Shown here one piece after another: positions 1-64,000 of a stretch of DNA of 64,000 nt; positions within the stretch are counted from its first letter, which is position 1; each line of letters begins with the position of its first letter. The translations under genes and the position numbers were made by a program. The notes beneath the pieces were generated by a model that saw nothing but the letters and a program-made list of their open reading frames with translations, was not told where the DNA came from and did no database searches. The stretch comes from Plasmodiophora brassicae (taxonomy: Eukaryota > Endomyxa > Phytomyxea > Plasmodiophorida > Plasmodiophoridae): positions 124,001-188,000 of the forward strand of contig JASFAU010000002.1 in the NCBI GenBank assembly GCA_039704465.1, written 5' to 3'.

Positions 1-1911
1 CGTCCTGCTCCGTCATTCTCGACTCGTTTACCGTCGAAGTCGGCTGCATCGGATAACGACGCGGCCATGAAGGCTTACCTTGGGCGGCGCCTCGGGGAGA
101 GACCCGCACCGTCACCGCCTGTCAGAAAGCATCAGGACGAGAGAGAAAGCCTGAGGCGGCAGGTCGCGCTGCGTGACATTCAAATTGCTAGCTTCGAGAA
201 GATGTTCGACATGCAACAGCGTCTCGAGGGCGAAGGCCGGGACCTTCTAACCGGGTGGCGAGGGAAAGTGTTCGAACTGCTCGTTCAGCTGAAATCGCTC
301 CAGATGGAGTTGAAATCTGTAGAACGGGCCCACGAATCGTACGCGTTGCGCTAGCGCATCGTTGGACATCGCTGACGTTTGCGCATGGAAAGGAGGCAGC
401 AAGAAGCGTCGTCCGAGTGTGTATCGCTTCGTGCTCGGATAGATATGCTGAACAGCATTCTAGAGAATCAGATGGCTGAAAACGAGCTTCTCATGGCAAG
501 AAAGAAGGTATGGTCCTGTTCATCGACGGACGTAACGTTTGACGTCATCGATTTCCTGCAGGGTGCGGATGATGCTTTAGCGACTGAGGCGAATCGTGTC
601 CAAGAAATGTTGCTTGACCGTCAGCGCCGCAAAGAAAGCGACTTGGCGCTCAAGAAGACAATTTGGCAGTTGTTCCTTTGTAGCCAACGCTCCGATCAAC
701 GGTTCAACGACGTATTTGACGAACTCGAGGGCTTCTCCCAGCGCATCCACTTTGCGCTTTCCCGAATTGCCATTGTCAGCGGTATGGCGTCATGGACTGC
801 GCTGCACACTTTAGTCGCTACTAACTTGGGTCGTTTAGAGGTGTTCAAGCGGAAGCTGGATGATAGGAGCGAGGGCGGGTCGGACGTCATCAATTTCGGT
901 GGCTTTAGCAGTGGCAGGTCCACTCCTGACGCGCCCCGGGTCCAGAGCTTGAAGCTCGAGATTGATCGTCTTAACCAAGAGTTGGTCGCGCGATGCTGCG
1001 ATTCCCGCTCCTGGACTCAGCTTGGCCAACAGACGATCATCGCTTATCAATCAGATCAGCGAGATAGGCCGGCGTGACCAGACTGCAGTCAAGCGACTAG
1101 AGCAAAGGTGCCAGGTACTCTCTGAAGAGCGAGACTCGGCACTACGCCAAGTCATTGACGCGAATAAGACCCAGGCCGCTCTGGAAGAGGTTTGCAATGG
1201 GCCACAGTGGCGGATTGATTGGTGCTGATTCGTTAATGTAGAGGGCGGACGTTCTTGAAAGGCGTCTGGAAGAGCAGCGTCAGCTGCTGCTGACAGAGCG
1301 GGAACAGGTCCAGAAAGAAATATCCGAACTTCGCAACGAGCGTGCCGCCTGGCTGGCGGAACGTTCGACGTTGCAGGCAAAATATGACAACTGCCTGCTG
1401 GATGCTGCGACGCAACTGGACTGTGTTTGCTCCGCTATGCACCATCAGCGTGCTGATTGGGCGAGCGAACGCGAAGCCCTTCTTCAAGAGCTTCGTCGTT
1501 CTGCTTCCGTGGCACATGAAATGGCATCGGATGTCGCCACTGCTCAAGCTGCCAGCGCTGTTCGCCTGTTTGAAAACGAGCGCCAGATTGAGCAACGCGA
1601 TGAGATCATCTGCTCTATGACGAGATCCCGTCATGAATTGCTGGTTAGCGGGCGCAGCGGTCCAGTTGATTGGATTCGGTTCTGAACGAATCGTATAGGA
1701 AATGATGGAAGACATGTGCCAGCAGTTGAAGCTGGAGCCCGGAAACGAACCAGTGCATGCTGCTACCCTTGCTGATGCTGCACATCAAACCGATCCGATC
1801 AGCGTCGCGTCAGTTGGTACGAATACGTTGCCAGCGGCAGATGACGCGTCGCATCGTCAACAGAGACTACGACGGCTGGCTGAACGTGCATCAGTGCTCC
1901 TGGAACAATGA
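1..1911 (+). CDS. Coiled-coil protein, 5' end outside window
   Basis: The reading frame is open from base 1, so the true start is probably upstream; the first internal ATG is at 67. Seven exons join in frame: up to 338, 393-507, 562-781, 839-980, 1033-1189, 1242-1643 and 1699-1911. Introns are 52-57 nt with GT-AG ends, and several carry CTGAC or CTAAC branch sites. From the internal ATG the product is 506 residues. It is rich in Glu, Arg, Gln and Leu with heptad-like stretches (for example LERRLEEQRQLLLTEREQ), so it should be a long alpha-helical coiled coil. No catalytic domain is visible. Family is not recognised; centrosomal, basal-body or cytoskeletal scaffold proteins look like this, but that is only a guess. 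The stop lies 81 bp from the convergent gene that follows. Confidence 0.7.
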
Positions 1912-1992
1912 TCTCTACACGATTGTATTCTATTGTCTAAGCTACGGGCCAAACGGGGCACTGGTTGATTTCATGAAGGTGGCACATCTCCG

Positions 1993-3928
1993 TCAGAAGC
2001 CTGGGCAGGAGTGATGACCTGGGTCCTCCAGGGTCGGCGTCGCTGGGGAGTCCGCTTGCGCCTGCGCCGCCATCTCATGGAACCAGCGGGGTGCGGCCTG
2101 GCCGCACTGGTCCAAGACTTTCGCCAGGGCGGGAAGTAGCGGGATACAGGACTCACCAAGCAGAGCGTGTGCCGATCCGCCTGCGGCCAGACGCGTGCGG
2201 CGGACGTACGAATCTGCATGAAGGTAAACCGCGGCGCCACATCACAGTTCGTAGCACACGCCTGACCAATGTTCGTCGGCATGTCGAAGTTAACAACAAG
2301 GTCGACCTGTCAAGAGCTGTCATCAACTTTCGAGCGGCAACCTTAGCCGTGCTGACCTTCGAGAACTGCTCGAAAACGTGGCTGGCAACATCTGTGGCGA
2401 CCAGCATGGGAAGTTTTCCGTCTAAAAATATGCTGAGTGCCAGGTCGCGATCTTCCTGAAGGCGGCCGCCGTGCAGGCCTGCAACGTCGACGCCTTGCTC
2501 CTGAAGCCATTTGCATAGAGTATCCGCTGTGCGTTTGGTCGCGACGAACACTAGAGTGCGGGAACCGGGTTTGAGCTTCCTGTACACCGTTAGCAGCGCG
2601 CGACGCTATACAGGACAAATGTCACTCTCCAGGGTATTGTAGGTGTCGCAAGCCGTATTACCCTGTGCAAGTCATCACGGACGAATTCCACTGTTTGGCT
2701 GATGCCAATACAGGAGACAGTTGTGTCTGCAGCAATGTAGACGTAATCGTTCTACAGCACGAGAGCCGTCAACCAGACAGCCTGGTGGTTACACTACCGC
2801 GTACCAGGAGGCTGTCGCAGAACGATTCTAAGCGCCGTGGAAACGCCTTGGTGTACGCAAGCGTCTGGTGTTTCCCATCGATCATGCCTTCGAAGCTGAC
2901 GATCCGTCTCAACTTGAGCTGAAGGCCGATATTGCTCTGTTTGACGCAAAGTTACCTAACCGAACAGCACCCGTAACCACCAACGCTAGGCAGCATATAC
3001 CATATGGCCAGCTTCCCATAGAATCAGGACAGCAACATCGCCTAACGCAATGTAACCTCGTTCCAGAAAGTCCATCAGTCGGCCAGTCGTTGCGACGAGG
3101 ACGTCACATCCGCGCTGCAGTGCTTGCAGCTGAGGGCGACTGTCTTCCGCACCACGAATCAGAACTGCGCTGCATCCAGCTCGTCTCGTCTTTCGATTCG
3201 TGTCCTGAATCGATCATTAGCGCCTGTGACAGCAGTGAACGGGGACAGGTTTGTACCTCAAAAAGACGCTCAGCCACCTCTTTCGTTGGTGCCAGGATCA
3301 GCACGCTCGGAGAAGCGACCTTGCTCATACGGGTGCGTTGGCTGATCGTGCCAGTCGAATTCATATAATCGGCTGGCCCGGCAGTGCGACGCTGATAGTA
3401 CGTCTGCTGTGCAGGGCGCTCGAAGGCGTTGCGCTGGTTCACTAGACGCTGGAGAATCGGCGTCAACAACGATGAAACGGCGACCTTTTCGTTCTGGGTA
3501 CAGACAACGACGTTGCCACCTTGCTGAATGGCAGACAGTGCGGCGAGCTGGATTGGGTCGGTTGCACGTGGCGGTAAATTCTGTCGGTTATGTTGCGTCA
3601 AGCCCATGCCGCTGCGGTCAAACGGCGCCACTCCGGATCGGGACTGGCTTCGCGACTCCACTTTTACCCCCTCGATCTTCAATGCCGGTAAATTCATTGG
3701 CAGGGCGTTGGGACTCATGCCAGTCGGCGCCATCGGCGTCGGCACGGGCGACGGCTTCGACAGAGGCCACATCTTGAACGTCGACGCGGTCGGCGCCAGG
3801 TTCGTGATCTGCTGCAGCGGTGGCCGTTGCGGGCGCCGAATCACGTTGCGTTCATCGCCGGCGGCGCCGCGCTGCGCCGGCTGGTAGACCAGCGCCTCGA
3901 ACGCATCCGCCAGGGCGTGCACCTCCAT
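1993..3928 (-). CDS. DED1/DDX3-like DEAD-box protein with degenerate catalytic motifs
   Basis: Seven exons on the minus strand: 3928-3257, 3204-3001, 2936-2805, 2751-2662, about 2575-2357, 2306-2267 and 2213-1993. The fourth intron (about 2576-2661) has alternative acceptors. The fold is recognisable along its length: LILAPTKEVAERLFE (motif Ia), GCDVLVATTGRLMDFLERG (Ib region), HQTLAYTKAFPRRLES, TLVFVATKRTADTL and GLHGGRLQEDRDLAL, spaced as in DDX3. Yet the catalytic motifs are changed: the Walker A GxGKT position reads NEKVA, DEAD reads WEAG, SAT reads TKA, RGLD is lost, and HRIGRTGR reads RRTRLAAG. ATP hydrolysis is therefore unlikely. The N-terminal 100 residues are Pro/Ser-rich. It may act as an RNA-binding scaffold or be a decaying paralogue; the clean splice frames favour a living gene. 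Start ATG at 3928. Confidence 0.75.
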
Positions 3929-4191
3929 GACCACTCCACTGATGTGATCCCCACCACACCGTTATCCAAATGACGCTCCGTTGCAGCTCACACTGTGGCT
4001 ACGTGGGGAGCCGCTGCACCCCGAATGGTGCATTTTTGGACGCACACTGTCGTGCACCGCTTTGCAGTTATGACCCGTCGACAACGTTTCATCGCCGATG
4101 ACTGCGACGAGTACGACTGGCTGGTCAGCGGCCGTGTCGTTTTTGTGGGCATTTCGTTACGGGTTGGCGCGCGCCATCCGTGTCGGTCGTG

Positions 4192-5602
4192 ATGCCGTCG
4201 TCGGCCTTAGGAGCAGCGGCAGCGGCGTATGCGGCGCGGGCGGACCGGCCACGTCGCGTGACGCGCCTGTCGGCGAACCTGACCGCACTGGCGGCGATCG
4301 GCGAGCCGTCGCCGGCGACGTCGCACAAAGAGCGGCCGCCGTCGCCGAAGCGATGGACACGGGAGACGCCCGGCGGCGTCGATGAAGACGGGACGATTCA
4401 TCGGCCCGGTTCGCCGCTTAGGCTGTCGTCGTCGTACCTTGACCAAGCTGGTTCGAGGCAGTTCATGAGGAAGGTGTCCGGCGCGCGGTATACGAACGCG
4501 TTGCTCTACGGGTACCACATGCTTCTCGCCGTTAGGATTACGCGTGCTGACGTGTCCAATCAGGTTGCTTCTGCTTCCACTGTTTGTCGTTGTCTTCCAA
4601 ACGGCGTGGTGGCATATGCCGCGGCAGTCGGCATCGCATGAGGGCCAGACGGCGTCGTTCCCTGGCGCTCTCGACGAACAGCAACTGCAGAGTCTGCAAG
4701 CGGACCGCGACGCTGCCGTGCGATTGTCGAAGAGCGTTACTGACCTGGCCAGGCGCCACGATAACGCTGTCCTCCAGCTGAGCAACGTCAACGCTGAACT
4801 GCAAAAGACGATCGAATCGCAACAGGCGGTCATTGCCACGCTCCAAGAGCGCCTGACTGCCGTTGAGAAGCGTCCCGTTGCTACTGGAGATACCGCCGAT
4901 GGCGTTCGTCAACTTCGGTCCGACATTGCGAGACAGTCGGTTGCGGCTGACGCAAGGCTATCTGCGATTGATTCGCGACTTGACGCGCTGTCGACAGCCA
5001 GGACCGTTGCTGCCGCGTCGCATTCTTCCAGCGGATCCAGCGCTGACATTGACCGCGCTCTATATCGGTTCATGGCGGACAAGACCGAACTCGTCGACTT
5101 TGCCTTGGAGCTCACCGGCGGCAGCGTTCTTTCGGTCAGCGGCACGCACCGTATGCCGATGTTCTCGTCGGGACTGCTGTCGAAGTTCCTATTCATGTAC
5201 CCGGCACGCAGCGAGAAGGAACTGCTGCGTCCGGATATGACGCCGGGAAGATGCTGGCCGATGGCCGGGCGCTCTGGATGGGTACACATTGGCCTGTCCG
5301 CTGCCATCTATCCGACTGCTGTCACCGTTGAACATGTTGCACCTGAGATCGCGCCCAACTTCGAGACCGCCCCGAAGCTCTTCTCCGTATACGCAGTCAG
5401 CATCGCCGGCGTGCACGAACAGACGCGCCTCGGGTCGTTCGAGTACGTCAAACCTGGGCCAGGTGTTGCGCCCGTCGTCCAGACATTCGAGTTCAGTTCC
5501 CTGGTGTCGTCACCGGTCACCTCCGTCAACTTCACGGTCGAGGACAACTTCGGCGGCGATTACACGTGCCTGTATCGCGTCCGCGTACATGGACACACCT
5601 GA
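4192..5602 (+). CDS. SUN-domain inner nuclear membrane protein
   Basis: Two exons, 4192-4511 and 4564-5602, intron 52 nt, 452 residues. Layout: Arg/Pro-rich N-terminus that would face chromatin, one transmembrane segment at about residues 103-125 (the intron falls inside it; LLLLPLFVVVFQTAWW), a coiled coil at about 140-230, and a C-terminal SUN domain from about 265 to the end. SUN signatures seen are FALELTGGSVLS, the PG-CW turn (GRCWPMAGRSGWVHI), the PTAVTVEHV strand and APKLFSVY. SUN proteins trimerise through the coiled coil and bind KASH peptides in the perinuclear space, linking lamina or chromatin to the cytoskeleton. The start is the first ATG of the frame. It is divergent from the DDX3-like gene, with 263 bp between starts. 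Confidence 0.9.
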
Positions 5603-5670
5603 CCGTCGCACCGTGCATATATAGATTAAAAACTAGAGAGTCGGATACGATGGCGCCAGGCACGTAACAG

Positions 5671-6431
5671 TCACTTGTTATTGGGTGCCGGCCGTGCGGG
5701 ACGCTTCCTTCGGTTGTGCTCCAGAACGAGCGGCTCGAGTTTGGGCGATTCACGATCCAGCCACGGCAACTGTGGCACAGACGCCCGTTGCAGCAAAGGA
5801 GGCAGCACGGCCTGTGTAGCTGGTTGAGATGCCTGCAGTCAGGTATCAGTACCTGCCAACTGGATCAGGCAGCAGCGGCAGTCACCCTGAATGCCAGGGC
5901 TAAGGCCGTCGTCCTGCCGACGCACTGCCCCAGTCGCGTGCTCGGGCAGGCAACGGCAACGCACGCGACGTTCTGGACCGCACACATGACAACCAGGTGT
6001 TCCGATAGATGTGCTGGAGTGACATCCTGGCAGAGGACCACGACAGCGATGCTCTTGGCGTCTGCAACGCGATCAGTAACGACGTACAGCAGACCCGGCG
6101 TCGTTTCACTACAATTTTCCATTGCTTTGGTTACAGCATTTAAGCCGACGACAACAGCAGCACGCCGATCATCTTTGCTGGCCGACTGCAGTGCCGTTTG
6201 CAGATCATTCAGCAGGGACGCATCGCAAGCGGTCAGGTGCGTCTTGATGGCCAGCGGCGACTTGAACGACAACTTCATCGTCGCCGCCGCCGCCCCCTTC
6301 TTCATCTTCGTCATCGTGCGCGCCTTGCCGGCGACGACCGCCGCCTTCTGCGTCCCCGCCTTCGCGTTCATCGCCCCGGCCCGGCCGGCAACGACCGTCG
6401 CCTTCTTCGGTGCCGCTGTCTTCGCATGCAT
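5671..6431 (-). CDS. RPP38-like L7Ae-family RNase P/MRP subunit
   Basis: Two exons, 6431-5886 and 5832-5671, with a 53-nt intron; 235 residues. After a Lys/Ala-rich N-terminus (about residues 1-50) comes an L7Ae/L30e-type RNA-binding domain with VVGLNAVTKAMEN, VVVLCQDVTPAHLSEHL and GQCVGRTTALALAFR. The short C-terminal exon contains VPQLPWL and a basic end, which resembles the tail of human RPP38. RPP38 binds kink-turn RNA in RNase P and RNase MRP, so the expected role is tRNA 5' maturation and pre-rRNA cleavage in the nucleolus. Other L7Ae proteins are possible, but the C-terminal extension favours RPP38. It converges on the SUN gene with a 68-bp gap. Confidence 0.75.
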
Positions 6432-6503
6432 TACTGCGCCGCAACCCGTAGCCGAATCGGCGTTACGAATCCGAACCAGACTGTATTGGTTGGCAGGTGC
6501 AGT

Positions 6504-7355
6504 TTACTGCGCCATGCTGGTCCAGCGGGTGAGGCTGGGCGGCGCGTTCAGGCTGAGGCGCGACGATTGCCGGCGATGCAGCGACCGTAGTGACACGTGA
6601 GGTGGCGGTCGACGATGGATCAGCGTGCGAACGTATTCTGCGTATTTGAAGTCGCCATTCTTGTTCACGTCCAACTGAACCGCATTGTCAGTCCGGCGGG
6701 GTACTCAGACAGGCTCTGCAGCGTTACCTGCTGGATAATCGATTGGGCCTGCTCCTGTGAGAGAGGAGGCGACCCGTCCGTGGTCAGCGCTTCCTCCAGA
6801 TCCGCAACGTTGATGCGGCCTTTGTCGGGCGTCTTGGAGAACGACTGTAACAACGTCATCATTCAGGTTGCGGCAGATGTGCCGGGCGCCGTCAGACGAA
6901 CGCGGAAAGCGCGCAGAACCTGATCCGGATCCATCGTGTCAACCTTCTTGGTGGACGCTGCCGCGAACCTATTTCCACGCATGAGTACGTCGGAGACAAA
7001 TGAAGACTGGCGTAGGTACTCGTCGAACTGGATGACGCCGTCCTGGTTTTTGTCCATCTGTTTGATGAGCGCCTCGATCTCGTCCTGCGTGCCCGTACGC
7101 TCAGCGTCCAGCGCACAATGGTCGACTTTGGCATCGTTTGCCCACCTCCGTCATTGGTATTCGAAGAATGGACATCAGCAGCTTCAGTTCCGACCTGTCG
7201 ATGGTCCCACCTTTTCAAAAACGGTAGACCACTTTACTAATGGCACTGCAATCACGCCCGCGTGCTGTCCTACATCGGTCCCTGTCGACCAACTCGAAGA
7301 TGGTTTTCAGCTCGAGCATCTCCTCGTCGGTGGCGACATGATCGCCGCCGACCAT
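6504..7355 (-). CDS. Four-EF-hand, calmodulin-like calcium-binding protein
   Basis: Five exons: 7355-7274, 7210-7146, 7084-6902, 6844-6728 and 6674-6504; introns 53-63 nt; 205 residues. EF-hand loops: EF1 DRDRCGTIDRSE, created across an exon junction, with Cys at loop position 5; EF2 DKNQDGVIQFDE, fully canonical; EF3 in SKTPDKGRINVADLEE, one residue too long and probably unable to bind calcium; EF4 DVNKNGDFKYAE, canonical. A 25-residue stretch between EF2 and EF3 makes it longer than calmodulin, and there is a basic, Ser-rich tail. It fits the calmodulin/CDPK-regulator superfamily as a stand-alone sensor. No kinase or centrin signature is seen. It is divergent from the RBR ligase gene (168 bp). 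Confidence 0.85.
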
Positions 7356-7523
7356 CTCGCTACCACCTGATCGTCCCGCGTACGTCGCAATCTATCGATC
7401 CGCACCCGTGCCTGATCGGCGATCGCATTCCACGGGCCCCGGAACGGGGCAGCCGATGGATGGAAAACGGGGCCCGGAGGTCGGCTCGGCCATGAACGCA
7501 TTCAATTGTCCAACCGACCGGCC

Positions 7524-8516
7524 ATGGGCAACTCACTCGTCGGCGAGGCCCGCGCCACCAGACGGCCAGTGGCAAACCGCCATTCCAAGTCGGCGACCGC
7601 CTTCTACAGGACGGCGCAGGACGATGACGCCGTCCTGGTTCGGCTGCTGCTGGACGGAAGGCGCATCCCGGATGAGCTCGTCGACCGGCAGCGCCGTCGC
7701 CTCGACTGCGTCGCGTCGACGGCGGACGACGGGAGGGCGGCGCTGGAGATCGCGACGCTGGGATCCGATCGCTGGCCGGACGAGCACGAGCGGATCGTGG
7801 CCGCCGGACGAGTCTCTCTTCAGGACAGGCACCTTGCGCAAGCCCTGCATGACGAATGGTACCGTGTCCGACGCGGCACCTGCATTGTCTGCCTGGAGGC
7901 GGGCCTGGCCCTGTTCCCGATGGACGACGGGTCGTACTGCCACGACGTCTGCCGGGGATGCGCTGCGACGTACGTCGCCGGGAAGATCAGGGACCGATCG
8001 TTCCCCGTACGATGCCCAGGCATTGGGTGCCCAGCCCTGATCACCCCAGAGACGTGCCGACGTGCCGGGCTTGTCTTCGAGACGGACACCGTTGCCGCGT
8101 TCGAGCTCGGGCACCTGACCGCATCGCTTCGTGACGCATGGCCCGGCGGGGTGTTCTACTGCCCGAACGTGTCGTGCCAGCTTCCGATTGATGTTCGCGG
8201 GTGCCCAGGCGGCAGGGCATCGTGCCCGTACGGGTGCAGGCAGAGCATCTGCGGCCGCTGCCGTCTGTCGTGGCATCGCGACATGTCGTGCGCTGACGTC
8301 GACAAGATGCGGGAGACGATGGGCGGGTTAGTCGACGGCGACTTCCAGCTCACTCGGCTAATGCAACGGTGCCGATGGCGCCAGTGCACCCAGTGCCGGC
8401 ACATTATCGAGAAGATCGACGGGTGCAAGCACATCACCTGCCGCTGCGGCTACGACTTCTGCTACAAATGCGGCCTGGCTGGCCACCACCTGTTCTGCTC
8501 CCCAACTCGCTCATAG
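7524..8516 (+). CDS. RBR-type E3 ubiquitin ligase
   Basis: Single exon, 330 residues. RING1 begins at CIVCLEAG (about residue 118), followed by an IBR domain (FYCPNVSCQLPIDV to CRLSWHRDMSC) and RING2 with CTQCRHIIEKIDGCKHITC. The Cys in IDGCKHITC is where RBR enzymes carry the thioester-forming catalytic cysteine, so the RING/HECT-hybrid mechanism should be intact. The N-terminal 110 residues have no known domain. The first ATG gives MGNSLVGE, a good N-myristoylation context, suggesting membrane attachment. The protein ends 12 residues after the final Cys, lacking the Ariadne domain of HHARI-type ligases. Upstream in-frame starts are non-ATG. Confidence 0.9.
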   Translation: MGNSLVGEARATRRPVANRHSKSATAFYRTAQDDDAVLVRLLLDGRRIPDELVDRQRRRLDCVASTADDGRAALEIATLGSDRWPDEHERIVAAGRVSLQDRHLAQALHDEWYRVRRGTCIVCLEAGLALFPMDDGSYCHDVCRGCAATYVAGKIRDRSFPVRCPGIGCPALITPETCRRAGLVFETDTVAAFELGHLTASLRDAWPGGVFYCPNVSCQLPIDVRGCPGGRASCPYGCRQSICGRCRLSWHRDMSCADVDKMRETMGGLVDGDFQLTRLMQRCRWRQCTQCRHIIEKIDGCKHITCRCGYDFCYKCGLAGHHLFCSPTRS

Positions 8517-9537
8517 AGTCCCGCGTCCGCAGACAACATAAACACCTGGAACGGGCCGTGGAATCGCATGTCTACTGGCCACCTGAGGAGGCACTAATCA
8601 TTTGACGAGGGTGTCAGTTGGCATCGCTTCACACGTTCGTCCGGCCTGGCATTTCTGGGTCACGGGAGCGACCACCCCGACCGACCCCGGCCTATGTCAT
8701 GTCATCGTGCAATCTTGGAATGTTTTCCGAAACGCCAACTACAGTCGTCGTTGTACCAGGCCGGTGACGCCGTGGAGACACCTATTGTGCAATCCCGGCC
8801 CTCTTCTGTTTCCTGAACAACTGTCAACTGGCGACCAACGCCGACAAGACACGCCCACCCATATGTCCATGTCATACTCTGACGTCGTCGAACTATACGA
8901 ACAATTCCAGGTCGTCATGGAGACACGTGTTGGGCAATCAGGCCCCCTTTTGTCTCTTGGACGCCTGTCAACTGGCGGTGGGCGCCGCCTCGCGTACGGT
9001 GCCCGCCGCCATTTCTATCGTCGGCGTCAGGTATGATACAGCATCGGCCGGCAATCACCTTCGCCGCAGGTAAACAATAATCACGTGCATTGACAACCGA
9101 TGAACAGTATTCTCATCGTATTCATTGCAGTCATCGCGGCGGCCGTCCTGGGCACAGCCACTTCTAGGTAGAATTTGTATGGGCGGACGCTCATCTTTTT
9201 AAGAAATCCCATTTTAAGGGATAAAAAGCCAGGGGTACTGGTACCGTCTTGAATAGGCTGAATAGCGCGTTATGTCAGGCGGTCCCTCCCGGAATGCGCG
9301 GCGCGGGACAGTGACCGGAAAAAGGTGCCTGAAAAACAGGGCCTGCACCGCACTGTACGCGGCGTGCTGTGGTGCGCTCGGTCATCTGGCCAAACGCAGA
9401 CCGCTATCAGCATTCAGCCCTTCGGACGTCGTCGAACATTGCCGCTGCCAACTTCACAAGCAATGCCCAGCGACCCAAGCACCTGCCGTGGCAAGCCTCA
9501 TGTGCTGCATGTGCATGCTGCCCTTCTGTCGCTCATG
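8517..9537. other. Intergenic block with degenerate direct repeats
   Basis: No convincing gene. Two degenerate copies of a segment of about 70 bp start near 8772 and 8918 (shared GGAGACAC ... GCAATC ... CTGTCAACTGGCG) with a partial third near 8706, spaced roughly 70-150 bp. A 23-codon open frame at 9100-9171 (MNSILIVFIAVIAAAVLG) looks like a signal peptide and ends exactly at a GGTAGAAT donor-like site, so it could be a first exon whose partner I could not find. A run of A/T (about 9195-9230) precedes the next gene. Confidence 0.4.
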
Positions 9538-10350
9538 ATGGCTCAGCTCATGGGGGCTGGGAGCGCTGTTATTGTATCCGGTGATAACAACGACCGACAC
9601 ACCATCCCCAACGATATTGCCGCCAAGCATTCCGTTGTGTTCGCCGCGCATGGCCTCGGTGAGCTAGATGAGGTCCGTGTCAAAGACGTCCGCCGCGAAG
9701 ACCTGAACCTGCTTGTGAAATTCGTGGAAGAAGTCTCCGCGGTACGGTGACGCCATCGCCTCTCGCTGGGATTCCATGCACTGATTGTCACTTGTTCGCG
9801 ACCAGGTCGAGCAAGCGCAGCAGTGGATTGTGCTTGAGCTGGGACAGCGACCTGACACCGGCCGTATACAGCGGCTGCTGTCAGGCGCGTTGGAGCTCAG
9901 GATGCTCACATTCATGGTCGCAATAATGTTATATGTGCCGTGCCCAGCGTATGGTAGAACAATTACCACCCTGGATAATCTCAAGAATCAAGATCCTGCG
10001 CGGCATCCCAGTTTTGTGTCCATGAAATCGGATAATATTGCCGTCCTGTAGTACCGCCCGTTGTCCTTGCCAACGTGTGTTCGTGTACGTCTAACCTTTG
10101 TTTTAGGTGCCCCCTCTGTAACGAGATGACAGGAAGCTCCCAAATCGCGTTTCGACGGCTGCGCTGCGGGGATTTGTTCCACAAGGAGTGCATCGACAAC
10201 TGGATACGCGGACGCTACATCTGCCCAGTCTGTAAAATGGAGGTTCGCGCCTGGGCTGAAGTATTAAGCGACGGCGGCAACTTCGAGATTTTCCAGGACG
10301 ATATGGCTTGGATTGCACATCAATGGGGCGTACCGCTGCCGCCGAATTAG
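9538..10350 (+). CDS. RING-H2 protein with a possible SKP1/BTB-like N-terminus
   Basis: Three exons, 9538-9741, 9806-10047 and 10107-10350, join perfectly in frame; introns of 64 and 59 nt, the second with CTAAC and TTTTAG. 229 residues. The C-terminus is a clear RING-H2: CPLCNEM, CGDLFHKECIDNW, CPVC, so an E3 ubiquitin ligase is expected. The N-terminal region has TIPNDIAAKHSVVF, EVRVKDVRREDLNLLVKFVEE, reminiscent of the beta-alpha pattern of SKP1/BTB folds; this is weak. The middle (about residues 110-145, LTFMVAIMLYVPCPAYG) is hydrophobic and might hide another intron. Alternatively the RING protein could start at the ATG at 10022. The RING part is certain, the N-terminal part is not. Confidence 0.6.
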
Positions 10351-11300
10351 TCGCCCGCCTAATTGAGGCACAGCCGATGTCGCGATATGACAATGAATGA
10401 CGCCGCAACAGGTTTAGAGAGCCACAATGGGGCAACATTTCTGTAATTGCGAAGCGGCACTACTAGGTACATATATAGGTAGTTGTTTAGATATAGTGAT
10501 GTAGGCCGGCACGCGGCACCTTGACTAATCGGCCACGAGGGACGGCGTCTGACCTGTTTGATGACGACGGCACCCTTGTCGAACTCGTTCAGGCCGAACA
10601 GAATGCACGCTCAAATTACGAGTTTCGCTCTTGAAACATCTTGATGCCTGCGCTACAGCCCTCTCAGGGCTGGCATCCGATCATCAGACTGGTGCCGCTG
10701 ACTGACGCTACCCAGATAACGTGCCATTGCCGATGTGACTCGTTACCGTTGCTAAACAATGTAGACCGGATCGCCCAGCTAGGCCACGAGAGCAGGGTTG
10801 GCGCTCTATAGCTAAAGTACTACGCGTACACTCATTTGGTGTTTGTTCAACGGGCCGGGTTCGACAGTTAGCACCTCACCACCTGCATCATGCGTTTCCA
10901 GTGGGGGATCCGCAAGGTGCACATCGGACGAGGAGTATGGTCGAGGGAAGATTATTCGTCTATCAATTGAAACCAAATTAGGCGCAGTCAAGGAGCCTGG
11001 GATACAGGACAACGGACCAGATAGCGGAATGGTGCCCTAAGGCTGCGAGGTGAGGCACTCCGCGGACTCGAGGTCGCAGCAGTGCCTCAATTCTACAATA
11101 TTGTGTCATAACTCATAACTGGTCGACTACTCCTACATGAGTAGGTGGACCTCAAAGTTCATTGCGCTCGCGGGGCAGGGTCGTGCGTTTTGCGCCGACA
11201 GTCCTCAGGAGCCCGAACCATATTTTTGGAGTACACAGGATCGACTTTCGTCGCAGGCCGCAGCAGCAGGGTCTGCAGATCGGGAGGGGGAGGAGGACCG
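10351..11300. other. Intergenic, no gene seen
   Basis: Open frames here are short and have no family features on either strand. The last 200 bp presumably carry the promoter of the TM9SF gene. Nothing repeat-like stands out. Confidence 0.5.
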
Positions 11301-13454
11301 ATGCGATCCAGGGCGGCGACGCTCCTGCTCGTTGCCTGGGCAGCCGTCGTGCTCGCAGACGAGAGCACGAATGAGGTGAGCAGGATCGAGTGGGGGGCGC
11401 GCGGGTCCGTCTGACAGATGCTGTAGTACGAGGATGGCGAAACCGTAGTGGTCTGGGTCAACAAACTAGGGCCGAACCACAACCCTCAGGAGACGTACCG
11501 GTATGATTCGTTGCCGTTCTGCAAGCCCGCTGAGAAGGTCCTCGCGTACAAATCGGACTCCATGGGTTCGCTTCTTGAAGGCAACGAGCTGACAGGTTTC
11601 GATAATCGAATGCCGTTCAGGTGTCGCAACGCGTCATTGACCGTATGCTTTCCGATCAGACAGCGGCATTCTTGTTCAGTTCAAGCGGAACCGGAAGTCG
11701 TCGACGATATGCGAGCAGGATCTGTCGCAGCTGCCTACAGTGATGCCGTTCGTGAACGCCGTCCAGATGAACTACTGGTACCAGATGTACATCGATGAGC
11801 TTCCTGTCTGGGGGCTCGTCGGTGAAATGTCGCAAGACGAGCCTGACGGTTTGTGGCGTGTGATGTCGTTGTCAGCTTGTCGGTTAATCGAGTTTCCGTA
11901 TATATAGACCCTAACACGCTGGCCTATATGTATTCACATAGAAAACTGTCGATATCGTTTAACGGCAATCGCATCATCCATGTGAATCTCACGTCCGACC
12001 GTCTGGTCCCGCTTCTCAAAGGGAAGTCGTTCCCGATGACGTTTGAGGTTGAATGGATTCCTACGACCGAGCTGTTCGAGGATCGTTTCGATCATTACCT
12101 CGACGTCGATTTCTTCGAGCACCAGATACATTGGTTCTCAATCTTCAATTCATTCATGATGGTGAGTTACGAAGCCCAGCACCGACCTGACAGCTCGTCT
12201 TACATTGACATTGCACAGGTTTTGTTCTTATGCGGCTTGGTCGTTCTTATCCTTATGAGGACACTGAGAAACGATTACGCCAAGTACTCGCTGGAGGACG
12301 ATACGCTGGATATTGATACCGTTGGTGAAGAGTCCGGCTGGAAGCAGGTCCATGGAGACGTGTTCCGTGCTCCATACCGATTGCCCCTGTTTGCGGCCCT
12401 GATTGGGATTGGCCATCAACTGTTCTCGCTCGTCATCCTCCTTTGTTTCTTTGCCATTGCTGGGAACCTGTACAAGTACGGTTGTGTGATCTCTCCGTCC
12501 TCGTCCGCTGCCTGAATCGTCGCCGTGTGTGCCAGGTGGCGTGGCCTGTTATTGAACAGCGCAATAACAGCATGGGTTCTAACATCCATCATCTGCGGTT
12601 TCTCATCGGGATCGTATTACAAACGATGCGGTGGCCGGCAGTGGAAGCTGGCATTTGGCCTTGCTCTGGGAGCTCCGCCTGTGGTGATTGGCTGTCTGAT
12701 GTTTGTTTTGAACACCGTCGCCGTAATGTACTCGTCGTCTGCTGCACTTCCTTTCCTGACTGTTCTCGGCGTCATTGCGATTTGGGTACGTACGTGCACG
12801 TAGACGTTCGCTGGTACTGATTCGGGCGCTTGCCGCAGCTGGTCTTATGTGTGCCCTTGACTCTTGTTGGCACCCTGATTGGTCGCAACGTCACCAAGGC
12901 AGGCGACTTCCCATGTCGTGTGTCGAACATGCGACGACCGATTCCTCTGGGTCCCTGGTACTCAAGAGGCTGGTTCCTGGCTCTCCTTGGCGGCATCCTT
13001 CCGTTCGGCTCCATTTTCATCGAGATGCATTTCATCTTGACTGCGATCTGGAACTACAAATTCTATTGTAAGAGCGGCAAACGGTTACCCCAATCGTGGC
13101 CTGACATACGGACGTGCAGATGTGTTTGGGTTTCTCCTGCTCGTCTTTGCGATTCTCGCTATCGTCACCATGTGCGTCACCGTTGTGTTGACGTACTTCC
13201 TGCTGAACAGCGAGGACTACCGCTGGCACTGGGTTGCCTACGGTTCCGGTGGCAGCACTGGCATCTACGTATTCCTGTACTGCTTGTATTATTTCGCCGT
13301 TAAGACGCGCATGTCGGGGTTGCTGCAAACCGCATTCTATTTCGGCTACTCGACCCTGCTCGCCCTCTGCATCGGCCTCATCTGTGGCTCAGTCGCCTTC
13401 TCTGGCGCGCACCTATTCGTCAGCAGAATATACAAGGACATCAAGAGCGACTGA
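11301..13454 (+). CDS. TM9SF/nonaspanin (EMP70 family) protein
   Basis: Eight exons: 11301-11375, 11427-11620, 11664-11848, 11908-12161, 12219-12475, 12536-12785, 12839-13067 and 13120-13454; 592 residues. Signal peptide MRSRAATLLLVAWAAVVLA, then the lumenal domain with VNKLGPNHNPQETYRYDSLP and LPFCKP, typical of the family. Nine membrane segments follow, with EIHWFSI-like HQIHWFSIFNSF, ILMRTLRNDYAKY, GWFLALLGGILPFGSIFIE and the GGSTGIYVFLYCLYYF block near the end. The last residues are IKSD, matching the KXD Golgi-retention signal known for TM9 proteins. Expected in Golgi/endosomes, sorting glycine-rich membrane segments and supporting adhesion or phagocytosis. The 43-nt second intron is the shortest used. 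Length is normal. Confidence 0.95.
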
Positions 13455-14491
13455 CGACAACGCCCTCGTGACCGTGACGGCGGTATCAGTCTGTTGCTAT
13501 CCCGAAAGCATTGTCAGTAAACACCATTCAACCAACTCCAATCACAAGTGTGTTACCCACAGCACATTATGTCAGGCCCGCCAAGTGTCAGGACTCACGA
13601 ATGTGAATGTTCAGACTGGGCGATCGGCGGCTGCTTGGCTTCTCCAAGGACCACAGTGCGCACACCGGCTTGTGAGTCTCCCTGGTCTCACGATGTGCTC
13701 TCTGGGTGGTCCATCTGTCCTCTTCAAGGTCATCTTTAAACACCTGGGTTACCAATTAGCCGACGTGCGTCCAGAACCAGACTCCCCACCTGCCGCATGA
13801 ATCTTGGCTCGATAGGAACATGTTCATGAACCATAACTCCAAACAGCGCGACGGCGACTGTTGGCAGCGAGCATCTGAAGCACATTCACAATACGGGTAG
13901 GCCTAACCTGGGGCGACGGGGCATGAACTGCTCAGAACGTTAGCTCCGTCGATGTATTACAAACAATGCCAGCGGTTAGAAACCAATCTCATTCAAGCAC
14001 AAGGCCAAAGAAGGTCGGTCGGAATAGGCGGCAAATGTACAAGCTTCTGGGAAACTCATACCAGGGGTTGCTAACCTACTTGCAGCAGTTGGAAGGAGAA
14101 GCGTCGTCCGCCGAGCACATATGCCTTTCGACACAGGCAAGGTCCAGGTCCAGCTGGATGCCATCGTTTGCACCGCCAAATCCTGGCGTACTCGTCAATG
14201 CCTTTATTGATTCGGTTGAAGTGGCGTCGCCATGACCATGCAGGGTGTCAACGTCGAGGCGTTCGCGGGCGGGTGGACTACAGGCTTCCTCTCGCCCGAT
14301 ATGACTGTTCGCGCACCTGTGACAGGTATACCCATCACAGCATACGATCCAGACCCGTACCTGCGATTTGTACTGTACCCGGACAGTGTAAACGACTGCC
14401 CTGATTCTTCGGTACGGCCGGGATATCGTCCGAACGGGGGCAGTCCCAGACAAACGTCAGTTGCTTATTGGTGTCACGACGACGGGTGACG
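13455..14491. other. Block with possible unresolved plus-strand exons
   Basis: No family recognised. From about 13966 to 14489 there are two overlapping plus-strand open stretches; one (GWTTGFLSPDMTVRAPVTG, about 14270-14330) reads like real protein, and GT-AG pairs near 14188 and 14243 would fit a small intron, but I could not build a frame-consistent model. The rest (13455-13960) shows nothing. Confidence 0.3.
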
Positions 14492-15627
14492 ATGGTGTCG
14501 TCGGGCAAGCAAGGTTCGTGGGGTTCCACCGCCGCCATGGCGCTCGTTCTGTTGATCCCCGGGCTGTGCGTCCTCATCGCGACGACGGCCATCGCTCTCG
14601 CCATCCAGTTCGACCCTCGCGCTGGCCTCGTCCTCGTCGTCATCATCGTGACGCACTCGATGTACCCGACCATCTTCTCGTGGTACACGTCCGGCTGCTG
14701 CCGATCGGTGCGGGTGCGCCGCGCGACCATCTTCAAGACCATGGCGTTGTACTTCCAGCAGGGCATCGCGGTCGTCGCCCCTGAGAACATCCCGGACTCG
14801 ACTGCGTTCCTCCTGGGCATGAGCCCGCATGACATCCTGCCGTTCGCCGGGTTGATCTGCTTCGCAGCGGGCGCCGTTCTGCGGACGACGGCGAACGTTC
14901 GCGTCGGGACGCGGACGCTCAACCTCCGCATCCCCATCTTCAGCCAGCTCCTGAGCCTACTCGGTGCGGTCGACGTCTCGCGGGCGTCGATCATGAACGT
15001 CCTGAATCGAGGTGCCGGCAATGGAACCAGCGTCTCTGTTGGTGGCGCACGCGAAGCCGCTCACGCCGGACCGTCGGGCGCCGCTATCGTTCCCTGCGTC
15101 AACGTCGGCGAGCACGAATCCTGGAAGCAACGCCAGTGTGCGACGCCAGGAATCACGCGACTTCAAGGCTTCGTGAAGGCCTGCACCGGCGTCTTCGTTT
15201 CGGTTCTGCAGACGGCATTGCCCGACCCAGGCGCTTCTCTGCGTCTCGTCATCGGTCAAACCATCGACACAACCGACGCGAACGCGACCGCTGACGTCCT
15301 GTACGATCGCTACTGCTGTTCTGCCCTGGACCTGATCATCAAGGAGCACGATCCGCAGGCGAAGGTGACGATCAACGGCAAACCGGCTCCTGCATGTCCC
15401 TGTAGCGGTACTCCCGAACGATCGGGGAAGTCCAGCACACGTGCAACCAGGCCGCGGCCGTTTACGTTCGCACAGTGCCGTTCGCCGGCGAGGTGCTGCG
15501 CGTGCACCAACGCAAACCCGCGCAAGACGACGCACAGGCGCAAAGCGGGTTCCAAGCGGGCATCTCCATACTGGACGCGTCCAATGTGGAGATACTGAAT
15601 ACGGGTTTCCAGGTCGCAGCCCGTTGA
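14492..15627 (+). CDS. DGAT2-like acyltransferase, degenerate
   Basis: Main exon 14492-15364, probably spliced by a 41-nt intron to 15406-15627; 364 residues. Two N-terminal hydrophobic segments (about residues 16-60, ALVLLIPGLCVLIATTAIAL) are as in DGAT2/MOGAT. Downstream match points are LNLRIPIFSQLLSLLGAVDV, SVGGAREAAHAGP, IVPCVNVGEHESWKQ and a C-terminal stretch ending LIIKEHDPQAK. Two departures are notable: the catalytic HPHG motif reads SPHD, and the conserved RNRKGFV segment of about 20 residues between the GGA box and IVP is missing. So acyl transfer to mono/diacylglycerol is doubtful. If the 41-nt intron is not used, the frame runs on to 15598 with a low-quality tail. The ER membrane is the expected site. 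Confidence 0.6.
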
Positions 15628-16517
15628 CGAACACTCGTGTACATATAAACCGTGTCCTGCTGCGCCCTTGGCCATATCGATCGAACAGATTCGTTGGCGA
15701 CATGCAGCAGACCGCTCTGTGGGACGTCATCACGTCGGAACCCGCAGCACGCTTGACAGCCGTCCGTCGTGCCTCGGTCCAGAACGTCATTGATCGATGC
15801 TTATCGGGGGTATTCAGCATCCGGATGACCCGCACGTGTATGTACATGGCGCAAGTCCAGATTGCCGCGATATGATTGTTTAAACGGTCTACGGTCCGCC
15901 CTGAATGTTATTGAGCAGTTGTCGGATTCAAAATACTGCAACCACATGGCCTTACGCTAAACGCCAACGTTTATTGTACCACGCCTACAGTGCTGGACTC
16001 GACACGACGTTAGCCACGCCGCCGAAGTAGGACAGGACGGGCTGCCCCGCAATATGGGTGGCCATGCTCGCTGCGAAGAAAGCGGACGCGTCTGATGAGA
16101 AGCGGTGCTCGGATGAAGAGCACCCGCGCATGGGCGCCTCCGGAAACCGTGCGCTTCCCGCTGCTGAACCCGAGGCTGCCCGTCAGGAACGCTTCGTCAT
16201 CAACGAGTGGCCGATGTCGGCCGCATCGCGGAGGAAGTTGTAAACAACGAAGTGCCCAGTGAATGGCGCTTGGGCTGCGACGAGCCCACCTCAGATGCGC
16301 CGGGAACTACGTCGGTAGCGTTAGCAGATCGGAGCGCCTGATGCCGCCAGCGTTATCAGGAGAGATGGTGCATTTTCGAGCGAACATAGTATTAAGAAGG
16401 CCGCACGAATACAAATACATTGGGAAATCCGACGGTGGGGCTGATAAAATTCATCCGACCCCGCTTTGGAAATCGTGGGCCTTTCTTTATACTCCGCGAG
16501 TTGTTCTTGAACGTAAT
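15628..16517. other. Intergenic, no confident gene
   Basis: Only short open frames without recognisable features. The final 150 bp lead directly into the left arm of the inverted repeat and are not part of it. Confidence 0.5.
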
Positions 16518-17520
16518 CGGAAGGACGACGACGCGAAGAAGCCCAAGCTGAAGTCAGCCAGCCAGGCGGACCTGGTGAAGTGGTTCAGGCAGCTGAAGGT
16601 GTAGACGACCATTTGCTGACGGCGCTGCTCACGGTCGACCGCTGGGATGACACGTACACCGTCGACACGGTGCCCGACGACATCCTGGTCGACATCCTGC
16701 GCAAGCGGATGGAAACGCGCGCGGTTCGCCGAATGAATCGCAACATTCAGGAAGCAGGTGTAAATTGGGTTACAGCGCCCAGTTCACGCGGATCGTCAAA
16801 GAACGTGCATGCGAACACATGTTCACCGGCACTGATGGCGAGAAGCTGAAGGTCAAGCTGCTCCTGCGGGGCATCTGGCCGGTGGAGCTCCGGGTGGCCG
16901 TGAACGAGCTGCTGGCAACCTCGATGAAATCGATGAAGACCAACGCGAGGGGCTTTCTGCGGCTGCTGGAGGAGAAAGCCACGACGTCCGACGAGGTGCT
17001 GCACTACCAGCACCTGGCGAGCGTCCGGCGTGGGGCGGCGGAAGACTCCGGCAGCCGCAGGAAGCGTTGGCCTTCATCGATTTCATCGAGGTTTCCAGCA
17101 GCTCGTTCACGGCCACCCGGAGCTCCACCGGCCAGATGCCCCGCAGGAGCAGCTTGACCTTCAGCTTCTCGCCATCAGTGCCGGTGAACATGTGTTCGCA
17201 TGCACGTTCTTTGACGATCCGCGTGAACTGGGCCCTGTAACCCAATTTACACCTGCTTCCTGAATGTTGCCGCAGATCGCGGAAGTTGTCGGCGAACAGT
17301 GCCCCCGTCGTGGTGTGAGCGTTTCCATCCGCTTGCGCAGGATGTCGAGCAGGATGTCGTCGGGCACCGTGTCGACGGTGTACGTGTCATCCCAGCGGTC
17401 GACCGTGAGCAGCGCCGTCAGCAAATGGTCGTCTACACCTTCAGCTGCCTGAACCACTTCACCAGGTCCGCCTGGCTGGCTGACTTCAGCTTGGGCTTCT
17501 TCGCGTCGTCGTCCTTCCGG
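16518..17520. repeat. Long imperfect inverted repeat of a gag-like sequence
   Basis: Left arm about 16518-16967, right arm about 17051-17520, spacer about 85 bp. Outer boundaries are sharp: both begin at CGGAAGGACGACGACGCGAA when read inward. The arms differ by a 27-bp insertion in the right arm, a 4-6 bp gap near the spacer and scattered substitutions, otherwise they are nearly identical. Both encode, reading inward, KSASQADLVKWFRQLK, LLTALLTVDRWDDTYTVDTV and QFTRIVKERACEHMFTGTDG in three successive frames. Transcripts across it could fold into a hairpin of about 450 bp. Confidence 0.9.
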
Positions 17521-17939
17521 ACGAGCGTAGCGAGCCGGACCATTGCTTGTGTCCGTCTGCCTCCCGCGCCCTTCTGCCGGTCATCGGCAGCGTCGATACC
17601 ATCCCGGTTCGTCGTGTCGCTGTCTGTGTCCGAGCTATGTTGTCTGTTGTCGATAGAATCGATCACCTGCCTCAGCTGGGCGTCCATGATCTTCACGCTC
17701 TCGTTGGCTCTCGTTGTGGCGCTCGTTGCCCAATGAACGAGATCCCGTGGTTGGACACGCGACTTCATATCTCTCGCGCGTGCGTGTGCCGCGTCACGCG
17801 TCTGCCACGCCGGTGTCCTTCTTGGAACGTGATCTACGCGCGTCCCTTTGCTGGATTCGCGACTACAGTGTCCGTCAACCTGGCTCTCATCTTCACATCT
17901 TCCGATGGGATTACAACCTGTCCTCGCTAGTTTACCCAT
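17051..17939 (-). pseudogene. Gag-like retroelement fragment with frame shifts
   Basis: The minus-strand copy is longer than its mirror image. It opens with ATG at 17939 and runs through KSRVQPRDLVHWATSATTRA and QLRQVIDSIDNRQ to KWFRQLK (about 17436), then continues in a second frame (VDRWDDTYTVDTVPDDIL) and a third (QFTRIVKERACEHMFTG, LLRGIWPVELRVAVNELLE). The helical, charged sequence without enzymatic motifs resembles retrotransposon Gag proteins, but the family is not certain. The same two frame breaks occur in the left arm, so they predate the inverted duplication. No reverse transcriptase, protease or zinc knuckle is seen nearby. Introns could explain the frame changes, but no good GT-AG pair is visible. 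Confidence 0.5.
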
Positions 17940-18117
17940 AACCCAGCCTCGTTATTGATCAGGTTGCGTAGCTTATCCTGTGTGAAGAAAGGCCCTGCTT
18001 TCGTATCTGCTGAATCGGAGGTTCAACCCCGTTCAGTCTCCTGCGCACAGCTGTCGAAACCTCTCGCCGCTCGTCAATGACGAACACCCACTGTGCATGT
18101 CGTGCCCTCTAACTTCG

Positions 18118-19841
18118 TTATTGACTGGATATGGATCGTTTGACCCGGTGGCATTGTTGCCGGTAGAACGCCTGGAGGCCGACTTCAGCGACGAACAGGG
18201 CGGTGACGATCGCGTAGACGGTGATGGCAGCGGCCTGGTCGAACGTGCACTGCCTGGTGGCCGGGTCCAGCCCCATCACCAGGTAGTTACTGCAGTCGGG
18301 GTCCTGGCACGCGTTCAACGGCGCCCAGTACGTCTGCTGCCCGATGCAGGGCGCTGGCGCCTTGCAATTGTCATTCGCCCCCGTCCCGTTGATGCCCGGC
18401 TGGTTGGCCAGGCCCACCCGCTGCGCCGACGACATGTCGAACGAGGCGAACAGGGCCGTCATGGCCAGCGCGCCGAACGAGATCGGGCGCAGCTGGACCG
18501 CCGTCGACGAGAACGCGTCAATGTCCCGAAACATGCAGATCCTGTCGTCCTGCTTGTCAGCGCCCCTTGTTCTGCCGCACGGCTCATGCGACCAGGCTAC
18601 CTTCGTCTGCCCCCGCTTGCCGGCAGAAGCAGGTTCTGAATCGGCAGGTAGATGGGGTCCCCGCCGTTCGTCACCGTGAACGACAACGACGGCAGGTTCA
18701 CGACGGTCTCGTTGACGTAACAGGTCTGGTACATCATGCTGCCGTACTGGCCGTTGACGTGCACCGGCGCATCGCACGACGACGGGATCCACGCCATCAT
18801 CATGTCGAAGAACTCACCGGGCAGCGACAGACACGACGCGCCCGTGTCGACGATCGCTGTCGAACGCATGTGAGCACGGGTGGTGCGGCATGGGGTGGCG
18901 CGCGTGTGTCCCCCACCGTCCCAGTGCTGCGTGTAATTGGCGAACATGGACACGCCGCAGACGGACAGCGAGTGGATCGTGAAATGGTGGAAGAACGGCC
19001 TGCTGTATGGGATCCGGTCGCTCCATTGCACGGGGGGCGCACGAGCACCTGCGACCACGTGGTGAGGCGCTCTGGACAAGACTGTGCGCGACCAGGGGCC
19101 GGTACCGGGCACGTCGCCGATGAGAAGCTGAGGCGCAGGCCCCCCGAGGTCGATGGAGACGAGCGGCCGATAGGACATGCCGGTGAATCCGGCCAGGCGC
19201 TCGAACGGCGTGCAGGACGCGTTGGCGCGCCCGGGGCAGGACAAGGTCGCGATGGATTCGTAGGCGAGCCCCAGCAGGCCCTGCGCGCGATGCAGCGCCT
19301 GCAGAGGCGCGCCGGGAATCGGATCGCTGATGACGAGCCGGTTGATCAGGGAGAAGGTCACGCGCACGGGATGCCCGCCGGGTATCATTGATGCGACGTC
19401 GCTGGCGACTGTCGACCCACTGCTGGACACGGTTTCGCCGTCGACCAGCAATGCCAGGCCGCCATCGAGCCCAGGTAGGGCGGCTGTCACGCGATGCAAT
19501 CAGACGACGCGTTCGGCCCGCATGCTGCCCGTACTGATCGACGACGACGCTGCCGGGTTGAAGCACGGCGTCGACGGGCCACAGAGCGTCGCCTCCTCGA
19601 AGACACTCTGCCAGGAACGGTTTCAGAGGCACAGCGCTCGAGGCGGCGGTCGCGTTTCGCATCGTACGAATTCGGAGCTGCCCGTGTCGACGATGACGTT
19701 CAGGGTCTGGTTCGGCGTGCCAAGTTCCAGGGCCATGAGGAAGTGAAGGCCGTCTTCGGAGCGCGTCAACGGGACCGTCACCAGCGCGGTCGACACCGCC
19801 TGCGTGAACGCGACCCAGAGGACCGTGCCGCTCCAATGCAT
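18118..19841 (-). CDS. Pepsin-like (A1) aspartic protease with C-terminal membrane anchor
   Basis: Five exons: 19841-19668, 19607-19535, 19483-18917, 18856-18621 and 18549-18118; 493 residues. Signal peptide MHWSGTVLWVAFTQAVSTA, then the first active-site motif VIVDTGSSEF and the second AIVDTGASCLSLP. The last is only restored when intron 18857-18916 is removed. Other family marks are QGLLGLAYESIA and the C-terminal FGALAMTALFASFDMSSAQRVGLA. A Cys-rich segment and one hydrophobic helix (about AITVYAIVTALFVAEVGL) follow, then a basic tail, so it should be a type I membrane protease of the secretory pathway or cell surface. The fourth intron (18550-18620) appears to use a GC donor (GCAAGC) with a CAG acceptor; no in-frame GT alternative was found. 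Confidence 0.88.
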
Positions 19842-20263
19842 GTCCGAGGTCTACGCGGCGCCGGCAGCAATTCCAGACTCTTGGCACGCCGACACTTGCA
19901 TTGTGACCGGCTGGCAGTGGCACCCGACTACCTACGTACAGCACCGATTATGTGAAACGACGACGCTGCTGCCGCATTCAGCCGGTAGCGCTGACTGTCC
20001 TGTTCCGTCCCCGATCAACCAGGTTGTATCGCCGTGCAACGCCAGTAGGTCACGTGTTCAAGCAGCGGTTGTATTGGCGGCGGGGCGCCCGTGGGTCGGT
20101 ACAAACGCAAACCCAACCCCACGAGACGTCGTGCACGAGACATGGCGCACTGGTCGGCGACGCGGGCAGGTGTCGCCTGTCGTTCCCCGCAGGGCATGAA
20201 GGCACGGCGCGTCCGCGACTGCGTCGTCGTCGGCAGCTGCGACGTGCGACGGACTGCGGGTCG
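19842..20263. promoter_or_regulatory. Shared upstream region of two divergent genes
   Basis: This gap of 422 bp separates the starts of the protease and the PAXBP1 homologue, so it presumably contains both promoters. No specific element was recognised. Confidence 0.4.
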
Positions 20264-22289
20264 ATGTCGTTCCGGGCGCGGAAGGCGCGCGCGTCCGTGT
20301 CGCGTCAGGCGCTGGCCGACAACGGCGACGACGACGGTGATGGCGACGCCGTTGTTGTTCGGCGTCGCGCGCGCATCGCCAAGGTGGGTGTGCGCGCGCC
20401 GGGATTCCCAGGTGTGGGCGGCCCGCGCCTGACATTCGCGTGCAGGTGCCGAGACCACGTGCGGCGATCCCCGAGCAATCCATGTCGGCTGCGTACGCGG
20501 CGGAAACTGCCGGATTGTATGCGACGATCGACGAGATGAGGGCGCAGCAGGCACCGCCGCCGCCGCCCGCAATGGACGCTGGCTCGTTAAGGGGCGCCAT
20601 CCCGAGCCAACAGGCGATCGCCGCCGCGAAGTTCCAACGACAACAGGCACGGGCCAAACCGGCTTCGTATATACCGCTGGAGAAATCGGGGCGGATCGAC
20701 GTTGCCGGCGGCGTGTATGGCGTCGCTCCTGAGGACGGCCGCGGTCGGCTCGCTGTTGACGAAGATGACGACGATATGGCCGATGTCGTGATGGACGATC
20801 GAGGCGGCAAGGTTCCGCTGTCGGCGTCGACGCGGACGCGGACGGAGGAGATGGAGCTGGAGGATGATTTTGACCTTGAGCAATTGAGGATTGGGCGAAG
20901 CGCCGGGAAACTGGTCGACACAACGGCCGACAGCGACGATCTCGCACCGGCTTCCAAACAGCCCTTGCCGGTAAGGCATTGCTATCACGACAGCCTGGAT
21001 CTGGACCTGACTCGCAATTCGTTCCAAGGTGTGGTCGGAACCTGAGATTCACACTGCGATCGCGTCGAAGCTTGCTGTGCTTCGATCGGAACAGCAGGCC
21101 AACGGTGCCGAATTATCTCATCTCGCCAATGCGATCGTCACGTCCCAGAGGGATCGCGAGCAACTCGACGATCAACGCCAGGCGGCCGAACAGAAGGTAC
21201 AGTCGTCCATCGCGTACTGGCCTCCGTGCTGACGGGCGACCACAGTACCGACATATGCAGGGCATGGCGTCTGAGCTCGGCGCTCTGCTTGACTGTGTCG
21301 CGTCCAAGCAGAAACGCATTGACGAGTTGTACTCCGAGTGTCAGGAGATTCGCTTGGACCGCGCTGCCCACATGTCGGATGTCACGCTGACGCACTGGAG
21401 AGACCTGGATGACGGTGTGGCGATCACCTCGCGTCCGCCGGTATCCGATGACGTCGACGAGTTCGGACGGCCTCGCTCGTCGAAAGACGCTGTCCTTGCT
21501 GAGCGACGGCAACGCTCTCGAGCGCGACGCAGCGAACTCGCTTCCAAGCACGACCTGTATTGCGAAGGGTGGACGTCGTATGGCGATACCGACGTCGAAG
21601 TCGAATGTGTCCAGGCCCTCGATGACCTCAGGGCGTCTGCGCGCACCGTGTTCGAAGACGTTGTCGACCGGTTTGCATCCATCGACGGCGCCCTGAACGT
21701 GTTCTCCAGGTTCCGCGCTGAATTCCCATCTGAATACGCGAACGTTTACGCGGATCTCAGTCTGCCCACGCTGCTGGCTCCTTACCTTCGCCTGGCGCTG
21801 ATCGGTGCTGAACCTCGAGCGCCATCCGGGATGTCTTCTGTCATTGAGATCGCCCGGAAGATTCGCGCGTACAACGCCGATGTTGAAGTGGCTCTGGCCA
21901 AATCGGTCGTTGCGCCCTTTGTCGGGCAGTGCCTTGAGCACGACTTCCTACCGTTTTCCTTGAAAGATGCACAGCGGTGTCGCGACTTTGCGGCTGATGT
22001 CGCGTCGTGCTGGCCCACGATGGACCTGGCGATGTCATTGCGTAGCACCCTCCTGAACGCGTCCACCAGTCTGTCAAGAGCAAACAAATCCAGCCAACGT
22101 GCTTGGGGCCGCGCCCTAAAACTTCTCGCGTTCATGATCGAAGTACGGCCGGTCCTCGGCAAGCAGTCCGAATTCCTTATCACGGCGCATGTCAACCAGC
22201 ATCTAAAGCCCGTGGTTGAAGGCGGCCAACCTGACAACCCCTCTGTCGAACGAAGAAGACGGCAGCTTCAGCAGCTTCTGGATAAATAA
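20264..22289 (+). CDS. PAXBP1/GCFC-domain protein
   Basis: Four exons: 20264-20383, 20446-20970, 21029-21196 and 21246-22289; introns 62, 58 and 49 nt; 618 residues. The N-terminus MSFRARKARASV resembles the start of PAXBP1. A disordered acidic region (EDDDDMADVVMDD) precedes a coiled coil at about 215-300. The C-terminal half has the GCFC pattern VFEDVVDRFASIDGALNVFS, YANVYADLSLPTLLAPYLRL. In animals and yeasts such proteins associate with spliceosome disassembly factors and the intron-large complex, and PAXBP1 also links Pax proteins to histone methylation. A splicing-related nuclear role is the more general expectation. The protein is shorter than human PAXBP1 (about 900 residues), chiefly in the C-terminal part. 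Confidence 0.82.
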
Positions 22290-22759
22290 CTTGTCGTATT
22301 CCTATTATTCCTCCACCGTTTAGAAGGGCTCCAGCCATCGGTACGAACTTCGCTGGCTTTCCGCCGCTTAACCGTGCGCGGCGTTGTTAAAAATGCGTGT
22401 CGGGCTCCCGTATCGGCGCGCGGGTGGACATCAACGGGCTCCTCCTGGGTATACGGCAAAAACTGGCATTCACCGGAGTGACATCATTCTGGCCGCACGC
22501 ATTTCCACTTAGGGGAGCTGCAGACGGACAGAGGACGGCTCCGGCATAAGTCAATCGGTCTGGTTGTGGGAGGTTGGCGGCGTTGTGGGAGGCGCGGGCG
22601 CGGCTGATGGTGAAAGGAAAGGCGGCAACAAGGACGAGGCGGGGTGCGGGCGGGGGTTCCGACGGATCGCGACGGTTCGGTGACGATCTGACGAACTCGA
22701 TCGCGGCGGCCCGTCGAACAAGTGGGGGAGACAGCCTGAATATATTGCGACTGTGAGCC
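22290..22759. other. Intergenic, nothing seen
   Basis: No supported gene in 470 bp between two tandem plus-strand genes; it should hold the terminator of one and promoter of the next. Confidence 0.4.
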
Positions 22760-23302
22760 ATGGCGTCTGACGAGTGTTTAGGACCGCGGCAGGCGAAGAC
22801 TCTGACCAAACTGCTGGCTGAGAAAGCAGGGAGCTCGGAGGACAGAGGTACATCGCTGATCGCATTGCCCTGATGGCAACAGCAACTTCTCACGCGCGTC
22901 GCCAGGCAATGATACGGACGGTTACGATTCCGACAAGACTCCAAATCGAGCCGTGGCCAATGCGAAAACTTCGACCAAGAAGGGGAAACGTAAGACGAAT
23001 GCTATTCCATACGTAGCGACATGGCAGACCCCACGACCCATGCAGGTACACATCGACGGCAGTCACGCTTGCCGCTTGTGAAAGAGAAGTCCAGCGAATC
23101 CGGCGACGATAAGAGCAGCAACGAAGGCGATATCCTGCCGGAATTGCCATACAAGCGGATCCGAACGTATTCCAAACTGCCTGACAAGCAGTGGGCGTTC
23201 GTTCAGCGCCCGCAGGAGACGTTTCCGTACGGCCCACTCAACATCGACGATTGGCTTCAGAAGGAACGCCAGCAGACCCGGGGCAAACTTGTCCCCAGCT
23301 GA
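22760..23302 (+). CDS. Hypothetical charged protein, 147 residues
   Basis: Three exons, 22760-22847, 22906-23045 and 23087-23302, with 58- and 41-nt introns; the frame is maintained throughout. The start is ATGGCGTCTGAC. The middle has a run of Lys and Thr (TSTKKGKRKTN), possibly a nuclear localisation signal, and a Ser/Asp/Glu patch. The last 60 residues look folded (LPELPYKRIRTYSKLPDKQW, ETFPYGPLNIDDWL). I do not recognise a family. The clean splicing, codon use and lack of a better opposite-strand reading argue that it is real. Confidence 0.6.
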
Positions 23303-23408
23303 CGCTCCGACGGTATCACCCGGCAACGAATATAACCTATGCCCCGTTCGCGAGTGGCATGGTGCGCCGTGTGCAATGTTTACCAATATGCGGGATGATG
23401 ACGATCTG

Positions 23409-24072
23409 TCAGAACTGATGTGGTTTTGCAGATACCTTAAACGACGCGCGGGCGTGCGGCGAGCGGATAACGAAGTAGACTGCACCACCCATGGAGCATA
23501 GTCAGACGCGTATCCAGAGGCGGGGCTCTCCCATATACCTCCAACAAGCGAAAAGAAGAACGTCCAGAAGACGTGCATGTGAATGGAGAGCAGGTGGCGG
23601 TTTCGCATGACGACCATCGAACACACGCATGCGGTCAGGCCGGTCAGCAGGCTTTGCCGCTTGGTCAGGATCGGCTCGGCCAGCAGCTGCATGCAGAGGG
23701 CCATGCCCGCCAGCCTGCGGAACCGGTATCAGAACAGACCGGCATGGCTCTAGAGCGTGTTGCACCCGTAGAGACGCCCGAAGAAAACGACAGTCGAATG
23801 GACGCTCTCGTCCGAGTTCAGGAATAGGACCCTGGCGACCGACAATGGAGCCACGAACAGGTAGATGCAGTTCAGCAGCAAGAACCACCCGTAGGCCTGC
23901 CACAGAACGCGTCAACTGTGAGCTGTATACAACAGCATCGATGGTTCGCTGCCGATACCTTTGTGAAGAGCGGGTTCGGCCCGCCGTACCGGACCAGCTT
24001 GTCGCGGTTCGTCGTCATTCGCGTCGGCAGCGCCTGGCGCGCCGCCTGGCCGGCGCCGACGGATGCCACCAT
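23409..24072 (-). CDS. Small four-segment membrane protein, TP53I11-like
   Basis: Four exons: 24072-23959, 23896-23766, 23714-23539 and 23479-23409; introns 62, 51 and 59 nt; 163 residues. Membrane segments about 45-65 (WFLLLNCIYLFVAPLSVARV), 80-98 (RLYGLAGMALCMQLLAEPIL), 105-122 and 125-145 (HVFWTFFFSLVGVYFVI), then a basic tail. The order of segments, the RLYG motif at the start of the second segment and the short basic end resemble p53-induced protein 11 (TP53I11), but similarity is modest. The function of that family is poorly known. The last intron matters: without it the frame would run into the antisense of the neighbouring gene. Confidence 0.6.
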
Positions 24073-24685
24073 CAGGACAGGTTGATGATGCCGGAGCGCG
24101 CCCGGTATCGGCCAAGCACAGCGTCCGTAACAAGGCCGCGCTCTGCCCCAAAAAGTTCGCGATCAACCGACGGCGGCCCGCCTCACTGGTGAATCAGCAC
24201 GCGCCCGAACGTGCGCGCTGCCTTCGTGGAACTGCCCGCAACCGCGGCAGGCCTGCAAACGCGTAGGGCGTCGGCGAGAGCGCGCCTAGCCTGGGTCTGG
24301 ATTCTGGAATCGCCGATGGGACGTACGGCGGCCGTACGGCTCGCCTGTGCGCGCAGAGCCGCACGTCACACAGCCGTGCGAGGTCCCTGTTGTGTGTGCC
24401 CGATGCAGATATAGGTAGTTCTACCGCCAGTGCAGGCTGCGCATAAACGGAATCGACCTGTCCGTCGTCCAACTTCTCCTCCGACTGCCACAGTCATCGA
24501 CATTTTCCACCCAGTCGCCTCGATGTAGAACGAACGTTGGTGTTAGATCGACGAGGATTTACTAACGTAAGGCAGCAGGTCATGTTTAGCGCCCCCCGGC
24601 CGTGCTCCAGGTTTGCGACGTCGCCCCGTTTCGCCGTCGCGGCGTTGCGCAAACGCCGCGCAGTCGGATTCAGGGCGGGACCAGC
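24073..24685. promoter_or_regulatory. Divergent intergenic region
   Basis: 613 bp between the starts of the membrane protein and EBP1. Open frames here are short and unlike any family; presumed promoters of both genes. A putative fold-back is not obvious. Confidence 0.35.
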
Positions 24686-26044
24686 ATGCCAGGGTCGCGC
24701 GACAGCAGTGTCAGCAGCAGTGCGGCATCGTCCGAGGAGACGGCCCCTCGCGAGGTACGTGTGTGTCGCACCCCCGTCGCCGTCCGCCGGTGCTCTGATC
24801 CGGCACGTAGGTCGATGAGACGCTGAACAACCAGGACGTGGTCACCAAGTACCGCGCCTGTGGGGACATTGCCAACCGCGTCCTCGGCAAGCTGGTGTCG
24901 CTGGTCAAGCCGGGCACGAAGATCGTCCAGCTGTGCCAGGTCGGCGATGCGCTGATCGCCAAGGAGCTCCAGCCGATCTACAACAAGAAGCCCAAGGTCG
25001 ACAAGGGCGTCGCGTTCCCGACCTGCGTTTCCGTCAACAACGTTGTCGGGCACTTCTCGCCGCTCACTGGCGACGCCACCGAGATTGCGGCCGGTGACGT
25101 CGTCAAGATCGACCTGGGCGTTCAGATCGACGGGTACTGCGCCGTTGTCGCCCACACGGTCGTCTGCAACCCAGAAGGTGGGGTTATCACTGGCCCCGTC
25201 GCCGATGTCATCGTTGCTGCCTACACGGCCGCCGAGTTGGTCGCGCGCATGCTCGTCCCTGGCAACAAGAACAGCCAGTGCACGGAGATCATCGAGAAGG
25301 TCGCCAAGGACTTCCACGTCAACCCGATCCAGGCTGTCACGAGCCACAACCTCTCCCGGAACGTCATTGCTGGCAAGAAGGTTCGCTGTGTCGTACATTG
25401 TCTTCATTGCGGATTCGGATGCTGAGCTGGCCTTGTAGGAGATCCTGTCGCGATCGAACACGGGCCACAAAGTCGAGCCGATGACTGTCGAGCCGCTGGA
25501 TGTCTGGGCGATCGATATCCAGATGAGCACCGGAGACGGCAAGCCGAAAGAGGTTCGCGTGATGACGCCACCTGCTATGCTGAGGCTGAGCCGTTCCGTT
25601 TGATAGCTGGACAAAGCCACGACTGTCTTCAGGCGTATGCCCGATGTGAGCTACCGGCTCAAGATGCAGGCGTCGCGTTTCGTCGCGAGCGAAATCAAGT
25701 CCAAGTTCGGGGCGTTCCCGTTCACGCTGCGCAGCATCGAGGACAAGCGCGCCAAGCTCGGCATCGCCGAGTGCAAGACGCACGGCCTGGTGGAAGCGTT
25801 CCCCGTCCTGGAAGAGAAAGCCGACGCCAAGGTCGCCCACTTCAAGTTCACCGCCATGATCATGCCGTCCGGGGTCATCAAGGTCACCGGCCTGCCCATC
25901 GACCTGGCCGCCGTCAAATCGGAACACGCGCTGTCCGACGAATCGCTGAAGACCCTCCTGGAGCAGCCACTGCGAAAGAAGAAGGCCAAGAAATCGTCGA
26001 CGCCGTCCGCCGCCGGCGCTGCCCCCATGGAGGCGGACGCGTAA
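24686..26044 (+). CDS. EBP1/PA2G4-type methionine-aminopeptidase homologue
   Basis: Four exons: 24686-24754, 24811-25380, 25439-25552 and 25607-26044; introns 54-58 nt; 396 residues. The pita-bread fold is clear: YRACGDIANRVLGKLVSLVK, VSVNNVVGHFSP, VVKIDLGVQIDGYCAVVAHT, then the SRSNTGHKVEPMTVEPLDVW segment. The C-terminus ends with a Lys-rich motif (PLRKKKAKKSS) as in PA2G4, which in that family binds rRNA. PA2G4 proteins have lost peptidase activity and instead bind the 60S exit tunnel region, pre-rRNA and growth regulators. Expected in nucleolus and cytoplasm, working in ribosome biogenesis and translation. Confidence 0.93.
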
Positions 26045-26278
26045 TCCGACGATGATCATCGTTCCGCAAATACATTCCGCAAATGTGTCATGTGACGCGT
26101 GTGCTGCATCGCGCGGGCCGCACTCGGCACTGTCGTCGGCGCCGCGATCATTTTATTTCCGCGCGGACCCAACTTCGCGGCAGTTCGGCACCGCAGTGCT
26201 TCTACAAACTTCGCGACAGGAGGCAGCAAGCACTGCCGTCGCGTCACGGTCACGGGCAGAGGCCATTTTGCAATTGGG

Positions 26279-27408
26279 ATGGTGCGGGCATGTCAGGTGG
26301 CGTTACGCCTGCGCGGTCGGTCCGTCGTCAGCGACGTCCTGGTGCGGGATGGCGACCCGCGCCGGTCGGCGCATACGATCGTCATGTTCCCGGGTGAGTC
26401 GCCGGATCGCTGCGTTCATATTGCCGCGCTCGTGTCGACGCTATTGGTGTGCTGCAGGCAACCCATCTGTCCTGCCATATTACATGAGGTTCATGCAGCT
26501 GATCGTGAACGGCATCCCCGATTACGTGCCAATGCACACAGGTGAGCGGGCCTGTCAAAGGACGCTCCATCGGCGTTGACGGGTCTGGCTCAGTGGGTCA
26601 TGCGGGGTTCAGCAATGTCGACCATAATCGCGGCGAGCTGTTCGATCTGGACGACCAGATCGATTTGAAGATCGCGTATTTGGATGCCCTTCTGGAGAAG
26701 TCGCCGGCATCGCGTTTCATCCTGATGGGGCATTCCGTCGGCTCGTACATGGTTCAGCAACGCCTACGATGCCATGTCACATTGCTCAGCATCACGACCA
26801 TGTAGGCCATGGAGGTGCTGTCTCGAAGACCCGATTTGCCTGTCGATGGCAACGTGTTCTTGTTTCCGGCGTTATCGCAGCTGGAAGTGGCATGGCCGAT
26901 CCGCATACTGCAGGTTCCTGTCGCGCGCGAAGGAATCGGCTTCCTCGTGAACGTGTTGCCCAAAACGGTTAAGTCCCTGGTTATCGGTATGATCCCATCG
27001 GTTCGCGACGAAGCCATCATGCTCGGTGAGCACTTGAACGCGCATACAGGTCGGGTTTTGTACTCGCGTTGAACGCTCCGCCTCTGATTGCTCGTGGCAG
27101 TACGAAACGGACTGGCGCTTACTCGTGACGAGCTTGGCAAGATCCGCCAGCTGCCCGAATCTAGGTTGGCGACCCTGAAGCGCCATGCGTCCAAATCGTT
27201 GTATATCTTTACGCCGTTCGATGAATACGTGCCCATGCATCTGGTGGATGACCTGCGAGCAGCGGTCCCCGACGCTAAGCACCATGTCTTCTCGCACTCT
27301 GATGGCGTTCGCCACGCGTTCGTCCTCACGGACAGCGACGTTGTCGCTCAGCACGCGTTGATGCATTTGTCCGAGTTCTTCCCTGAGCGCGCCCCCGCCG
27401 ATGCATAA
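26279..27408 (+). CDS. LDAH-type lipid-droplet-associated serine hydrolase
   Basis: Five exons: 26279-26393, 26458-26541, 26594-26751, 26806-27049 and 27101-27408; 302 residues. Alpha/beta-hydrolase fold with the LDAH oxyanion motif VMFPGNPSVLPYYMRFM (assembled across the first intron) and nucleophile elbow RFILMGHSVGSYM, where Ser in GHSVG is the expected nucleophile. Near the end, FTPFDEYVPM likely carries the acid Asp and HSDGVRHAFV the catalytic His. LDAH proteins sit on lipid droplets and influence triglyceride or sterol-ester turnover. The stretch 26865-26925 could hide an additional intron, but the frame stays open without it. 106 bp separate it from the P450-lipoxygenase gene on the same strand. 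Confidence 0.85.
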
Positions 27409-27514
27409 ATGCTTCTTGACCCATGTCGGTCCAGGCCAGATCTTTCTATGATGACAGGTCTAATTCCGTGGATTGAGGTAGGTACTCGATCGTACCCTTG
27501 ACGCGGCGCAGACG

Positions 27515-30500
27515 ATGGTGCTCGCTGCTGACGATGGCGCCAGCCCGATCCCGCCGATGGCCGCATGCCCGAACATGGTGCCGGTCACGATTGCTGCCAT
27601 CGTGTTCGGATGGTGGCTGGCGCCGATCGCTGCGATCCTGGGCGTCCTCGAGATGACCACGAAAGGGTGGTTCGTGTCGCGCTACCAAGCCGCCGTGTGG
27701 ATCAGCCAGGTCAAGGTCTGGCAGCTGGAACGGTACCCGCGCTCCTCCTTCATCTGGGCCATCACCCGCCTGCTCGACACGTACCACGCCGTCCAGTTCC
27801 CGTTCCGCACGCTGGACCCAGGCAACCTGGGCGCCAGGAACACCCCGCGCACGCCAGGCGACTACATGGTCCTGTTCGACGGCGTCTTCGCCCTCTCGAA
27901 CCACGATGCCGCCGCGCTGATCATGTCGGATCGGCAGGCGCGTTGGGCGAATCTCGTCACGTTGCCGATCGCCGTCCCACAAGTCCTCGATCCTCGAACG
28001 TTGATCTTCCTGTCGAGCCCGTCCGCGTCGCACGACCGCCAGCTGGCCGCCATCGCCTCGCTGCTGTCGTCACGTGTTCCTCGGGTCGCCCTGCTGGGCG
28101 ATCGGTTCCGACGCTGGTCCAGCCAGCGACACGCCACCTGGGACCTGCGTGTCACGCGATTGACCGTCGACGTCCTGTTCAAAGCGGTTCTGGACATAGA
28201 CCTGACGAACCACGAGCTGGATATGTGCAACGTGTACAAGATGATGATCGGGCTGATTGGCCTGCCGGGGTCCCTGTACCGCGTCTTCTTCGACCTGCCG
28301 ACGTACCCGATCATGTACGCGAGGGACCTGCTGGCCACGGCGATAGAGACGCGGGCACCCAAGTCGATCTTGAGGGACCTGGCGGCCAGCGGTGCGTACC
28401 TGCCCAACGAACGCATCGCTCTGCACGTCGTCGACATGGTCCTGTTCGCCGGTACCATCGGGACGGGCGCCGCGCTGGGCGCTTGCCTGAAACGACTGAA
28501 CGAGAACGGCGACCGTGTCGGCATGTACCTGGCGAACCCGTTGCACTTCATCTACGAGAGCTTGCGCCTCGATCCGCCTGTCGGTGCGATCCACACGATC
28601 ACGACCGAGGCGGCCACGCGAGTGCAGGTCAACGGCAGGCCAGTGTGCCTACCCGCAGGCACACAGCTGTGCGCCTCCATCGAGGACGCGAATCGCGACC
28701 CGAAGGTCTGGGGGTCGAACGCCAACACCTTCGACATGCAGCGCGACTATAGCCGCCTCCTGACGTGGGACGGCCTGCAAGGCAATGGACCGAGAACCTG
28801 CCCTGGACAGTCGCTCTCCATTGCGATCTGCACACAGGCGCTCAACGCCTACGTCCGTCGCGACAAGGCGATCACGTACAAGATTACGATCGCCAACGAG
28901 GACGTCCTGGCAGTGCCCTTGCTGAGCAAGTCGGTGTACGTGATCCTGGAGGGCGACGCGGGCACGTCGGACAAGATCCACGTGCCGGCGGCGTCGACGG
29001 CGACGTACAGGTCCACGGTCGACCTGGGCCGGGTGCTTCGCGTTCAGATCGGGTTCGCCGGCTGGGGCATGCTATCGCCGAGATGGTTCGTGAAGTCGGT
29101 GGACGTTCGTCGGCAGGACCCGGTGTCCACGTGGCGGTTCCCGGTGAATCAATGGCTCGGTGCCAGCTCGCCTGTGCTGTCCGCCCTCGAGGGCACGCCA
29201 TCGCTGTTGACAGCGTCGAGGCTTGAGAACAGGTTCCGGGACGAGGAGATGGCCGCTCGTCGGCAGGCGTACCGTTTCGCCGACAAGCAGGCTCTGGTGG
29301 GGGAATGGGGTACGGCTCTGCCGGCGTCAGTTGCAACGACAGCGCTCGGGCGGGTCCCTTCGATTCCCTTGCAGGAGCGCCCGCCTTTGAACATGCTGTA
29401 CTCGTCCGTGAAGGACCTGTTGCAGGACGTCGCGCGGCGTGCCCGCATGCTGGGCGACAAGATGACCACCCTGGACGACTATCGCCAGGAATGTCTCCGC
29501 GGCAGCGACGTCTTCCGAGATCAGGACATTCTCCCCGCGTACCCGCTTCAGAACTGGCGAACAGATGAAGAGTTCGGCAGACAGCGCCTCGAAGGTTTGA
29601 ACCCGATGACAATTCGCGTGGTGTCAAGTTTGCCAGAGTAGGTGACAGCAGGTCGCGCGTCTCCCGTGCTCTGACCTGCGCGAACAGATCATTCGGTGTT
29701 ACGTCGGCGATGGTGGAACCGTTCTTGCCTCCAAACCGGACGCTTGACCAGGAGCTGGACGCCAGGCACCTGTTCATGCTGGATCACGACTGCATCGAGG
29801 GGATGGATGGAGTGCACTTCGCCGGCGTTCGCTACCTGGGCCAGCGGCCGCGTCGGTTCCTGTCGGTGCCATACTGCCTGCTGCATGCCGACATGGCCAA
29901 CGGGTACAAGCTGAGGCCGATCGCCATCCAGCTGTCCCGTCAGCCGGGGTCCTTGGTGTACACGCCAGCGGATGGACCATTCGACTGGCTCATGGCGAAG
30001 CTCGTCGTCAACAACGCCGACTTTGTCGTTCACCAGTTCAAGTACCACGTATGTTTGTTTGGCAACGCTGGCCGAGCACCGTGTTCTAAATCTGCTATCA
30101 GGCGTTGACTTGTCATCTCGCACCCGAGGCGATTGTCTGCTCGCTGCAGAGGAACCTACCCAGTGTGCACCCGGTCTACAAGCTTCTGCGCCCGCATCTG
30201 AACGGGTTGGCGTTCATCAACAACCTCGCCCGGGGCTTGCTCTTTATCACCGACGACAAGTACCGGACGCCGCTGACAGTCATGGGTGACATCACGACAG
30301 TGGGAGCGACTGGCAATTCCAAGGTCGCCATCAGCGCGTACCGCTCGTATTCGTACGCGGAGACCGACTTCAAACGGGCCATGGGGAGCGCTGGCTTCAC
30401 GAAGCCGTCCGGCGTCACCGAATTCGCGTTCTTTGACGACGGCCTGCTCGTCTACGAGTAACAATGGGTCGTGAAGGCTGAACAGCAAAGTCTTACGTTG

Positions 30501-31123
30501 AGCGCAGGGCCATTGAGGAATACGTCGGCGACATGATCGGCCTGTGGTACACGGACGACAAAAGCGTGACGGGTGACGAGGACCTTCAGCGCTTCTACGA
30601 CGAGTTGGCCAGCGTCGGCCAGCTTCGAGGTGTGCCAAACATCACAAGGGGAGTCGTGCCGCTCCGAGAGTTCTGCGTCACGTGCATCTTCACCGCTAGT
30701 GCCTTGCACGCGGCACTGAACTTCTCCCAGATCGACTACGCTGGCATCGTCTGCAACTAGTACGTCGCATGCAAACCTGGTCGACGCGCGACTGACTCGT
30801 TCAATAGCCCGGCAGCCTTGTTCCGAGCGCCGCCTCTAGAGAAAGGCGTTGTCGATGAGCAATTCATCCTGGATATGCTGCCGCGGGGCGAAGGCTTTCT
30901 GACGCAGATCGGTCTGATGTCGTTTCTCTGCCAGAAAACGACGGACCTGCTGGGACGTTTCCGGTACCCGACGTTCACCGATACTGCGAGCTTGGCCGCG
31001 ATCGCCAAGTTCAACGAACGGCTGCAGAGGGTCGAGTCGATCATCACAGAGCGCAACGCGAAACGCGCTCTTCCGTATCTATACCTGCTGCCGTCTCGTA
31101 TCCCAAACTCGACGGCCATCTGA
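27515..31123 (+). CDS. Cytochrome P450 - PLAT - lipoxygenase fusion protein
   Basis: Five exons: 27515-29637, 29688-30048, 30102-30457, 30508-30759 and 30808-31123; introns 48-53 nt; 1135 residues. A hydrophobic N-terminus (about 20-46) may anchor it. P450 domain about 60-450: helix-I LFAGTIGTGAALG without the usual acid-Thr pair, ExxR at E348-R351 (YESLRLDP), haem Cys429 in GPRTCPG. A PLAT-type beta sandwich about 455-570. Lipoxygenase about 575-1135: iron ligands His823 and His828 (VVHQFKYH), His1014 and Asn1018 (SALHAALNF) and the C-terminal Ile1135 (RIPNSTAI). P450s lacking the acid-Thr pair (CYP74, thromboxane synthase) rearrange hydroperoxides, so this enzyme probably peroxidises a fatty acid and converts the product in one polypeptide. 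The P450 and lipoxygenase parts share one uninterrupted 2.1-kb exon. Confidence 0.93.
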
Positions 31124-31143
31124 TGCATCGCCAATCAATACAT

Positions 31144-31469
31144 TCACGAGTGTCGGAAGAGTTTCAGGCCGAGCCAGTTGACGTAGACGGTTGAGGCGAG
31201 CACCGGGGCGCACAGCGGCACGAGCAGCGAATAATAATGGTCGTCCCGCAGCCAGTCCAGCGCCGAATGGTTCATAACGGGCATGAACTTCGATACGACG
31301 ACGGCGTAAATCACGACCGTCCACACGACCAGCGCCAGCAGCAGTAGCAGGTACCTGCCTGCAGATCAGAATCGCCGATCCCGCGACCGTCGCAGGCAGG
31401 CCGCACACACCCACACAGGACGACACGCATCCGCGACACCCTCGGCTGCTCCACAACGTGCGGATCCAT
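31144..31469 (-). CDS. PIGY: PIG-Y, subunit of the GPI-GlcNAc transferase
   Basis: Two exons, 31469-31415 and 31358-31144, joined by a 56-nt intron (a 68-nt alternative donor exists at 31426); 89 residues. Two membrane segments, LLLLLALVVWTVVIYAVVV and LLVPLCAPVLASTVYV, and a C-terminus WLGLKLFRHS almost identical to the end of human PIG-Y (GIKLFRHN). PIG-Y is a tiny subunit of the ER complex that adds GlcNAc to phosphatidylinositol, the first step of GPI-anchor synthesis. The start MDPHVVEQPRVS is 10-15 residues longer than in animals. Convergent with the lipoxygenase gene, only 20 bp apart. Confidence 0.85.
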
Positions 31470-31633
31470 CCCGCGGCCGGCGGCGCACCCCGATCTCCCA
31501 AATGACAGTCCGGGCCTGGCAGTGACACCGACCGACACGCGCGTGCTGCACAAAAAAGGTAACACGTCTGCCCTGGCAGAGCCATGGTTCATGACTCGGG
31601 CGGGATGGGTTCTGTCTGTCGACTGCTCGACGA

Positions 31634-31966
31634 GTGTGCAGCTTCATTTTGGAAATCGTGTTGGGGGACGACAAGACAGGGTGGGCGGCGTCGTTGCCGC
31701 ACGAGATGGGCGAGCCGGTGTCCTGCGTGAGGCGACGGATTGCACGCTGGATGCTGTGCGAAGGCAGCGCTGGCCGCGTGGTCCATGAGTTGCACGCGGC
31801 AGCGACTGGGCAGTTGCCCTGGGTGACGCTGCACATCGACCTGATGCTCATGCTGGAGTTCGACGCCCACCTGGTCGGAACCGCTGAACCAAAAGGAGAT
31901 TTGGTGCTAATGGCGTCTGGAATTGCAGGGACATCTATTGTGGGCGAAATTTCCGGAGCTTCGTGA
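31634..31966 (+). CDS. Possible small protein of unknown function
   Basis: A 110-codon open frame; sequence such as EIVLGDDKTGWAASLPHEMG and LPWVTLHIDLMLMLEFDAHL looks protein-like. The start is non-obvious; an upstream ATG near 31589 could be joined by a short intron ending at about 31654. It could equally be a chance frame, because the opposite strand is also open. No family recognised. Confidence 0.3.
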   Translation: MCSFILEIVLGDDKTGWAASLPHEMGEPVSCVRRRIARWMLCEGSAGRVVHELHAAATGQLPWVTLHIDLMLMLEFDAHLVGTAEPKGDLVLMASGIAGTSIVGEISGAS

Positions 31967-34663
31967 CGAGTTTGAATTCGTTGCCAAGAAGTTTCTGCTT
32001 TCCTCACTGTTTGGCGGGTCGCCAACCAGCGGAGATGATACCGTCGAGCAGTGCCAGATTGTTCTTCGCGTCACTACTCACCCCGCCCTGCCTATGTGAC
32101 TCCAATACTGTAACATTTTCTGGTAAGGATACTGATCGTGCTCCACGATAACGTAGATCGAGGACTTATAGCGAGAGAGAAACGGGCAGTGCCCTAGTTG
32201 CATTCAGAGGTCTTGTCATCAGTTGCGGGCCGTCCGTCGATATATGGTACTGCAGTCTTGAGCTTCCAGAGGCTTTAACTGAATGTCCACACGCTTCTTA
32301 TGGTCAGCTCTGCTGGGTCTTCACAATGTTACCCAGTCGCCGGGACTATGAGGACCCAAACGATTTCTATCATCCTGAGCGCCGCTGAAACCATCACGCG
32401 TGACGCGTTTGGAATGCGGAACCAGTTCAGCGTATTAGTATGTATTTGGTCTAGACGTTTCTGATTATGGGCATTTAGAACATGCGACCTGGTTGTTACA
32501 CATGAGCACGTTGAGCGCTTCGCAGTTGGTCATCTCGTTCAGGGTATAGGAGCTCTGTCGATCAGCGATATTCCTGAATGGAAAACCTATGCGTGCTTTG
32601 GTCAACCAAAGAATGGTTAGCTTGTTGCTCCTTCCCCAATGCAGTCAGGTTAAAATTGGGCTGGGACAATAGGAACCTTCCAGAGATTTGTGTCCCGGCT
32701 TCAGATACAAGTTGTCCATATTGATCTGTCGACAAGCTTGCAGTTTGCTATTGAGTCGCCGAGACGTGGTCTGCCATCGGAACAAAACAGTCGTGGGTGT
32801 CCTCCATCGATGAAGTTGAAGTCGTACTGGAGGGAGGTAATCGTAGTGAATCGTCGATGAACACAAATATTGGATATTAAATCGTGCGAGGCTGGTAGAT
32901 TCTCGATGGTCTAGTTGAACCAGCACCAACCGTGGCGACGAGTCCGAAGACCCAACAAGCTCGACAATGGGCAATTACTTACGAAATTCTTCGCGAGTTC
33001 GGGCGTAGGCCCGACGCTAGGTTTTCGTGACTTGCTTCTAACGGTTTACTGATTGTCTAGGAGGCGTGGTTGCACACGAACTCTACGACAAAGCGAAATT
33101 GATGCTGCTTTTAAGCCTCGTTTCGCTTCCGTCGTTTCGATGTCTTGCCCCTGAAGGCACATCACGTGATCCGACGCTGTCGGTTATGATCGCACATTCC
33201 GTCGACACCGTCTCGGATCTCAGGTGACTTCGCCCAGGGATGTTGAAGTTCGAGACCGAGTGTATTGGAAACGGGTATCAAGTTCGGCATCTGTGGACTA
33301 CAGCGTGACCGGGTCGGAAGGGTCCTGGAAGTTCTCTGGCGACGACGAGAACGAGTCTGAAGCCATTTCACTGTTGTTTCTTGCGGATGATCCACAGCTA
33401 TCAGATTTGGTGAGCAGGTTGGTGCATGGATGTAAACGTCGCATTTGAATGGTTCCTCGAGGTGAACTGGGCATATGAGATGTACCCGTCCCGGCTGAGA
33501 TTGTCCTTGTTCTGTTCCGCCAACCCGGCGGCCGTCGTTCCTCCAGGATCGCTTCTCCTCACTCAAGGAAACTGTCTCGGCAAGCCATCCCAGCTGCGCC
33601 AGCTAAAGTCTGCCAAGTCGCGATCCTGTTTCACGTGGTCTCTATGCCCTGCAGCACTGCTCGGCAAAACCGGTCACCGTTCCAGTGATCTGATCAAATG
33701 CCTCAAGTAAGGTCGCATTGTACAGGTAGCTGGAGCACCTCCGCATTGCTTACGACGAGTCCAGCTTTTACGAAGGTGTCGTCAGTGGCCCGAGTAACAC
33801 CAACGGAGACGATGAAGTCGATTCAGTTCTGTGTGGTTCCGAGCCAACGGGTTCTAACAGGAGCGCATCTGCCCAACTGATAAGCCGACAGCTCTGTCAC
33901 GTAGGGCAATCGCCTCGTTTCAAGTGAATGATTGTAGGCTGAACGTCAACAATAGTTCCTCGATGTGTGTCGGTCCGTCTCAGTAAGGTAGACACACGGC
34001 TGTAAAGGCAGGTCGTGAACTTCGTTAACTGTGGTGCAGGTTTGGACAGGAGTGTCGCCGGTTGATCAAATCATTCTTCTTGGTGTGCCGGTGCCAAGCG
34101 CAGTATCCGATGTCGGTGCCGCGTCTTCTCAAATCCACTGTAACCCGTTGAAGGCGTAGCAGGTGGTACCTCGGCGTCCTGATTCGTTTCGCTCGTGCGC
34201 ACGCTCGCCTGCACCTGCGGTCCACTGTTGAAATTGTCGACGTCCTCGTTGGAATCATGGCAATGGAGGAGACACGCGTCGCTCTGGACCCGATGGCACC
34301 GATCGTGTTGCAATTCCAGCGAAACGAAAGTAGGCCATACGCTCTCAGCGCGGGACCATGCTATGACGGGCGGACCGTAAGATCGCAAACGTGTTGGCGA
34401 ATGCCCAATCTCCAGCGCGTGTCTGAACAGGTAACGTCAAGGTTTCTCAGCTTCTATGCGCACGTCCTGGAAGCTATCCGGAAGTTCGATGTTTCGCAGG
34501 GTCCTTAACCGTGACGAATATGGATGAATCGACGTCCAGGGCAGTCGCTCACAGGGCCGTGTATCACTGCTGTTATATTATTATGATGATGAGCTATGTA
34601 GAGGGAGGTGCTGCATGAATAGACGGGTAAATAATGGACCCGGCCCCCCTGTGTTCCCGAGCG
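31967..34663. other. Less GC-rich block with few coding signals
   Basis: This 2.7-kb stretch is visibly richer in A/T than its surroundings and has no confident gene. From 32150 to 33200 I see nothing. Around 33301-33927 plus-strand pieces read like protein (SWKFSGDDENESEAISLLFL; NWAYEMYPSRLRLSLF after a possible 52-nt intron at 33408-33459; LEHLRIAYDESSFYEGV at about 33730), suggesting a gene whose central exons I could not connect. Another piece, 34257-34508 (MAMEETRVALDPMAPIVLQF, a 39-nt GT-AG gap, then SEQVTSRFLSFYAHVLEAI), may be a second small gene. Confidence 0.35.
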
Positions 34664-35734
34664 TCAAAGCATCAGCATGATGCGCTCGCGAATCAGAGGC
34701 AGGTCGTCACCAATCAACGACGGGTAGTTGGTGAGCGCAGCGAGAAGATCGAGAAGGCCGACCGACGACGACGACTGTTCGTCGCTGAGCACCGGTCGCT
34801 CCCCATAGCGGACCTGCTCGACGACCCGCAGGACGATCTGTCTCAGGTGCTGTTCCAGCCCAGTCATCACCGCGGCGACCGCCTCGTCCGACACGTGCTT
34901 CAGACCCGCTTCGCGCGCTCGTCTTTGCACAGCGAGACGAACCTCCGCATGGTCGTTCGCATCGCACGGGTCCGCCGGCCCACGTCGCCGGTGCAGGAAA
35001 TCCTTGTCCAGGCCCGGTGCACCGACATGTCGCATCACCTGGTGCGGGACCTCCGCTGCACTCGTCGACGACGGTGTCGACGGTTGCAGGAACGGCGGCA
35101 TCGTCAACCTCTGCAGGAACGGGCTGAACACGGGCTCGGCCGGCTTCTTCTTCTTCGCCGGCCGCGACATCGCCTTCGCCTGCAGCGACCCGCCAGGCGA
35201 CATCACCAGCGGCGATGCCGATCCAGGCGGCGCCGTCGGCGACGACTTTGCTGCCAGCACCCTATCAGACAGTTGCCCTTTGTCCATGACGTCATCGCCG
35301 AACGGAGACGCCTTGGGCGGCGCCGGTGGCGGTTTAACGCGTCTGGGCGGAGGCACCTCGGTGCTGGCAGCGTTGTAGAGGATGGTGAGGAAGAAGTCGT
35401 TATGCAGTGCCATGTTGTCGAGGCCGACAGTGTCCAGGACGATCTCGAGGAGCTCGTCCCTGGAGATCTTGGCGGTCAGGTATTGCTCGACGGCAACCCA
35501 GTAGTCCGACGCCCTCTCGCCCAGCACATCATCGAGCCGTCGTTTCCTTTCCATCAAATCCAGTCGTCGGACGGCTTTCACCATTTGTGGAGCCTTGGAC
35601 GGCGCCGGCGCTGTCGTCGCCACCGTGGCCGTCGTCTCCGACGGTGTCGGCGACATGGCCGACGCTGGCTGGCCCGCCGTCGGCGACACGAGCCCGATGG
35701 GCGTCGTCGGCGCCGGATTTATATCCAGCTCCAT
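34664..35734 (-). CDS. TADA1/Hfi1-type SAGA adaptor
   Basis: Single exon, 356 residues. After an Ala/Pro/Thr-rich N-terminus comes the SAGA-Tad1 core at about 60-115: RKRRLDDVLGERASDYWVAV, YLTAKISRDELLEIV, LHNDFFLTILYN, closely following TADA1 and yeast Hfi1. The middle (115-260) is low complexity with a Lys-rich patch, and the C-terminal 90 residues are helical (VSDEAVAAVMTGLEQHLRQI). TADA1 has a histone-fold-like region and stabilises the SAGA coactivator core. Nuclear transcription role expected. TAF12, another component shared with SAGA, is encoded 18 kb away. Start is the first ATG of the frame. Confidence 0.8.
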   Translation of the reverse strand: MELDINPAPTTPIGLVSPTAGQPASAMSPTPSETTATVATTAPAPSKAPQMVKAVRRLDLMERKRRLDDVLGERASDYWVAVEQYLTAKISRDELLEIVLDTVGLDNMALHNDFFLTILYNAASTEVPPPRRVKPPPAPPKASPFGDDVMDKGQLSDRVLAAKSSPTAPPGSASPLVMSPGGSLQAKAMSRPAKKKKPAEPVFSPFLQRLTMPPFLQPSTPSSTSAAEVPHQVMRHVGAPGLDKDFLHRRRGPADPCDANDHAEVRLAVQRRAREAGLKHVSDEAVAAVMTGLEQHLRQIVLRVVEQVRYGERPVLSDEQSSSSVGLLDLLAALTNYPSLIGDDLPLIRERIMLML

Positions 35735-35934
35735 GGCCGGCTACCGGCCACGCCCACGCCGCCGTAGTCGGTGATACAGTCCCGTCACCACACGCAGCCG
35801 CGACGATGGCGTCCCCGACCTGCGCAGATCCGCAGCGGCTGCGCGAACAACGATCGACACCTTCCCGACACCCCCCGACGCTCGCCGACAACACCCATAC
35901 ACATAGCGCAATTGACAAGGTTTGTTATTGCTAG

Positions 35935-38153
35935 TTACGCTTTGACGACGATGCGGTTGGACGCCTGCTGCTGCTTATGCTGTTTCTTCTTCTTGGCCGG
36001 TTGCTGACTCTGCGACGGCTCGGGCACGCTGCTGCTGCTGCTGTTGTTGTTGCGATGACGCTTCTTGTTGGAGGGCTTCGAGGATGACTGGGCGGGTGCC
36101 TCTGCTGGTTTCTTCTGCTTGCCCTGGGTCGGTTTCTGTTTCGGGGTCGATGGCTTCGTTTTCGGAACAGAGGCGTCCGCACCCGGTTTCTGGTCCGGCT
36201 TGGCCCGCTTCTTGGATTTGCCTTTTTTCCCAGTGGGTTTCGCTTCCGGTTTCGGTCGAGGTTGTGCATCCTGCGGTGACCGCCATGACATTGTGATGCC
36301 GTCCAGGGTGAAGACGGGTTTCGGTTTCAGCAAATCCGCCGTCATCGTCGACAGGTTCTTCAGGGCACGGATCGGCTCCCTGAGCTTCGTTATCGATTCC
36401 CTGCACGGCACGGAACAATCAGCGAGCCATGTATCGACACATCCGGGGCAACGTACTTGATAGATATCTGCTGATCGCGCTCCTTAGCCTCTCTCAACAG
36501 CTCCTGGTAGTGCGCGGCAGTCCCCTCGAGCTTCTTCAACTGCTGCGAGACGTCCGCACTGAACGACGTAACGAACGAGTTGAACTGCTCCTTCTTGGCA
36601 GCGAGGTCACTCCGCTGGTCAGACGGTTGACCGGTCGGAACAAATATGCCAAGTTCCTGAATCCAAACATCACGACGGTGAATACACACAGGAGGCCGTT
36701 CATCGATACACCACCCGTCTACCGTCTTCTGTAGCCCAGGCGCTTTGTTCGCGACGGAGATGAAGGCCGAGATGAGGCACTCAGCGAACGCAATGTCCTT
36801 GGCAGTCTGAAGCATTCTACCGCGTTTCCACGTCGACAGAATGAACGGCCACAGGTTTGTGAAGGCGTTTCTACAGGCTTCCGCGCCAGCACCCCGGGCG
36901 GCATTGTGCAGCACTCGCAATAGACCCGTCCAGGCATGGTCTGTTACTGCACCTGCGGACGCTCAGCAATGCAACACAACAGAATTGGAGTGCAAACCCC
37001 CGACCTTTCGTTTTAGGATCTTCCAGAGCCGGCAGCAGAACCGACGTGAATACGTCGAGATAGTCGTCACACGCGGACTCTCCCTTCATCATTTTCGGCC
37101 CCTGCTCTGACCATATTGTGCTGAAGTGCTCGGCAACCTGTGCCAGATCCGTCGACGCGGTCCAGCTTCTCTTGAAGCTTTCAACTAGGGCCTAGTCAAA
37201 CACCCATCAGCACACACGCCGACATGTCCATGAAACGGGGGGGCGAACCCGGCTGAGATCGTCGAGAGACTGCTTGTTGGTGAAACACAGCTTCAAAGTT
37301 CTTGCACGGGCGAGCACGAACTTCACATCTTCCTTTGTGAGCAACATGGTAACCATCAGCATCCGCCGGAACTGCTCAACAAGCAATCGATGCTTCTCCA
37401 GGTCGTTCTTGAAGGACGGTTGCTTCAGCATTGCCGGCAAGTGTTCGCGCAAGAACGCGACCTGCTGACTGCGAGTCGCAGGAGTCGTCTCTTTACGTAC
37501 ACAGTTCAGCAAACACGGCTATCGTTAACTACTCGTAAACATACGCGCGTTTGTGATCATGTCGACCAGCGGGACGATCGATGCCGCGAAATCCACCCGC
37601 ATCGTTCCAGCGAACGAAGCATGAACAGCTTTGAGCTCTGCACAGCAAACATCAGATACGACGACAACGAACTGGACAGAGCCGCGCGTGTATACCCTGG
37701 GCGTCCTCGGCACATAGCAATTGGGCCAGAACGTCGGAAATGCGTCCGACAAGGCTGCGCGACTTCTCGCAAACGCGTTGCAGGCCTTTGATTGCAGAGA
37801 TTCGTACGATCGACTGGACGCATTATTCAGCCTGGGACTGGGCAGGTGCGCGAAATCGCACGCGTGCTCACCTCGGTGTCCTCGCACAGGTCGAACAGGG
37901 CATTGATAGCCGTCTCCGACGGGTTGTAATGGAGGAACGTCGGAATCTCCGTCGCCAGCAGGTTCCTGACTTTCACATCCTCGCTGCCGACCGCCGACAC
38001 CAGCGCGTCCAGCGCCGACTTCGCGTCGGCGGACGCCGCCGACCCCGCCGACTCCACGTCCTTCAGCTGCTCCAGCGCCGCATAGATCCGCTCGACGTTG
38101 TCCGCACCACCGCTGGTCTTCGCCGCCGCCGCCGCCGCCTTCTTCACTGCCAT
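35935..38153 (-). CDS. API5: API5-family HEAT/ARM-repeat nuclear protein
   Basis: Eight exons: 38153-37872, 37813-37696, 37637-37545, 37490-37249, 37191-37005, 36952-36723, 36656-36457 and 36400-35935; introns 52-66 nt; 605 residues. Matches API5 along its length: ETAINALFDLCEDTE, VRISAIKGLQRVCEKS, DVLAQLLCAEDAQ, EHLPAMLKQPSFKNDLEKHR and VFTLDGITMSW near the end, followed by a long Lys/Gln/Ser-rich basic tail (KKKKQHKQQQ) that replaces the shorter tail of animals. API5 is an alpha-helical repeat protein of the nucleus that suppresses apoptosis in animals and has been linked to mRNA export and ACINUS; in unicells a nuclear RNA role is more likely. An alternative start in the long 5' frame is not needed. 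Confidence 0.88.
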
Positions 38154-38408
38154 CGCCAGCTCCTGATCGAGCTGCAACCAACAACGCGGACGACGGACGG
38201 GTAACGTGCCGACGGCACTCTGCTGGGCGAGGCAGTTCGCGCACAATCGACCGGACTTTTCAACACCGTGCGTCCTTTGTTTTTTGGTGAAGCTGCTGCC
38301 GCCTGCCGACAGGTGCCGAATGCAGCAATGGCCAAAGAATGGTATTATCAAGGAAACGGGTGACAATGACCGGCGATTTATGATGGCAGACGTTGACGGG
38401 GAGGACGG

Positions 38409-40365
<1,957 letters not shown>

Positions 40366-41218
40366 ATGGCGCACGCGCAGGCGACGTTCCAGCGGTTCGA
40401 GTCGTCGTACCATGACCTGGGCAAATCGCTCAGCCGACACATCTCCAATATTCCGTCAGCGCGAGGAGGTACGCGACGTGTCGCCGATGGCAGGGGGTCC
40501 AAACGGGTACTTACCTGTTCGCAGATGACCTGGCCAGGGAAATCCGATCCGCCGAAGCAGACGTTGCTGCCATGGGCGCTCTTGTAGGACGTCTGTCCTA
40601 ACGTATGCGATGGCCGGACTAACTGTATGATGCAGATCAACCAAATCGATCGGGATATGGCGCAGTTCCCATTCCACCTGAAGACGAAATACGACCCGCT
40701 GGTTCGGCGATTGAAAGCGGCGTTTAACGGTCAGCAACAAGACCTGAAGAGGGTTACTGATTCGCAGCGCCATCGATCACCGGTAGACCAGGTTCGATGA
40801 ACGGCTTGCTGCACAATCCATTATGTACCGGCTAATATGATGGTTCAGCAACGTGCTCAGATCCTGTCCAACCGGGCCAGTTCGAACAGGATCGATGAAT
40901 CGCTGACTGGCATCATGCGCACCAATGCCGAATCGGAAGAGATCGGCGCCAGCGTTGCGGTTCGCCTGCGAGAACAACGGGAGCAGTTGCTCCGCGCGCG
41001 GGACGATATCGATTCTGTTGACGTTGTCGTCAACCAAGCCAAAACCATCATGTCTAGAATGGGTAATTCGTGCTACTGCTGGGAAGGGCTTGGTAGGCGA
41101 GTGACTCCAATCAGGTCGTCGTGTTGTCACCGACAAGCTGATTCAGGGTTTGATCATCATCCTGGAGCTGGGCATTATCGGCGTCATCGTTTACATGAAA
41201 TGGCTACGACCGTATTGA
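40366..41218 (+). CDS. Vti1-type Qb-SNARE
   Basis: Five exons: 40366-40468, 40525-40583, 40636-40792 (donor at 40783), 40849-41062 and 41115-41218, giving 208 residues when the third exon ends at 40782. The N-terminal three-helix domain starts AHAQATFQRFESSYHDL and contains INQIDRDMAQFPFHLKTKYD. The SNARE motif occupies about 115-170 (LREQREQLLRARDDIDSVDV), then a membrane anchor LIIILELGIIGVIVYMKW and a four-residue end. Vti1 proteins serve Golgi-endosome-vacuole fusion with several partner SNAREs. Assignment rests on overall layout, because Vti1 sequences diverge strongly; GOSR-type is less likely given the Habc pattern. Confidence 0.8.
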
Positions 41219-41627
41219 CGAGTGACCGCACACAAACGTTTACGTTTCGTCTTAATATACGTGGCCATTGTACTCGACATGTACCCAGTCTCCGTTGCAT
41301 GATGCGGTGAGCCGTGACGTCGCTGCCGCGCACTCGCTCGGGACGAGTACCTTTCACGTCGACCTGACTCTATTCGTGCCTGGAGTCGGGACCTTGTCGA
41401 CTCGAACGACGCAGGTCACCCGGCGAAGTCCACTTGGCCGTCTTAAGGCCACTGACCGTAAAGGCCGTTTTCGCGCGGAATCCTCGGCAGATTAATTGTA
41501 CAAGTCCTTGAAGTCGTTCAGGTTGCTGGCATTTTCAGGGAAACTTTCGAACGCGCGACGGCACCCCTCGTCCGCGCTCAGGTCGGCAACCATTGCATTT
41601 GCGCGCGTCACATATTCTTAATATTCT
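41219..41627. other. Intergenic, nothing seen
   Basis: About 400 bp between two plus-strand genes without a supported coding signal. Confidence 0.4.
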
Positions 41628-42563
41628 ATGCAGATACGGATAACCCCTCATCACTGCGCAGTGCAGACTGCGCAGAACTCCGCTGCGTCGACGGACAACT
41701 TCAGTCGGCATTCTCAGCCCGTGAGAATGGTCAGGAAGGGCAAACGCTCGGCGTCCGCTTCCTCGTCATGCGGACCGGGGAACCAGGTGCTGCTGCTCAA
41801 CCTGTCCGGCATGCTCACGCAGATGGAGTATCAGAAGACAGCCGTGGACGCGGTCCGTTCGATTAAGGGCTTGCGATTGAGCATCATCAATTCCGTCGAT
41901 GAATTCGTTCGCGAAATCGCATATCGTCCACTGATGGTCCTCGTTTTCGACGCGGGGATTGCCGAACGGAAAGAAACCAACGCGCGTCGTCTGCTTCGAG
42001 ATTATGTCCAGAACGGCGGGTTCGCCGTCTTCTGCGGCCTGTGCCCGTCATTCCTCGACACGTACATGTACAATCGTTTGTTCCGGGATGCGTTCTGCCT
42101 GGAATGGGAACGCGGCGGGTACACGCGCAGCGATCACGTCCTCAGCAACCTCGGCAAGAAGATGGGTGTCGACCTGCCTGTCTCGTTCAACTGCAAAGCG
42201 TCGATGCTGGCGAATGTCGACCCAGCCCATCGGCTGTATACCTGCGAGGAACGCCCTAATGATTGTGGAGCGGCGATGAGGCGTGTCGGCGCGGGATTTA
42301 TCGCCTACCTTGGCGATGTGAATAACGAGGATGCCACCGTCCAGATTCTGGCCCGGATCTGCGAATGGGGTGTCAAGACGATTCCATTCCTGGCCGACCT
42401 GGAAGCCGGCCAGCCGGATTTATCACGACCCTACGATGGCGGTATTCACGAGCCCGCCATTCCCGACGAAGACGATGACGACGACAACGATGATGACGAT
42501 GAGATCTACTACTTTGGCTCATCTATGGCCTTCTTAGCCAAAGCAATGAAACGTTCGGATTAG
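41628..42563 (+). CDS. Class-I glutamine-amidotransferase-like protein of unknown function
   Basis: Single exon, 311 residues; the second ATG (41727, MVRKGKRSAS) could be the real start. The core reads like flavodoxin/ThuA-type glutamine-amidotransferase folds: VLLLNLSGMLTQMEYQ, LMVLVFDAGI, VQNGGFAVFCGLCPS, FCLEWERGGYTRSDHVL, VGAGFIAYLGDVNNED. Similar uncharacterised proteins occur in fungi and slime moulds. I see no obvious Cys-His-Glu triad at the standard positions. An acidic run (DEDDDDDNDDDDE) precedes the C-terminus. Function unknown. Confidence 0.65.
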   Translation: MQIRITPHHCAVQTAQNSAASTDNFSRHSQPVRMVRKGKRSASASSSCGPGNQVLLLNLSGMLTQMEYQKTAVDAVRSIKGLRLSIINSVDEFVREIAYRPLMVLVFDAGIAERKETNARRLLRDYVQNGGFAVFCGLCPSFLDTYMYNRLFRDAFCLEWERGGYTRSDHVLSNLGKKMGVDLPVSFNCKASMLANVDPAHRLYTCEERPNDCGAAMRRVGAGFIAYLGDVNNEDATVQILARICEWGVKTIPFLADLEAGQPDLSRPYDGGIHEPAIPDEDDDDDNDDDDEIYYFGSSMAFLAKAMKRSD

Positions 42564-43277
42564 GACTGTTTGCGACGAAAGCGCTGGGCGATATCAGTAG
42601 GCCATGTTGATCAGGGCTGCGATGCAGGCGTCTTCGATGACGAGCGAAAATCATCTCAGTTCGCAGCGTGGTCATTTGTGACCTGGATCCGCTGGAGGAT
42701 CGGGGTGCACGTTTGTCCATTTGCCAGATGACGGAGATGAAGGCAGCGCCGGGCGCCGTAGTCGCTGCTGGCAAGACAGACAGTCGTTGCCGCGTACTGG
42801 ACAAGAAGCTGTTCACAGTGAATACGTACACCGCCTACTCCAGCAAGTCCCCTACGACGAGGTTCCTCTGGAAGATGGAGTTGTCGTTGGCACCGGCATA
42901 TCGCAAGAAGCACCTGTCGTTGTAGATTCTCCAATTCGGATAATAAAAATCAGCTGGATGACACATATTTTCACATTGATTACAGCAAGTGAACACATAG
43001 CTCTTCCATAACATTCACTCTACGAACTCACTGATCACGACGATGAAGAGCCCTACAATGGGCAAAGGCGACAACGAGGTCCCGCTCATGACAGGAGCTA
43101 ACTACTGAGTACCTCACCGTGAAGAACCTCGACGGCGCTGGTCGGGTTCGATCCCAGAACCAGCGAATGCTGCTCTACGGCAGTGCATGGTTGTTCGCTG
43201 CAGAAGGCACCGTGTAGGAGACGTTTCGAACGGATTCCGCTGCGTTGCTGCTGTAAAACGTGACACGAGCGTCCGAC
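42564..43277. other. Block with weak plus-strand coding signal
   Basis: Plus-strand frames between 42605 and 43011 (MTEMKAAPGAVVAAGK; LLQQVPYDEVPLEDGVVVGT) look partly protein-like but overlap in different frames, and no consistent exon set was found. The remainder, up to the glutathione reductase stop, shows nothing. Confidence 0.3.
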
Positions 43278-44999
43278 TTAACGCATGGTGACCATCTCCT
43301 CAGCAGCGGTTGGATGAATGGCGACGCACGAGTCCAGGTCCGCTTTTCTCGCGCCCATCTTGACGGCGACGGCGAAGCCCTGGATGATTTCGTCACACGC
43401 CCGACCGATCATGTGAACGCCGACAACGCGCTCGTCTTTGCCCAGGCAGACGATCTTCATGGCCGTCTGGGGCTTGTGCTCTCGTTCACACATGGAGTAG
43501 AACATGTTCGGGAAGGCCGTCGAGTAAACCTTCACCGGATGCTCGGCGCTCGCCTTGGCCCTGGCTTCGTCTTCCGTAATTCCAACTGTTCCGATGGGCG
43601 GGTGATTGAACACGACCGTTGGCACGTTCGTGTAATCCAGGTGGGAGTCCCTGAAGCCCGGCCCCCCATACAGCCTGTCTGCCAGCCTTCGTCCAGCGGC
43701 GACCGCGACAGGTGTCAACTCGATCTTCCCGTTGACATCACCGATCGCGAAGATGCGATCCACGTTGGTCTTCTCGAACTCGTCGGTTCGGATGTATCCG
43801 GCGGCGTCGACCTGGACACCACAGGTGTCCAGGCCTAGCGCATGCGTGTTGGGGACCCGTCCGATAGCGTACAGAACGTGGTCGAACCCTGACAATGGAG
43901 CAGATTGCGAACCAACGTGAACAGCTATGGTCCCTGTCGGTTCCTATTCGCAAATGGGATTGGATCCCAGTGTGGCCTGACGTGGGCGATCTACCTTTGA
44001 CAATCTGGAGACGATCGAGTGCCTGTGGACGGTGACGCCGTTCTGCTCGAGCTCGTCCATCGCGTGCTCCTGGATGATCGTGTCGAACTTCCGCAATGCG
44101 GAGTCGTATCGGATGAACAGGTGAGTCTCGCTGCCCAGCCCGTTCAGCACGCCCGCAAGCTCGACAGCGATGTACCCGGCGCCGACAACAGCAACTTTAG
44201 CGGGAAGCTTGTCCAGTGCAAAGAAATCATCTGATGCCGGGAATGGTCACGAGATGGCATTCCAAGAGCGTCCTACGTCGGCATACCCGAATTGATCGCC
44301 AGCTCACCGCCCGGGATGTTCACTGGGCTGGGGAGGCCCCCGACCGCAATCACGATCCGTTCGCCAGTGTATTCGATGCCGTTAACCTCCACCGTCCTGC
44401 ACTCCAAGGTCTCAGTTGCGCAACTGATATAGGGGCAACGGGCCCTCCTACCTGGGACCCGTGAAACGTCCCCGTCCGCGTATTAACGCGATCTTCTCTT
44501 CGCGAAGGCTGTCTTCGTAGGCGCCGTTCAACCACGTTATATAGGCGTCGCGCTTCTTCTTCAGGGCAGCGTAGTCTAGGGATGGGCGCCCCTCCTGCTT
44601 GATGTTGAACCCATACTCTCGAGCGTACTCGACGGCTTCGGCGAGGTACGACGTGTTGTACATGATTTTCTTTCACGCGAACGTGAACCCACTACATAGG
44701 TGCCTGCGGACGGTGCTTCCGATGACGTACCTTCGGGATGCAGCCGACCTAATGCGACATTGGTACGTGGTGGGTGAAACGCGCATCATTGCCGTGTAGG
44801 TAGCAACTTACATTGACACAGGTACCCCCGAGGCGGCCCTCTTCGATGACGGCGACTCTGGCGCCCCTTGATGCTGCCCGGTCGGCGCCTACCCGCCGAC
44901 TGAGGATCCAGGGCCATTTGCACAACGACCCTGCTTACAGCTGACGCCGCCGGACCCGCCACCGATCACCAGCAAGTCGAACGCGGTAGACGACGCCAT
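43278..44999 (-). CDS. Glutathione reductase
   Basis: Seven exons: 44999-44939, 44888-44812, 44748-44731, 44669-44452, 44396-44287, 44230-43995 and 43943-43278; 461 residues. FAD-binding [15 protein letters not shown], redox-active disulfide GGTCVNVGCIPK, NADPH-binding [15 protein letters not shown], second FAD contact IFAIGDVNG, and the dimer-interface active site [15 protein letters not shown], where His and Glu form the catalytic base pair. The conserved end EEMVTMR matches EELVTLR of human GR rather than thioredoxin reductase, and no C-terminal redox extension is present. It reduces GSSG with NADPH. The third exon is only 18 nt and encodes VGCIPK with the second redox Cys. No targeting peptide, so cytosolic. 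Confidence 0.95.
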
Positions 45000-45286
45000 T
45001 ACTGTGTAACGAAACGCTCGTCAGGTCTGACAGCGGTCCCGGTGGGCCCTGTTGTTGCCTGCTGCCACCCGTTATGTAACGGGGCGTCATCTTCAAAACA
45101 CGCTGCTAAACCGCCCTTTCTTTGACAAGAGCCGTGCCTTGTTAAGACGACCCATCAATTGTGAACTGCTGTCGATCAATAGTGTGTGCGCTCGTGGAAA
45201 GCAGATATGGTGACCAGTGCCAGCCGCAACCAGTTGATCGCGTTCGTGCCAAGACCAGCGGTGCGAGTGCGCGTGCGCGGCTGCGA

Positions 45287-46065
45287 ATGTCGACGGGCGC
45301 CATCTCGGAGGAGTGCGTATACGACCTGGATGTCGACGGCGTGGGCGAACCCGTGCGCGTCGCCCAGGACCCGTTGGCGAAGCTGAGTGCCGGGTCGGGC
45401 ACCACAGGTGCTGTCCTGTGATTGTTCCGGCCGTCACTGTCGCTGAGCAGCGCTCGTCGTTACCCTAGTCTGGGATTCAGCGATCGCCCTCTGTGGGTAT
45501 CTGATGCGGTCGATGCGATCAAGCCCGAGGACGGCGCTCGACCTCAGCGCCGGCACGGGCATTGTCGGCCTGACATTGGCACGTACGGCTTGGTCCAGGT
45601 TATTCCCCTTCTTCTACTAACTGACCTGTCGTAGGTCTGGGCGTCGAACGCGTTCTCCTGTCTGATATCCCCAACGGTGTCCCGCTTCTCAGCCACAACA
45701 TCGAGATGAATGACCTGGCGGATCGCGTTTCCGCCCTGCCGCTGAAATGGGGCGATGCGGGCAACACCCACGACATCCGGCAGGCGATCGACCCGATCGA
45801 CCTGATCGTCGCGTCCGATCTGTTCGCATGGCCGGACCTGTACCTGGACCTGGCACGCACGATCGATGCGTTAGCGTCGACGACGACGACCGTCCTCCTC
45901 GCGTACGAGGAACGGAACCCGGCCGTCGAGGGCGGGTTCTTTCGCATGCTGCATAAGAAATTCGCGATTCGCGAGATCCCGATTGAGGCTCTGCACCCGG
46001 AGTATCGATCGCCTGAGCTTCACATCTTCGAGGCTCGCCGTCGTGCAACCAGAAGTGACGACTGA
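45287..46065 (+). CDS. METTL21-family protein lysine methyltransferase
   Basis: Three exons, 45287-45407, 45469-45582 and 45635-46065; introns 61 and 52 nt; 221 residues. SAM-binding motif I ALDLSAGTGIVGLTLA, the adjacent VERVLLSDIP acidic strand, and the family's post-II motif VASDLFAWPDLY. The preceding VWDSAIALCGYL corresponds to the V/I-W-D/E-A segment of METTL21/METTL22 proteins. These seven-beta-strand enzymes methylate single lysines in chaperones or translation factors; the substrate cannot be told here. Start MSTGAIS is the first ATG of the frame. Convergent with the next gene, 27 bp apart. Confidence 0.82.
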
Positions 46066-46092
46066 ATAGACGGTTATATCACAGGGTCGTTA

Positions 46093-46995
46093 CTATACTC
46101 GTCGCCGTCGCGACCTGGATCGCTTGGGTCCAGCTCCGTCCGAATCAGAATCGGATGCCTGCTGTCGCCGTTTCCCCTGTCGCTTCTTTCGTGGTGGCCG
46201 CTTAGGAGACGCTGCCAGCAACGTCTTGCTGTTGACCCATTCGACGGGCGTCACCGTTGCGATCGTATCGCGGACGCATGCGCCGAGGACGTAGGGGTCG
46301 AGCGGCACTGGGACGACCACCACGTCGTCGTCGTCGTCGTCGTCATCACCCGCGTGAGCGTCATGCTCCTCCTCATCCACAGTCTTCTCGCCATCCGAGT
46401 CGACGGTCGCGTCCGACGCGTCTTCGCGTTCCGGTTCGATTGCAGCGGGAACCACGACAATCGTCGGCATGGCGAACCGAGCCAGACGACGACGACGGTC
46501 GTCGTCGGGATCTCTTACAGCCACCGGCTGCCCTGCCACGTTAATGACGTCAAATGTCTCACCAATGTCCAGATCAATTTCGGAATCGGACGGCACGCTG
46601 CGCCTGCAACCGTCGTCCCCGACCAAGTCGGGGGTCGCAGGCAGACGCGCTTGACGTACACCTGGACAATGAATAGCATCGGCGTTCGACTCCACAACGT
46701 CGCCTGCGCTGGGCACATGCGGCGACGCGCGATCAGGCAGCGGCTCGTCGACAGGGAGCGATCCACCTTGATCAGCGGAACCATTCACTGGAGAGCGAAC
46801 CAGTTCGTCGACAGGGTCACAGGGCCGCTCAGGTCGCACCGGGTTCGGGCCGGTCAAGGCACTGCCGGACGGGTCCAGCTGCTTCTCGTCGTCGACAATG
46901 GCGTCCGGTGGTCGGGCTGTCGGCGCGCTCGATCGCCTCGTGGGTCGCGCAGGCTTCTTCTGCCCATAGTTGGGCAGCGTACGCTTCTTGCGCAT
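46093..46995 (-). CDS. Hypothetical disordered protein with acidic run and basic ends
   Basis: Single exon, 300 residues, start MRKKRTLPNYGQKK. Basic N- and C-termini (PKRPPRKKRQGKRRQQ, PKRSRSRRRRV) look like nuclear localisation signals; between them is a poly-Asp stretch (eight Asp) coded by GAC-type triplets around 46324-46350. A short region IGETFDVINVAGQPVAVRDP could be folded. No family recognised. The opposite strand is also open for 255 codons, but its reading has no protein-like features. A nuclear or chromatin role is possible. Confidence 0.6.
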   Translation of the reverse strand: MRKKRTLPNYGQKKPARPTRRSSAPTARPPDAIVDDEKQLDPSGSALTGPNPVRPERPCDPVDELVRSPVNGSADQGGSLPVDEPLPDRASPHVPSAGDVVESNADAIHCPGVRQARLPATPDLVGDDGCRRSVPSDSEIDLDIGETFDVINVAGQPVAVRDPDDDRRRRLARFAMPTIVVVPAAIEPEREDASDATVDSDGEKTVDEEEHDAHAGDDDDDDDDVVVVPVPLDPYVLGACVRDTIATVTPVEWVNSKTLLAASPKRPPRKKRQGKRRQQASDSDSDGAGPKRSRSRRRRV

Positions 46996-47053
46996 CTGTC
47001 AAGCTCCGTAAACGGCCTCGCTGGCACTCGCATTCATCGTTGCACAATGTATT

Positions 47054-48298
47054 TTATAAGGCGGCGGCGGGTGCGAACTTGCCGACTACGTTGGCGGGTA
47101 GAGCGTAGACCGGGTCAATAACAGGCAACGATGATCGGCCCAGGAGCGATAACGCAGCCAGGCCGAAGAACGTGTGGAACACGTCGGTCATGTTGCCGGG
47201 GCGATCGGATATGCCGCCGTGGTCGACATCCTGACAGTCGATGACGTACCGGACAAGCGCGTCCTGGTCGATCCAGTCGAGTCGCCCCAGGATCGACAGG
47301 GCAGACAGGACCCACCTACCAACAATGTCAAGTACTGTCCGAAGAGCGCCATCAGACAACGCGCTCCAACCATGAATAGCAGACGTCTTCCTTCTTCTCA
47401 GGGCGTCCGTTAAGGCCACCACACGGTAGTTGCCGTTCGCAGAGCCACCATGACAGCGTGTCCGCATCGAACGCGTCGTCCAGAGCTCCAGCAATCCGCA
47501 GAGCAGCAACGCAGCAGAAAACTAAACACGAATCAGAACGGGTCGGCCGTACAGACCATCAGCCACAGCACCGGACCTTGACCGGCATGGGATTCCGATC
47601 CCGGGACGCAGCCGAACCCGCCGTCAAAGTTCTGGCATTGCAGAATGTATCGTACGGCGGCGTCCCAGTCGATACGGTGACGTTGTTCGAGAATGGCCAG
47701 CGCACTCATCGCACAGTACGAGAACCTCGTGTCCACTTCACCCCATTCATCGCCTTCGCACGCCCAGCGTCAGGCCACGTTGCGTCAGACGTCAAACGAT
47801 ACCGCACCCGTGAAAGACCCATCCGGTTTCTGCAGGGCGGCGATATAGCTGGCGGTGAGTTCGCGATCCAACAGGTCCAGCTTGCCGAGCACGGCTAGAA
47901 TTTGGATCGCGCTCAACGTGTACAGCAAATGTGGGTCGTGATTGACGTTGCCGCCGAAACCCCCCGACTTGTACTGGCACTTCATGACGAACTCGACAAT
48001 GTCGTCTAGCGGCAGGCGATGCGTCTCCCCGAGCAGCTCCATTGTCATCAGCGCCCAGTACACACCCGACATTCGCAAGTGCTCCCTGGAACACACACAC
48101 ACAGTAAGCGTCGTCACCGAGCCCGGCGCGTCCGACGCTGGCGTACATTGCATAGTGCTCGAACGAATCCGGGTTCGCGTCCAGCGCCAGAACGAACTGG
48201 ACGTCGTAAGTTCGCGGCACGCGGTACCAGAGGCTGTGCAGCGGTCACCGTACCTTGATGTGCGCGTCACGTGCGACTCTGTCGTCCCAGCCGGACAT
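47054..48298 (-). CDS. Rab geranylgeranyltransferase beta subunit
   Basis: Six exons: 48298-48254, 48196-48147, 48085-47808, 47753-47577, 47521-47371 and 47315-47054; introns 54-61 nt; 320 residues. Prenyltransferase beta repeats are clear: [97 protein letters not shown] and [20 protein letters not shown]. The zinc ligands (Asp in the [12 protein letters not shown] block, its Cys, and the final His in FHTFFG) are in place. The enzyme attaches geranylgeranyl to Rab C-termini together with an alpha subunit and REP. Length is as usual. A transposon lies 28 bp upstream of its ATG. Confidence 0.95.
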
Positions 48299-48325
48299 GA
48301 CGCTGCTCGCCCGCCTACCGACCTA

Positions 48326-48352
48326 CCGTAATTAACACTGCGCTGTGCCCCC
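48326..48352 (+). repeat. Left terminal inverted repeat
   Basis: 27 bp, pairing with the right terminal repeat with one difference; preceded by TA. It ends in a C-rich run. Confidence 0.88.
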
Positions 48353-48755
48353 GGGGACCTGTGCCCCCCTCCCAAAAAAATGAGTATCGAAATTTTGCGA
48401 GCACCGACTGCGAGAACCAGTCTGATGTCCACTTGAGGGCCCAAAATTTTCGAGGTCGCAGCTGGAACGCGTGGTGCCGATCCGACCGCATACGTGACGT
48501 TTGCTAGCAGTCGACACCCTGTCACGATGCCGGTCGTCCAATATCCATCGGGGCGAACTGTTGATATATATGGTTGGGATCGATATCGACGGATGTGGAC
48601 GCCCCAGTTCATGTCGGGACCAGTATGAAGTACTTATGTGCGTCTGCGTCGGGCCGGGACTGGGCGTAATGGTTTTCGTATACGCGCTGTATGAACATCA
48701 TTAACGGTACGCGCTATATACTTACTGTGCGAACGATATATGTACTCAAATTGCG

Positions 48756-48813
48756 CCAAGACCGGGTATACCTGGAGCAGTACACCAAGACCGGGTGTAC
48801 CTGGAGCAGTACC
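48756..48813 (+). repeat. 29-bp tandem duplication inside the transposon
   Basis: Two copies of CCAAGACCGGGT(A/G)TACCTG with GAGCAGTAC following; one internal substitution. Position between transposase end and left repeat suggests a role, if any, as subterminal transposase-binding sites; this is conjecture. Confidence 0.75.
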
Positions 48814-49007
48814 CGCCGCATCTCTTTTGTCGCGGGACGTGGCGTTGATCATTTGCCACTACACCGCCTTCCAAGAGCGCTAATATTCGAATCGACTTGC
48901 GTATGCGGTCGGATTCTGTTCACGTTGAGACAATGTGACGACCGCGAACGCTCGCATCACAAAGGGGAAAGCTTCCCGCGCGGGATATTGGACACCAGGA
49001 AACTGGT

Positions 49008-50296
49008 TTAATCGGAGAAATACGGTAGATCGTGACATCGCCAAGCTTTGCGTATCGTTGCTGGTGAGAGTTCATGAAGCGATTCTATAATCCACTCCGC
49101 CAGCTGGCGGCGGGAAGGTGGACCGATTACGTCATCGACAGGCCTCTCCAACATCCAGGTCTCCCACCGGTTTCGAATGCGCGCCTTCAAAGGCTTGTTG
49201 ATGCCAATGTCGACTGGCTGCAACAGGTAGGTGCAATTTCCAGGTATATGTTCAACTCGAACACCTAACTGATTGATGCTCGATACCACTGACGTCATTG
49301 TATGGCACCGGTAGGAGTCCAACAGAAGTATTGAACTTGCATTGCCGACACGTACATGAGTAATATATGGTTCGAGGATCTATAACGTGATGTTAGCGGT
49401 TTACTGTAGTACAGACATGACGAGCAGAAAACGGCCATGTTACCTTGCTGACCCATTGCAGCATGACGTCTCCATCCATCCAGGCATTTGGCTGGCAGAC
49501 GTACCTGCTGCCTGGTGGATATGAGGGCAGCTCTCGCAACGCGATCCGTCCTCGTGGATGGCCCTTGAATACGATCATCGGGCGGAGAAGAGAGCCGTCC
49601 GCCGTAACCGCAACTGCCACCGTCACCCTCATTGTCGACGATGATGCTTTACGTATGTTCACACGCCTCGCGCCGACTTTGTCAATCGTTCGACGGGGTT
49701 CCATCGAGAAGAAAACAGCCGTTTGGTCCATATTCACTATCAGGCGCCTGTCGATACCGGCCAGACGAGGCATTATGGATGCCATGAACATCTCTGCCAT
49801 GAGGTGCTCCTCGGCGGGGTGCTTTGGTGACGCGTGCGAGCATACACGCATCGTCAGGTGGTGCTTCTTCAAAAAGCGGCGGAGCGTCGCTTCCCGGGCG
49901 CACCTGGATTTCTCTCCAAACTCAGGGTACAGTTGACACACGTGCGTGTTGAGGTTCTGGAGCGAAATTCCTGACAATGGCGTTAATGAACAAAGGCGGC
50001 GAGTTTGACAGTACTAAGTGGTTAAGTACCGATGCCATCATCTTTTCAACAATCCACATTAAGATTGCCTCTTCCTGCTCTTCCACGAAAGTGGGGGTAC
50101 CTCCGCGACCCACGGTTGTTGCGTCAGGACGCGACTCCAGAAGACGCTGCTCGAGTTTTACCCACCGTCGAAGCTGAAAAGGTCTTATGTTGTTGGCATC
50201 CGCAAACGAGTGCAATGAAGCCCCGGTCGCCGATGAGCGCTGCCACTCACGAAGAACAAGCTTCTCGCTGTTGGTTATTGACTTTCGGCAACCCAT
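49008..50296 (-). CDS. pogo/Tigger-like transposase
   Basis: Three exons, 50296-50030, 49956-49444 and 49379-49008, introns of 73 and 64 nt, all phase 0; 383 residues. N-terminal helix-turn-helix region at about 1-60 (SITNSEKLVLREWQRSS). The DDE core has IVNMDQTAVFF, SSILLLDSYRCH after the second intron, and LLQPVDIGINKPLKARIRN, supplying three acidic catalytic residues at the expected spacing. Such enzymes cut and paste the element at TA sites. The frame is uninterrupted, so recent activity is possible. Without the introns the three pieces lie in different frames, which could be mistaken for decay. An in-frame upstream extension to 50473 is open but starts without ATG context. Confidence 0.85.
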
Positions 50297-50465
50297 CGCA
50301 ACAACAAGCGCTTCTAACAACCAAGACGTCACGACAGCCAGTGGTTTGAATGTACCGCCCCGGGTCGGGGTATCGGGGGTCAGCAGCAGACCCAAAAAAT
50401 CGCTGCAAAAACGGGCGAAAACTTTACATGGCGATGAACCCATCACGCACTTTTCTTGTACATGG

Positions 50466-50492
50466 GGGGGCACAGCGCAGTGTTAAATACGG
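50466..50492 (-). repeat. Right terminal inverted repeat
   Basis: Reverse complement of the left terminal repeat apart from one A/T change; followed by TA. Begins with a G run. Confidence 0.88.
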
Positions 50493-50494
50493 TA

Positions 50495-51529
50495 CTCCGC
50501 TGCGCACAGGGTCAAATCGATTGCCGCCGCATTGCCAACCAGTCTGCCCGCGAGGTTCGCGTCTGACTGAATCCAGTTGCTTGACGAGGAGAGGGTCGGC
50601 AGCGCAGCTGTCCCTCGCCCGTCGCAACACCAGGAAACCTCCCGCGAATCACGACAATAACTCGCATATTCAATAATGAGACATAGCTACTAGAATATGA
50701 ATTTATTCGCGAACCCGTACGCCGATATGGTTCCCTGTACACCAGCAGGAATACAACATTCAAACGTCCCTGTACACAGTCGTCAGAAACGCGCGCATTC
50801 GTGGGGCATGGTCAAATAAATCTTTTCGAATTCTTCAGGCAATCGTAATGCTCCTTCCTCAAAACTAGCAGAACGCCGTTAATAGGAGGTCCAGAGATAT
50901 AACATTGGCGTTCATCACAAGGACGTATAGCACTATAACAAAAGATTTAAGTACCTAGGTGATTTCTACAGCGGTTGCCTCAGAAAGCGTGCAATCGTCA
51001 CCGCGTCTGTACAGTGTCGTACAGCGATCTGACTGACGTGCAAATATCGCATATCGTCATCGACAACGGGAGCAAAGCTGAGAGGACCGATGCAGTCAAA
51101 TTTCAGACTGCAGATCAGTCATCTGAGCTATTGCAAGAGCCAATATCAGTGCTGACCACAACGAGAAGGAACCCACTTCCACAGTGCAGCAGCAGCACAC
51201 TGTGTCAGTTGCTTCACGTTGTGGACTCGTGGCTTTCTCAGCGTCGCTTGATCAATCAATGAAGCCGGCTGCGGAGTCCGTCGCGCAGTCCGACTCGTCT
51301 GACATTGAGCGGCGGCCCGCGGACAGACGATTCTATAGCGCCGCCCTAATACTGAGGTTCGCAGCGGATTCGAACCTATCTAATGCCTACGAACCGCAAC
51401 ACACATAGGCCATGGTTCGCTCGTCTTAAACCTTCGTACTTAACGCCCCTTCACTCTCACACGCGCCATCTTGTCCAACTACCTCAGTCGTGGACGATCG
51501 ATAGCCATACTTTCATAGGGTTCATTCAT
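50495..51529. other. Intergenic, no gene seen
   Basis: About 1 kb between the transposon and the UTP18 stop. It is more A/T-rich than average and contains only short open frames; a CATT repeat lies at 51522-51536. Nothing further supported. Confidence 0.45.
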
Positions 51530-52885
51530 TCATTCATAGCATCCGAGACGGTAAAGCAACACTCTGCCTCGATCGTTTCCAATGGCTAAATGCCTGCTAT
51601 CAGGGGCGAATGCAACAGCGGACACGAAATGCAGCGGGGTCTGAGAGGTCGGCCAGGACGGGAACACGGTCCTCGTTGGAACGTGCACAATTCGCAGCGC
51701 ATCCTGCTTCTGGCGAGACGCCATGATCAGCAGATTGCCGTCGTGGTTGAACGTCAGGTGATCAATAGCTGTTGTAAGCGACATGATGGACTTGACTGGG
51801 TTCGGTGCCCCATCAGCGTACAGGTTCACGACTCCCGTGCTGGACCCGGTCGCAACGATGTTCTTCGAATTACCTGCAACAGCCACGCGGGTCGCCTTGA
51901 CGCATCCGTGATCAGAGAACCGCGTCCTGCACTTTAGGCTGCCGACGTCGAATACGTACACGTCGCCATCGGCACTGAAAGCCGTCAGTTCCGAGCCATC
52001 GCTGGAGAACGCGACAGATCGAACACTGCCGTTCACACGAACCGTGCCAAGGCACTGCTTCGATTTTGCAGATACAATGGCAACGTAACCGTCCTGGCAC
52101 AGGAATGCGACATGTTTGCCATCAGGCGATGAAACGAACTTGTGGAATGACGAGTCGGGTCGGCCACGAACGCCAGGGACCTTCTCAACAGCACCGCGCT
52201 CAATGTCGAACGTGTAGAAGAACTTTCGCGGCCCTGACATCCACACCTCGTCGCTACCGACAAACGACGCGCACTGAATCGGCAGGTCAGCAACGTGGAC
52301 AGACTGGAGTTTGTTGTTCTGGTGCCCGTCAACGTTGAACAGTCGCAGCGTACGATCCATGCCGGCAGTCAGGAGAAGCTGCCCGTTGCTATGGAAAGCA
52401 ACGCTTTGGACGACGCTTTCCGACACGCCATTAACGTTGGCGTCCTTCAAACGAGCGATACGGAAACTGGTAGTGCCCAGTCGTCCACCGGCGCCACGCG
52501 CAAGAAGGGGCTGCGCGCTACGAAGATATGCATCTTCGTCATCGTCCTCATCAGAAGCACGAGCGTTATTGTTCGCCCAGTCTGCGGCCTGGTGAAGCTT
52601 CCGGAACTGGGTTCGAAGACGCTCCACATACTCTTTGCCTGACACGGTAACCTCGTCCTCTGCCTGGCGTAGTTTCCGGTTACGGGCTGTGCTTGATAAG
52701 TCAACGCGCACGCATTCGTCATCCTCATCGACCCACGCCGGCTTCTTCTCCAACCTCGTCGCATCCTCCTCGTTACGCCGATCAACATTGTCGGCTACGA
52801 CATCACCAAACAGCTCTTGCTCCAACTGATGCTCAACGAGTTCGTCATAGGAGCGCTTCTCGCCAGCTCGGAGCAGAGCAGGCAT
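51530..52885 (-). CDS. UTP18: UTP18 homologue, small-subunit processome WD40 protein
   Basis: Single exon; the first ATG of the frame gives MPALLRAGEKRSYDELVEHQ and about 451 residues. The N-terminal part is acidic with KEYVERLRTQFRKLHQAADW, the conserved helix that precedes the propeller in UTP18. The beta-propeller follows: VVQSVAFHSNGQLLLTAGMD, TLRLFNVDGHQNNKLQSVHV, RKFFYTFDIERGAVEKVPGV, VRVNGSVRSVAFSSDGSEL, ALRIVHVPTRTVFPSWPTSQ and FVSAVAFAPDSRHLAIGNDR. The TVFPSWPT and IGNDRGRVLLYRL segments are characteristic. UTP18 is part of the UTP-B complex bound to U3 snoRNA and pre-18S rRNA in the nucleolus and recruits the MTR4 helicase through a short N-terminal motif, which I could not identify here. 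Confidence 0.93.
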   Translation of the reverse strand: MPALLRAGEKRSYDELVEHQLEQELFGDVVADNVDRRNEEDATRLEKKPAWVDEDDECVRVDLSSTARNRKLRQAEDEVTVSGKEYVERLRTQFRKLHQAADWANNNARASDEDDDEDAYLRSAQPLLARGAGGRLGTTSFRIARLKDANVNGVSESVVQSVAFHSNGQLLLTAGMDRTLRLFNVDGHQNNKLQSVHVADLPIQCASFVGSDEVWMSGPRKFFYTFDIERGAVEKVPGVRGRPDSSFHKFVSSPDGKHVAFLCQDGYVAIVSAKSKQCLGTVRVNGSVRSVAFSSDGSELTAFSADGDVYVFDVGSLKCRTRFSDHGCVKATRVAVAGNSKNIVATGSSTGVVNLYADGAPNPVKSIMSLTTAIDHLTFNHDGNLLIMASRQKQDALRIVHVPTRTVFPSWPTSQTPLHFVSAVAFAPDSRHLAIGNDRGRVLLYRLGCYE

Positions 52886-53474
52886 GTTTCGGGACAACAC
52901 GATGCTGGATCCCTCACGGAGTCCGCCACGGACTATCAACCACCGTGACCGTCCGCGAGTTCGCGGTCACGCCATTGCAGCAAAAATATGTTGCTTCGCG
53001 CCCCTGGTGCAAATTCCACTTGATCAGACTCGAGAATAGACAAGGAAGAAACACAGCCATGCTCTTTTGACCGTATTCCTGATCGCCATCACGCAGAGCG
53101 CTGGCAAATGAGCTGTATAGAGCAGACGTTCTTATATGTCCCTATCAAGAGGTTCTTGACGAGACATGTTCGCTGGCCTGACAGGCCGGAACTGCCAGTA
53201 GACCATGTTCATACTCGCCCGCGACAATAAGCATTACGGTGTCAGTCCAGACTGATAACTCGAGGTGGCTTGCTGCGTCGGGTTTTCGACCAAACTGGTT
53301 CGCTGCTGTCGCTTGCAGCCAGTGATGGCCTACCCGGTTTGGGGGCGGTGGAAGGGGGGCTCCCAGCCTTTTACTTCGGCAATTGGGGACATGAGGGCCG
53401 ATCGGCGATCAACCAATCAGAAAACGTCACATTCCCGCAGTGTGTTTGCGGACCTTCGCAGTCAGCCGATCACG
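52886..53474. promoter_or_regulatory. Divergent intergenic region
   Basis: 589 bp between UTP18 and TAF12 starts. No supported gene; presumably contains both promoters. Confidence 0.4.
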
Positions 53475-54137
53475 ATGGCGGCGCCGGTGCCCATGTCGGT
53501 TGAGGCCATGCAGCAGTTGCAGCAGGAGACGGCGCAACGGCGGCAGAGTCTTCAGCAGGCAACGACCCCTGCCAGCGTGTGCCATGTCCCGAATGTCGTT
53601 CGAAGAACGCGTGCGCTCATATCATGTCTTTGTCAGGTGGAGTCCACCCCGCGATATGATGTCCTTTCCGTTGATAAACTTCGCGAGCTCGTACGCAACG
53701 TCGACCCAAACGAGCGCCTGGACCCTGAAGTTGAAAACGTACACCTTGCAACCCGTGCCCAGCGTTTTGATGGTGATGATGATAATCTACGTACAGGTAC
53801 TCCTACAGATAGCAGACGAGTTCGTGGACAACGTGGCCACGTTTTCCTGTGCAATTGCAAGGCATCGGAAGTCGTCTACGCTCGATGCGAAAGACGTCCA
53901 GTTGTACCTCGGTATGTCGTTCACTTCGGTTTGCCCCGTCAAGGCATTGCTCGTATCTGAAACCGCCGACTCACAGATCACAGCTGGAACATCCGGGTGC
54001 CTGGATACACCTCAACGCTGACGCCGCCGATGCGGTTCGACACCCAGCAGCGAAGCCGGCTCTCCCAGACGCGTCTCGCAGCCGTGCAGAGCGCCGCGTC
54101 CAACCCTCGCAAACGCAAGGCGCCCCCTCGGCCATAA
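53475..54137 (+). CDS. TAF12: TAF12, histone-fold subunit of TFIID and SAGA
   Basis: Four exons: 53475-53576, 53637-53738, 53797-53911 and 53977-54137; introns 58-65 nt; 159 residues. The H2B-like histone fold runs from about 40 to 110: VDKLRELVRNVDPNERLDPE, VLLQIADEFVDNVATFSCAI, ARHRKSSTLDAKDVQLYL, then the conserved tail SWNIRVPGY. The N-terminus is Gln-rich and the C-terminus basic (NPRKRKAPPRP). TAF12 pairs with TAF4 in TFIID and with TADA1/Hfi1 in SAGA; TADA1 is also in this window. Complete. Confidence 0.95.
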
Positions 54138-54425
54138 TTCGGCCCACAGACAACCCCTAATGTATCATCCGTTCACACGCCTTCTGCTCGCAGTCATGCT
54201 CCCAGCAGATAGGGTTCCATCTGTCACTTCTCGCTGGCATCTGCGTTCGGCCACAGGCTCAAACGCACGCTTACCAAGGAAGCAGCCCTGGCAGAACGAA
54301 CTTGTGAGGAGTGGCGACGGCAGAAAATGGACCATTGGACGTGGAACGCCGCCAGGGCCACAGGGGGACAGAGCGTCGCAGTCCGAGTGCCGGTTGGACG
54401 TCGTGGGCGACGGACGACGGGACGG

Positions 54426-55692
54426 ATGTCGCAGGAGTGGTGCACGATCGAGTCCGACCCAGGTTTGCCTCCGCGATCGCAATTCAGGTTCGATGTCTGC
54501 TCACGTCTGGGGCGCTCGGTCCCGCAGGCGTGTTCACTGAGCTGATCGAGAGCTTCGGCGTAAAGGGCGTCCAGGTCGAGGAGCTATACGACCTGAGTCA
54601 GGTGTACGACCTGCGGCCTGTCTATGGCATGATCTTTCTGTTCAAATGGTATTGCTGTTGTCGCTGTATTCCTATTCGGTTTCGCGCCGTGTGTGTGACA
54701 GATCGCTTGCGGCAGGCGACGAGAGGGTGCCCCGAACACGAGCGCGATGGAGGTCGACGACGTACCGGGCCTGTTCTTCGCCCGACAGGTCATCCAGAAC
54801 GCGTGCGCGACGCAGGCGATCATCTCGGTTCTGCTGAATTCGCCGTCCATCGAACTCGGCGAGGAACTGTCCAACTTCAAATCGTTTACGGTGGACCTGC
54901 CACCCGATATGCGCGGCTTGTCGCTCGCGTCGGCCGAGACGATCCGCGCGGCGCACAACAGCTTCGGCCGCCCTGAAGCATTCGAACTGCCAGACGTCAA
55001 GCCCGACGAAAAGGAAGAAGACGACGCGTTCCACTTCGTGTCCTTCATCCCGTTCAACGGCAACCTGTACGAACTGGACGGGCTGAAGCCCGCTCCGGTG
55101 TGCCATGGACCCTGCACCGATGACGACTGGCTCGAGAAGGCCGTCCCCGTCATCCAGGAACGGATCCAGTCGCACTCGCACGAAGAGATTCGCTTCAACT
55201 TGAGTACGTACATCGTTCTGCGTCTGAGCATGATCGCCGCGCTTGCGTCTAATTCGAATCGCAGTGGCCGTTATCGCCAACCGTCAGGAGCAATGCGGCA
55301 AACGACTGACAGAGATGGAAGCGCGGCGGCAGGAGGCGGTTGCCCGCTTAAACGGGACGGGCCAGACTGCGAATCGGATCTCCCACGACCTTCCACACGG
55401 CAAGGACGAGCTGGCCGTGGCCGTGTCAGCCATGGATGCAGAGATCGAGCAGCTCAAGGATACCATCGTTGAGGAGAAGCGAAAGTTCGAACGCTGGCAT
55501 AACGAGAACATGCGCCGCAAGCACAACTACATCCCGTTCGTTTTCAACCTCCTGCGCCAGCTCGCTGACAAGGACCTGCTGACTGGCCTCGTCGACCGGG
55601 CCCGCGCGCAGAGGGACGAACGTCGTGCGGCCGCGGCCGCTGCTGCCCTCGCCGCTGCGTCCTCCAGTGCGTCACAACCGCCGAAGCAATGA
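54426..55692 (+). CDS. UCHL5: UCHL5/UCH37 deubiquitinase
   Basis: Four exons: 54426-54462, 54528-54648, 54716-55203 and 55265-55692; introns 61-67 nt; 357 residues. Catalytic Cys in [14 protein letters not shown], His in [13 protein letters not shown] and Asp in LYELDGL. The opening [20 protein letters not shown] matches UCH37, and the first exon of 37 nt codes the first 12 residues. The C-terminal ULD-type extension ([20 protein letters not shown]) is the part that binds ADRM1/RPN13 at the proteasome or NFRKB in INO80. The last 40 residues are Ala-rich and depart from animal versions. Expected role is trimming ubiquitin chains at the 26S proteasome. Confidence 0.95.
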
Positions 55693-59128
<3,436 letters not shown>

Positions 59129-59408
59129 CTACAGCGACCCTCTCGGGACAGAACTGAACGGTGTGCAATTTGGATCGCGAGTCGCGTCGCAACGCCGACG
59201 CTGGTTGCCGAGATGCTCTCCGTTGATCCTGCCAATGTACCTCCCGGTCGTTCGACGTGTGCGCTTTCGCGTACATTGTAGTATCCCCTTCCGGTGCTCG
59301 CGCTTCTCTGCACCGGATGATGGCTTGGACAGATGGGTGATGGCGCGGTTGAGGGGTTTGGCGAGGTGAACCACGTTCGGGAGGGACGATGACGCGTTTC
59401 AGTCCAGC

Positions 59409-60147
59409 CTACATGGGGGCCACCTTGTTGCGTTTCTCGACCCAGACGACCTCGCACAGGCTCGCGATGGCCTTCGCCGCCTGGAGCGCCGATTGTCCAT
59501 CTGAGCAGCAGTCAGGTGTCGGTTCCACACTGTCAACTATGCTTCCCACCTGCAACTTCTGCCACCATGCGGTCGTTCGAGTATTCGCTGGCGATCGTGA
59601 CGGAGACGCCCTGCTGGGCCAGGGTGGCCTTGTAGTACGCGACCAGCGTGGCCATGTCGCGATCGGGGCTGTCGCACAGCAGGACAATCAGGCGAGCGGC
59701 GGCTTCGGCGGCATCGGGCACATTGGGCGACACCTTCTTGGACAGGTCGACTGGCGCGCACGTCACCGACGGTGCATACTTCTGCTCCAACGTCGCCAGC
59801 TCGGCGCGCGTCAGGCCGAGCACGTATCCGTCGGGAGGTACATACCTGCTCAGAACGTACGTCAGCACTCGGTAAATCAGGGCACCTTGCCCCGCCGCCT
59901 ACTACCGAGTCAGCTGGCGGCCCAGGTCGGCCTCTATGGATTGTCGCACGGAAACGCGACTGGCTGCGTCGACGCCGGAAAGGCTGACCAGGTAGACGGC
60001 GCGGAACCCGGCGACGAAACACGACGAACCGTCACCGTCATCCAATGTCGTGAACGTTCGCGTCGCGTCCGGCATCGGGCACGTGTCGTCGGCGGATGCG
60101 CTGAGCGCGACAACGGTAATGGCACCGAGGAGGACCCTACCGGACAT
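59409..60147 (-). CDS. Secreted hypothetical protein
   Basis: Three exons, 60147-59906, 59845-59550 and 59500-59409; introns 60 and 49 nt; 209 residues. Signal peptide MSGRVLLGAITVVALSASA, likely cleaved before DDTCPMPD. The mature part holds several Cys, a region LGLTRAELATLEQKYAP, a beta-alpha pattern (ARLIVLLCDSPDRDMATLVA) and a basic end (VVWVEKRNKVAPM) with no ER-retention signal. No family recognised. It could be an extracellular or vacuolar protein; for a parasite it might be called an effector candidate, without direct support. Confidence 0.65.
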
Positions 60148-60518
60148 GATACTGTTGGTTAATGGGACGCGTTCGGAGGTCATCGCCGGCGTACCGCCCA
60201 ACAGGTATCGGCATCCGGCGGTATCGCGATCGGCCACCTCTACGGATTGGTCAACGACTGAATGGTGTTCTGGAACCGGACACGACTGAAGGGCATCGGC
60301 GGCGAGCGGTTCTAGACTCCGCAGGTGTGCTCTACCGTCGTTTTCCACCTGCGCAATTTTGACCCAACCGATTGTTCGTCGCAGAAGTGCGCGACTGCAG
60401 TCACTGCACAGGCCGCGTCAGGCGGTGGCATGCACTAAATCGAGGCGCCGGCAGTCTCCGGGCGCATTCCCTATCGGACGGGACGTGGGTCGTCGCGGAC
60501 GGCCGGCTTCGTCGTGCG
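60148..60518. promoter_or_regulatory. Divergent intergenic region
   Basis: 371 bp between the starts of the secreted protein and the TerD-domain protein; presumed promoters. Confidence 0.4.
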
Positions 60519-63248
60519 ATGTCGGAACGCGAGGTTGCTCCTGAGGTCGTTCTGCAGTGTCTCCTGCCAGCAGGTGATGCCGAGCGTGCGCCCGTTCCCA
60601 AAGCGTTGCAAGGGGTGCTCGATTTGCTAACGCGGTCACGTGCCCACTGCAACGTGTTGTCGTTTCGCGATTGGCGCGATCTGCTCGCTGTCAGCTATTC
60701 CCTGAATCGGTACCTCCAGTTCTCGCCGTTCTGGCCATGGCTGTTCAACCACATTGTCGTCCAGCCAGACAGGTTGCCCGCTGGGTTCAGCATTTTCCGC
60801 CTGGCCGCCCGCGTTCTCTATCCTACTTCTCCTGCACTGAATCGCCCTCTCCTGCATGGGGCGACCGCACCGACGCCGACCCGCCCGTCTGCTCCCACTC
60901 CTCTTGTCGTCTGCTTGACGCGACAAGATTCAATCGAACTCCGAACAGCGTTGTTTCGTCGAGCTCTGTCAACCAGTAACGCCCCCACCGCCACTCAACA
61001 CGAGGCCGTCATTGTCGCTGTCGACGCGCTGCTTCAGTTTGGGGTTCCCGCCGAACAGGTCGTCGATCTTGCCGCCAGCGTTGAATCGCCAAACCGGACC
61101 TTGCAAGTCTGCATCGCCGCATACCTCGCGATGAGGCCGGGCGGGCCCCCCGCCAACCTACACACGCTTGTTCGCACGGCAACAACCTTCATCGACTTCG
61201 TGGGGCTTTGCGCCGGCGTCGGCGTTGACGGTCTTCGCGAGAGCAAGTGGGATCTGCGCGGCACGCGCTGGCCCCAGGCCGTCCGCCGCGTGATCGTCAG
61301 GTCGTTGGCGTCCATGTCCTGGTGGCAACTCCTGGACCTATGCACGCAGGGCCGGCAGGGCCTTATAAAGGCTCTGTTCAAGAGCCTGCATTTCGTGACG
61401 CTGCTGCGTCCGAGCGACGACGCGGGCCACCGACGCCTGTACCTGTTGCAGGCGATCGTTCGCGGTGCGCGTTACCCGACCTGTCCGGACGCGTTCGCCG
61501 CCTGGCACAACACGATCGTCATGCCGCTGACCGATCTGGTCCAGGCCCACCAGGGGCGTATCGAGGTGCCCGCCGAGTGGATCGCAGACCATTTCAATGC
61601 GGCGCTTGCTGGCCGACCCCTTGTCCGTCCCTTGAAACGGTCGATCGATATTCTGCTGGCGCGCTATGGCAACACGAGTGCAACTTGGGCGCTCATATTG
61701 GACTCGCCGACCTTGTTTGCATCCTGGGGCGACCTGGCCGGCAACCTCGTCTCCATCATATGCGCCGACTGCCCGATCGCATCTGTCCAGCGTCTGGGCC
61801 ACGCTCTGCTCGCCAAGGACGCCGCCGTCACCGCGTTGGCCGTCTACCGGGCGACGCTGCGGGTGCAGGCCGCCATGGACAATGAGTTCATGAGCAAGGT
61901 CAGCGATGCGATCGCGGCATCACCTGACGGCGACAGCGTACAGGTAACCGTCGAAAACCTGGTGAAGGACAGGAAAGGCAATTGGACGTCGCTCGACAAG
62001 ACGATCAATGTTGCGCGTACGTTCGGCGCCGACACCGTCGAGGCGTACCTAACGTGGCTGTCGGACGTCACCGACGGCTTGCTATCCAGGAGCACGCCGG
62101 TCCCTGGTGCATCCTCCATTATCGTGTGCACGTCGGACCTGACGAACAATCCCGTCCGAACGGGCGCCCCGCCCGCCATCCCGTCGTATTCGCCCGTCGC
62201 CCTGTGGCGCAACGAAACGATCAGCCTGGCGAGGAGCGGCGTCGGCGACACGATCCTGGCTGGCATCACATGGTGCCAGCCCGAAGGTTCGACCGTCTCA
62301 GTCGACCTCGACCTGTCTGCCATCTTCTTCCAGGAATCGTTCGCTTGCCTGGGCAGCTGCAGTTTCCAGGCGCCCTCGTTCCTCGCCGAGCACTCTGGCG
62401 ACATTCGGTCGGCACCGTTCCCGAACGGCAGCATGGAGTACGTCACGATCGGCATTGAGCGGCTGAGACAGGCCGGGTGCCGGTACGTTGCCCTGACCGT
62501 GCACTCGTACACTGGCGAGTCGATGGACACGCTGGCGGACGCGTCCGTGTTCGTCGCCAACCCGGCTCGGAGCGGTACCGGCCCGAATGGCCTGTCCATT
62601 CTAACCGCCGCCCGACTCACCGGAAAAGGCACCTGCAACGTTGCCGCGTTCCTCACGATCGGCGCCGACGGCGCGGCGTCGTTCACCTGCGTCGACCACA
62701 CGCTGAACGTGGACACGCGCACGGCCAGGGCGTCTTCGAACAGGGTCGGCGACACGGTCTGCCGGTGCCTGAGAGGGCCATCTGCGATCGGCGCGCTGCG
62801 TTCCGTCCAGGTCGCCGCGCTCTACTCGGCACAGCTGTGCGAACGCGTGCACGTGGTCGGCCGCAACGGGGCCGCCGCTGACCTCGTCCGGGCGTCGTCG
62901 GAATCGTCGGGCACGTGGCTGGCGCGGATCGTGGCGGCAGTCGACGACGCCGGCGTCTTGAGCGACGTCGCCCCGGCGAACCTGGCAGGTGCGCCGTCGA
63001 GGGCGCGCCTGGTGTTTGTCGACGAACTCGTGCCCATTCGGGATGTGGTGCGCTCGACGTGGAGGTCCTGCGCCGACACCCTGGCCGTCGTCATCGTCGT
63101 CCGACTGCAGAGCCACGAGACGGGCCTCGAGGAGTACGCGGGCGGCGCCGATGGACATGGTCCGCGTACCTTCGTCTGCAAGGGCTGGGACACGCTACGC
63201 CTCCTGCGACAAGCGTTATCGCTCGACGGAACAGCGAATCGACAGTAA
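60519..63248 (+). CDS. Large protein with C-terminal TerD-like domain
   Basis: Single long exon; first ATG gives MSEREVAPEVVLQ and 909 residues. Residues about 1-540 are alpha-helical without a recognised family (HEAT-like or unknown: QAVRRVIVRSLASMSWWQLL, HFVTLLRPSDDAGHRRLYLL). About 600-780 resembles TerD: SVDLDLSAIFFQESFACLGS, then AEHSGDIRSAPFPNGSMEYV and IERLRQAGCRYVALTVHSYT, the calcium-binding fold found in bacterial tellurite/stress proteins. The last 130 residues are of unknown type. TerD domains in eukaryotes are uncommon and appear in large protist proteins. The role is unknown, perhaps stress or vesicle-related. The opposite strand is open in pieces only because of codon bias. Confidence 0.75.
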   Translation: MSEREVAPEVVLQCLLPAGDAERAPVPKALQGVLDLLTRSRAHCNVLSFRDWRDLLAVSYSLNRYLQFSPFWPWLFNHIVVQPDRLPAGFSIFRLAARVLYPTSPALNRPLLHGATAPTPTRPSAPTPLVVCLTRQDSIELRTALFRRALSTSNAPTATQHEAVIVAVDALLQFGVPAEQVVDLAASVESPNRTLQVCIAAYLAMRPGGPPANLHTLVRTATTFIDFVGLCAGVGVDGLRESKWDLRGTRWPQAVRRVIVRSLASMSWWQLLDLCTQGRQGLIKALFKSLHFVTLLRPSDDAGHRRLYLLQAIVRGARYPTCPDAFAAWHNTIVMPLTDLVQAHQGRIEVPAEWIADHFNAALAGRPLVRPLKRSIDILLARYGNTSATWALILDSPTLFASWGDLAGNLVSIICADCPIASVQRLGHALLAKDAAVTALAVYRATLRVQAAMDNEFMSKVSDAIAASPDGDSVQVTVENLVKDRKGNWTSLDKTINVARTFGADTVEAYLTWLSDVTDGLLSRSTPVPGASSIIVCTSDLTNNPVRTGAPPAIPSYSPVALWRNETISLARSGVGDTILAGITWCQPEGSTVSVDLDLSAIFFQESFACLGSCSFQAPSFLAEHSGDIRSAPFPNGSMEYVTIGIERLRQAGCRYVALTVHSYTGESMDTLADASVFVANPARSGTGPNGLSILTAARLTGKGTCNVAAFLTIGADGAASFTCVDHTLNVDTRTARASSNRVGDTVCRCLRGPSAIGALRSVQVAALYSAQLCERVHVVGRNGAAADLVRASSESSGTWLARIVAAVDDAGVLSDVAPANLAGAPSRARLVFVDELVPIRDVVRSTWRSCADTLAVVIVVRLQSHETGLEEYAGGADGHGPRTFVCKGWDTLRLLRQALSLDGTANRQ

Positions 63249-64000
63249 AACACCTATGCGCCACCTTTCCGTCGACGCATCATGAGGCGGCCGTCGCAGA
63301 CGGGTAGCCGTCCTGAGACAGTTGGGACCGGTACCGCTCCGAGCCGGGTTGGTGACGAACACGGACGCGTCCGCCAGCGTGTCCATCGAAGAGGACGACT
63401 GCACGGTCAGGGTGCATCCGCCAATGCCATGCGTGTTGTAGAACATTAAGGACGTCGCGCTCGACTTGTCTAGTTCGGTTTCCCGTAGTCCCCTCCCTTT
63501 CTGACGAAACTGGGACAGCCGACTAACACTGCTCCTTGAAGCGTTCATGTCCCAGCGCCGGTCAACGGCTTCTGAGACGAACTGTCGGGTGGAACAAAAA
63601 AATGCGCAGGCTGGTTCGGGAATTGAACCCGAACCAAAAGTGAAACGATAGTCATGGTCGGAGGACGGACGTGTGAGTAATCAATTGTACCAACCATGTT
63701 GGCGTTCCAAAGGTCGGCCCTTCAGTTGTATGATAAGAACGTTCCAACGGTGTGCCTGCGTCAACATTCGCTTGAGTTGAGTTGAGTTTATTTGTTGTTC
63801 GCGCTTTTCACGCAGGCGTCTCGGTATCGGGTCCGAGGACCGAAGGCTCAACGAGCAGAACGCCAGCATCACCCGGCCTGGCAGTGCCGGCCCATCACCT
63901 CTGTTCTGGGATCATCGCGTCTGGACGATATCGGAACGTGACTTGACTCGCTCGGAATTGCCGACTGCACTCTTTGTCGGGTCAGGGAGCTATAGCTGCT
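63249..64000. other. 3' flank with inverted gene fragment
   Basis: No intact gene. Between about 63320 and 63425 the minus strand repeats part of the upstream TerD-domain gene. A GAGTT microsatellite-like run lies at 63774-63790. The remainder up to the window edge shows nothing. Confidence 0.5.
63320..63425 (-). repeat. Inverted partial copy of the TerD-domain coding region
   Basis: Read on the minus strand this encodes SMDTLADASVFVTNPARSGT, nearly the same as codons at 62520-62585 of the preceding gene (SMDTLADASVFVANPARSGT); weaker similarity extends another 30-40 bp on the 5' side (CCCTGACCGTGCA). It is too short to be a gene and lies 70 bp past the stop of its source. Confidence 0.85.

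Follow-up and report, generated by a model that had tools for sequence, protein, structure and literature searches.

Does a gene of Plasmodiophora brassicae encode a cytochrome P450 and a lipoxygenase as two halves of one protein, and if so, what might that protein make? The question arises from the initial annotation of a 64,000-nucleotide stretch of contig JASFAU010000002.1 (here called the window), which read a haem-thiolate P450, a PLAT domain and a complete lipoxygenase in a single polypeptide. Overall, we conclude from its sequence and its relatives that the P450-lipoxygenase gene is real and conserved, and that it is a new domain combination among the known fused oxylipin synthases. We also consider it likely that the protein is a single-chain oxylipin synthase, in which the hydroperoxide made by the lipoxygenase is rearranged by the protein's own P450 without a reductase.

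The locus lies in an assembly of 25.3 Mb and 21 contigs, and positions 27515-31123 (+) splice into one 1135-codon frame plus stop, giving a single protein that runs, from N to C terminus, through a hydrophobic segment, P450, PLAT and a complete lipoxygenase (Table 1). The splice sites are predicted, having been read from the genomic sequence, and define five exons separated by four introns, each GT-AG and 48-53 nt long. For intron 3, a different acceptor that would leave an intron of 28-33 nt was rejected as it breaks the frame, whereas the 50-nt version keeps the frame and, by reading, restores a lipoxygenase motif. GC by codon position in the exon 1 frame is 0.62/0.47/0.84, which fits the expectation for coding sequence. 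Just upstream, and read in the same direction, lies a lipid-droplet-associated hydrolase (PF10230; 26509-27408, +), with its last frame finishing at 27408, 106 nt short of the fusion ATG; the downstream neighbour, on the opposite strand, is PIG-Y (PF15159; 31144-31365, -).

Table 1. Features of the P450-lipoxygenase gene, in window positions
Feature	Position	Strand	Remarks
Whole fusion gene	27515..31123	+	ATG to TGA, 1135 codons
Exon 1 (2123 nt): N-terminal segment, P450, PLAT, lipoxygenase start	27515..29637	+	residues 1-707 and 2 nt of codon 708
Hydrophobic N-terminal segment	27575..27658	+	residues 21-48; Kyte-Doolittle 19-residue windows > 1.6
I-helix motif FAGTIGT	28445..28465	+	residues 311-317; without acid-alcohol pair
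ESLRLDPPV, ExxR and PPV motif	28556..28582	+	residues 348-356
Haem-ligand Cys429 in GPRTCPG	28799..28801	+	Pfam and alignment
PLAT domain	28931..29164	+	residues 473-550, Pfam
Intron 1, 50 nt, GT-AG	29638..29687	+	holds in-frame stop directly behind exon 1; P0001 stops at the same place
Exon 2: lipoxygenase	29688..30048	+	iron ligands H823 (30031-30033), H828 (30046-30048)
Intron 2, 53 nt, GT-AG	30049..30101	+	
Exon 3: lipoxygenase	30102..30457	+	A871 in NNLARG, aligned to 5-LOX stereo-control residue
Intron 3, 50 nt, GT-AG	30458..30507	+	
Exon 4: lipoxygenase	30508..30759	+	iron ligands H1014 (30707-30709), N1018 (30719-30721)
Intron 4, 48 nt, GT-AG	30760..30807	+	
Exon 5: lipoxygenase C-terminus	30808..31123	+	terminal Ile ligand I1135 (31118-31120), stop

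A protein search in which 8000 candidates were scored listed 19 matches, three of which span the P450. One of these, P0001, is the same exon in another assembly (708 residues, 698/708 identical; none of the 10 differences is a stop). The other two are P0002, a 1179-residue MMETSP transcript ORF labelled type:complete (33% identity over 90% of the query), and P0003, a 1082-residue JGI protein (29% identity over 95%). The window protein, P0002 and P0003 align end to end, P0002 matches P0003 at 3e-141, and the N-terminal P450 halves alone show pairwise homology at 5e-40 and 1e-39; the fusion is seen to be transcribed in one of the three organisms (P0002). The remaining 16 matches were made through the lipoxygenase side only, Archangium enzymes first. 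In a lipoxygenase tree of 19 sequences (P0005, P0008, P0010, P0013, P0014, P0016-P0019, L020 and L022 were left out, mainly as near-duplicates or fragments), the three fusion domains form one clade (94) that is sister to human 5-LOX (100), with the bacterial lipoxygenases and two further P. brassicae lipoxygenases placed elsewhere; because the fusion domains form a single clade, the three proteins fit a single origin. A search that used all three full-length proteins as its profile (8000 candidates scored) returned P0001 only and missed the known members P0002 and P0003, and is therefore uninformative on the absence of more members. A viral origin of P0003 was considered and set aside: neither viral contigs (queried with the three-sequence alignment, P0003 and P0002) nor phage records held a relative, negatives that are weak because these scans rest on few short peptide patterns.

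The lipoxygenase half is well defined by its domains. Pfam matches PLAT on exon 1 (1e-5, residues 473-550, above cut-off) and the lipoxygenase start (1.2e-3, residues 680-707, below cut-off), and exons 2 to 5, scanned singly, match Lipoxygenase only, with E-values of 0.055, 1.4e-7, 2.8e-13 and 0.024, two of the four passing the cut-off alone. Against the PDB, residues 472-1135 of the spliced protein match 5-lipoxygenase at 3.8e-78. The iron ligands H823, H828, H1014, N1018 and the C-terminal I1135 are a complete set, invariant in all three fusion proteins. By its PLAT and Lipoxygenase domains and these five ligands, the C-terminal half is a PLAT-type lipoxygenase, and the initial annotation's reading of PLAT and a lipoxygenase core with all iron ligands in one spliced 1135-codon frame was borne out by the Pfam and PDB matches and by the two full-length relatives. 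Under the Ala/Gly rule for lipoxygenase stereochemistry, Ala points to an S product; since Ala871 aligns with Ala410 of 5-LOX, the product probably has S stereochemistry.

The P450 half is more divergent. Pfam matches p450 on exon 1 at 1.1e-7 (residues 345-445, above cut-off), and the motif E348-R351 and Cys429 were found where they had been predicted. According to the initial annotation, homology searches showing that the N-terminal 450 residues are not P450 would refute the reading; instead, when the N-terminal domains of the three fusion proteins were combined in a profile, the best 60 of 257 PDB chains at E <= 1 were P450s throughout, the first at 5.3e-8. Invariant in the three-protein alignment are G425-x-R427-x-C429, E348xxR351, DPPV (353-356), LFAGxxGT (310-317) and, in the lipoxygenase half, A871. 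By its GxRxC haem loop and ExxR motif, we conclude, the N-terminal half is a member of the cytochrome P450 superfamily. The Pfam p450 match is above cut-off in two of the three proteins (window exon 1 and P0003). NCBIfam P450 models give no match to window exon 1 but do match P0003, with CYP119 at 3.3e-9, well short of the cut-off set for that model; P0002 has neither a Pfam P450 match at E <= 0.1 nor an NCBIfam P450 match, and owes its assignment to the alignment with the window protein and P0003. All three proteins have a hydrophobic stretch (Kyte-Doolittle) close to the N-terminus, and residues 21-48 of the window protein are likely a membrane anchor. In an AlphaFold model of full-length P0002, PLAT and lipoxygenase are good and the P450 is poor (mean pLDDT 59, with the P450 half mostly < 50). 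A likewise poor model of window exon 1, made with added P450 rows (mean pLDDT 53), includes a long helix (298-329) at the place expected for the I-helix. Foldseek with this model returned P450s in 47 of the best 50 rows (E 7e-8 to 1e-6), with a TM by query length of only 0.22-0.29, a result that is partly circular because the model's alignment contained other P450s.

To what class might this P450 belong? The I-helix reads AG[TV][IV]GT in all three fusion P450s, whereas monooxygenases carry AGx(D/E)T(T). Assignment to CYP74 was tried and rejected: as defined in the accessible part of PMC8124189, that clan has an I-helix groove Asn and a nine-residue insertion in the haem-binding region, and both are absent here. 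GxRxC is uninterrupted in the three fusion P450s, with no insertion in P0003 and 3-5 residues before GxRxC in the other two. At the same time, the PPV motif and perhaps an ERxR-type conservation are held in common with the CYP74 clan (plant AOS and HPL, animal and algal EAS): DPPV, a CYP74 feature that is not exclusive to CYP74, is present in all three proteins, as are E348, R351 and R410, the last of which is, by reading, a candidate third member of the CYP74 ERR triad. Differences in the I-helix and haem loop set the two apart, as does the fact that CYP74 enzymes are stand-alone proteins; in substrate and reaction type, the fusion P450 and the CYP74 clan are probably alike. Among 8000 candidates of 250-790 residues, too short for the fusions, a P450-only profile found no close stand-alone relative; its matches were P0001 and, at E 0.28-2.1, three P450s of Streptomyces.

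In the reading that we favour, the PLAT-lipoxygenase half would oxygenate a polyunsaturated fatty acid to a hydroperoxide, which would pass to the membrane-tethered P450 half and there, with neither reductase nor O2, be rearranged to an allene oxide, an epoxy alcohol or a cleaved product. We infer independence of a reductase from the I-helix without an acid-alcohol pair, as in peroxide-rearranging P450s, and transfer inside the chain from the fusion of the domains; channelling to a rearranging P450, as predicted in the initial annotation, would rest on these two features together. The Asn that lies over the haem in plant AOS and PGIS is missing here, which counts against a rearranging P450. 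Nonetheless, we do not see this as an obstacle. According to the accessible part of a 2026 JBC review (PMC13049297), the residue over the haem is non-polar in thromboxane synthase and 8S/9S-AOS, which do cleave peroxides, and several fusion P450s can do without the Asn. The P450 half could instead be an ordinary monooxygenase, one that uses O2 and an external reductase to hydroxylate a lipid, either the lipoxygenase product or some other. Its hydrophobic tether is like that of microsomal P450s, some monooxygenases can lack the acid or the Thr, and the best PDB matches of the N-terminal-domain profile are monooxygenases, with CYP74A among the matches at 1.5e-5. We nevertheless regard a monooxygenase as unlikely, given that the acid-alcohol pair is absent from all three members, at 24-30% identity, with the flanking AG and GT invariant, and that the P450 is fused to a peroxide-making enzyme.

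Less probable still is a catalytically dead P450 half that serves as a membrane anchor or regulator of the lipoxygenase. Such a role would suit a domain so divergent that Pfam barely detects it, but none of the three proteins departs from the Cys ligand, ExxR, DPPV and GxRxC, despite the low overall identity, and one would not expect a dead domain to retain its haem ligand. We give least credence of all to the possibility that P450 and lipoxygenase are separate genes, an assembly or gene-model artefact, or a pseudogene. The splice sites are, to be sure, predicted from sequence alone; even so, P450, PLAT and the lipoxygenase start occupy one exon, as the initial annotation had pointed out, and this exon recurs, free of stops, in another assembly. 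The annotation's further contention that this is no misjoined gene pair holds as well, since the recurrence of the exon and two unrelated relatives that align end to end, one of them a transcript, exclude a misjoin. A single-chain oxylipin synthase remains our preferred reading.

Several known systems resemble such a synthase in part, and the precedents cited in the initial annotation (coral and cyanobacterial AOS-LOX, fungal haem-dioxygenase-P450) proved correct. The catalase-related AOS (or hydroperoxide lyase)-LOX proteins of soft corals and cyanobacteria likewise carry an N-terminal hydroperoxide-rearranging haem enzyme and a C-terminal lipoxygenase in one chain, and coral AOS-LOX entries in the PDB match the fusion lipoxygenase half at 7.1e-63 to 8.1e-64. 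Their haem domain is catalase-related, however, whereas here it is a Cys-ligated P450 with a membrane segment, and exon 1 holds no catalase-like domain (Pfam, E <= 0.1; p450, PLAT and Lipoxygenase only). The coral enzymes, moreover, make 8R products (PMC5617202, in the part accessible), whereas the stereo residue here is Ala and an S product is expected. The fungal DOX-P450 fusions (LDS family, Ppo proteins; CYP6001 and others) also unite in one chain a dioxygenase and a P450 that is self-sufficient and rearranges the hydroperoxide, as the accessible text of PMC13049297 describes, but theirs is an N-terminal haem peroxidase-COX-type dioxygenase, in place of a C-terminal non-haem-iron lipoxygenase with PLAT; Pfam (E <= 0.1) matched no haem peroxidase or dioxygenase domain in any of the five exons. 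Closest in domain order, though unnamed in the initial annotation, is CYP5619 of Saprolegnia diclina, in which P450 likewise precedes dioxygenase (PMC4486971, accessible part). Its partner is a haem peroxidase/dioxygenase rather than a lipoxygenase, a word that does not occur in the main text of that paper.

Bacteria may offer a two-gene counterpart. A bacterial fusion was sought and rejected (the fusion alignment against genome contigs gave 96 pattern matches and no relative), and a lipoxygenase-enriched alignment against genome contigs found eight bacterial PLAT-lipoxygenase loci and no fusions. At two of the eight, in Corallococcus (L016, 1931-5860) and Archangium (L020, 4752-8228), a P450 frame stands right behind the lipoxygenase stop codon, in the same frame, and its I-helix reads FGGVFSSSTT or FGGAFSSSVT (FGGxFSSSxT), with no acid-alcohol pair. 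One more locus has a classical P450 (HETT) 1.65 kb away, and the other five have no P450 in the flanking DNA examined. The myxobacterial pairs thus set a PLAT-lipoxygenase beside a P450 without the pair, as here, but as two genes, lipoxygenase first, and with a CYP3A-like P450. Because the partner P450s resemble CYP3A, we take the pairing as analogy, not descent; by that analogy, the pairs appear to divide the same chemistry between two genes. We found no paper on such a pairing in the open-licence PMC literature.

The same literature yielded no report of a P450-lipoxygenase fusion, nor is one mentioned in the accessible portions of PMC8124189, PMC10813956, PMC13049297, PMC11719350 and PMC4486971. 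Since the fused protein also occurs in two further organisms, it looks like a real, undescribed one-piece oxylipin enzyme. Peroxide-making and peroxide-rearranging enzymes have been joined several times in evolution, as catalase-type haem with lipoxygenase or haem dioxygenase with P450. In the plant jasmonate and animal CYP74 routes, P450 and lipoxygenase make up the two halves; their combination is absent from the literature found. If confirmed, it would add a third independent solution and a P450 family that lacks close stand-alone relatives, and would allow a compact test of whether the intermediate is passed inside the chain. We lean, with some reserve, toward the broader view that P450-lipoxygenase synthases are an undescribed enzyme class with its own P450 family and a single origin, found in distantly related protists, that would need no reductase to turn a polyunsaturated fatty acid into a finished oxylipin within a single chain, the product being perhaps of a compound type new to these organisms. 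The fusion also indicates that the oxylipin pathways of free-living protists are under-described.

The rest of the P. brassicae genome provides a comparison. Its 17 P450 matches, grouped by hand, give 11 P450 loci besides the fusion, and the I-helix was read in seven of them. Four of these controls have the classical acid-alcohol pair (AGQETT, AGQETS and, twice, AGHETT), and three an Asn-type I-helix, two of them CYP7/CYP8-like on C20 and one of FN type on C8. The C20 locus (L030, G000:C20:116800-124000) consists of two adjacent P450s, both with the I-helix Asn; the one tested is nearest to CYP7A1, cholesterol 7-alpha-hydroxylase (5.5e-19), and to prostacyclin synthase. The C8 locus (L034, G000:C8:726500-729500, minus) is a stand-alone P450 with the I-helix FNGVAG, for which the top-scoring P450s of the PDB are prostacyclin synthase (1.1e-4) and CYP74A AOS (3.5e-4), a designed protein scoring higher through a short stretch; it is a candidate CYP74/CYP8-type enzyme. 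Two intron-rich lipoxygenase genes on C7 (L008 and L009, G000:C7 at about 401-403 kb and 419-421 kb) are closely paralogous to one another and distant from the fusion lipoxygenase. They were rejected as further fusions, there being no P450 in the 9.5 kb around each and the best profile match outside the window reaching 3.8 bits. The alpha-tubulin and actin of this genome match animal, amoeba and other chains with about equal strength, and the genome also encodes a putative EF-like protein (L015). Among other lipoxygenases, that of Chloropicon primus (P0007, 1905 aa) has a very long N-terminal part to which Pfam assigns no domain; its first half is hydrophobic, and the region before PLAT appears, by eye only, somewhat catalase-like.
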